A DNA stretch of 38,788 bases from an uncultured Succinivibrionaceae bacterium. Lineage in GTDB: Bacteria; Pseudomonadota; Gammaproteobacteria; Enterobacterales; Succinivibrionaceae. The notes below the pieces were generated by a model. That model saw only the letters and a program-made list of their open reading frames with translations, was not told the origin of the DNA and did not search any database. Positions 1 through 38,788 of this stretch are shown here, piece after piece. The position numbers and the translations under genes are program-made. The stretch spans positions 1 to 38,788 of the forward strand of contig CALXNU010000014.1 in NCBI GenBank assembly GCA_944389835.1, read 5' to 3'. Numbering within the stretch: position 1 is the first letter of the stretch; each line of letters starts with the position of its first letter.

Positions 1-65
1 ATACTAGGAATGTCAAGATTGATGCCATTCATCTCCACCTTATAGAAGGTGGAGACTTCTGGCAT
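1..65 (-). CDS. possible 5' end of a CDS running off the left edge
   Basis: The minus strand has an ATG at 65 followed by an open frame to the window edge, reading MPEVSTFYKVEMNGINLDIP. It would follow pyrF in the same direction after a gap of 12 bases. I do not recognise the protein. No Shine-Dalgarno sequence precedes the ATG, and the plus strand is also open here, so the call is weak. A perfect 10-bp inverted repeat lies inside it. Confidence 0.2.
   Translation of the reverse strand, partial: MPEVSTFYKVEMNGINLDIPS
32..55. repeat. perfect inverted repeat, 10-bp arms with 4-base loop
   Basis: TCTCCACCTT at 32-41 and AAGGTGGAGA at 46-55 are exact reverse complements separated by ATAG. It lies just beyond the 3' end of pyrF. 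Neither strand has a T-run directly after it, so it is not a classical intrinsic terminator. It could be an RNA hairpin after pyrF or a protein-binding palindrome. Confidence 0.45.
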
Positions 66-77
66 AAATTGTTAAAT

Positions 78-773
78 TTAATTTAAACTCTCATTAATTG
101 AAATTAAGGTTTCAATTGGATCTAAAGCTTGAGTTATAGGACGTCCTATTACTAAATAAGAGGCTCCATTCTCTAAAGCCTCCTTTGGTGTCATCACGCG
201 CTTTTGATCATTTAAGGCACTGCCTTGTGGGCGAATTCCTGGGGTGACCTTTAAAAATTCACTTCCTAAATGTGAGGTTATAAGCTTGGCCTCTTGTGCA
301 CTTGCCACCACGCCATCTAAGCCGCAGTCATGGGCTAGTGTTGCAAGGCGTAACACTTCATCAGGAACTTTTTGTTCAATACCCACTAAGTTTAATTGCT
401 CTTCATTCATGGAAGTTAAAACGGTCACGGCAATTAAAAGCGGACGCTTGTCAAGCTTGGCAAGCTCATTGGCGGCCATCTCCATCATCGCCTTCGAGCC
501 TAAAGCGTGCACATTGACCATCCACACTCCAAGGGAGGCGGCAGCAAGACAGGCTTTGGTGACAGTGACTGGAATATCATGAAACTTTAAATCTAAAAAG
601 ACTTTAAAATCTTTTTGAACGAGCTTTTCTACAAATTGAGGACCTGCCGCAGTAAAAAGCTCTTTGCCAACCTTTAACTTACAAAGTTTAGGATCTACTT
701 TGGCGACAAACTCTAAGGCTTTAGCTTCATTTTCATAATCTAAAGCCACAATAACTTTAGGATCGTTTAGCAT
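78..773 (-). CDS. pyrF: orotidine 5'-phosphate decarboxylase
   Basis: This cytoplasmic enzyme decarboxylates OMP to UMP, the last step of de novo pyrimidine synthesis. The 231-residue length is normal for the short bacterial form. Family signatures are visible: VIVALDY at the N-terminus, the catalytic FLDLKFHDIP (D-x-K-x-x-D type) near residues 60-69, and the phosphate-binding VTPGIRP and LVIGRPIT segments towards the C-terminus. The ATG directly follows the lapB stop codon with no gap, so translation is probably coupled. The lapA-lapB-pyrF order matches E. coli. No damage is seen. Confidence 0.97.
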   Translation of the reverse strand: MLNDPKVIVALDYENEAKALEFVAKVDPKLCKLKVGKELFTAAGPQFVEKLVQKDFKVFLDLKFHDIPVTVTKACLAAASLGVWMVNVHALGSKAMMEMAANELAKLDKRPLLIAVTVLTSMNEEQLNLVGIEQKVPDEVLRLATLAHDCGLDGVVASAQEAKLITSHLGSEFLKVTPGIRPQGSALNDQKRVMTPKEALENGASYLVIGRPITQALDPIETLISINESLN

Positions 774-1937
774 TTAATCTCCATCAAGGCCACGAATTGG
801 CTTTAAGGTATCCCATCTTCTGCAAGATGGGCATTGCCAGAATAAAAGTCTTGATTTAAACCCACAGCGATGGCAGGAATAACGGTAATTAGAGGCAATT
901 TGCGCATCAACTAAGCTTTTAAGTTGCATAATCGCCCCATTCGTGTCACTACCCTCTTCACCTTGACGCAAGCGCATTAAAGCTGAGAAGAGCTTTAAAT
1001 TAGGTTTTTCTTTAACAAAGGAGAGGAGCATCACTAAGGCATCATCTTTTCCTGAGGTAAGCTCCACGGTTTCCACTAATTCCACCATTGCCTCAGCAGA
1101 TCTTGTGCGTCTTACTAAATCATCTAAGGCAAAACGAAATTCAGGATCGGCACGATTTGGGAAGATCTTGCGCAAATACTCAAGACACACTAAACCTGTG
1201 TCTTGATCTAAGGCTGAAACATCTTTTATAAGTTTAAAAGCCTCTTTGCTTTGTCCTTCTTTTAAGTAGACATCACAAAGACCTAAGCGGGCGCGCAAAG
1301 AATTTTGATTAACCTCTAAGGCTTTTTGATATTGTGTGAAAGCTAAATTTAAATCGCCTTGAATAAAGTTTTGCGAGGCGACTTCACAATAATAATGAGC
1401 TAATTGAATATGCGATCTTCTGCCAATATTCTCTTTATATTTGAGAGCAACTTCTATGGCCTTTTGATAATCGCGCTCTTTTTCATAAACTTGAACTAAT
1501 AAACTTGCAGCCTCTGTGCGCTGTCTTGGAATATCAACTAAAGCCTCAAGATTGCGCTCGGCTCTATCTAAAAGACCTGCAGAAATAAAATCTCTTGCTA
1601 ATTCAATTTGTGCTACTTCATGCTCAGGATCGGATAATTTTTGATTACCAAGCAAAGACTCATGCATGGAAATTGCTTTATCCACCTCACCTCTTTTGCG
1701 AAAGAGATTACCTAAAGCGACATGAGTTTCAAAGGAAGGATCACTTTCATTAAAATAGGCAATAAATCGATCTACGGCGCGTTCTTTTTCATTATTTAAA
1801 AAATACTCTACGCCTCGAATATAGTTATGTGCCCTAACATTATCCGAAGTATCCTTGCGATGCCTGACACTTGCTCTTCCCATATAAAAGCCATAAGCGG
1901 CGGCTACAGGTAAGAGCAAAAATAATAGCTCAAACAT
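774..1937 (-). CDS. lapB: lipopolysaccharide assembly protein B (TPR protein)
   Basis: LapB (formerly YciM) is an inner-membrane TPR protein that controls LpxC turnover through FtsH and so balances LPS with phospholipid. The N-terminus (MFELLFLLLPVAAAYGFYMG) is a single membrane anchor. The middle is helical with several TPR-like units. The C-terminus carries a rubredoxin-like zinc knuckle with cysteines at about 355, 358, 369 and 372 (CHRC and CPSC). The 387-residue length matches the E. coli protein closely. It lies between lapA and pyrF, as in other gammaproteobacteria. Function is assigned by family and synteny. Confidence 0.95.
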   Translation of the reverse strand: MFELLFLLLPVAAAYGFYMGRASVRHRKDTSDNVRAHNYIRGVEYFLNNEKERAVDRFIAYFNESDPSFETHVALGNLFRKRGEVDKAISMHESLLGNQKLSDPEHEVAQIELARDFISAGLLDRAERNLEALVDIPRQRTEAASLLVQVYEKERDYQKAIEVALKYKENIGRRSHIQLAHYYCEVASQNFIQGDLNLAFTQYQKALEVNQNSLRARLGLCDVYLKEGQSKEAFKLIKDVSALDQDTGLVCLEYLRKIFPNRADPEFRFALDDLVRRTRSAEAMVELVETVELTSGKDDALVMLLSFVKEKPNLKLFSALMRLRQGEEGSDTNGAIMQLKSLVDAQIASNYRYSCHRCGFKSRLLFWQCPSCRRWDTLKPIRGLDGD

Positions 1938-1954
1938 TAAGCTTAAATCCTAAC

Positions 1955-2245
1955 TTATGCTGCCTCTTGTGCCTTCTTTAAGGCTAATTGCTCTTTTTGA
2001 GCCTTTTTCATTGCCACCTTGCTCTTATGGGCCTTACCCCACATTTTCAAAGCAAAGGTTAAAGTAATAAGAAGACCTATAACAAGACCAAAAACTGCAC
2101 CTAAGACAAATACCATGGCAAGTGGTAATTCATATTGCACGATAAGAAAGTCAAAAGCTACGACACTGTCATTTGCTGATCCTAAACTTAGGCCTAAAGC
2201 TGCTAAAGCTAAAGCAATAATGACAAAAATCCAAAACTTTAACAT
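1955..2245 (-). CDS. lapA: lipopolysaccharide assembly protein A domain protein
   Basis: This is a small inner-membrane protein of 96 residues from the ATG at 2245. That start is chosen because AAGGAG lies seven bases upstream; an upstream in-frame start would add 13 residues without a ribosome binding site. Two hydrophobic segments are visible (about residues 2-20 and 40-65), followed by a Lys/Gln/Ala-rich cytoplasmic tail that looks coiled-coil. LapA is thought to work with LapB in LPS assembly control. It is 17 bases upstream of lapB and probably co-transcribed. Confidence 0.9.
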   Translation of the reverse strand: MLKFWIFVIIALALAALGLSLGSANDSVVAFDFLIVQYELPLAMVFVLGAVFGLVIGLLITLTFALKMWGKAHKSKVAMKKAQKEQLALKKAQEAA

Positions 2246-2331
2246 GAAAAAACTCCTTAAACTTACCGCGTTATATCTTACCACGAGGAGGGCAAAACTT
2301 TAAATTTATTATTTACTTTGAAATTCTCAAT

Positions 2332-2361
2332 AAAAAACCCGCAGTGCTGTGCGCCGCGGGT
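2332..2361 (-). terminator. intrinsic terminator after ihfB
   Basis: On the minus strand the arms ACCCGCGG and CTGCGGGT form an 8-bp stem with one G-U pair and a 9-base loop. TTTTTTA follows immediately. It lies between the ihfB stop and lapA, so ihfB may be at least partly a separate transcript from lapA-lapB-pyrF. Confidence 0.8.
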
Positions 2362-2380
2362 CCTTTTGTAGAAAATTGAA

Positions 2381-2677
2381 TTATTCATCTACAATATGGA
2401 AACGATTTACGCGAGTTCTTAATTCCACACCTGGTTTAAAATGTACCACGCGTCTTTCATCTAACTCTACTTTATCGCCAGTTTTTGGATTGTGAGCAGT
2501 ACGAGGCTCGCGGACTCTAATTTCAAAAGATCCAAAACCTCTAATTTCAATACGCTCACCGTTTACTAAAGTCTCAGAAAGAAGCTCTAAAATTTCCCTG
2601 ACTGAATTATCAATTAGCTTTGGGTTAAGTTCACGATACTTCTCAATAAGATTTGAAATGAGCTGTGCTCTGGTCAT
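2381..2677 (-). CDS. ihfB: integration host factor subunit beta
   Basis: The 98-residue DNA-bending protein belongs to the HU/IHF family and should pair with IhfA in the nucleoid. The family core is clear: an N-terminal helix pair, then IEIRGFGSFEIR, RTAHNPKTGDKVEL (the DNA-intercalating beta-arm with the Pro near residue 64) and VVHFKPGVELR. The start MTRAQLI resembles IhfB more than IhfA or HU. AGAGG sits eight bases before the ATG. In E. coli this gene follows rpsA; here the two are separated by the trp block of about 8.5 kb. Confidence 0.95.
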   Translation of the reverse strand: MTRAQLISNLIEKYRELNPKLIDNSVREILELLSETLVNGERIEIRGFGSFEIRVREPRTAHNPKTGDKVELDERRVVHFKPGVELRTRVNRFHIVDE

Positions 2678-2711
2678 AGGCTAAACCTCTAATCTCTACA
2701 AGTTGTATGGC

Positions 2712-2740
2712 ATTTTAAAAAAGTATTTATACTTTAACAA
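2712..2740 (-). promoter_or_regulatory. sigma70-type promoter for ihfB
   Basis: On the minus strand TTGTTA (2740-2735) and TAAAAT (2717-2712) are separated by 17 bases, about 35 bases before the ihfB ATG. The spacer holds an AT-rich inverted repeat, AAAGTA-TTTA-TACTTT on the plus strand, which could be an operator. Assigned by consensus reading only. Confidence 0.55.
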
Positions 2741-2993
2741 GATGACAAATCTCAAATTTCATAAAAAATTCACAAAATTAAGTACTTTTTTCTTAAAAAT
2801 GAGAGCTTACTATCAAAATTTAACGCTTTAAATTTGCCTTTTTAAAGAAAGGTTAAGCCTTGAAGTTAAATTTGCACTAAATTTGTTCATAAGCCTTTTT
2901 CTGCCTTCTTACAGGGATTTTACCTATTGTGACTTTAAATCTTAAAAAATTTTTGCCAAACTAAAAGCACCTTTAAAAGATGAGATTAAACCT
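2741..2993. other. AT-rich divergent intergenic region upstream of the trp leader
   Basis: This gene-free stretch lies between the ihfB promoter and the first trp leader peptide. It must contain the promoter for trpL-trpEG, but I could not find a -35/-10 pair good enough to call. No obvious TrpR-type palindrome was seen. Several A and T tracts make the region probably curved. Confidence 0.4.
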
Positions 2994-3050
2994 ATGAGCT
3001 TGTTTTATTTTTACTTAATTTCAGCTAATTTGTGGTGGCGCCTGCAATAG
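2994..3050 (+). CDS. trpL: trp leader peptide 1 (upstream of trpE)
   Basis: The 18-codon frame reads MSLFYFYLISANLWWRLQ and then TAG. Tandem Trp codons TGG TGG lie at 3033-3038, 12 bases before the stop codon. This is the hallmark of transcription attenuation: a ribosome stalled at the Trp codons when charged tRNA-Trp is scarce shifts the RNA fold downstream. The ribosome binding site is poor (GATGAG about ten bases upstream). The leader is followed by a complete set of alternative hairpins and then trpE. Confidence 0.85.
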   Translation: MSLFYFYLISANLWWRLQ

Positions 3051-3117
3051 TATTGCGGGTTTTAAAGTTTTTGTAACTTAACTTTTTCTTTGGATGGCCC
3101 GCTTTGGCGGGTTTTTT
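3041..3117 (+). promoter_or_regulatory. trp attenuator 1 controlling trpE-trpG
   Basis: Three mutually exclusive pairings can be drawn. The 1:2 protector is CCTGCAAT (3041-3048) with ATTGCGGG (3052-3059). The 2:3 antiterminator is GCGGG (3055-3059) with CCCGC (3098-3102). The 3:4 terminator is CCCGC (3098-3102) with GCGGG (3107-3111), followed by TTTTTT. Segment 1 overlaps the end of the leader peptide, directly after its Trp codons. The layout matches the enterobacterial trp attenuator: low Trp favours 2:3 and read-through, high Trp favours 3:4 and termination. Confidence 0.85.
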
Positions 3118-3161
3118 ATTTTTAGACCCAAAAAAGCGGCTTTAGTTTTTAGGATCTAAAA

Positions 3162-4697
3162 ATGCAAGAATTAACCTTTGAATTTCAAACTACAAAAGAC
3201 TGTCTTGAGCTTTATCAAGGTTTATTTAATAAACCCTCAAGCCTTCTTTTAGAGTCAAAAGACCCCTTATCCAAGCAAAATCGCCAAAGCCTAATTGGCA
3301 TTGAAGTGGCGCTTAAAATCATTCAACATGATTTAAATCTAAAACTTGAAGCGCAAAATGAGAATGGACAAGCGCTTTTAGAGAAGATTGCCCAAAGCAA
3401 AAATTTAACTTTAAATTCAAATACTCTTGTTCTTTCCTATAAGAAAAATCACCATATACAAGATGAGGAAGAGCGCTTAAAAGCACCTCACCCGCTTGAG
3501 GTAATTACTCTTATGCAAAAGCTTTTAAAGCCGCTTCCTCAAGTTTTAATTGCAGGCAACATAAGCTTTGATTACTTGGCAACCTTTGAGAATATTGAAG
3601 GCTTTGATAAGCTCCCGCCCTCTTCCTTTCCAAACCTAAGTATCAATGTCTATGATGTGGCCTTATGCTGTGATCATCTACAAAATAAGCAATATTTAAT
3701 TGTTGATGATTTTTCAGATCGCAATGAGTATTTAGGATCTAAAGTCACTTTAGCCCAAGAGCTCATCTTAAAAATTAATAATCTCAATGAGGACTTAGCA
3801 AAACTTGACTTAAAAGTTCCAAATTTAAAAGAGCTTTTAGAGGCGGGCTTGTCGGTTGATCTTAGCGATGAGGTCTTTTCTTCTAAAATTAAAGTTTTAA
3901 AAGAGCATATTTTAAATGGTGATCTCTTTCAGGTAGTCCCTGCTAGAACTTTTAGCCTACCCCTTAAAAAGCCCCTTTTAGCCTATCGCTTTTTGCGCCT
4001 TAAAAACCCTTCGCCTTATATGTTCTATATAAAAGAGAGAGACTATACCCTCTTTGGTACCTCCCCTGAATTTGCCCTGCGCTTTGATGCGCCCTCTCGA
4101 GAAATTGCCATAAGCCCCATTGCAGGCACCAGGCCTCGCCCCTTAAAAGAAGATGGCAGTGTCGATGAGCTAATTGACAAGCGCGTAGAACTTGAGCTTA
4201 GGACCAATCAAAAAGAACTTGCCGAGCATATTATGCTCGTGGATTTAGCGCGAAACGATCTCTCACGCATTGCTAAAACCTCAAGTGTGCACGTGGATAA
4301 TCTTTTGTATATCGTCAAATATCAACATGTGATGCATTTAGTAAGTGATGTCAAAGCCCTTTTACGCGAGGATTTAAATGCCCATGAGGCCTATCTTTCT
4401 GTGATGAACATGGGAACCTTATCAGGCGCACCCAAACTTAAAGCCCATGAGCTTATCTATAAAACCGAAGGTAAAAGACGCAATTTCTACGGTGGCGTGA
4501 TGGCTCGCTTCTTATCTGATGGCTCCCTTGACTCATGTATTGTCATTCGCTCAGCTTTAGTAAAAGAAGGTCAGGCCTTTGTGCAAGCAGGCTGCGGCAT
4601 TATCAAAGACTCAGATGAAAAGGCCGAGTGCGAGGAAACCTTTATGAAAGCCAAAGCCGTGTTAAATGCCATCTACAACGCTCAAAAAAGTTTATAA
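3162..4697 (+). CDS. trpE: anthranilate synthase component I
   Basis: TrpE converts chorismate and ammonia (from TrpG) to anthranilate, the committed step of Trp synthesis. The 511-residue length is typical. The LLES feedback-inhibition motif that binds Trp is at about residues 29-32, so allosteric control is probably intact. The chorismate-binding domain shows GTSPEF, IAGTRPRP, the MLVDLARND stretch, GTLSGAPK and the C-terminal GCGIIKDSD with AECEET. trpG follows 10 bases downstream. Expression should be governed by the attenuator just upstream. Confidence 0.97.
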   Translation: MQELTFEFQTTKDCLELYQGLFNKPSSLLLESKDPLSKQNRQSLIGIEVALKIIQHDLNLKLEAQNENGQALLEKIAQSKNLTLNSNTLVLSYKKNHHIQDEEERLKAPHPLEVITLMQKLLKPLPQVLIAGNISFDYLATFENIEGFDKLPPSSFPNLSINVYDVALCCDHLQNKQYLIVDDFSDRNEYLGSKVTLAQELILKINNLNEDLAKLDLKVPNLKELLEAGLSVDLSDEVFSSKIKVLKEHILNGDLFQVVPARTFSLPLKKPLLAYRFLRLKNPSPYMFYIKERDYTLFGTSPEFALRFDAPSREIAISPIAGTRPRPLKEDGSVDELIDKRVELELRTNQKELAEHIMLVDLARNDLSRIAKTSSVHVDNLLYIVKYQHVMHLVSDVKALLREDLNAHEAYLSVMNMGTLSGAPKLKAHELIYKTEGKRRNFYGGVMARFLSDGSLDSCIVIRSALVKEGQAFVQAGCGIIKDSDEKAECEETFMKAKAVLNAIYNAQKSL

Positions 4698-4707
4698 GGA
4701 GTAAAAA

Positions 4708-5304
4708 ATGCACATTATTTTTATTGATAACTTTGACTCTTTTTCCTATAACCTAACCGATAATCTAAAAAGCTTAGGGCATAAGGTTACGATTTTCAGA
4801 AACGATCTTGACCCTCTATTTTTAAAAGATTTCATCGCCAAAATTGAACATAATGGTGAAAGATCTTTAATTTTCTTATCCCCAGGCCCTTCTCACCCTA
4901 AAGATGCGCACAATCTTTTAAAGATCATCGACACCTTTTTAGAAAAAGTCCACTTTATGGGAGTATGTTTAGGACATCAGGCCTTAGCTTTAAGTTTAGG
5001 CGCTACCGTTACAAGGTGTCCGCAAATTGTGCACGGTCAAAGTTCACCTATCCTACACAATGGCAAATATTGCTTTGAAGGCTTACCTAATCCTCTAACC
5101 GTGGGACGCTATCACTCCCTATATGTCAAAGATTGCCCTCAAGATTGTGAGGAAATTGCTAAGACCTTAAATCTTAATATGGCCCTTTACTCCAAAAAGT
5201 ATCGCTTTATTTCTTTACAATTTCACCCCGAATCCATTCTTACCGCCTTTGGACCTAAAATCTTGGAGCAAGGCTTGAATTATTTGGACAAAATTTATGC
5301 TTAA
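4708..5304 (+). CDS. trpG: anthranilate synthase component II (glutamine amidotransferase)
   Basis: TrpG is the glutaminase subunit that supplies ammonia to TrpE. It is a class I amidotransferase of 198 residues with the nucleophile Cys87 in GVCLGHQ, the oxyanion segment LSPGPSHP at about 58-65, and the catalytic pair His173/Glu175 in FHPES. It is a free-standing protein, unlike the TrpG-TrpD fusion of E. coli. AAGGAG near the trpE stop serves as its ribosome binding site. A strong terminator follows, so trpEG forms its own unit. Confidence 0.96.
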   Translation: MHIIFIDNFDSFSYNLTDNLKSLGHKVTIFRNDLDPLFLKDFIAKIEHNGERSLIFLSPGPSHPKDAHNLLKIIDTFLEKVHFMGVCLGHQALALSLGATVTRCPQIVHGQSSPILHNGKYCFEGLPNPLTVGRYHSLYVKDCPQDCEEIAKTLNLNMALYSKKYRFISLQFHPESILTAFGPKILEQGLNYLDKIYA

Positions 5305-5320
5305 AACTTAAAATCTTTGA

Positions 5321-5346
5321 GGGTTAAGGTGCACTTAACCCTTTTT
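5321..5346 (+). terminator. intrinsic terminator after trpG
   Basis: GGGTTAAG (5321-5328) and CTTAACCC (5334-5341) form a perfect 8-bp stem with a 5-base loop, followed by TTTTT. It separates trpEG from the trpD leader and implies that trpDCBA needs its own promoter. Confidence 0.9.
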
Positions 5347-5410
5347 GTTGCACCAAAACAAAGCTTTTAGGGACTAATTTGCCTCAAAAAAGACTAATTT
5401 AAAAAATTTC

Positions 5411-5439
5411 TTTACTTTATTTTAAAAGATTCATATGCT
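5411..5439 (+). promoter_or_regulatory. candidate promoter for trpL2-trpDCBA
   Basis: TTTACT (5411-5416) and TATGCT (5434-5439) are 17 bases apart. They lie between the trpG terminator and the second leader peptide, where a promoter is required. Both hexamers are imperfect matches to the sigma70 consensus. Confidence 0.45.
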
Positions 5440-5475
5440 TTTTAACAATGAAAGTTTTTAAGAAGGATTTAAAAG

Positions 5476-5523
5476 ATGTTTTACAATGCTTTAGTTTTCA
5501 AATGGTGGCACCTCGCAGATTAG
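5476..5523 (+). CDS. trpL: trp leader peptide 2 (upstream of trpD)
   Basis: The 15-codon frame reads MFYNALVFKWWHLAD and then TAG. Tandem Trp codons lie at 5503-5508, 12 bases before the stop. AGAAGGA is eight bases upstream of the ATG, a stronger ribosome binding site than that of leader 1. The stretch TGGTGGC.CCT.GCA resembles the same part of leader 1 (3033 onward), so one leader may derive from a copy of the other. It is followed by alternative hairpins and a terminator. Confidence 0.85.
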   Translation: MFYNALVFKWWHLAD

Positions 5524-5579
5524 CGGGGATTTTGCATTTGACAAGCATTGTAGAAGACCCGCTTTAAAGCGGGTTTTTT
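5482..5579 (+). promoter_or_regulatory. trp attenuator 2 controlling trpD-trpC(F)-trpB-trpA
   Basis: The 1:2 hairpin is CCTCGC (5511-5516) with GCGGGG (5523-5528). The 2:3 antiterminator is GCGGG (5523-5527) with CCCGC (5558-5562). The 3:4 terminator is the perfect palindrome ACCCGCTTTAAAGCGGGT (5557-5574), then a T-run to 5579. A further 10-bp long-range pairing links leader codons 3-6 (TACAATGCTT, 5482-5491) with AAGCATTGTA (5543-5552). It encloses the 1:2 hairpin and would leave the terminator free in untranslated RNA. The last point is inference. Confidence 0.85.
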
Positions 5580-5635
5580 AATCTCAAAATTAAAGCCCGC
5601 CTAAAGTGAACTAAAAGATTCAGGAGGCTTTAAAA

Positions 5636-6655
5636 ATGTATCCTTATCAAGAAAAACTTTATCAAAACGAGCATTTAAATCAAAAAGAAAGCGAAGAGCT
5701 TTTTAACTCCATCTTCCGCGGTGAAGTAAATGAAATTGAGTTAAGCTCCCTTTTAACTTGCCTTAAATTAAAAGGTGAAACCCAAAGTGAGATTGCAGGT
5801 GCTGCACTTGCCATGCTCAATGCCGCAACTCCCCTCAAGCGTCCTGATTATGAAATAGGTGAAATTGTAGGCACTGGTGGCGATGGCTTATCTACTATCA
5901 ATATCTCAACCTTATCTGGCATTGTAGGCTCCTGCTTAGGTCTTAAAATTGCAAAACACGGCAATAAAGCAGTTTCTTCAAAAACTGGCGCTTCAGATCT
6001 GCTAAATGCCTGTGGCTATGATATTAACTTACCTGAAGAGCGCATTATTCAAAGCTTAAATGAAGAAGGTTTTGCTTTTATTTTCGCCCAGCATTTCCAC
6101 AAAGCCATGCGCTATGCAGCTCACGTAAGACAAAGTCTTAGAACCCGCACGATTTTCAATCTTTTAGGCCCTCTTACCAATCCTATTAAGCCAAGCTATG
6201 AGTTATTAGGCGTTTACTCCAAAGACTTACTTGAGGTCATGGCTCAAACCTTAAAATCAACAGGCGTTAAAAGAGCTTTTTGTGTAAACGGCAATGGCAT
6301 GGATGAAATTGCCCCCTTTGGTACTACCTACTATGCCCGCTTACATGAAGACGGAACCGTAGAAAGCGGCGTGTTAACTAAAGAGTCTTTTGGAATTACT
6401 AAAGATTTTACGCAAGAAGATATTACAGGCGGCGAGCCTGAGCAAAACCGTGAAATTGCCCTTAAAATCTTAGAGGGTAAGGGTAGCGATGCCCAAAATG
6501 CCGCGATTGCCGTAAATTTAGCAGCTCTCTTAGTTTTAGGCCATAAAGCTTCCAACTTAAAAGAAGGCTTTGATTTAGCTTTAACGACCATAAAAAGTGG
6601 TCAGGGCCTTTTAAAACTTAAAAGACTTTGTCAAATCTCAAAAGGTGAGATCTAA
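5636..6655 (+). CDS. trpD: anthranilate phosphoribosyltransferase
   Basis: TrpD transfers phosphoribose from PRPP to anthranilate. The 339-residue length is standard for the free-standing enzyme. The PRPP-binding loop GTGGDG is at residues 79-84, followed by STINIST, the anthranilate-site motif KHGNKAVSSKTGASD (about 107-121), and NLLGPLTNP. The ribosome binding site AGGAGG is a good match. The stop codon overlaps the trpC start (TAATG). It is the first structural gene of the second trp unit and lies behind attenuator 2. Confidence 0.97.
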   Translation: MYPYQEKLYQNEHLNQKESEELFNSIFRGEVNEIELSSLLTCLKLKGETQSEIAGAALAMLNAATPLKRPDYEIGEIVGTGGDGLSTINISTLSGIVGSCLGLKIAKHGNKAVSSKTGASDLLNACGYDINLPEERIIQSLNEEGFAFIFAQHFHKAMRYAAHVRQSLRTRTIFNLLGPLTNPIKPSYELLGVYSKDLLEVMAQTLKSTGVKRAFCVNGNGMDEIAPFGTTYYARLHEDGTVESGVLTKESFGITKDFTQEDITGGEPEQNREIALKILEGKGSDAQNAAIAVNLAALLVLGHKASNLKEGFDLALTTIKSGQGLLKLKRLCQISKGEI

Positions 6656-8082
6656 TGTTAGAAAAATCAAAATTAAGCCCTAAGGCTTTAGCGTTTAAAG
6701 GCTTAAATTACGCCTCCCTTGAAGATAGTGTACTTGCCACGATCATCAATGCGCGCGTTGAAGATATAGACTTACTTCAAACTTTAGGCACACGTGAAGA
6801 GGTGCGCCCAAGCTCTTTAAAGCGCGCCTTACGTGGCATTGAGCGTCACTTTATTTTTGAGTGTAAAAAAGCCTCACCAACTTTAGGTGATATCAATCAA
6901 AGTTTGGATTTGGAAAAATTAGCTCACATTTACTCTAAAGAGGCTAATGCCATTTCAGTACTTTGTGAGCCCCGCTTTTTTAAAGGCTCCTATGAGAATT
7001 TACGTTTTGTAAAACAACACACAAGCTTACCTGTAATTTGCAAAGACTTTATCATAAGCAAAAAACAAATCGACTTGGCCTATGAAATGGGTGCGGATGC
7101 CATTTTATTAATGTGCTCAGTCTTAGACAGACAAACTCTTATTGACTTTTATAACTATGCTACAAGCCTAGGTTTAGATTGCATCGTTGAAGTACATACT
7201 AAAGATGAAGCAGACTTTGCCTATGGGCAATTATTCCCCATTGTAGGTATTAACAATCGCGACCTTAAAACCTTAAAAATTAACTTTGAAACTTCAAAGA
7301 AGTTAAGTTTTCTTTTAAAGGATGTTGAGCGCAGCGTGATAAGTGAATCTGGGGTTAAAAATCATTTAGATGTTAAAAACCTAAACCCCTTTAAAAACTT
7401 TTTAATTGGCTCTTCAATTTGTGAAGAGAAAAGACCACTTCGCAAGATCCGTGAGATTAAATACGGCTTAAATAAAATCTGCGGGATTAAAACTTTTGAG
7501 GCCCTTCAAGCTTTAATTGATAATAAAGCCACCTTAGCTGGGTTTATCTTGGTGAAAAACTCACCACGTTTTATAGAGGTAAATAAGGCACTTGAGTTAA
7601 TTGATAAAACTTGTGCTCAAGATTATCTCTACACTACCGCCGTCTTTTTAAATCAAGATTTAAATGAGGTCTTTGAAATTGCAAAAACTTCTAAATTTGA
7701 TTATCTACAATTTCACGGCCAAGAATCTTTAGCCTATATACAAAAGGTTAAAGATAAATTCCCTAAACTTAAGCTTATTAAAGCTTTAAATATTTATGAT
7801 CCAAATTTTAAAGAAGACTATCAAAGCTTTGCAAAACTTTGTGATCTCATCCTTTTAGATAGTAAAAATCCAGGTTCAGGCAAGAGTTTTGACTGGACTG
7901 ACATCCCAAGTTTTGTTGATAAATCACGCACCTTACTTTCAGGTGGCATTAAGCTTTCCAATCTTAAAGAGGCCCTTGAATTAGGTTTTATCGGGCTTGA
8001 TCTAAGCTCAGGTGCGGAAATTGTTAAAGGTCAAAAAGATCTTGGTTTAATCCAGGATCTGATGCATAAGATTTTAGAGTAA
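6655..8082 (+). CDS. trpC: bifunctional indole-3-glycerol-phosphate synthase / phosphoribosylanthranilate isomerase
   Basis: This is a fused TrpC-TrpF enzyme catalysing two consecutive steps. The N-terminal half is the synthase, with FECKKASPTLGDI (catalytic Lys region), VICKDFI, IVGINNRDL and SESGVKN. The C-terminal half begins near residue 273 with KICGIKT (isomerase catalytic Cys) and shows LQFHGQE, LLDSKNPGSGKSFDW (catalytic Asp) and LSGGI. The 475-residue length and domain order match the E. coli fusion. The start overlaps the trpD stop; trpB follows 13 bases later. Confidence 0.96.
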   Translation: MLEKSKLSPKALAFKGLNYASLEDSVLATIINARVEDIDLLQTLGTREEVRPSSLKRALRGIERHFIFECKKASPTLGDINQSLDLEKLAHIYSKEANAISVLCEPRFFKGSYENLRFVKQHTSLPVICKDFIISKKQIDLAYEMGADAILLMCSVLDRQTLIDFYNYATSLGLDCIVEVHTKDEADFAYGQLFPIVGINNRDLKTLKINFETSKKLSFLLKDVERSVISESGVKNHLDVKNLNPFKNFLIGSSICEEKRPLRKIREIKYGLNKICGIKTFEALQALIDNKATLAGFILVKNSPRFIEVNKALELIDKTCAQDYLYTTAVFLNQDLNEVFEIAKTSKFDYLQFHGQESLAYIQKVKDKFPKLKLIKALNIYDPNFKEDYQSFAKLCDLILLDSKNPGSGKSFDWTDIPSFVDKSRTLLSGGIKLSNLKEALELGFIGLDLSSGAEIVKGQKDLGLIQDLMHKILE

Positions 8083-8095
8083 AGGAGATTATTAA

Positions 8096-9331
8096 ATGTT
8101 ATTAAACCCCTACTTTGGTAAATTCGGTGGTATGTATGTACCTGAGGTCTTAGTACCTGCCCTTTTGCAATTAGAAAAGGCCTTTGTGGATGCGCAAAAC
8201 GATCCTTCATTTCAAAAAGAGCTTCATGATCTTTTAAGAACCTATGCAGGCCGTCCCACAACCATGACTTTATGTCGCAATTTAACCTCTGGTACCAAAA
8301 CTAAAATTTACTTAAAGCGTGAGGATTTACTTCACGGTGGTGCCCATAAGACCAATCAAGTCATAGGTCAGGCCCTTTTGGCCAAGCGTATGGGTAAAAC
8401 TCGTATCATTGCAGAAACCGGTGCCGGACAACATGGTGTGGCCACCGCTTTAATCTGTGCCCTCTTAGGTCTTAAATGCACCATCTATATGGGTGCTACC
8501 GATGCTAAAAGGCAAATGCCTAATGTCTTTAGAATGCGCCTTATGGGAGCTGAGGTAAAAGAGGTTACCACCGGTGTTGCCACCTTAAAAGAAGCTTGCA
8601 ATGAGGCTTTGCGCGATTGGGCCGGAAGTTTTGAAAACACTCACTATATGATTGGTACCGCAGCAGGCCCACATCCTTTCCCAACCATTGTCCGTGAATA
8701 TCAAAAGGTCATTGGCGAGGAGGCTTACGAGCAAATTTTAGAGCGTGAAGGCAAATTACCTGATGCGATCTTCGCCTGCGTAGGTGGTGGCTCCAATGCT
8801 ATTGGTATGTTTACCAAATTCCTCCCAACTTCTGTGCCTTTATATGGTGTCGAGCCTGGTGGCTTAGGTATTAATACCGACAAACACGGTGCGACCTTAG
8901 AAAAAGGTGAGGATGGAATTTTCTTTGGTGCCTATTCACTTAACCTGCAAAATCGCGATGGCCAAATTCATGAGTCCTACTCCGTGTCAGCAGGACTTGA
9001 TTTCCCCTCAATTGGCCCACAACATGCCTATTTAAAGGAAACCGGCCGTGTAAATTATGTTGCCGCAACCGACAATGAAGCCTTAGAGGCCTTTGCCCTT
9101 TTATCTTTACACGAGGGCATCATTCCAGCTTTAGAGTCCTCTCATGCTCTAGCCTATGCCCTAAAACTTATGCGTGAGAACCCACAAAAAGAGCAGACTT
9201 TCTTAGTTAATCTCTCAGGTCGTGGTGATAAAGATATCTTTAATGTTTACGATATTTTCAAAAAACGTGGCATCATCGGCGAAGATGGTCAAATTGATGT
9301 TGCAAAAATTAACCCAAAGGAGGACAAATAA
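8096..9331 (+). CDS. trpB: tryptophan synthase beta chain
   Basis: TrpB condenses indole with serine using PLP. The 411-residue protein is of the TrpB1 type that partners TrpA. Lys85 in HKTNQ binds PLP, Glu107 in AETGAGQHG is the catalytic acid/base, and GGGSNAIG binds the PLP phosphate. The N-terminal [11 protein letters not shown] is the family signature. AAAGGAG lies before the ATG. The stop codon directly precedes the trpA ATG, giving the one-to-one coupling expected for an alpha2-beta2 complex. Confidence 0.98.
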
Positions 9332-10153
9332 ATGACTTCTCAACGTTTTAATCAAATGTTCAAACGCCTTGAGGCCAAACATGAAGGTGCTTTTGTCCCC
9401 TTTGCAACTTTATGCCATCCCGATCCTAGCACTTCCTTTAGGATCTTAAAGGCGATGATTGACAGCGGTGCTGATGCTCTTGAGTTGGGTTTACCTTTCT
9501 CTGATCCTTGCGCGGATGGTCTTATTATTCAAAAGGCCAATCGCCGCGCTTTAAATAATGGTGCAACAACCGATCTTTGCTTTGAAGTGATAAGCAATTT
9601 GCGCCACATTTATGAAGATCTGCCAATCTCACTTTTAGTTTATGCCAATTTAGTGGTCGCAAGAGGCATTGATAAGTTCTATCAAGATGCCGCAGAGGCA
9701 GGTGTAGATGCCATTTTAGTTCCTGATGTGCCAGTTGAGATGCTTGATGCACAGCATAACTTTAAACTTGCCGCGCAAAAGGCTGGGATCAATACCATTT
9801 TAATTGCCCCACCAAATGCTGATGAGAAAACCTTTGAGAGCATTGCCAAAACCTGTGAAGGCTATACTTATGTGCTTTCACGCTTTGGCATTACCGGTGC
9901 TGAAAATGAATTTGGTCGCCATCCTGATGAATTTAAAAAGCTCAAAGAGCTAAATGCTCCGCATACCCTTTTAGGTTTTGGTATTTCAAAGCCTGAGCAT
10001 GTAAAAGAAGCTTTACGCATTGGAGCTGATGGTGCCATTGTAGGTTCTGCTTTAGTTAGGATCATCGAAGATCATATTGATAATCAAGATGAAATGCTAA
10101 AGGCAATTGCCGCTAAAGTGCAAAGTTTAAAGGCCGCCACCTTAAAAGATTAA
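9332..10153 (+). CDS. trpA: tryptophan synthase alpha chain
   Basis: TrpA cleaves indole-3-glycerol phosphate and channels indole to TrpB. The 273-residue TIM barrel has catalytic Glu51 in ALELGLPFSDP and Asp62 in CADG, matching Glu49 and Asp60 of the Salmonella enzyme. A C-terminal phosphate-binding FGISKPEHV and GAIVGSALV are present. The N-terminal loop reads FATLCHPDPS where the family usually has a Gly-Asp pair, a mild divergence. AAAGGAGG within the trpB 3' end is the ribosome binding site. A weak terminator follows. Confidence 0.97.
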   Translation: MTSQRFNQMFKRLEAKHEGAFVPFATLCHPDPSTSFRILKAMIDSGADALELGLPFSDPCADGLIIQKANRRALNNGATTDLCFEVISNLRHIYEDLPISLLVYANLVVARGIDKFYQDAAEAGVDAILVPDVPVEMLDAQHNFKLAAQKAGINTILIAPPNADEKTFESIAKTCEGYTYVLSRFGITGAENEFGRHPDEFKKLKELNAPHTLLGFGISKPEHVKEALRIGADGAIVGSALVRIIEDHIDNQDEMLKAIAAKVQSLKAATLKD

Positions 10154-10168
10154 TTCCAAAATAACCTT

Positions 10169-10196
10169 GCTGCTCACGCTAAGTGGGCAGTATTTT
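10169..10196 (+). terminator. probable terminator of the trpDCBA unit
   Basis: CTGCTCAC (10170-10177) pairs with GTGGGCAG (10183-10190) through eight base pairs including one G-U, with a GCTAA loop. TATTTTAA follows. The T-run is imperfect. Confidence 0.6.
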
Positions 10197-10289
10197 AAGC
10201 CTCTCTTTTTTAAGCCAAAATATTACATAAAAGTTATTGATTTTATTGTCCTTTTGAGTAGACTTATCAGAATATTTTTAGGGGACTTT

Positions 10290-10544
10290 ATGATCATTGC
10301 AACTTTTCTTTTAGTAGCCTTTTTTGCATTAGCTATGATATTTTTTACTGCCAACTCACTTTTCTCCATGAGAATGGCAGGCGCTTTCCCCTTTGTGATG
10401 ATAGTCTTAGGCTTAGTCTTTTTATATTTATTTATAGCCTGCGCGGAGCATTATCTTAAATGGATCAATGGGATCTTATTTTTGCTGTGCGGCTTTGCCT
10501 GTATGCACGACATTGAAAAATTAAGAAGAAAAGAAAAATCTTAA
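10290..10544 (+). CDS. small membrane protein of unknown function
   Basis: The start is set at the ATG at 10290, which has AGGGGAC just upstream. A longer frame from 10167 would begin inside the trpA terminator. The 84-residue product has about three hydrophobic segments (residues 2-22, 32-52 and 58-75 approximately) and ends in a basic, charged tail (HDIEKLRRKEKS). I do not recognise a family. It sits between trpA and an rmlC-like gene with room for its own promoter. A role in the trp pathway is not suggested by anything seen. Confidence 0.6.
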   Translation: MIIATFLLVAFFALAMIFFTANSLFSMRMAGAFPFVMIVLGLVFLYLFIACAEHYLKWINGILFLLCGFACMHDIEKLRRKEKS

Positions 10545-10592
10545 GCTTAAAATAGGAAAGTAAAGTTCTTTAAGCGCACTCTGGAGATTCTA

Positions 10593-11144
10593 ATGGAAAT
10601 TAATACGACTGCTCTTTCCGAGGTATTAGTTTTAAGCAATAAAAGATTTGGTGATCATCGAGGCTGGTTTTCTGAGGTTTTAAGACTCAATGAATTAGAA
10701 GACTACCTTAACCGTAAGGTAAACTTTGTGCAAATTAATGAGTCACTTTCCCTTGAAAATACCTTGCGCGGCATTCACTATCAAAATCCCCACCCACAAG
10801 GCAAACTTGTCAAAGTAGTCTTAGGCTGCGTTTTTGATATTGCTGTAGATTTGCGTCAAAGCTCTCCTACCTTTGGCAAATGGGTAGGTGAAATTTTAAG
10901 TGCCGAGAATGGCAAACAACTGTGGATCCCAGAGGGTTTTGGGCATGGTTTTTATGTTTTAGAAGGCCCGGCTCACTTTATCTACTCGTGCACCGATTAT
11001 TACTGCAAAGAAGCTGAGCAGTGTATTTGCTATAACGATAAAGCTCTTAACATTAATTGGCCTTTAAAGGAAGGCATTGATCCTATCGTTTCATTAAAAG
11101 ATCTTAAAGGTTTGCCTTTAAAACAAGCTAAAGTTTTTGCCTAA
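10593..11144 (+). CDS. rfbC: dTDP-4-dehydrorhamnose 3,5-epimerase (RmlC-type)
   Basis: RmlC epimerises dTDP-4-keto-6-deoxyglucose in dTDP-rhamnose synthesis, which feeds surface polysaccharide. The 183-residue cupin matches family length. Signatures are DHRGWFSEV, FVQINESLS, LRGIHYQNP (catalytic His), GKLVKVVLG, VFDIAVDLRQSSPTFGKW, WIPEGFGHGFYVL and the Tyr-containing FIYSCTDYY. GGAG precedes the ATG. No rmlA, rmlB or rmlD lies in the window, so the gene is isolated from its pathway here. A related 3,5-epimerase activity on another dTDP-sugar is possible. Confidence 0.92.
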   Translation: MEINTTALSEVLVLSNKRFGDHRGWFSEVLRLNELEDYLNRKVNFVQINESLSLENTLRGIHYQNPHPQGKLVKVVLGCVFDIAVDLRQSSPTFGKWVGEILSAENGKQLWIPEGFGHGFYVLEGPAHFIYSCTDYYCKEAEQCICYNDKALNINWPLKEGIDPIVSLKDLKGLPLKQAKVFA

Positions 11145-11224
11145 ATTTAAATAAGTTAAAAGAAGCTTTACTTAAATTTAAGTGAAAGCGTATCTTTGCA
11201 CCCTTTATGGCCTAAAACGCAAAA

Positions 11225-11252
11225 GCCCCGCAATTTCTTGCAGGGCCTTTTT
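11225..11252. terminator. bidirectional terminator between rfbC and rpsA
   Basis: GCCCCGCAA (11225-11233) and TTGCAGGGC (11238-11246) form a stem with one mismatch and a TTTC loop. A T-run follows on the plus strand, and four Ts follow on the minus strand. It can end both the plus-strand rfbC transcript and the minus-strand rpsA transcript. Confidence 0.8.
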
Positions 11253-11279
11253 AGGTTTAAGATTTAATTAACTTAAATC

Positions 11280-12959
11280 TTATTCCTTGTTGTTAGCAGC
11301 AGCGAAAGCAGCGGCCATGGCAGTTGGAGCAGCCTCTTGAGTTTGCTTCTCATTTAAGCTCTCTAAAGCTTCCTTCTCCTCAGCCTCATCCTTAGCACGG
11401 ACGGAGAGAGTTAACTGACGTGTCTTGCGATCGACATTAGTTAACTTAGCCTCAACAGAATCACCAACCTTTAAGACGGTGGTTGCATCTTCAACGCGAT
11501 CGCGAGAGATATCAGAGGCACGTAAGTAGCCGGTTACGCCATCAGCTAAACGGATGGTAGCGCCACGTGGCTCAACAGCCTCAACAACACCAGTGACTAA
11601 AGAGCCCTTGTGGTTGTTGCTTAAGAAATCAGCAAATGGATCTTCTGAAATCTGCTTTAAGCCTAAGGAAATGCGCTCACGATCTGGATCGACTTGTAAG
11701 ACGATAGCAGTGATCTCATCACCCTTCTTGAACTCGCGAACAGCCTCTTCGCCAGATTGCTGCCAGGAGATGTCAGAGAGGTGTACTAAGCCATCAATGC
11801 CACCCTCAAGACCGATGAAGATACCAAAATCGGTAATGCTCTTGATCTTGCCGGTAACCTTGTCACCCTTTGAGTGGGTCTCAGCAAATTGCATCCATGG
11901 ATTTGGCTTGCATTGCTTTAAGCCTAAGGAAATACGACGACGCTCCTCGTCGATCTCTAAGACCTTAACGGTTACAGTATCACCAACGGAGACAACCTTT
12001 GATGGGTGAATGTTCTTGTTGGTCCAATCCATCTCAGAAACGTGGACTAAGCCCTCAACACCCTCAAGGATCTCAACGAAGCAACCGTAATCGGTTAAGT
12101 TGGTGACCTTACCTTCGATGTTAGTGCCAACTGGGAAGCGGGCAGCAATGTTAGCCCATGGATCTTCACCTAATTGCTTTAAGCCTAAGGAAACACGTTG
12201 ACGCTCGCGGTCAAACTTGAGAACCTTAACTTCGATCTCATCACCAACATTGACGATCTCGCTTGGGTGCTTAACGCGCTTCCAAGCCATATCAGTGATG
12301 TGGAGTAAGCCATCAACACCACCTAAGTCAACGAATGCACCGTAGTCAGTTAAGTTCTTAACGATACCCTTGACCTCTTGACCTTCCTGGAGGTTGGCAA
12401 GTACGGTCTCACGCTCAGAGGAAGACTCAGACTCGATGACGGCACGACGTGAAACAACGACATTGTTGCGCTTCTGGTCAAGCTTAATCACCTTGAACTG
12501 GAGTTCCTTGCCCTCTAAGTGAGCGGTCTCGCGAACTGGACGGACATCGACTAAGGAGCCTGGTAAGAAGGCGCGGATACCGCCTAATTGAACAGTAAAG
12601 CCACCCTTGACCTTACCATCGATAACACCAGTGACAGCCTCATTATTCTTGAAGGCCTCTTCAAGCTTAGCCCAAGCTTCGTTGCGCTTAGCCTTCTCGC
12701 GGGAGAGCACGGTCTCACCGTCGCCAGACTCAACTGACTCTAAAGCTACATCGACAACATCGCCGACTTTAACTTCAAGCTCGCCTTGTGGATTCATGAA
12801 TTGCTCAACCGGGATGTGGGACTCTGACTTAAGACCAGCATCGACGGTGACATAACCATTGTCAATTGCAATGATAGTGCCCTTAACCATGGAGCCAGGA
12901 CGAGTTTCGGTTGACTTGATGGACTCTTCAAAGAGTTCTGCGAAAGATAAATTTTCCAT
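11280..12959 (-). CDS. rpsA: 30S ribosomal protein S1
   Basis: S1 binds mRNA on the small subunit and is needed for translation of leaders with weak Shine-Dalgarno sequences. The 559 residues hold six S1/OB repeats, as in E. coli (557). Repeated signatures include [43 protein letters not shown] and [22 protein letters not shown] (each given here in shortened family form). The acidic N-terminus ([12 protein letters not shown]) is the ribosome-docking segment that contacts S2. The ATG lacks a nearby Shine-Dalgarno sequence, typical of autoregulated rpsA. cmk lies upstream, as in E. coli. Confidence 0.98.
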
Positions 12960-13072
12960 TTAAGGTAAATAAGTTCCAGTTGCGCCCGTCAGCATCCTTG
13001 CCTCAGGGGGTTGTTAATATTGATCTAGCATCCTTGCCGATCCCAATTCTTAAGTACCATTACCTAAGAATT
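12960..13072 (-). promoter_or_regulatory. rpsA 5' leader with GGA-loop hairpins, probable S1 autoregulation site
   Basis: On the minus strand the 12-mer GGCAAGGATGCT occurs twice (13038-13027 and 13002-12991). Each copy can fold as GGCA-AGGA-TGCT, a short stem with a GGA-containing loop. Upstream is a 12-bp hairpin with a 4-base ATGG loop (13072-13045), which overlaps the last codon region of cmk. E. coli rpsA has a leader of stacked hairpins with GGA loops that S1 uses to recognise its own mRNA. The match in layout is inference; the repeats and stems are directly visible. Confidence 0.6.
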
Positions 13073-13751
13073 ACAAACCTTTTCTTTTCTCCTCAACTAA
13101 AGACATCGCTTTATTGAAGACCTCTTCAATGCTCATGTCAGTTGAGTCAATTACCACAGCATCAGAAGCTGGCACTAAAGGTGCCACAGCACGATTACGA
13201 TCTCTATCATCTCTTTCTTTAATCTCAGATAAGATTAAATCATAATCAGCAACTTTGCCTTGGGCTTTTAATTGAAGCTCACGCCTTTTTGCTCTAACCT
13301 CAGCTGAAGCATCTAAAAAGATTTTAACCTCAGCTTTTGGGAACACTACCGTGCCCATATCGCGACCATCAGCAACTAAGCCTGGCTCCACACAAAAATC
13401 TCTTTGCCTTTGTAATAAGGCTTCACGCACTTTAGGCAAAGCGGCAACTTTACTTGCATTAACACCAGCCTCTTCAGTGCGAATGGCTAAAGTGACATCT
13501 TCATCACCTAAAAGCACTTTGACACCTGCGTCTGTAGGCTCAAAAGTCAAGTTCATAAACTTAGCTTCTTGAACTAATGAGTCCTCATCAAAAAGCGCTA
13601 AACCAGCTTTTCTTGCGGCATAAGCTAAGACGCGGTAAATTGCACCTGAATCTAAAAGTTCAAAATCAAGAGCTTTTGCTAAGCGTCTTGTTAATTCACC
13701 TTTACCTACCCCACCTGGGCCATCAACTGCAACTACAAATGCTTTAGCCAT
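13071..13751 (-). CDS. cmk: cytidylate kinase
   Basis: Cmk phosphorylates CMP and dCMP with ATP in the cytoplasm. The 226-residue protein has the P-loop [16 protein letters not shown] at about residues 10-25, the substrate-site stretch [27 protein letters not shown], and the LID-like RELQLKAQG with [15 protein letters not shown]. The P-loop reads GPGGVGKGE where E. coli has GPSGAGKGT, a conservative change. It lies upstream of rpsA in the usual order, probably co-transcribed through the structured rpsA leader. Confidence 0.97.
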
Positions 13752-13906
13752 AATTTCATCCCATTTTTTAAGCGCAATATCATACCACGTATTTTAGAAG
13801 TTTAAAGACTTTTGTAAATTTTTTTTACCTTTTTGCGAGATTTTTGTAAAAAGTTGTCTCTTTCTAAAAATTTAAGTGCAATTTTGCCCATAAAAATCAC
13901 TAAAGC

Positions 13907-13915
13907 TGCCATAAT
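13907..13915 (+). promoter_or_regulatory. possible extended -10 promoter for the PLD-helicase gene
   Basis: TGC followed by CATAAT forms an extended -10 element 35 bases before the GTG start. No good -35 is visible at 17 bases. Consensus reading only. Confidence 0.35.
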
Positions 13916-13950
13916 GCTTACACTTAACTTGCAAATACTAGGAGTTAAAA

Positions 13951-16900
13951 GTGCTAAAAAGCGGTCTTTACGAATTACTGCTTAATGAGGGTCTTGCTAA
14001 ATTTTTAGAAGAGCAAAACGAACTCTTTCCCAACACCTGTAACTTAAAAGACCTTGATCAAGAGTTTTTGCTAGAGCTTTTTTCACAAACGATAAAAACA
14101 AAGGCCAAAGAGCTTTTAAAAAAGCAACCTTTAAATGAGCAAATAAGAATTTTTAATAATCTTATCCAAAGTCTAAACGGCTCTTCCCTACCTCAAAGTG
14201 ACCCTCAACTTTTAAAACAATTAAGTACTACAAAAGAGCTTATTACCACCCCTTCAACTAAACTTAGTGAAACAGTGCTTTTTACCGGTGGCACGCACCA
14301 TCTCCACCTTTTTGAGGAATTGCGCCGAGAGATCATGTCCGCAGATAGCATTGATTTTTTGGTCTCCTTTATTCGCGACAGTGGTCTTAATATTATTTTC
14401 TCGGCCCTTAAAGATTTCACCGCAAAAGGTCACAAACTTAGGATCTTAACTACTACCTATATGGGGGTAACTGAGGCTTCTGCCCTTGAAAAATTAGCCA
14501 CACTTTCCAATTGTGAAATTAAGATAAATTACGATGAGGACAATTTAAGGCTTCACGCTAAAGCCTATATTTTTAGACGCGAAAGTGGCTTTTCTACTGC
14601 CTATATTGGATCATCAAACCTCTCTTATAGCGCTTTAAATGAAGGCCTTGAGTGGAACATTAAACTTTCCAAACAGCAATTGCCAGAGACCTATCAAAGC
14701 ATTTGTGACACCTTTGAAACTTACCTTGAAAATCCAAGTTTTAAAAGCTTTAGCTTGCAAGATGCACCGAAGCTTGAGGAGATCTTAAAAAAGGTTAAAT
14801 GTCAAAAAGAGCTTAAAGCAAAGAGCCCCACTGTACTAAAACCTCTTCCTTTTCAGGAACAAATTTTAGATAGGCTTTGGTATTTGCGCGATAAGCTTAA
14901 GCAATACCACAATTTAGTGGTTGCCGCCACAGGTACAGGAAAAACGGTAATTTGCGCTTTTGACTTTAAGATCTTTGCCTCAAAACTTAAAAGCTCCGAT
15001 ACAGGCTTAAAAAAGTACCCGACCTTATTATTTGTAGCTCATAGAAAAGAGCTTCTAGAACAGGCCCTCTTAACCTTTAGAAAAGTCTTAGATGATAAAA
15101 ATTTTGGCCTGTTAGCTACAACAGGCTCTAAGATTGAAAACCCACAAGCGCTTTTTATTAGTGTGCAGCTTTTAAACTCAAGAAAAATTTGGGAGCAATT
15201 TGCTGAAGATTATTTCTCTTATCTAGTAGTCGACGAATTTCACCACGCAGCCGCGAGCAGCTATCAAGGCTTTCTAAATTACTTCAAACCCAAAATTCTC
15301 TTAGGTCTTACCGCCACCCCTGAGCGCATGGACGGTCTTGATATCAGTAAAATGTTTAACCATCAATATGCCGTAACCCTAAGACTTCCTGATGCCATTA
15401 ATCAAGGACTGCTCTGTCCTTTTGAGTACTTTGTGATAAGTGATCTTATAGATTTAAGCGAGGTTGAGTTTAAGCATGGCGACTATGATCAAAAAGCTTT
15501 GGAGACAAGCTTAACTTGTGGTCAAAAAGCCTTTGATCGTATTGATCTTATTAAAGATGCTCTTGAAAATTACGCCCCTAATTCTCAAAAAATTAAAGCT
15601 TTGGGCTTTTGCGTAAGTATCAAGCACGCAAAATTTATGGCTTTGGAGTTTGCCAAAGCAGGCTTTAAATGTGACTATCTCACAGGGATGCACAGTGAAA
15701 AAGATAGAGAAAATGCTCGGCAAAACCTTGCAAGTGGCAAAATTAATTTCCTTTTTGTGGTAGATCTTTACAATGAGGGCGTCGACATCAAAGAGATCAA
15801 TACCCTACTTTTTCTAAGGCCTACCAATTCCCTGACCATTTTCTTGCAGCAGTTAGGGCGCGGTCTTCGTTTGTGTGAGGGCAAAGATTGCGTCACGGTT
15901 TTAGATTTTGTGGGACATGCCAATCAGAAATATAATTTTCACTCCCGCTTTAATGCGCTTTTCACCACGCGTCGTGAAAGTCCTAACTTTCTTATTGAGC
16001 AGGAAAAACAAGGCTTTAGTGATTTGCCACAAAATTGCTATCTTGTGATGGAGCAAAAAGCTCAGCAAATTATCTTTGAGCACCTTAAAAAAGCCATTAA
16101 AGACTCACAATATCAGGTCTTAATAGATGCGCTAGCAGACTTTTTATCCTCTCAAGAAAATGTAGATCCTTCTTTAATCGACTTAAGCACCAAGGTTGAG
16201 CAAAACGTCCTTACCCTCTATCAAAAGAAAAAGACTACTTTAGGCGAGCTTCTAATTAAGGCTAAAGGTTTAATTGAGGAGGAAAACCCCCAAAATTTCA
16301 TTACACCATTTTATGATGAGCACAAAGAAATTCGCGATTTTTTCCTGCGCTTAAGCCAAACCTTTAATCCAAGCCTCAACGATTTTATTCGCGCCTTTAT
16401 CTCAGGGAAATTTGAGGATTTTGACAAATTAAGCGATCATGATCGTGCACTTTTTAAGGTTTTGTTTAGACTCTTCTCCCCAAACACCATCTATCACACT
16501 CCAAATTATGTAAAATACGTGCAAAAACCTCAGTTTGACAAGCTAAAGACCTACTTCAAACAGCCTTTTGTAAGCACTGAGACCTTAAATATCATAGACT
16601 TCAAGGAATTTAGCCAGGAGTACCAAAGCGCCTCCCTCCCTGCTAAGGAGCACAGTCTTCTTAACTATTATGGTGTTTATACTCGCTATGGGATTTTAAC
16701 TTCCTTAGGCTGTGATCAAGATGGAGCCTCAATGCGCGAGGGCGTGAAATACATAAAAGAGATTGGAACTGACGTCTTTTTTATTACCCTTAACAAAGAA
16801 AAGGGACGTTTTACACAAAGAACCCGCTATGACGATTACCTTATAGATCAAAACCTAATTCACGTAAAAAGTCAAAACCAAACTAAGGAGACAAGTGATA

Positions 16901-17088
16901 CTGCCAAACGCTACTTTGATCCTAAATCTAAGATCCTCTTGTGTGTAAGAGTTGAAAGTGATGATCCTTATACGGTCTTAGGCTTTGGCCAATGCGTAAA
17001 ACACGAAGGCAGTGGCCCAATTTCTTTGACCTATAAGCTTGATAGAGCTTTGCCATACTCTTTGTATGCAAAATTTACTAATTTTTAG
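13951..17088 (+). CDS. PLD-nuclease / SF2 helicase / DUF3427 defence-type protein
   Basis: The 1045-residue protein joins three parts. An N-terminal phospholipase-D-like nuclease domain has LHAKAYIF (His202, Lys204) and GSSNLS with Glu234. An SF2 motor has Walker A ATGTGKT (326-332), DEFH (428-431), TATP (454-457) and QQLGRGLR (633-640). The C-terminal ~200 residues (YTRYGILTSLG, GFGQCVKHEG) resemble DUF3427, probably a DNA- or modified-base-reading domain. The start is GTG with AGGAG six bases upstream. Such proteins act as ATP-dependent restriction or antiphage nucleases. Its stop overlaps that of the convergent cytosine methyltransferase, a plausible protective partner. The pairing is inference. 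Confidence 0.85.
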   Translation: MLKSGLYELLLNEGLAKFLEEQNELFPNTCNLKDLDQEFLLELFSQTIKTKAKELLKKQPLNEQIRIFNNLIQSLNGSSLPQSDPQLLKQLSTTKELITTPSTKLSETVLFTGGTHHLHLFEELRREIMSADSIDFLVSFIRDSGLNIIFSALKDFTAKGHKLRILTTTYMGVTEASALEKLATLSNCEIKINYDEDNLRLHAKAYIFRRESGFSTAYIGSSNLSYSALNEGLEWNIKLSKQQLPETYQSICDTFETYLENPSFKSFSLQDAPKLEEILKKVKCQKELKAKSPTVLKPLPFQEQILDRLWYLRDKLKQYHNLVVAATGTGKTVICAFDFKIFASKLKSSDTGLKKYPTLLFVAHRKELLEQALLTFRKVLDDKNFGLLATTGSKIENPQALFISVQLLNSRKIWEQFAEDYFSYLVVDEFHHAAASSYQGFLNYFKPKILLGLTATPERMDGLDISKMFNHQYAVTLRLPDAINQGLLCPFEYFVISDLIDLSEVEFKHGDYDQKALETSLTCGQKAFDRIDLIKDALENYAPNSQKIKALGFCVSIKHAKFMALEFAKAGFKCDYLTGMHSEKDRENARQNLASGKINFLFVVDLYNEGVDIKEINTLLFLRPTNSLTIFLQQLGRGLRLCEGKDCVTVLDFVGHANQKYNFHSRFNALFTTRRESPNFLIEQEKQGFSDLPQNCYLVMEQKAQQIIFEHLKKAIKDSQYQVLIDALADFLSSQENVDPSLIDLSTKVEQNVLTLYQKKKTTLGELLIKAKGLIEEENPQNFITPFYDEHKEIRDFFLRLSQTFNPSLNDFIRAFISGKFEDFDKLSDHDRALFKVLFRLFSPNTIYHTPNYVKYVQKPQFDKLKTYFKQPFVSTETLNIIDFKEFSQEYQSASLPAKEHSLLNYYGVYTRYGILTSLGCDQDGASMREGVKYIKEIGTDVFFITLNKEKGRFTQRTRYDDYLIDQNLIHVKSQNQTKETSDTAKRYFDPKSKILLCVRVESDDPYTVLGFGQCVKHEGSGPISLTYKLDRALPYSLYAKFTNF

Positions 17089-18038
17089 CAGGATCGATTT
17101 GCCATTAAGGCCTCTTTAAGTTTAAGGCCTACCGCCAAAGCCATAGGCGGTGGAAAAGCATTGCCTATTAGGCGACAGGCAATGGTTTTGCGCTCTCCAA
17201 AGTTCCAGCTCTCAGGAAAGCCCTGCAATCTTGCAAGCATCTTAGCTGTAAGACGAGGCATTCCCTCAAGATCTTTATCTGGTGCTGCGTTGGCAATCGC
17301 CAAACCATCCACTCCAAGTTGCGCCCAGGCAGTTCTTGATCTTACCGGCCCCAAATCAGGACCGCCATGTTTTTTAGAGCCACAAACTAAGGTTGGGGCA
17401 ATTTTATTGGCTTGCTTGGCCCAAATTTTGGCCTTTTCCCAACCATTTTGCGACATCAGATCATACAAAGCCTCACCTACCGTTAACGAAGGTGTCTCTT
17501 GAGGTTTTGGAAAGCTAAAACTTACATTTTCAGATCTTAAAATACCAATAATAACGACCCTTGGCCGCAATTGAGGCCCCCCAAAATCTGAAGCTTGCAA
17601 AAGCTTAAGTTGTACCTCATAACCTAATGCTTTAATTTGACTTAAAATTAAATTTCGATAATTCTCAAATTTGGGGGATAAAAAGCCTTTGACATTCTCA
17701 AGCATTACAGCACGCGGTTTAATCTCGCGAATTAACCTTATTGCCTCAGGAAACAAATCCCTTTCATCCTCCGGCCCTAATTGCTTGCCTGCAATTGAAA
17801 ATGGCGGGCAGGGAACTCCTCCTGAAAGCAAGTCCACACCCTGAAAAGGCGCTCCTCTAAAGTTGTGCAGATCTTCGCAAATTACAGGCCACTCCGGGCG
17901 ATTATATTTTAGGATCTTGCAGTACCTCTCCTCAATCTCAACTAAAGCTACCGGGACAAAACCTGCCATAGCCAAACCTAAAGCTTGCCCTCCTGCTCCC
18001 GCACAAAGCTCAATAAATGTTAAGGGTCGAAAAAACAT
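17085..18038 (-). CDS. DNA (cytosine-5-)-methyltransferase
   Basis: A 317-residue C5-methyltransferase. Motif I FIELCAGAGGQALGL (residues 8-22) binds S-adenosylmethionine, the catalytic PCPPFS has Cys77, ENV is at 114-116, the QLRPR motif VIII is at about 156-160, and motif X is GNAFPPPMA near the C-terminus. The target recognition region between motifs VIII and IX is short, so the target is probably a simple short site. It converges on the PLD-helicase gene with overlapping stop codons, which suggests one restriction-modification unit of opposed genes. An orphan methyltransferase is the alternative. Confidence 0.93.
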   Translation of the reverse strand: MFFRPLTFIELCAGAGGQALGLAMAGFVPVALVEIEERYCKILKYNRPEWPVICEDLHNFRGAPFQGVDLLSGGVPCPPFSIAGKQLGPEDERDLFPEAIRLIREIKPRAVMLENVKGFLSPKFENYRNLILSQIKALGYEVQLKLLQASDFGGPQLRPRVVIIGILRSENVSFSFPKPQETPSLTVGEALYDLMSQNGWEKAKIWAKQANKIAPTLVCGSKKHGGPDLGPVRSRTAWAQLGVDGLAIANAAPDKDLEGMPRLTAKMLARLQGFPESWNFGERKTIACRLIGNAFPPPMALAVGLKLKEALMANRSC

Positions 18039-18253
18039 CTTAATACCTTTAATAGCCTTACCAAAAGCGACTTAAAACACGCTTTTAAATAAGATTTAAT
18101 ACCAACTTTGTTTAAGCATTTTTGCAGAGGACCTTTCCGTAGAATGGAAAGCTTGGCGTTTAAATTAACCTTGGGATTTTTTACATCTTCCAAGCCTTCA
18201 CTTTTTAGGCTTTGATGGTAGGATCTAATGAAGTTTTAAACAAAGGAATAGAT

Positions 18254-18859
18254 ATGGCTAAGCTTTCTGAAGGCGAGATCATCGACAAATTAATAGAGCT
18301 TAAAGACTCTTTAAGTCAAAAATGGGAACCTGAGGTTTTCTTTTCTACCTTAATGACAATTTATGGCACCGCACAATCCTCAATTAGCGAGGCTTTAAAA
18401 GGCAATCCTGCCATTAACGTGGCAAGTGATGTTGAAGATCCAAGCCTCTTGCATAAGGATTTAGCAATTAAAAATCGTGCTTATTTTAGATTTCTAAAAG
18501 AAGATACTAACGTTCGTGAGAGCCTAGATCTTTTAGTTGAGAGTGAAGCTTTTAATCGTCAAAGCTCAAAACTGCAATTTGCAATTTGTGCAGGTCCAAA
18601 TTTAATCTCAATCTTCGATAAAATCGATAAAACCTACAATACCTTTGAGCTTAAAGAACTGCCCAACAACTATAATTTACTCCTTCCTTTAACCACCGGT
18701 TACAAGCGTTTTGTGGCAACTGATGGTACTGAAGCTGATGTTCGAGCTTGCACTAAACTAACTAAGCTTTTATATGATCTTGCAAAGCTCAACAACATTG
18801 ATTTACTAAGAGAGAGAGAGAGAGAGAACATAATTTTAAGAGTCAAGGCCACGCTCTAA
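18254..18859 (+). CDS. N-terminal part of a phase-variable DNA methyltransferase (frame OFF)
   Basis: The start is the ATG at 18254 (MAKLSEGEII), with AAGGA six bases upstream. In this sequence the frame ends after 201 residues at TAA 18857-18859, just past a (AG)9 tract. The sequence after the tract continues the same protein in another frame, so this is the 5' part of one 18254-21135 gene. The N-terminal region resembles the MmeI/YeeA N-terminal module (FELKELPNNYNLLLPLTTGY aligns with its end), but the D...ExK nuclease residues of MmeI are not evident. As it stands the product lacks all methyltransferase motifs and is probably inactive. Confidence 0.8.
   Translation: MAKLSEGEIIDKLIELKDSLSQKWEPEVFFSTLMTIYGTAQSSISEALKGNPAINVASDVEDPSLLHKDLAIKNRAYFRFLKEDTNVRESLDLLVESEAFNRQSSKLQFAICAGPNLISIFDKIDKTYNTFELKELPNNYNLLLPLTTGYKRFVATDGTEADVRACTKLTKLLYDLAKLNNIDLLRERERENIILRVKATL
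18809..18826 (+). repeat. (AG)9 simple sequence repeat, predicted phase-variation tract
   Basis: Nine perfect AG units encode Arg-Glu repeats in frame 1. The upstream frame has codons at 18809; the downstream methyltransferase frame has codons at 18811. Losing one unit (8) or gaining two (11) would join them, giving RERERE then HNFKSQGHALNEF. Slipped-strand change of such tracts is an established ON/OFF switch for DNA methyltransferases in other bacteria. Confidence 0.85.
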
Positions 18860-19116
18860 ACGAGTTTATCCGTAGGATCTTATTTTGTCTTTTTGCAGAA
18901 GACACCGGTATTTTTAAATATGACAGTCAAGGCAATTTAAATTACGAAAACCGCTTCACCAAAGCTTTAAGCACCCTTACCAATCAACATGGCACTAATA
19001 CCAAGCAATTCTTTGAAGATCTTTTTGAAGTTTTAAACACTCCCCTAAATGAGCGTAAAAACATCAAGCGCCCCATCTCTCAAGTCATTTTAGACTTTCC
19101 CTATGTCAACGGTGGT

Positions 19117-21135
19117 TTGTTTGCAGGCGAGAGCTTTATACCTGAGTTTAATACTACCACCCGCGCTGAGCTTTTAGACTTAGGCAAAATGGCCTGGCAT
19201 GAGATTTCCCCGGCTATTTTTGGCTCCATGTTCCAAAATGCTTTAGATCCTAAAACCCGCCGTGAAATGGGCGCTCATTACACTAGTGAAGCAAATATTC
19301 TAAAGATCATCAATCCACTTTTCATGGATAGCCTGCGCGATGAGTTTGAAAAAATCAAATCTCTCCCCACAGGGGAGGATGAGAATAACACAAGACTTAA
19401 AAGTCGCTTAGCTAAAGCGCGTCAAGAGGCTTTAATGGCTTTCCAAAATAAGCTTGCCTCTTTAAAGTTCTTAGATCCTGCCTGTGGTTGCGGTAACTTC
19501 TTAATTATTGCTTACCGCGAATTACGTCGCCTTGAAAATCAAGTGCTTGAAGAGCTCTTTTCTCAAAGGGGTTGGATCCTGGAGGTAGGTGAGGCCATTA
19601 AAGTAAACATCAATCAATTTTATGGAATCGAGATTGAAGATTGGCCTTCTGAAATTGCACATTTATCCATGTGGCTTATGCAGCATGTGATGAATCAAGA
19701 AACCTCTCAAAAGTTTGGTGTTGACATCCCCTCCATTCCTCTTAAAACCTCAGCTACTATCGTCTGCACTAATGCTCTCACATGTGATTGGCAGGAAATT
19801 TTACCTGCAAGTGAATGCTCCTATATTTTAGGCAATCCCCCCTTTGGTGGTACTACCTATACCACATCCGAGCAAAAAGCCTGGCTTAAAGCGGTCTATC
19901 CGCCAAAATATACATTAGCTTTAGCTGACTTTTGTACCGCCTGGTTTGTTAAAGCAAGCTCTTACATGCAAGAGAACAAAACTATTCGTGCCGCTTTAGT
20001 TGCCACCAATTCCATCTGCCAAGGACAACAGGTAAACACCCTCTGGGGCTTACTTTTAAATAAAGGGGTGCACATTAACTTCGCCTGGACTTCTTTTATG
20101 TGGTCCAATGAAGCCTCCAATAAAGCTGCCGTCACTTGTATTATCGTAGGCTTTTCTTATCACAAAGATCTTCTAAATAAGATCTACTCGGTAAGAGAGG
20201 ATGGCAGTATTGCAGTTATTAATACCCCGAATATTTCACCCTATCTTTTGCCATCTCAAAAATCGGTCATTGTCAAAGCCCAAAGTAAAGCTCTTAGCGC
20301 AAAACTTAATTTAAAATTTGGCAATAAACCTTGTGATGGAGGCAACTTACTGTTATCCCCTCCTGAATATCAAAAAGTTATCTCTAAAGATCCTTTACTT
20401 AAACCTTTTATCAAATATTTTAGAGGTAGTGATGAGCTTATCAATGGCACCTATCGTTATTGTTTATGGCTAAAGGAAGAAGATAAAGCGCTTTGGGAAA
20501 AAATACCCTTTATCAAAAATCGGGTTGAGGCTTGTTATAACTTTAGAGCAAATGCCACTATAACCGGTGATGCCTTTAAACTTAAAGACAAACCATGGTC
20601 ATTTAGAGAGCAATTTAACCCCCATTACGCCTTAATTATTCCTGCCGTAAGCTCTGAAAGACGCTTTTATGTACCTATGGATTTCATAGATAATGACACT
20701 ATCATTAGCAACCGTTGTTTTATTCTACCTGAGGCTCAACCTTATGATTTTGGCATTTTAGTCTCAAGAATGCATATGTGTTGGATGAGGCTTACTTGTG
20801 GCAGATTAAAGACAGACTATAACTATTCAAGAGATTTAGTCTACAACACCTTTATTTGGCCAACTACAAACCCTGAGCAAGAAAAATTAATCTCTGACCT
20901 TGCAGAGAAAATCATCATGATCCGTGACAATCACCTCATCGCAGATGATCCCATTCCAACTTTAGCCACACTCTATAACCCGGAGAGTATGCCAGCGGAT
21001 CTAAAAGAGGCTCATCAAAGATTAGATATTGAGGTTGAAAAACTCTACCGTGAAGAGCCCTTTGAAGACGATGATGAGCGCACGGTTTTTATGCTTGATT
21101 TATATGCCCAAAAAGTACAAGAGGTAAAGGAGTAA
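19117..21135 (+). CDS. catalytic part of the phase-variable class I SAM-dependent DNA methyltransferase
   Basis: This is the 3' part of the gene that begins at 18254. The frame is open from 18802, but its first usable start codon is TTG at 19117 with no convincing ribosome binding site. It holds motif I LDPACGCGNFL (19471 onward), IEIEDWPSEIAHLSMWL and the adenine-type catalytic NPPFGG (19834 onward). A target-recognition-like region (FRGSDELINGTYRYCLWL, TCGRLKTDYNYSRDLVYNTF) and a C-terminal helical end follow. The region just after the AG tract (LFCLFAEDTGIF) is the MmeI-family helical spacer signature. The restored protein would have about 959 residues. The downstream helicase starts 5 bases after its stop. 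Confidence 0.88.
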   Translation: MFAGESFIPEFNTTTRAELLDLGKMAWHEISPAIFGSMFQNALDPKTRREMGAHYTSEANILKIINPLFMDSLRDEFEKIKSLPTGEDENNTRLKSRLAKARQEALMAFQNKLASLKFLDPACGCGNFLIIAYRELRRLENQVLEELFSQRGWILEVGEAIKVNINQFYGIEIEDWPSEIAHLSMWLMQHVMNQETSQKFGVDIPSIPLKTSATIVCTNALTCDWQEILPASECSYILGNPPFGGTTYTTSEQKAWLKAVYPPKYTLALADFCTAWFVKASSYMQENKTIRAALVATNSICQGQQVNTLWGLLLNKGVHINFAWTSFMWSNEASNKAAVTCIIVGFSYHKDLLNKIYSVREDGSIAVINTPNISPYLLPSQKSVIVKAQSKALSAKLNLKFGNKPCDGGNLLLSPPEYQKVISKDPLLKPFIKYFRGSDELINGTYRYCLWLKEEDKALWEKIPFIKNRVEACYNFRANATITGDAFKLKDKPWSFREQFNPHYALIIPAVSSERRFYVPMDFIDNDTIISNRCFILPEAQPYDFGILVSRMHMCWMRLTCGRLKTDYNYSRDLVYNTFIWPTTNPEQEKLISDLAEKIIMIRDNHLIADDPIPTLATLYNPESMPADLKEAHQRLDIEVEKLYREEPFEDDDERTVFMLDLYAQKVQEVKE

Positions 21136-21140
21136 ACACT

Positions 21141-23255
21141 ATGGCTTTACAACAAGAGACTTTAGTTAAGATTGATTACAGTCAAAATCAAGGACATCAG
21201 CAAAGCTACCCGATGGGCATGAGACAAATGCAAGCAAGGGCCTTTGAGAAAAGAGAGAGTCCCTACCTTTTAATTAAAGCCCCTCCTGCTTGCGGTAAAT
21301 CGCGGGCGCTTATGTATTTAGCCTTAGATAAACTTTTTCATCAGGGTATAAAAAAGGTGATTGTAGCCGTGCCACAAATGGCAATTGGCTCAAGCTTTAA
21401 AGACACTGAGCTTAAAAGCTCAGGCTTTTTTGCCAATTGGCATGTAGAAAATCGCTATAACCTCTGCACTCCAGGAGGAGAGCAAAGCAAATCTGACACC
21501 GTCATTGAATTTATGCAAGATCCTCAAGCGCAGTGTCTTATTTGTGCTCATCCTACTTTAATCTATTTTTACCAAAAGATTAAAGATGATCCTTCTTTTA
21601 AAGATATTTTAGATAAGAGCCTTATTGCCATAGATGAGTTTCACCACGTGTCAGCCGAAGAAGGCAATCGCTTAGGTGAGGTGATTCACTCTTTAATGAA
21701 TACAACTAAAGCGCAAATTATTGCTATGACCGGATCTTATTTTAGAGGTGATCAAGTCCCGGTACTAAGTGAAGGCGATGAGAGCAAATTTGATAAGATC
21801 ACTTACACTTATTACGAGCAATTAAGTAGTTACAAATATCTAAAATCTATTAGTATCAATTACGCTTTTTACGAGGGCGTGTGGACAGATGCCATAAGCG
21901 AGGCTTTAGATCCAACACTTAAAACCATCATTCACATTCCAAATGTGAATTCCAGAGAGTCTACCAAAGATAAGATCAATGAGGTAGGTGAGATCATTGA
22001 CTTTTTAGGCAAAAACCTAGGTCAAGATCCTAATACAGGCATCATTTCTGTAAAAAGAGCCGATGGTACGATTTTAAGGGTTGCCGATTTAGTAAGCGGT
22101 AGTGAAACTGGAATGCAGGCTACCACCTTAAATTACTTAAGGACCGTCACCAAACGCGAAGACGTTGATATCATCATTGCTTTAGGTATGGCCAAAGAAG
22201 GCTTTGACTGGCCGTGGTGTGAACATGCCCTTACGGTTGGTTATCGCAATTCTTTAACTGAGGTTGTTCAGATTATTGGCCGCGCCACACGAGATTGTGA
22301 GGGTAAAACTCATGCCACCTTTACTAATCTTATAGCCAAACCTGATGCTTTAACTGAGGACGTGGAAGGTGCTGTCGACAGCCTTTTAAAGGCCATTAGC
22401 CTCTCACTTCTAATGGAGCAAGTTTTAGCACCTAACGTACACTTTAGAGTAAGAGGTGAGGAGACCAAACCTCTTGTTGATGATCAAGAGCGAGACCTTA
22501 CCTTTATCATTGATGACACTACATATAAGCTCTCTCCTGATGCCAAGCGCATTTTAGATGAAGATCTAAACGATCTAGTAAGCAAACTTATCAATGATCC
22601 GCAAAAAATCAACGAAGCATTAGTTTGCAAAGACAATGTTATGCAACTTTTAACTGAGGGTACTATCCCGGCGATGATTGAAGATAAGTATGCCCAAGAA
22701 TTTACTGATGAGGAGCTTGAGATCATGACCAAAGCTATTGCCTTACAGATTGTCGCCCCTTATCTTGAAGAGTATTTGCAAAAATTAAAAGACAAGCCTA
22801 AGTCTCCAGACGGCAAGACAGACCCCGATGATAATGATAAAGATCAAGGTTCTAGCGGAGATGCTAGCCATAAAAAGCGTGAACCACCAAAAGATGGCTC
22901 TGATACCTCAGGTGATAATAAGCCTATAAACCCAACTGGTTCTATTATTCCTGAAAGGAATGATAGTTTTATTAAGGTTAACGATAAGTTTTTGAATGTG
23001 GATGACTTCGATTTTAGCTTGATCTTAAAGATCAATCCTTTCCAAAAAGCTTATGAGTATATCTCAAGGAATCTTGATCCTAAGGTTTTTAAAGCCATTC
23101 AAGACCGAGTAATTGAAAAACGCGCTCAAGTTTCTGATAGGGAAGCTTTTATCTTATGGCCAAGCGTTGAAAACTTTGTTAGAGAAAATGGTGTTGATCC
23201 TAATCCCAACTCCCCTGATCCTTATGAACGTCGTTTAGGTGAGGTTTTAAGATGA
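21141..23255 (+). CDS. SF2 DEAD/DEAH-type helicase of the methyltransferase-helicase-nuclease operon
   Basis: The 704-residue protein has Walker A APPACGKS (47-54), DEFH (165-168), TGS (197-199) and motif VI QIIGRATRD (377-385), so both RecA lobes look intact. Residues about 550-610 are a low-complexity Asp/Lys/Pro/Ser/Gly-rich linker, followed by a separate C-terminal domain of ~100 residues (KVNDKFLNVDDFDF onward) that I do not recognise. AAGGAG overlapping the methyltransferase stop is its ribosome binding site. Restriction-type translocase is the likely role, by context. With the methyltransferase out of frame, expression could fall through translational polarity. Confidence 0.85.
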   Translation: MALQQETLVKIDYSQNQGHQQSYPMGMRQMQARAFEKRESPYLLIKAPPACGKSRALMYLALDKLFHQGIKKVIVAVPQMAIGSSFKDTELKSSGFFANWHVENRYNLCTPGGEQSKSDTVIEFMQDPQAQCLICAHPTLIYFYQKIKDDPSFKDILDKSLIAIDEFHHVSAEEGNRLGEVIHSLMNTTKAQIIAMTGSYFRGDQVPVLSEGDESKFDKITYTYYEQLSSYKYLKSISINYAFYEGVWTDAISEALDPTLKTIIHIPNVNSRESTKDKINEVGEIIDFLGKNLGQDPNTGIISVKRADGTILRVADLVSGSETGMQATTLNYLRTVTKREDVDIIIALGMAKEGFDWPWCEHALTVGYRNSLTEVVQIIGRATRDCEGKTHATFTNLIAKPDALTEDVEGAVDSLLKAISLSLLMEQVLAPNVHFRVRGEETKPLVDDQERDLTFIIDDTTYKLSPDAKRILDEDLNDLVSKLINDPQKINEALVCKDNVMQLLTEGTIPAMIEDKYAQEFTDEELEIMTKAIALQIVAPYLEEYLQKLKDKPKSPDGKTDPDDNDKDQGSSGDASHKKREPPKDGSDTSGDNKPINPTGSIIPERNDSFIKVNDKFLNVDDFDFSLILKINPFQKAYEYISRNLDPKVFKAIQDRVIEKRAQVSDREAFILWPSVENFVRENGVDPNPNSPDPYERRLGEVLR

Positions 23256-23268
23256 AGGAGGACTAATC

Positions 23269-24600
23269 ATGCTCCTTAATCTTAACCTGGTGAAGAAAAA
23301 GCCTCGGCCGAGATCTTTAGAGGAAGTTTTGGCCAATGATAAGTTAAATCTTCTCAAGGTAAATGAAGACAACACTCCAAAAGCTGCAACTTTAGATCAT
23401 AGCCTGGAGATTTTTGCTCCTATTGAGAAATTTGTCGGGCAATTTAAGCGTTTACCTGATGAGAAAAATGGCAACTTTAATGAAAAGCGCCTTGCCAATC
23501 AACTTCTGTCTTTAAAAGACTCTCACCCCAAGGAATTTGAGGACTTTTTAGCGCAACATCAAGAGCTACTTAAAAATAATAAGCCAACTTATCAAGCACA
23601 AAAAGATCATGTAAGCCCAAAAGACAGCATAAATGAATCAATTAAGCCTCTTTCACCAAGGATCTACTCCTCTTTAGATGAAATCTTAGAGCATGATGAT
23701 TTAGGCTTGCTTGAAGGCTTAGATATTTTAGATACAGGGCCTAAGACTAAACGCAAAACACCTGATACGATAAACCCAGCACAGATGGTGGCAAAAACTA
23801 TCCCCTGCCTTGAATTTGAGCTTTTTAAACCCTGCTTTGATAAACTTAAGCTTTTAATTTCAGAAAATGCTTTGAAACTTGAGCCCTTTAAAGGTCTATC
23901 TTTTAACCTTGAGCGAGGACAATTTTTTATTTTAAAAGGGCAATATGCATTAATTGCAAGTGCGGATAACGACAAACCTGAGATCTATGCTACGCATAAA
24001 CATTTTAGAGTGCGCGTAATTTTAGAGAATGGAACTGAATACACACCTTTAAATCGCTCTTTTATACGAAGTCTTGATGATAATGAGCAAAGCTTTAAAG
24101 TTTTAGCTTCTAAAAAAGAAGGTGAGAGATTTTTAGCTGAGCTTAAAGACTATCTTAAACATCCAAGTTCTGATCCCAACCTTACCACAGGCTATCTTTA
24201 TGTCTTAAGATCAAAAAGTAACAATCAGGCTTTGCAACAATTTATGCAAACAAGTGATCTTTTAAAGATTGGTTTTTGTAGCACTACGGTTGAAGAGCGC
24301 ATTGCCAATGCTAAAAATAGTCCCACCTATCTTTGCTCTGAGGTTGAGATCTGCCAAACATATCGCTGTACTAACAACATTAACCCGCATCAAGTCGAGC
24401 GCCTTGTTCATGCGCTTTTAAATGAACATCGGCTCAATATTACTTTAAAAGATAACTTTGGAAAAACCTATCGCCCACATGAATGGTTTACCGTGCCCCT
24501 TGCAACCGTCGAGCAAATCATCGCGCATATAATAGATGGCACCATTCAAAACTATCGTGTAGATCCGCTACGCGGTAAATTAGTCCAAATTAACTCTTAA
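23269..24600 (+). CDS. GIY-YIG (T5orf172/MUG113-like) nuclease
   Basis: The C-terminal ~130 residues of this 443-residue protein carry a GIY-YIG fold of the T5orf172 type: GYLYVLRS (308-315), LLKIGFC (331-337), Arg344, the helix VERLVHALL with Glu377 and His381, and PHEWFTV with Glu405. The N-terminal ~300 residues are unknown. They contain two similar motifs, SLEEVLANDKLNLL (16-29) and SLDEILEHDDLGLL (135-148). The ribosome binding site AAGGAGG is near perfect and lies 13 bases after the helicase stop. It is probably the DNA-cutting subunit of the operon; cleavage is not shown by sequence alone. Confidence 0.83.
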   Translation: MLLNLNLVKKKPRPRSLEEVLANDKLNLLKVNEDNTPKAATLDHSLEIFAPIEKFVGQFKRLPDEKNGNFNEKRLANQLLSLKDSHPKEFEDFLAQHQELLKNNKPTYQAQKDHVSPKDSINESIKPLSPRIYSSLDEILEHDDLGLLEGLDILDTGPKTKRKTPDTINPAQMVAKTIPCLEFELFKPCFDKLKLLISENALKLEPFKGLSFNLERGQFFILKGQYALIASADNDKPEIYATHKHFRVRVILENGTEYTPLNRSFIRSLDDNEQSFKVLASKKEGERFLAELKDYLKHPSSDPNLTTGYLYVLRSKSNNQALQQFMQTSDLLKIGFCSTTVEERIANAKNSPTYLCSEVEICQTYRCTNNINPHQVERLVHALLNEHRLNITLKDNFGKTYRPHEWFTVPLATVEQIIAHIIDGTIQNYRVDPLRGKLVQINS

Positions 24601-24628
24601 GCTTTTGAGATCTTTGCTCACTTTAGAT

Positions 24629-24657
24629 TTTAAAAAGTAGGCGCTGTGTTGTATAAT
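24629..24657 (+). promoter_or_regulatory. promoter for ribA-tusE
   Basis: TATAAT (24652-24657) is a perfect -10. TTTAAA (24629-24634) is 17 bases upstream and a weak -35. It lies about 50 bases before the ribA start, at the right boundary of the defence island. Confidence 0.55.
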
Positions 24658-24708
24658 CATCGCGCCTTAAGCTTAAGTTACAATTATTTTTTGATATAGG
24701 TTTATAAA

Positions 24709-25308
24709 GTGGCCGAGAAACTTCTACAGACGATGCCTGCAAAACTTCCAACTCGCCATGGCATCTTTAATATCGTAATCTTCCGCGACGATGCTCTCCT
24801 TGATCATGCTGTCGTTTACATGGGAAAAATTGATGACGGTGAGCCTGTTTTAACGAGGATCCATTCTGAGTGTTTAACCGGTGATGTTTTAGGTTCTTTG
24901 CGTTGTGACTGTGGTTTCCAACTTGATGCTGCTTTAGCCAAAATTGCCCAAAGAAAACGTGGTGCTCTATTGTATATGCGCCAAGAAGGCCGCGGCATTG
25001 GTCTTTTCAATAAGATTAGAGCCTATCGCCTCCAAGATGAAGGCTTAGATACCGTAGATGCTAATTTGCGCTTAGGATTCCCATCAGATGGCAGACACTA
25101 TGGCATTTGTGCAGACATGATGCGCGCTATGGGCTTTTCCAAGGTAATTTTGATGACCAATAATCCTGCTAAAATTGATGAAATTAAGCAATTTGGCATT
25201 GAAGTGGTCTCCCGTGAGCCTTTAGAGTATGGCCGCAATAAATATAATGAAGGCTATCTTGATACTAAAGAGCGTCGCATGGGACATCTTTTACACCATC
25301 AGGACTAA
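24709..25308 (+). CDS. ribA: GTP cyclohydrolase II
   Basis: RibA opens GTP to the first pyrimidine intermediate of riboflavin synthesis, releasing formate. The 199 residues match E. coli RibA (196). Zinc cysteines are in HSECLTGDVLGSLRCDCGFQL (shortened here to its family core C-x10-C-x-C). The catalytic stretch RQEGRGIGLFNKIRAY and the C-terminal LLTNNP-like LMTNNPAK follow. The GTG start at 24709 gives the expected N-terminus; an internal ATG eight codons on is the alternative. It is a stand-alone RibA, not fused to RibB. tusE follows four bases later. Confidence 0.96.
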   Translation: MAEKLLQTMPAKLPTRHGIFNIVIFRDDALLDHAVVYMGKIDDGEPVLTRIHSECLTGDVLGSLRCDCGFQLDAALAKIAQRKRGALLYMRQEGRGIGLFNKIRAYRLQDEGLDTVDANLRLGFPSDGRHYGICADMMRAMGFSKVILMTNNPAKIDEIKQFGIEVVSREPLEYGRNKYNEGYLDTKERRMGHLLHHQD

Positions 25309-25312
25309 AAAA

Positions 25313-25645
25313 GTGGCTTATCTTTTTCAAGGCAAAACCATTGAAACTGACGAGGAAGGCTTTCTTTTAAATAAAGATGAGTGGTCTTCAGATCTGATGT
25401 ATGAAATTGCCAAGAGCCTAAAGCTTGAGCTAACCTCAGATCATATCGTCGTGATTAATACGGTAAGAAAGTATTATGAGGAGTATGCCACTACTCCTGC
25501 AATCCGTGCTTTAATTGCGCTTTTAAAAAAAGAAGGTCATGAAAACCTCGCAGATTCAATAAGTCTTGCAGTACTTTTTCCAGATGGCGCAGCCAAATGT
25601 GCCGCTAAACTTGCAGGCCTTCCCAAACCTGCAAAGTGTATCTAA
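25313..25645 (+). CDS. tusE: sulfurtransferase TusE (DsrC-like)
   Basis: TusE accepts persulfide sulfur from the TusBCD complex and passes it towards MnmA for 2-thiouridine in tRNA. Starting at GTG 25313 the product has 110 residues, matching E. coli TusE (109). Family features are YLFQGKTIETDEEGFL at the N-terminus, YYEEYATTPAIR in the middle, and the invariant C-terminal tail GLPKPAKCI with the reactive penultimate Cys. A longer in-frame extension inside ribA is rejected because residue matching begins only at this GTG. It is co-transcribed with ribA. Confidence 0.93.
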   Translation: MAYLFQGKTIETDEEGFLLNKDEWSSDLMYEIAKSLKLELTSDHIVVINTVRKYYEEYATTPAIRALIALLKKEGHENLADSISLAVLFPDGAAKCAAKLAGLPKPAKCI

Positions 25646-25666
25646 AAAGCGCATAAAAGCGCTTTT
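25645..25666. terminator. terminator between tusE and the convergent DJ-1-like gene
   Basis: AAAAGCGC (25645-25652) and GCGCTTTT (25659-25666) are perfect complements with an ATAAAA loop. The Ts of the right arm double as the T-run, and the symmetry lets it work in both directions. It falls exactly between two convergent stop codons. Confidence 0.6.
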
Positions 25667-25668
25667 GC

Positions 25669-26196
25669 CTAAAATTGAGTTACCTTCTCTAAAAAATTTC
25701 CTTGATAGTAGATGTGCAAAGCTTGCTCTTGCACAATCTTTAAATCATTAAGCAAGAGCGCGCTTATGTATAAGGCATACTCCAAAGACACACCAAGGCC
25801 TTTGCTTGTCACCAAATTTTGATCATGCACAATACTTAAATCCTCAAAAATCCCATCTTGTACGCTACTTTCTAAATTTGAGGAGCAAGTGTAATGACGC
25901 CCCTTTAAAAGATGATTATGCCCTAATATGCGGGCGGGTGCTGAGCATTGCACAAAAAGCCATTTGCCCAAATTATCATGCTTTACAATTAAGTCCAAAA
26001 GGCTTTGATTATGCTCTAAAGCCTGTGTATTTTGGGGGCCTCCTACTAAGACTAAGGCCTCAAAAATCTCATCTTGAACTTCACTTAAAAGTAAGTCCGC
26101 TTGAAGTTTAATCCCCCAATAAGAGCATAAATCTAAACTGTCTTTACAAGAGACGATCACACTTTCAAAACTTAATATTAATAGCACGAATTTCAA
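25669..26196 (-). CDS. DJ-1/PfpI family protein, probably truncated
   Basis: The C-terminal two thirds match the DJ-1/YajL family: ALVLVGGP, the nucleophile elbow VQCSAPARIL (equivalent of AICAAP), and LVTSKGLGVSLEYAL. The N-terminus is abnormal. About 20 residues are missing where the family has the first helix and the conserved Glu (GFEE motif): FVLLILSFE joins directly to SVIVSC. The only start is a TTG at 26196 without a clear ribosome binding site. I infer an internal deletion and loss of function, but a divergent working protein cannot be excluded. It lies in a short tract with other decayed genes. Confidence 0.6.
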   Translation of the reverse strand: MKFVLLILSFESVIVSCKDSLDLCSYWGIKLQADLLLSEVQDEIFEALVLVGGPQNTQALEHNQSLLDLIVKHDNLGKWLFVQCSAPARILGHNHLLKGRHYTCSSNLESSVQDGIFEDLSIVHDQNLVTSKGLGVSLEYALYISALLLNDLKIVQEQALHIYYQGNFLEKVTQF

Positions 26197-26332
26197 GGCT
26201 ATGGCAGAACATGCTTGTGCTCATAAACCGCTTCACAAAGCTTTTGTACCTTTAAATGTTCAAGATAATTAATCTTCTTGAAAAAAGCTTGTAGTTTGCA
26301 AAAAACGCGCTTCTAAATACTACTTCTATGTG

Positions 26333-26361
26333 TTCCCGCAAATCTCACACCTTTGCGGGAA
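26333..26361. repeat. perfect 10-bp hairpin downstream of the polygalacturonase pseudogene
   Basis: TTCCCGCAAA (26333-26342) and TTTGCGGGAA (26352-26361) are exact complements with a 9-base loop. A T-rich GTTTTGTATTT follows on the plus strand, but no plus-strand gene ends here. On the minus strand it follows the polygalacturonase stop by nine bases and lacks a T-run. It may be a transcript-end stabiliser or an old terminator. The rest of 26197-26370 holds no recognisable gene. Confidence 0.5.
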
Positions 26362-26370
26362 GTTTTGTAT

Positions 26371-27648
26371 TTAGCGCGCCTCTTTAAGATAAGCCTCAGG
26401 GCCTCTTACTATTCCCTCTCCTTCTTGTGCCTTAATCTTAGTATTGACTATGGTGCCTTCCACATAGCGGGCTTGAATGCCAAGTTTGCTCTCAATCTCT
26501 ACATTCTCAAAGTACACCTCTAAAACATGCGACTCAGGAAGGCCGCTTAAAAGAGCTGCAATATTGGCGTTTTGCGCCTTAAAATTAGTGATTCTAACGC
26601 CTTTAACATAAGGAGTCGTAGCACTTATTTCCTCTTTATCAAGAGGATCTACTAAGCCTAAACCTGCAGCCCCCGACTGCCCTGCATAGGTTAAAGTCAC
26701 TAAAATTGGGGTTTGCACATTATCCATTTCAACCTTATCGACAATTAAAGGTCCAATCTTATTGCCTCTGTCGCGGGCGGATTTAATGCGCACCCCATTC
26801 TCGCCATCTTTAAATTTAACCTTTAAAACTTCAACCTGCCCAATGCCGTTGGCAGTCTCAGATCCTACGGAAATACCATGGCCTGAGAGCATGACACTAT
26901 TTTCAATTAAAATCTTATCTGAGGGTTTTGAATTGTCTTGATTTACCCCTGATTTAATTGAGATATTGTCATCTCAGGTGTGAATTAAGACTTCATTAAT
27001 ATGAATTTCTGAGGATGAGACAATATCAATGCCATCGGTATTAGGTGAATATTCAGGGGCATCAATCTTTACTTTTTCAATCTTAACCTTTGCGCAATCT
27101 CTTAACACCACATTCCACATTGGAGAATTGCAAAGACTCAAACCCTCAAGTGAAGCCTCTTGAACCTTATTAAACTCAATTAACCAAGGACGTGGCATAC
27201 CATTGGCAAGCTTGACATTAGGAAAGCGCTTTTCAAAAAATGCGCCATTACCAGCTCTTATGGCCTCCCGCACCTTTATAGCCTCATCCTACCAATTCTC
27301 AGCCCCAGATCCGTCAATAACGCCCTCACCTTTAAGGCCAATATGATGCGCTTCATTGGCAAAAATAAAAGCCTCGTTTTTGGCAAAGGGATGACCAATA
27401 TAAGCGTTTACAAAATCTCCGTTTCGATTATCCGCCTTTAAAATCGCCCCCTTTACAAGCTCTAAAGTCACCCCACTTTTAAGCTCAATAGGACCTGAAA
27501 GCCACAAACCCTCTGTTAATTGCACAATGCCACCGCCTGCTTTAAAACAGGCCTCAATGGTCTCTTGTATAGCTTGAGTGTTTAAATGCTCTGTTCCACA
27601 AAGACCACCAAAATCACTGACCTTATAGACTTTAAGGCTCTCTTGCAT
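26371..27648 (-). pseudogene. polygalacturonase-like glycoside hydrolase (GH28), two in-frame stops
   Basis: One reading frame from ATG 27648 (ribosome binding site GAGGA) encodes a GH28 beta-helix enzyme that would cut pectin. It is interrupted by TAG at 27291-27289 and TGA at 26976-26974, with no frameshift. The first falls after GAENW, where a second Trp (TGG) would fit. The second falls in HT-stop-DDNISIKSG, where the family has TGDD, so GGA to TGA is the likely change. The catalytic signatures survive: NTDGIDI, DD, GHGIS and RIKS. There is no signal peptide, so the substrate was probably oligogalacturonate. The decay looks recent. No pectin-uptake genes are nearby. Confidence 0.85.
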
Positions 27649-27793
27649 AAAAAATCCTCTATCCTTATTTACTGTGTCACTTAAATTTTACTAAAACCTT
27701 AGACAAAAAATTAAGTCTTAAGTCCTAAAACGCACCTAAGATCACAGACATTAAGAGTAATTTTGTTAATCTAAGTCCCAATGCAAAGCCATC

Positions 27794-27802
27794 TGCTATA
27801 AT
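27794..27802 (+). promoter_or_regulatory. extended -10 promoter for pgsA
   Basis: TGC directly followed by a perfect TATAAT (27797-27802) forms an extended -10 element about 50 bases before the pgsA ATG. No good -35 is visible, as is common for this promoter type. Confidence 0.55.
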
Positions 27803-27850
27803 AATTAAGAACCTCTAGGGTCAATTTTTAGTGTTAAAAGATAAATTTTT

Positions 27851-28420
27851 ATGAATTTACCAAATATCCTCACGCTATTGCGCGTTTTAATGATCCCAGT
27901 TTTTGTGATCCTCTTTTACTGGCCTACTCCTCGCTCCAACCTTTTAGCCGCTTGTGTCTTTATCTTAGCCGCGCTTACAGATCTTTTAGATGGCTATTTA
28001 GCGCGCAAATTACATCAAACTACTAAATTTGGAGCCTTTTTAGATCCGGTAGCCGATAAGATCATGGTCTGCACGGCCTTAGTCTTAATTGTTGAATACT
28101 ATTCAGTGCACGCTAAAGACTTTTACTATGGCATTAATTTATGTGTTTCAATTCCCGCGATTGTAATCGTCTCGCGTGAAATTGTAGTTTCTGCCTTGCG
28201 CGAGTGGATGGCTGAGATTGGTAAACGCTCTGATGTTGCCGTAAATTGGATTGGTAAATGGAAGACTACCATTCAAATGATTGCTATTGCAGGTTTAATT
28301 TGGCGGGTAAATGAACCGATTATCTACGCCTCAATTGGCATGTTAGCAGTTGCAACCGTGCTTACTATTTGGTCAATGATCGTTTATTTAAATGCCGGTA
28401 TTCGCTCTATGCGTGACTGA
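27851..28420 (+). CDS. pgsA: CDP-diacylglycerol--glycerol-3-phosphate 3-phosphatidyltransferase
   Basis: PgsA makes phosphatidylglycerol phosphate in the inner membrane, the committed step to PG and cardiolipin. The 189-residue protein has the CDP-alcohol phosphotransferase signature D-G-x2-A-R-x8-G-x3-D-x3-D in LLDGYLARKLHQTTKFGAFLDPVADK (shortened; residues about 46-70). The N-terminal MNLPNILTLLR is the usual start. Several transmembrane helices are visible. The ribosome binding site is weak. An AAA-ATPase gene follows after 26 bases and may be read through. Confidence 0.95.
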   Translation: MNLPNILTLLRVLMIPVFVILFYWPTPRSNLLAACVFILAALTDLLDGYLARKLHQTTKFGAFLDPVADKIMVCTALVLIVEYYSVHAKDFYYGINLCVSIPAIVIVSREIVVSALREWMAEIGKRSDVAVNWIGKWKTTIQMIAIAGLIWRVNEPIIYASIGMLAVATVLTIWSMIVYLNAGIRSMRD

Positions 28421-28446
28421 GTGCATTAATTTCCTCAAGAGAGTGT

Positions 28447-30168
28447 ATGCAGGAGCAAGATTTTGTATCGCTTAAGGCAAGACTTCCTCTTGGTGAGTCT
28501 AATTTTGCAAGTTTGCGCCAAAACAATTGCCTCTATGTAGACAAGACCAAGCTTATTTATGAGCTTGCCAAAGATCGCATTCCAAAATTTCTATCAAGGC
28601 CTAGACGCTTTGGTAAAAGCACTTTAGTCTCAACTTTAGAGGAGCTTTTCACTTACGGAGTCAAAGGCTATGCCGGGCATGATTCTTATTTTAAAGGTCT
28701 TGCCATTGAAAAACTTTGGCAAGATGAGGGACAGTATTATGTCATGCACTTTAATTTTGCTAAGATTTGCTATAATTGCGCGACTGTTAAAGATTTTGAG
28801 GCAAAACTTACTCGCCAAATTTTAAATTTTGCCCAAAAATTTAAGGTTAAAATCCCAGAACAAGCCTTAACTTTTGATGAGAAATTTGATTGCCTTTTAA
28901 ATGCACTACCTTTAAATTCCATTGTCTTGCTGGTAGATGAGTACGATGCGCCCCTTACTTACTTTCTTGAAAGTGAAAAGTCCGATTATGAGCTTATTTC
29001 CGCACTTTTAAGAAGTTTTTATGGTCTTTTAAAAGATAACAGTGGCAAATTTCGCTTTATTTTTGTAACCGGCATTACGCGTTACAAAGACGCTTATCTA
29101 CTTACCGCAGGCAATGCGATTTTAGATATTTCTCAAGATCCTACTTTCAGTGAGATCTGTGGCTACACCCGATCTGAAATTAAAACTTATTTTAAAGATC
29201 ATTTATGCTTTGCCGCAGCACAAATTTTTAAATTGCCCTTAAATAAAATAGATCCTTTAAAGATAGAAGAATTTTTAGATAAACTTGCGCTTTGGTATGA
29301 TGGTTACTATTTTGATGCGTGTTGTAGCACAAAAATTTTCTCTTTGTGGTCAATTTTAAATTTCTTCTCCTCTAAAAACGCCATTTTTGACACCTATTGG
29401 TACGATAGCGCCGGTGAAACCACACTTTTAAGAAAGGTATTTTTTAAAGAAGATTATTTTAAGATCTTAAAACTTTTTGAAAATAATCAAAGTGTTTTAG
29501 TCGATCTTACAAAATTTAAAACTCCAAGTCCTTTGCCTTACATGGATCCTTTTGTGCTTTTGTATCAATTAGGCTATTTAACCTTAGCCAAACCATATTT
29601 AGGCTTAGAGGCAGAACCTTTTACTTTGGATGTCGAACTTAAATTTCCAAATCTTGAGATCGAAAACTCTTTTACTAAGCTTATTATCAATAATTTGCCT
29701 TCATATGATCCCACGCTTGCGCAAATTTTAAAAAACTGTGCTAGAAATCTTAAAGAGGCGATTAACAAACAGGATTTGAGCTCTTTTGTTCATGAGCTTA
29801 ATCGTTGTTTTAACCACATTCCCTATGATGGACAAGTAATTGAAAATGAAGCTTTGGTAAATTACCTAATGGGCTTATTCTTAATTATTATTTTGCGCAA
29901 AAATGTAGAAAATAATCGCCATGAAGCCTCAGGCCGTCCAGATCTTATTTTCAATTGCGAAAATACGACCGTGGTTATCGAAAACAAGTTTATCCCCGAT
30001 GATAGTGAAAAAAGTTCACAAAAAGCTCTTTTAAATGCTTGTAAGCAAATTTTAGAGCATGATTATGGTAATACTCTCTTGCGCCATGAAAAGCTTTGGT
30101 GTATTGCATTAGTTTTTTCAGGTAAGAAAAGGCAAATTATCGCTTTTAAAGTTGCTGATCTTACTTAA
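28447..30168 (+). CDS. AAA-ATPase-like / PD-(D/E)XK nuclease family protein
   Basis: The 573-residue protein has an N-terminal AAA-ATPase-like domain with VDKTKLIYEL, a P-loop RPRRFGKS (51-58) and a Walker B LLVDEYDAPL. Its C-terminal PD-(D/E)XK nuclease-like domain has GRPD (Asp499), ENK (512-514) and a Gln near 534. This architecture corresponds to the Pfam AAA-ATPase_like/DUF1703 pair, often multicopy in gut bacteria. The biological role is unknown; a mobile or defence-related role has been suspected. The last 8 bases overlap the 3' end of the convergent TetR gene. Confidence 0.85.
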   Translation: MQEQDFVSLKARLPLGESNFASLRQNNCLYVDKTKLIYELAKDRIPKFLSRPRRFGKSTLVSTLEELFTYGVKGYAGHDSYFKGLAIEKLWQDEGQYYVMHFNFAKICYNCATVKDFEAKLTRQILNFAQKFKVKIPEQALTFDEKFDCLLNALPLNSIVLLVDEYDAPLTYFLESEKSDYELISALLRSFYGLLKDNSGKFRFIFVTGITRYKDAYLLTAGNAILDISQDPTFSEICGYTRSEIKTYFKDHLCFAAAQIFKLPLNKIDPLKIEEFLDKLALWYDGYYFDACCSTKIFSLWSILNFFSSKNAIFDTYWYDSAGETTLLRKVFFKEDYFKILKLFENNQSVLVDLTKFKTPSPLPYMDPFVLLYQLGYLTLAKPYLGLEAEPFTLDVELKFPNLEIENSFTKLIINNLPSYDPTLAQILKNCARNLKEAINKQDLSSFVHELNRCFNHIPYDGQVIENEALVNYLMGLFLIIILRKNVENNRHEASGRPDLIFNCENTTVVIENKFIPDDSEKSSQKALLNACKQILEHDYGNTLLRHEKLWCIALVFSGKKRQIIAFKVADLT

Positions 30169-30781
30169 CCTCAGACTCTACAAGCTTTAAAGTTATATTC
30201 ACTGCCTCCTCTAGAACTTGCGCACTCTGCCCAAGACGCGCTCTTAAGGTTAGGCCATTAAAAAAGGTGCTTAAAAAATTAGCTAAGATCTTAGGATCGC
30301 TGTGAGCTTTAATTTGCCCGTGCTCTTTTGCTGTAAGCAATTTGTCATAGAAAAGCTTTTCAACCCGTAGTTCTAGGTTTGTAACCTTTTCTACAACCTC
30401 ACTTTCGCAAATCTCACCTTCTAAAGTGGTCAAAGTTACCATACAGCCTAAACTTTGCCCATCTAAAGTCATGACCTTAACCGCACCTAAGAAAAAGTCA
30501 TAAAAAGCCTTATAAAAATCAGCCTCTTTTCTAAATTGCTCTCTTAAAGGCTCCCAGTAGGTGTCTTCATAAAAATCTACAGCCTTTATAAATAAAGAAC
30601 TTTTTGAGCCGAAAGCGGCATATAAGCTTGGCGCACTAAGATTTAAGGCTTTGCAGAGCATCGACACACTCGTATTAGCATAACCAAAGTGCCAAAATAC
30701 TTTTAAGGCCTTAAATAAAACCTCTTCTTTAACAAAAGTACGCGGTCTTCCTTTATGTGGCACTTGATGCGTGTGTTCCAT
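30161..30781 (-). CDS. TetR/AcrR family transcriptional regulator
   Basis: The 206-residue protein has an N-terminal helix-turn-helix: KALKVFWHFGYANTSVSMLCKALNLSAPSLYAAF (shortened family core, residues about 25-58). The remainder is a helical ligand-binding domain with two cysteines (Cys142 region SLGCMV and CESEV). It is divergent from the truncated Old Yellow Enzyme gene, the classic arrangement of a TetR repressor sensing electrophiles and controlling an OYE reductase (as in nemR-nemA). If so, its target gene is now broken. The ligand is not known. Confidence 0.88.
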   Translation of the reverse strand: MEHTHQVPHKGRPRTFVKEEVLFKALKVFWHFGYANTSVSMLCKALNLSAPSLYAAFGSKSSLFIKAVDFYEDTYWEPLREQFRKEADFYKAFYDFFLGAVKVMTLDGQSLGCMVTLTTLEGEICESEVVEKVTNLELRVEKLFYDKLLTAKEHGQIKAHSDPKILANFLSTFFNGLTLRARLGQSAQVLEEAVNITLKLVESEVK

Positions 30782-30859
30782 GATTTAGATCTCTTGCAAA
30801 ACTTGACCAAACTATTTTAAAGATTTTTTTTAAAGCTTACAGCTCTTTTGCCAAAAATA

Positions 30860-30881
30860 TTTTATAATTATTTTTATAAAA
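30860..30881. promoter_or_regulatory. inverted repeat, candidate TetR operator
   Basis: TTTTATAA (30860-30867) and TTATAAAA (30874-30881) are perfect complements separated by six bases. A perfect TATAAT (30863-30868) lies inside the left arm, so binding would block a plus-strand promoter for the OYE gene. The sequence is very AT-rich and could arise by chance. Confidence 0.4.
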
Positions 30882-30904
30882 GTCATTACAAAATTGGAGT
30901 TACT

Positions 30905-31408
30905 ATGGATACCATCCTTTTTTCACCTGAAACTTTAGGAAATTTAAAGCTTAAAAACCGCCTGGTGGTACCGCCGATGTGCACTTGGAAGGCCAAAGAT
31001 GGCATGGTACAAGATTTTCACCTTCACCACTATGCAATGCTTGCAAGCTCAGGGGTGGCGGCAGTTACAATTGAGGCTACCGCAGTAAGCCCAAATGGGC
31101 GCATTTCACCTTGGTGTTTGGGCATTTGGGATGAGGAAAGAGCACAAGGCATTAGCAAAATTGTCAAAACCATTCACGACAGTGCCCAAGATGTAAAGGT
31201 TATCTTACAGATAGCTCACGCAGGACGTAAGGGAAGCTGCTCACCTGAAACTGACTCTACCGTACCGCAATCTTTAGGAGCCTGGCAAACAGTTGCCCCT
31301 TCAGCAATAAGTCCAAAAGACGCTGTGGCAATTCCCCACGAGCTTTTAGAAAGTGAAATTAAAGATTACGTTAAAGCTTTTGCTAAAGATCCGATAAATC
31401 TAAACTAA
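30905..31408 (+). pseudogene. Old Yellow Enzyme family NADH:flavin oxidoreductase, 3' half deleted
   Basis: The start is the ATG at 30905 with GGAG upstream. The product begins as a normal OYE: LFSPETLGNLKLKNRLVVPPMCTW, FHLHHYAMLASSGVAAVTIEATAVSP, LQIAHAGRKG (shortened cores; FMN-binding region and His of the barrel). It stops at 167 residues, right after the helix DYVKAFAK, while the family has about 340. The usual continuation with GFDVVEIHGAHGYL is absent from all downstream frames before truA. I infer deletion of the C-terminal half of the barrel, leaving a non-functional product. Confidence 0.8.
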
Positions 31409-31480
31409 AATTTAAACGTTTAACTTAAATGGCAAAGTTAATGTTGTCTTAAGGCTTAATTTAAAACAACATTCTAAAGC

Positions 31481-32263
31481 TTATAACCACAGCGGGCCTA
31501 AATGCTCACGACGCGGTAAATTAAAGGAAAAAGGATAGGCAACATCCACTAAATATAAGCCATCGGGGCGGGCCATGGGGCCTGCTTTTGATCTATCACA
31601 GGCCTCAAGGACTTCTTTAAGCCACACTTTATCGCGCTTTTTTTGCCCAATTAAAAGAAGTGATCCTACGATATTTCTTACCATATGATTTAAAAATGCA
31701 TTAGCGGCAATATCAAAAATTAAATATGGTCCGCGTCTTGTGACCTCAATATAGTGTACACAGCGATTTGAAGTTTTATGCTCATCATCTGCTCCTTTAA
31801 AAGAAGAGAAATCATGCTCCCCTAATAAAATTTGAGCTGCCTCATGCATAAGTTTTTCATCATAATCGCCACGATAAATACTAACTCCTCCAGGTAGAAT
31901 ACCATTGCGATGTAAGGTATTTTGAATGATGTAGCGATAGCGTCTAGCTCTTGCTGAAAAGCGGGCATGAAAACTCTCATCGACATTTTGCGCCCAGGTG
32001 ATGGCAAGATCGGGAGGTAAATTAATATTAGTGCCTAAGATCCAACTTCGAGGCTCACGCACCTTTTGACAGTCAATGTGAATGACTTGTCCGGTGGCAC
32101 TCACCCCTGCATCAGTGCGCCCAGCGCAGGTTAACTCGACCTTTTCATCGGCGATAATTGACAGCGCCCGCTCAAGCTCACCTTGAATGGTAAGGGCATT
32201 AGGTTGTATTTGAAAACCTGCGTAATTTAAACCTGAATATTCAACGCCTAAAGCTACTCTCAC
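31481..32263 (-). CDS. truA: tRNA pseudouridine(38-40) synthase
   Basis: TruA isomerises uridines 38-40 in the anticodon arm. The 260-residue length is typical. The N-terminal RVALGVEYSGLNYAGFQIQ, the catalytic Asp in CAGRTDAGVSATGQV, the RFSARARRYRYII core and the C-terminal FLNHMVRNIVGSL are all family signatures. It is the last gene of the minus-strand run, seven bases after gtrA. In E. coli truA lies next to the accD-folC-dedD cluster too, so the neighbourhood is partly conserved. Confidence 0.97.
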   Translation of the reverse strand: MRVALGVEYSGLNYAGFQIQPNALTIQGELERALSIIADEKVELTCAGRTDAGVSATGQVIHIDCQKVREPRSWILGTNINLPPDLAITWAQNVDESFHARFSARARRYRYIIQNTLHRNGILPGGVSIYRGDYDEKLMHEAAQILLGEHDFSSFKGADDEHKTSNRCVHYIEVTRRGPYLIFDIAANAFLNHMVRNIVGSLLLIGQKKRDKVWLKEVLEACDRSKAGPMARPDGLYLVDVAYPFSFNLPRREHLGPLWL

Positions 32264-32269
32264 TAAAAT

Positions 32270-32662
32270 TTATCCTTTAAAGACTAGGTACTTAGAAGCC
32301 ACAAAAGTCAAAAGCATCACTGCGGCCATGGCAATTAATAAAGGCGGCAAACCACTTAAGCCCAGATAGAGCATGAATGCTACTAAAAGATTGCGAATTA
32401 TAAGCATTAAAGAGGAAAGAAGCAAAAACTTTAAAGCCGAGCCTTGCTTTTTAAAGGTGAAATTGCGATGGCCAAAGTAGGAGACAAAAAAGGCAATGCC
32501 AAAGGCGGCAGTGGTCACCACATTTTCATGTAGGTTTAGGCCATAAAGTAAGATCACACTTACCACTAAATCGGTTAAAGTAGCCGCCCCACCTACTAAA
32601 ACAAAGCGGGCAAATTGCCAAAAGCCCCCGCTTTGTTGGACCTTATTTAAAAGATCTAACAC
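32270..32662 (-). CDS. GtrA family membrane protein (putative lipid-linked sugar flippase)
   Basis: The 130-residue protein has four transmembrane segments and the GtrA signature FARFVLVGGAATLTDLVV near the N-terminus and FVSYFGHRNFTF in the second half. GtrA-type proteins are thought to flip undecaprenyl-phosphate glucose made by GtrB. The GTG start shares one base with the TAG stop of the glycosyltransferase upstream (TAGTG), so the two are translationally coupled. Together they look like a gtrA-gtrB pair. No serotype-specific gtrC-like gene is visible. Confidence 0.88.
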   Translation of the reverse strand: MLDLLNKVQQSGGFWQFARFVLVGGAATLTDLVVSVILLYGLNLHENVVTTAAFGIAFFVSYFGHRNFTFKKQGSALKFLLLSSLMLIIRNLLVAFMLYLGLSGLPPLLIAMAAVMLLTFVASKYLVFKG

Positions 32663-33681
32663 TAATCTTGCCTCTCGTTTACATAAAGACCGTTAGTGGT
32701 TTTATTAATACCACCTTGAAGATTAGTTGATAAATTGCCTTTTATTTTGGAGACCACATAGACCGGGCGGTGTTTTACCTCCTCGGACATGCGGCCTAAA
32801 TACTCACCTAAAACGCCAATTGAAATTAACTGTACGGCACCTAAAAAGAGAACTACGCACATTAAAGAGGCATAACCTGGAGCATCCACACCGGTAATTA
32901 AGGTATCCAAAATAATATAGAGCATATATAAAAAGGCGATAAAACCTATAGCCCCACCGATATAAGACCACACTCTAAGGGGAAGCGAGGAAAAGGAGAT
33001 AATACCATCTAAGGCAAAATTCCAAAGCTTCCAATAATTCCACTTAGTTTTACCGGCACTTCTTTCAGGTCTTTTATAGGCCACCCCTTTGGAGGTAAAG
33101 CCAGGCCAGGCAAATAAGCCTTTCATAAAGCGATTTGACTCAGGTAAAGCGCGTACCGTGGCGATGACCTTTTTATCAATTAAGCGAAAATCACCTGCAT
33201 TCTCTGGGATTTTAACTTTTGAGGAGAGGCGATTGAAAACGCGGTAAAAGCCACCTGAGGTGACTCTTTTCACTCCAGTATCGGTAGATCTATCAACTCT
33301 TACGCCATAGACGGTATCCACCTTTTGCTCTTGCCACACTTTAATAAACTCTAAAATAAGCTCAGGTGGGTCTTGCAAATCAACATCCATAGGCACAATG
33401 GCATCTGCTTCAATTAAATCAATGGCAGCTGACATGGCAGCTTCTTTGCCAAAGTTTCGAGACAGGCCAATTAAACTTATTTTAACTGTGCCCTCTTCAC
33501 TTTTAATTAAAGAGTCGATAAGCGCTGCAGTTTTATCTTTTGAACCATCATCGACAAAGACAATCTCAAGATGGTCTAAAATTGAGGCTAATTTTTCTTT
33601 AATAGTTGTAACAAAAAGCTCCACGGTCTCCTCTTCATTGAAGACCGGAACTACTAAGGCTACGTGATAGTTTGAAGACAT
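32662..33681 (-). CDS. glycosyltransferase family 2, GtrB-like bactoprenol sugar transferase
   Basis: Starting at ATG 33681 (two bases after the folE stop) the product has 339 residues. The GT-A domain has VVPVFNEEE, VFVDDGSKDKT, the metal-binding MDVDLQDPPE and a NRFMKGLFAWPGF segment. The C-terminus holds two transmembrane helices (about 230-255 and 265-290), typical of GtrB/DPM1-like enzymes that load a sugar onto undecaprenyl phosphate. GtrA is coupled directly downstream. It probably contributes to LPS or surface glycan modification. The sugar is unknown. Confidence 0.88.
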   Translation of the reverse strand: MSSNYHVALVVPVFNEEETVELFVTTIKEKLASILDHLEIVFVDDGSKDKTAALIDSLIKSEEGTVKISLIGLSRNFGKEAAMSAAIDLIEADAIVPMDVDLQDPPELILEFIKVWQEQKVDTVYGVRVDRSTDTGVKRVTSGGFYRVFNRLSSKVKIPENAGDFRLIDKKVIATVRALPESNRFMKGLFAWPGFTSKGVAYKRPERSAGKTKWNYWKLWNFALDGIISFSSLPLRVWSYIGGAIGFIAFLYMLYIILDTLITGVDAPGYASLMCVVLFLGAVQLISIGVLGEYLGRMSEEVKHRPVYVVSKIKGNLSTNLQGGINKTTNGLYVNERQD

Positions 33682-33683
33682 GG

Positions 33684-34346
33684 TCAATCCGTTAAAAATT
33701 CATGCCTAGAAGATGGATTTAATTTAAAGTGTCCACCTAAGGCGGTGGTAGTAGTCACAGAGGTTTGATCTTTAGCCCCACGTGCTTTTACACAATAATG
33801 GGTCGCGGTAATACTTACTGCCACGTTTTTAGTATTAAGTAAGGTTTGCAGAGCCACTAAAATTTGCTGAGTTAAACGCTCTTGCACTTGTGGGCGGCGG
33901 CCAAAAAATTGCACGATGCGATTAATTTTTGATAAACCTATGATCTTATCATTGGGCATGTAGGCTACTTTCGCGACACCATCTATGACTACTAAATGAT
34001 GCTCACAAGTTGAGGTGACGGTGATATCACTTACTTTGATCATCTCATCAAAGCGCATTCTATTCTCAATTAAGGTAATTTCAGGGAAATTTCGATAATC
34101 AAGACCTGAGAAGATCTCATTTACAAACATCTTTCCCACGCGAAATGGCGTGCGCTCTAAGGAGTCATCACTTAAATCAAGGCCTAAAATAGACATAATT
34201 TTGGTGACATGCTCTGAGATCTCTTCAATTTTTTGCGCCGGGGTTAAGCCATTTTCAATTAAGGGGGTCTCAAGACCCCGCTCAATTAAAGCATCACGAA
34301 CTAAAATGGCTTCTGCTGAAAGAAAGTTATTATCACTCATTGTCAT
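33684..34346 (-). CDS. folE: GTP cyclohydrolase I
   Basis: FolE makes dihydroneopterin triphosphate, the first step of folate synthesis. The start is set at ATG 34346, with GAGG six bases upstream, giving 220 residues (E. coli 222); a second ATG two codons later is possible. Zinc and active-site residues are in [12 protein letters not shown], and the C-terminal [15 protein letters not shown] is the family signature. Its start lies inside the last codons of the Nif3-like gene, so translation is coupled. Together with ribA this window holds both classes of GTP cyclohydrolase. Confidence 0.95.
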
Positions 34347-35130
34347 CAATTGCCTCAAACCATGGCACATCTTTTTCTAAAGTAAAGTGCAAGTGATGAT
34401 GCTCAAGTCCATATTTTTGGGCTAAATACTCACCTAAAAATCTCACCCCATCTTGCTCTGAGGCGTGATGGCCCACCACAAAGACCACGGTGCCGGTCTC
34501 TTGAGCAAAATGATAGGTTTGCTCGTTAACCTCACCGGTGATTAAAGCCTCGAAATTGGGGCGTGGGTTATCATCTAAAAGAAAGGAGCCTGAGCCTGTG
34601 CACACGGCAACTTTATCAATTAAAAGATCTTCACTTGCCGAGCCTATAATTTGCACGCGCGTGTCAAGCTGTGAGCATAAAATTCCGCAAATCTCTTGTA
34701 CCGATAAAGCCTCATCTAAAGTGCCTTGCATGGCAATGGAGGTTTTATCGCCAGGCTCTACATAATCAAATTCACTAACACCTAAAAGCTCTAATAAAAA
34801 GCGATTATTGCCAAGGGAGGCGTTCGCATCTAAAGGCAAATGCCAGGCATAAAGATTTAAATTGGCCTCCATCAAAGCTTGCAGGCGATTTTTCATCACG
34901 CCGATTACTTTGGGATTAGCCCCTTTCCAAAACAGGCCATGGTGAACAATTAAGGCATCTGCATTTTGCTCAATGGCAGCGTCAATGGCAGCTAAGGATG
35001 CGGTAGCGGCAGTGACAATCTTTTTGACCTCATCGCGACCTTCAACTTGCAAACCATTGTATGAAGGATCTGAAAAAGCCTTGCTATCTAAAAAAGCATT
35101 TACTTCATTTTCTAAGTCGAGCTTATGCAT
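34333..35130 (-). CDS. Nif3-like dinuclear metal centre protein (YbgI family)
   Basis: The 265-residue protein matches the Nif3/YbgI family of ring-forming proteins with a two-metal site of uncertain biochemical role. Signatures are YNGLQVEG, the metal-binding LIVHHGLFW (His63, His64) and the C-terminal [17 protein letters not shown]. Recent family literature links some members to GTP cyclohydrolase-like chemistry, but I would not assign that here. AGGAGA is five bases upstream and overlaps the dedD stop. The 3' end overlaps folE. Confidence 0.9.
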
Positions 35131-35138
35131 AATCTCTC

Positions 35139-35879
35139 CTAGGATTTGGGCACAATGCGACCGTTAACCTTGGCCACTTCATTAATACGTTTAAGTAAAC
35201 TCTCAAGAGAGGCTCTATCGCCACTATCTCCTGCATAAACGCGCGTAAGTGTTTTACCGTTTGACACTACATCAAAGGTACGAGCGCTAATGCCTGCTTG
35301 CTGTAAGGTAGACACTACTCTTTGCGCATTAGCCTTTTGCGAGAAGACGCCAACTTGAATTGTAAAACCACCTTTGGAGCTTGAAGCTTGAGTTTTAGCA
35401 GGAGCCTTAGGTGCAGTTTGGGCAGTAACCTTATTTTGCTGTGGTTTTTTAGGAGCGACTAAAATCTCCTCTTGAGGCTTGGCAGGGGCGGTAGGTTTAA
35501 GCTCAGGTGGTGGTAAAACCTGTTGATTTGGTTTGCTGTAAGTTAACTCCTCAAGCTGACCTTGCGGGGCACCTTGCGAGCCGTCGTTAACCTCATTTTT
35601 TAAAGCCGACATTAACTCTTCATTTTCTGAGATTAAGCCTTGCTTTGAATCATCCTCTGGGGCAAGTAAGGTTGCATAATCACCTTCTTGGGAATTTAAA
35701 GTTGCATTAGGATTTTCACTTACCATCTCACTTACCGCACCATGGGTATTTAAAGCTTGCGCGTCGGCAGGGCGCTGTTGAGGGCTTTTGCCTAAAAGCG
35801 CAGGTAGTGCTATCAAAAGTAGCGAGATGATTATCAAAAAACCTACTAGGCGATTGCGCAAGGTTGTTGCTATGGCCAT
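35139..35879 (-). CDS. dedD: DedD-like SPOR domain cell-division protein
   Basis: The 246-residue protein has an N-terminal membrane anchor (about residues 12-29, LVGFLIIISLLLIALPALL), a long Pro/Ala/Gln/Lys-rich periplasmic linker and a C-terminal SPOR domain (about 170-246, GGFTIQVGVFSQKANAQRVV shortened). SPOR domains bind denuded septal peptidoglycan. Position directly after accD-folC matches E. coli dedD, on which the gene symbol rests. The ribosome binding site is modest. cvpA and purF, which follow dedD in E. coli, are absent here. Confidence 0.88.
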   Translation of the reverse strand: MAIATTLRNRLVGFLIIISLLLIALPALLGKSPQQRPADAQALNTHGAVSEMVSENPNATLNSQEGDYATLLAPEDDSKQGLISENEELMSALKNEVNDGSQGAPQGQLEELTYSKPNQQVLPPPELKPTAPAKPQEEILVAPKKPQQNKVTAQTAPKAPAKTQASSSKGGFTIQVGVFSQKANAQRVVSTLQQAGISARTFDVVSNGKTLTRVYAGDSGDRASLESLLKRINEVAKVNGRIVPKS

Positions 35880-35891
35880 ATGACTTAATCC

Positions 35892-37175
35892 TTATCTGCC
35901 CGATGTGATCTGAAAAAGCTCATCCCGAGCTAAACTTGCGGTATGGAAAGAGCCGAACACAATCACGATATTGTTATCATCACTAAGCGCTGCATCAAGC
36001 GCCTCACTTATCTTATTATAAGATTTTATTGCATCTTTTAGTATCTGCTCGTGTAATAATCCTTGAACAATTCTCTCATACGACTCCCCACGCGCCCCTT
36101 GTAGCGATCCTACATAAAACTTTTTAAACAAGGGGGCTACCACATGAATGACCCCTTCAATATCTTTATCTTTAAGCATCCCCATCACGCAGACTAAGTT
36201 TTGCTCAGGATAGAGAGTCTGTAGCGTATCTTTTAGATTTAAAGCCGCCGGGACATTGTGCGCCACATCTAAAATTACAAGTTTCTCTCCCACTTGAACT
36301 TTTTCCATGCGACAAGGAAGAGCGGCACTTAACAAGGCTTTTTGTAAAGTTCCAGCGGAAAAATAAAAGTTAAAATATTGCTCTAAGAGAAAAGCTGCCA
36401 TTAAAGAAGGCCCAAGGCAAGCTTTGGGAATAGCGTAATCTTCAAAATGAAAATCACCATTTTCGGTTTTAAATTCCACATGGTACTTTTTAAAATCTAA
36501 GCTGTAATCCCCTTTTTTATACAAGAAAGCCCTTTTTTCTTGCACCTGTCTTTCTATTACCTCAAGGGCTTTTTTATCTAAATCCCCCACTACCACGAAA
36601 GACTTATCTTTGATGATCCCAGCTTTTTCAAAGGCAATTTTCTCAATGGTATCCCCTAAAAATTGCATATGATCAAAGCCAATTGAGGGTATTACACAAA
36701 GCTTGGCATCCACGGCATTTACCGCATCTAATCTCCCGCCTAAGCCTATTTCTAAAACTAATACTTCTACCTTCTCTTTTTTATAACAACAAAGGGCGGC
36801 TAAAGTTGTAAATTCAAAGTAAGTTAAAGGAATATTTTTTTCATCGCTTATGCTTTTAACCTCTGAAAAAGCCTCACAAAGTAAGCTTTCAGCAACCTCC
36901 TTACCTGAAATTTTCACGCGCTCAGTAAAATGTTTTAAATGCGGTGAGGTATAAAGGCCTACCTTTACTCCCGACAAACGCAAGCATTCACTTAAAAAGG
37001 AGGCACAAGAGCCCTTACCATTCGTGCCTGCCACTTCAATTACTAAGGTCTTCTCTAAATAAGGTTTTAAATCTAAAGCCTCAAGCATTTCTTGCATTCT
37101 CTCAAGGCCTAATTTGATTTTATTAATATCAATACTGTCTAAAAAGGAAATCCAATCTTGTAAGCTTTTTGCCAT
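35892..37175 (-). CDS. folC: bifunctional folylpolyglutamate synthase / dihydrofolate synthase
   Basis: FolC adds glutamates to folates and makes dihydrofolate from dihydropteroate. The start MAKSLQDW at 37175 is preferred, giving 427 residues. An in-frame GTG at 37205 lies within the upstream terminator hairpin and is rejected. The Mur-ligase P-loop VAGTNGKGSCA, the HFTERVKI segment, EIGLGGRLDAVNAV and VILDVAHN-like (LVILDVAHNVPAA) motifs are all visible. It lies between accD and dedD as in E. coli. Confidence 0.95.
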   Translation of the reverse strand: MAKSLQDWISFLDSIDINKIKLGLERMQEMLEALDLKPYLEKTLVIEVAGTNGKGSCASFLSECLRLSGVKVGLYTSPHLKHFTERVKISGKEVAESLLCEAFSEVKSISDEKNIPLTYFEFTTLAALCCYKKEKVEVLVLEIGLGGRLDAVNAVDAKLCVIPSIGFDHMQFLGDTIEKIAFEKAGIIKDKSFVVVGDLDKKALEVIERQVQEKRAFLYKKGDYSLDFKKYHVEFKTENGDFHFEDYAIPKACLGPSLMAAFLLEQYFNFYFSAGTLQKALLSAALPCRMEKVQVGEKLVILDVAHNVPAALNLKDTLQTLYPEQNLVCVMGMLKDKDIEGVIHVVAPLFKKFYVGSLQGARGESYERIVQGLLHEQILKDAIKSYNKISEALDAALSDDNNIVIVFGSFHTASLARDELFQITSGR

Positions 37176-37197
37176 CTTAAACCCCAAAAAGAAGAAA

Positions 37198-37220
37198 GCC
37201 TGCACAAAAGCAGGCCTTTT
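37198..37220. terminator. terminator between accD and folC
   Basis: GCCTGC (37198-37203) and GCAGGC (37210-37215) pair with an ACAAAA loop. On the minus strand it is followed by TTTCTTCTTTTT, and on the plus strand by CTTTTT. It would attenuate read-through from accD into folC. Confidence 0.7.
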
Positions 37221-37233
37221 TAAACTTTAAACT

Positions 37234-38211
37234 CTAGACACGCAACGGCTTTTTGCGGGTACGCGTGGTCTTTTTAGTAGTTTTAGCCTCATCCTCTTCA
37301 GTTTCTTCAACGTTTGAGGCCACAGTGTGGGCTTCATCGTGAGAGACAATCTCAACTGGCTCATCGACCTTTAACATTAAAGCAATTAAACGGGCTAATT
37401 CATCGCGCATATCACGTCTTGAGACGATCATGTCTACTGCGCCCTTCTCTTGCAAGAACTCAGCTCTTTGGAAGCCCTCAGGTAATTTCTCACGCACCGT
37501 CTGCTCAATTACGCGAGGTCCTGCAAAGCCAATTAAAGCATTTGGCTCGGCAACATTGATATCACCTAGCATGGCAAGTGAAGCTGACACACCACCCATG
37601 GTCGGATTACACATTACACTTATAAAAGGTAAGTGAGCTTCAGCAAGGCGGGCAAGAGCTGCTGAAGTTTTGGCCATCTGCATTAAAGAGAATAAAGACT
37701 CTTGCATACGGGCACCGCCTGAGGTGGAAAAGCAAATTAAAGCTCTTCTCTCCTTCAAGCACTCAGAGACTGCCAAGCAAAATCTAGCGCCCACTACAGA
37801 GCCCATGGAGCCGCCCATAAAATCAAATTCAAAGGCGCACACTACAACCGGTAAGCCCTTTAGATAGCCCTTTTCAACAATTAAGGCATCTTTTTCACCG
37901 GTAGCCTTTTGGGCTGCGCTATAGCGATCACGATAACGCTTTAAGTCTTTAAACTTTAAGATATCTTTAGGCTCTAAATCTGTGCCAAGCTCCTGACGAC
38001 CATTAGGATCTAAAAAAGCATCTAAACGAGTACGAGCTTTAATGCGCATATGATGCCCGCACTTGGGGCAGACGTTTAAATTGCGCTCAAGCTCTGCGCG
38101 ATATAAAACTTGCTCACAAGCTTCACACTTAGTCCACACGCCTTCTGGGATTTCATGCTTACTATTACCGTCGCTTTTTGGTAAGATTTTTTCAAGCCAA
38201 CTTATACTCAT
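37234..38211 (-). CDS. accD: acetyl-CoA carboxylase carboxyltransferase subunit beta
   Basis: AccD pairs with AccA to move the carboxyl group from biotin to acetyl-CoA, the first step of fatty acid synthesis. The 325-residue protein has the N-terminal zinc ribbon with Cys29, Cys32, Cys48 and Cys51. The crotonase-fold core follows ([51 protein letters not shown]). The C-terminal ~35 residues are an acidic then Lys/Arg-rich tail ([20 protein letters not shown]), longer than needed for catalysis. AGGA precedes the ATG. Confidence 0.97.
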
Positions 38212-38272
38212 ATATTTATCCTAATGCTCCGTATGGCTAAATTCTAAATGACACAAACAAAGACTTCATGTG

Positions 38273-38281
38273 ATTATAACA
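38273..38281 (-). promoter_or_regulatory. extended -10 promoter for accD
   Basis: On the minus strand TGT is followed by a perfect TATAAT (38278-38273), about 60 bases before the accD ATG. There is no good -35. The same extended -10 form precedes pgsA. Confidence 0.5.
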
Positions 38282-38460
38282 CGCAATTATCTAAACTCGC
38301 ACGCTTTGGCTTAAGCCATGAAAATCTAAAAGAGTTTTATAGTCAAAATTAAGCTTAAAAAGGCACTTTAAGCAATCTTCGCTTGCGTGCCTAACTATTA
38401 CTAAAGGGGAAATCTACACACTAAAGCACTTGTAAAAATGTACGAGCATCTTAACTTTCT

Positions 38461-38742
38461 TTAGTTTTGAGGCTTGAGCGGGCCGTAGAAGTAAGAGGCG
38501 GTAGCACCACCGTCGATTAAAAAGTTACTGCCGGTAATAAAAGCGCCTTTATTGCTCATCAAAAGCTCAGCCACATTTGCCACCTCATCTGCTGTCCCGG
38601 GGCGTCCTGCAGGGCATTTTGCAAACATATTTTTATAAAAATCACCACGAAGGCCGTTAAACTCATCAATGGCAAGTGGGGTGACGATAATGCCTGGGGA
38701 GATGGAATTTACTCGCTTTTTTAACACTTCACTCTCCCTCAA
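38461..38742 (-). pseudogene. short-chain dehydrogenase/reductase, C-terminal remnant
   Basis: The 93 residues match only the last third of a classical SDR: RVNSISPGIIVTPLA (after the catalytic helix), RPGTADEVANVAELLMS and FITGSNFLIDGGA. The Rossmann nucleotide site and the YxxxK catalytic pair would lie upstream. A stop codon (TAG) precedes the remnant in frame three codons before 38742, and the remaining 46 bases to the edge show no SDR motif. It is therefore most likely the 3' remnant of a broken gene. Confidence 0.65.
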
Positions 38743-38788
38743 TTTAGCCTAACCAACTGATTAACCCCTAAAATATTTGTCAAGCATC

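Follow-up and report, generated by a model that had tools for sequence, protein, structure and literature searches.

The window analysed here, the whole 38,788-base contig C14 of a draft genome (2.41 Mb, 142 contigs) from an uncultured Succinivibrionaceae bacterium, contains a DNA methyltransferase gene whose reading frame is broken at a run of nine AG dinucleotides. The named relatives recovered through sequence comparison are MAGs of the same family, namely Candidatus Anaerobiospirillum pullicola, Candidatus Avisuccinivibrio stercorigallinarum, and one uncultured member. The locus raises the question of whether this tract is a switch that turns the gene on and off, or the mark of a gene that has been lost. 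The evidence assembled below makes it probable that (AG)9 is a slipped-strand phase-variation ON/OFF switch for the methyltransferase of a DnmA-YeeB-YeeC-type operon, set to OFF in this assembly. From the single assembly of the species that was examined, we infer that the number of AG units changes between cells.

The AG tract and the reading frame of the methyltransferase gene

The methyltransferase gene (18254-21135, about 2.9 kb; Table 1) has a single frame break, located exactly at the 18-nt AG tract, and is open elsewhere. The upstream reading frame starts with an ATG at 18254 preceded by AAGGAA, reads ...NIDLLRERERENIILRVKATL, and ends with TAA at 18857-18859. The downstream frame, which is in phase with 18811 and has AAC as the first bases after the tract, is open as far as 21135 (777 codons). 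Each half is stop-free in its own frame only, with 0, 13, and 28 stops per frame in the upstream half and 0, 44, and 87 in the downstream half. By unit arithmetic, seven, eight, nine, ten, eleven, and twelve AG units would give products of 191, 959, 201, 193, 961, and 203 aa, respectively. The first-pass annotation had placed the tract at the exact frame break, with upstream codons in phase with 18809 and downstream codons with 18811, and had predicted a stop ending at 18859 at nine units and a protein of about 960 residues at eight or eleven; all of this is borne out. Its further statement that no ATG lies near the tract in the downstream frame also holds, the earliest start-like codons being TTG at 19117 and ATG at 19189, the latter approximately 360 bases 3' of the tract. 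The gene is thus OFF at nine units in this assembly, and eight or eleven units would yield the full-length enzyme.

Table 1. Features of the methyltransferase operon in the window.
Feature	Coordinates	Strand	Description	Source
Methyltransferase, upstream part	18254..18859	+	Putative MmeI_N-like domain without nuclease motif; 201 aa at nine units	Pfam
(AG)9 simple sequence repeat	18809..18826	+	Frame break; proposed slippage switch	
Methyltransferase, downstream part	18827..21135	+	Other frame; helical spacer, N6-adenine methyltransferase domain, target recognition domain (TRD), C-terminal domain	Pfam, PDB
SF2 helicase	21141..23255	+	YeeB-like by position and family; motifs APPACGKS, DEFH, and QIIGRATR intact; AAGGAG before ATG	
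T5orf172/GIY-YIG nuclease	23269..24600	+	YeeC-like by position and family; AAGGAGGA before ATG; T5orf172 3e-15	Pfam

The length of the tract is far above chance, since a first-order Markov model predicts approximately 5e-5 AG tracts of at least nine units per genome (2.41 Mb, both strands). A pattern search of this genome for tracts of at least six AG units found three, with nine units at this locus, ten on contig C65, and six on contig C54.

Domain architecture and operon context

The upstream part of the methyltransferase matches MmeI_N at 2e-4, a value under the curated Pfam cut-off, and appears to be a diverged MmeI_N domain. The downstream part matches the Pfam families MmeI_hel, MmeI_Mtase (3e-88), MmeI_TRD (4e-68), and MmeI_C, and aligns with MmeI itself (Type IIL, PDB 5hr4) at E 1e-174 across the spacer, methyltransferase, TRD, and C-terminal domains that the two proteins share. 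The motifs DPACGCGNF and GNPPF are present in its N6-adenine methyltransferase domain, in agreement with the first-pass reading of the gene as an adenine methyltransferase. In contrast to MmeI, the window enzyme and its clade lack the D..E-x-K (PD-(D/E)xK) nuclease motif: alignment and a regular-expression check recovered it as D...EHK in five MmeI-like controls (L042-L046) and did not find it in the window clade, and a further check found D...EQK retained in the self-contained MmeI-like enzymes of the family. The top PADLOC matches of the methyltransferase are Type IIG. Assignment to the Type IIG/IIL restriction enzymes of the MmeI family was rejected because the nuclease motif is missing from the methyltransferase polypeptide.

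The position of the tract within the fold was assessed on the structure predicted for an intact homologue, L036 (mean pLDDT 78), whose best structural match is MmeI (Foldseek 2.5e-57). The tract site corresponds to residues 178-186 of this model, which join helices 155-177 and 186-203, and is predicted to be a surface loop of variable length. In intact homologues it forms a short turn, which reads NHID-DVHRHALN in a protein of the same genus, and the window sequence aligns with approximately 12 more residues there. An in-frame insert at this point is likely to be tolerated, because a more distant homologue has approximately 24 extra residues at the same site.

The methyltransferase is the first gene of a predicted three-gene operon, with an SF2 helicase gene second and a T5orf172/GIY-YIG gene third; these two encode the probable translocase and nuclease of the system. 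Both downstream frames are intact in the window, and the helicase matches Pfam DEAD at 1e-7 and ResIII only at 2e-4, under the curated cut-off. A Type III restriction-modification system was rejected on the grounds that the methyltransferase is MmeI-like, the ResIII match falls under the cut-off, and the nuclease is encoded separately, by a GIY-YIG gene. The trio recurs among Succinivibrionaceae relatives. Where the helicase was found in other gammaproteobacterial families (369 genomes sampled), a methyltransferase lies upstream in 11/11 loci and a GIY-YIG gene downstream in ten of them, the contig ending inside the helicase in the eleventh (L116). The same gene order, namely a nuclease-less MmeI-like m6A methyltransferase, an SF2 helicase, and a T5orf172/GIY-YIG protein, is described for DnmA(YeeA)-YeeB-YeeC of Bacillus subtilis in two reports (PMC7261158, PMC9973331). 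On this basis, the operon is assigned to the DnmA-YeeB-YeeC type by its architecture rather than by comparison with the B. subtilis sequences. Used as a control, B. subtilis was positive for the Pfam family PF20473.

The first-pass annotation had suggested that restriction depends on the methyltransferase as specificity subunit, or else that the frame stop silences the downstream genes by polarity. The dependence proposal fits the lack of a nuclease motif in the methyltransferase and the presence of the probable nuclease and translocase in the two downstream genes. It is not new: the earlier work suggests a Type I-like dependence for DnmA-YeeB-YeeC and describes normal growth of a B. subtilis dnmA deletion strain that has yeeB and yeeC (PMC7261158). 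A broken methyltransferase also stands beside open helicase and nuclease frames in two other genomes (L106, L114), and these two lines of evidence together make the dependence plausible. Both downstream genes have their own AGGAG Shine-Dalgarno-like sequence just 5' of the ATG, so that polarity could silence them but need not do so.

Repeats in homologous genes

No AG tract was found at this site in any of the homologues aligned, and the same-genus and family homologues are full length there; conservation of the tract was accordingly rejected. Other repeats were found in related genes. Three homologous operon copies from two Succinivibrionaceae MAGs carry CTGC tracts that vary in length between loci, with (CTGC)7 in L038, (CTGC)15 in L039, and (CTGC)21 in L040. 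All three tracts lie exactly at the joint between the methyltransferase domain and the TRD, and all three genes are out of frame there. A pattern search of the family recovered four CTGC tracts of at least six units, three of them in the methyltransferase gene. In addition, a G9 tract close to the methyltransferase/TRD joint interrupts the frame of an MmeI-like enzyme with an intact D..EQK motif (L082:6040-8948; G064:C148); this enzyme is self-contained and has no helicase or GIY-YIG neighbours. All of the family homologues that contain a long repeat are therefore broken at it (AG9 in the window, CTGC7, CTGC15, and CTGC21 in the three operon copies, and G9 in L082), a count in which related tracts are not independent. 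Approximately 30 complete homologues from the family have no repeats except A/T runs of 8-9 and one (GC)5.

A tree built from the methyltransferase domain places tract-free sisters next to the AG carrier, the CTGC carriers, and the G9 carrier, and the three types of tract thus represent, as judged from this tree, three separate gains. The TRD segments past the CTGC tracts show dN/dS values of 0.24-0.34, which point to purifying selection even though the assembled sequences have these segments out of frame, as expected if the ON state is visited. For the window gene, synonymous sites were saturated in the comparison with its relatives. Long AG tracts are not a common feature of the family: tracts of at least eight units were found by pattern search in only 6/56 family genomes, and most of those outside the window genome fall in or next to short ORFs that represent no obvious gene. 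Two MAGs, G060 and G063 (contigs L086-L099), contain unusually many long AG tracts, mostly in or beside such short ORFs.

Two further DnmA-type methyltransferases, both from other families, are broken without repeats by a TRD deletion and a small indel, respectively (L106:1944-4047 and L114:7124-9935), and these were excluded from the phase-variation count because their breaks are not at repeats. Another methyltransferase copy (L041:7446-9773) passes into GntR-like regulator sequence approximately ten codons before the CTGC site and near a contig end, a junction that reflects recombination or misassembly. No further copies of the gene were found in viral contigs, as searched by protein and by the exact tract flank, or in plasmids.

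The CTGC loci have an additional feature. Free-standing TRD/C-terminal ORFs lie between the interrupted methyltransferase and the helicase in two of them (L038:8314-9324 and L039:10637-11719); these ORFs are conserved between two sister MAGs at 86% identity, with a dN/dS of 0.32, and each has its own ATG and an AAGGA-like signal. This anatomy suggests, as a speculative and rather unlikely reading, that the repeats could switch DNA specificity and not just ON/OFF state, with the OFF frame yielding a methyltransferase that has no TRD of its own and takes up the second one in trans, thereby swapping its motif. If so, the AG tract of the window would be a simpler ON/OFF form of a repeatedly gained switch.

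Probable phase variation, alternative explanations, and related systems

Under the phase-variation reading, slippage during replication would change the number of AG units, and one third of the tract lengths would be ON. In the ON state, one adenine motif would be methylated and probably restricted. In the OFF state, there would be no methylation, and also no restriction if target recognition by the nuclease requires the methyltransferase. The advantage is likely to be a population that is mixed for phage defence, for methylation-dependent gene expression, or for both.

Points counted against a switch are the nonsense-broken GH28-like gene in the same window and the methyltransferases of the same operon type broken without repeats in L106 and L114, which indicate that such genes are also lost by ordinary mutation. 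These observations are what would be expected if one slip at a mutable tract had recently been fixed and the methyltransferase were a young pseudogene. We consider a fixed loss unlikely, since the gene has no second lesion across 2.9 kb, the helicase and nuclease frames are intact, repeats recur at the broken sites of homologues, and the CTGC group shows selection past its tracts; in any event, a slip at a repeat of this kind can revert. A miscounted tract, with a true majority length of eight units and the gene ON, would be in keeping with a draft genome in 142 contigs and with the other repeat-bearing or homologous stretches of the family that stop at contig ends (L041, L096). However, an 18-nt dinucleotide tract fits well inside one short read, and the frame is likewise broken at the three CTGC loci and the G9 locus, which come from other assemblies; these points make a consensus or assembly error very unlikely. 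Finally, slippage of RNA polymerase or the ribosome on the repeat could allow some full-length enzyme to be made even at nine units, so that the tract would set a rate, and by arithmetic a one-unit change in the transcript does restore the frame. No sequence evidence of a programmed shift was found, however, and an out-of-frame Mycoplasma strain with AG12 is described as without activity in PMC3498834; we regard a rate-setting tract as less probable still. Replicative slippage between ON and OFF states remains the preferred explanation of the AG tract.

Methyltransferases switched by simple sequence repeats are well known, among them Type III mod genes and the Type IIG enzyme Cj0031. The mod gene of MmyCI from Mycoplasma mycoides is inactive with (AG)12 and active with (AG)10 (PMC3498834). 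Like the window gene, it encodes an adenine methyltransferase and carries its AG tract within the coding sequence, ends at a TAA just past the repeat when out of frame, and leaves the nuclease to a separate gene (PMC3498834). In contrast to this Type III mod gene, the window methyltransferase is MmeI-like, and a GIY-YIG protein and a separate helicase take the place of a Res subunit. Cj0031 of Campylobacter jejuni is a phase-variable Type IIG enzyme with a G9 tract (PMC4889913). The likeness lies in simple-repeat slippage, which we infer for the window, in a large single-strand-methylating enzyme (PMC4889913). The two differ in that Cj0031 has its own nuclease, whereas no nuclease motif is present in the window enzyme, whose partners are separate proteins; the self-contained G9-bearing enzyme of L082 is the close parallel to Cj0031.

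The available text of the DnmA reports mentions no simple sequence repeat in dnmA and no phase variation of the gene (PMC7261158, PMC9973331). Nor was a report of such variation in a DnmA-YeeB-YeeC-type system found in a search of mainly open-access literature, a result that is weak evidence. As far as these searches reached, the putative phase variation of this system type by a simple sequence repeat is new. DnmA-YeeB-YeeC operons are widespread. The B. subtilis system shows no restriction and is apparently inactive in this respect, and homologues in Vibrio crassostreae affect phage sensitivity (PMC9973331). If phase variation does operate in the related operons of gut Succinivibrionaceae, through independent repeat gains at two places in the gene, the system probably is active, carries a cost, and is subject to selection. 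In that case, the AG and CTGC variants would provide natural ON/OFF alleles for asking if GIY-YIG nuclease function depends on the methyltransferase.

Several minor observations were made elsewhere in the genome and the window. The (AG)10 tract on contig C65 (G000:C65:4273-4292) lies inside a Cof-type HAD phosphatase-like gene (L006:3605-4432, minus strand) whose frame is open across the tract; no homologue of this gene was found at E 1e-20 in 12 relatives, and the tract is a possible second switch locus of the genome. The GH28-like gene of the window (26371-27648, minus strand) is interrupted by two in-frame stop codons, contains no repeat, and is an ordinary pseudogene; an Old-yellow-enzyme-like ORF (30848-31408) is truncated at 186 codons. 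Upstream of the operon, a PLD-helicase-DUF3427 gene (13951-17088, plus strand; Type IV-like by PADLOC) converges with a C5-cytosine methyltransferase gene (17085-18038, minus strand) with an overlap of 4 nt, and together these genes (13951-18038) form a second restriction-modification-like pair beside the operon.
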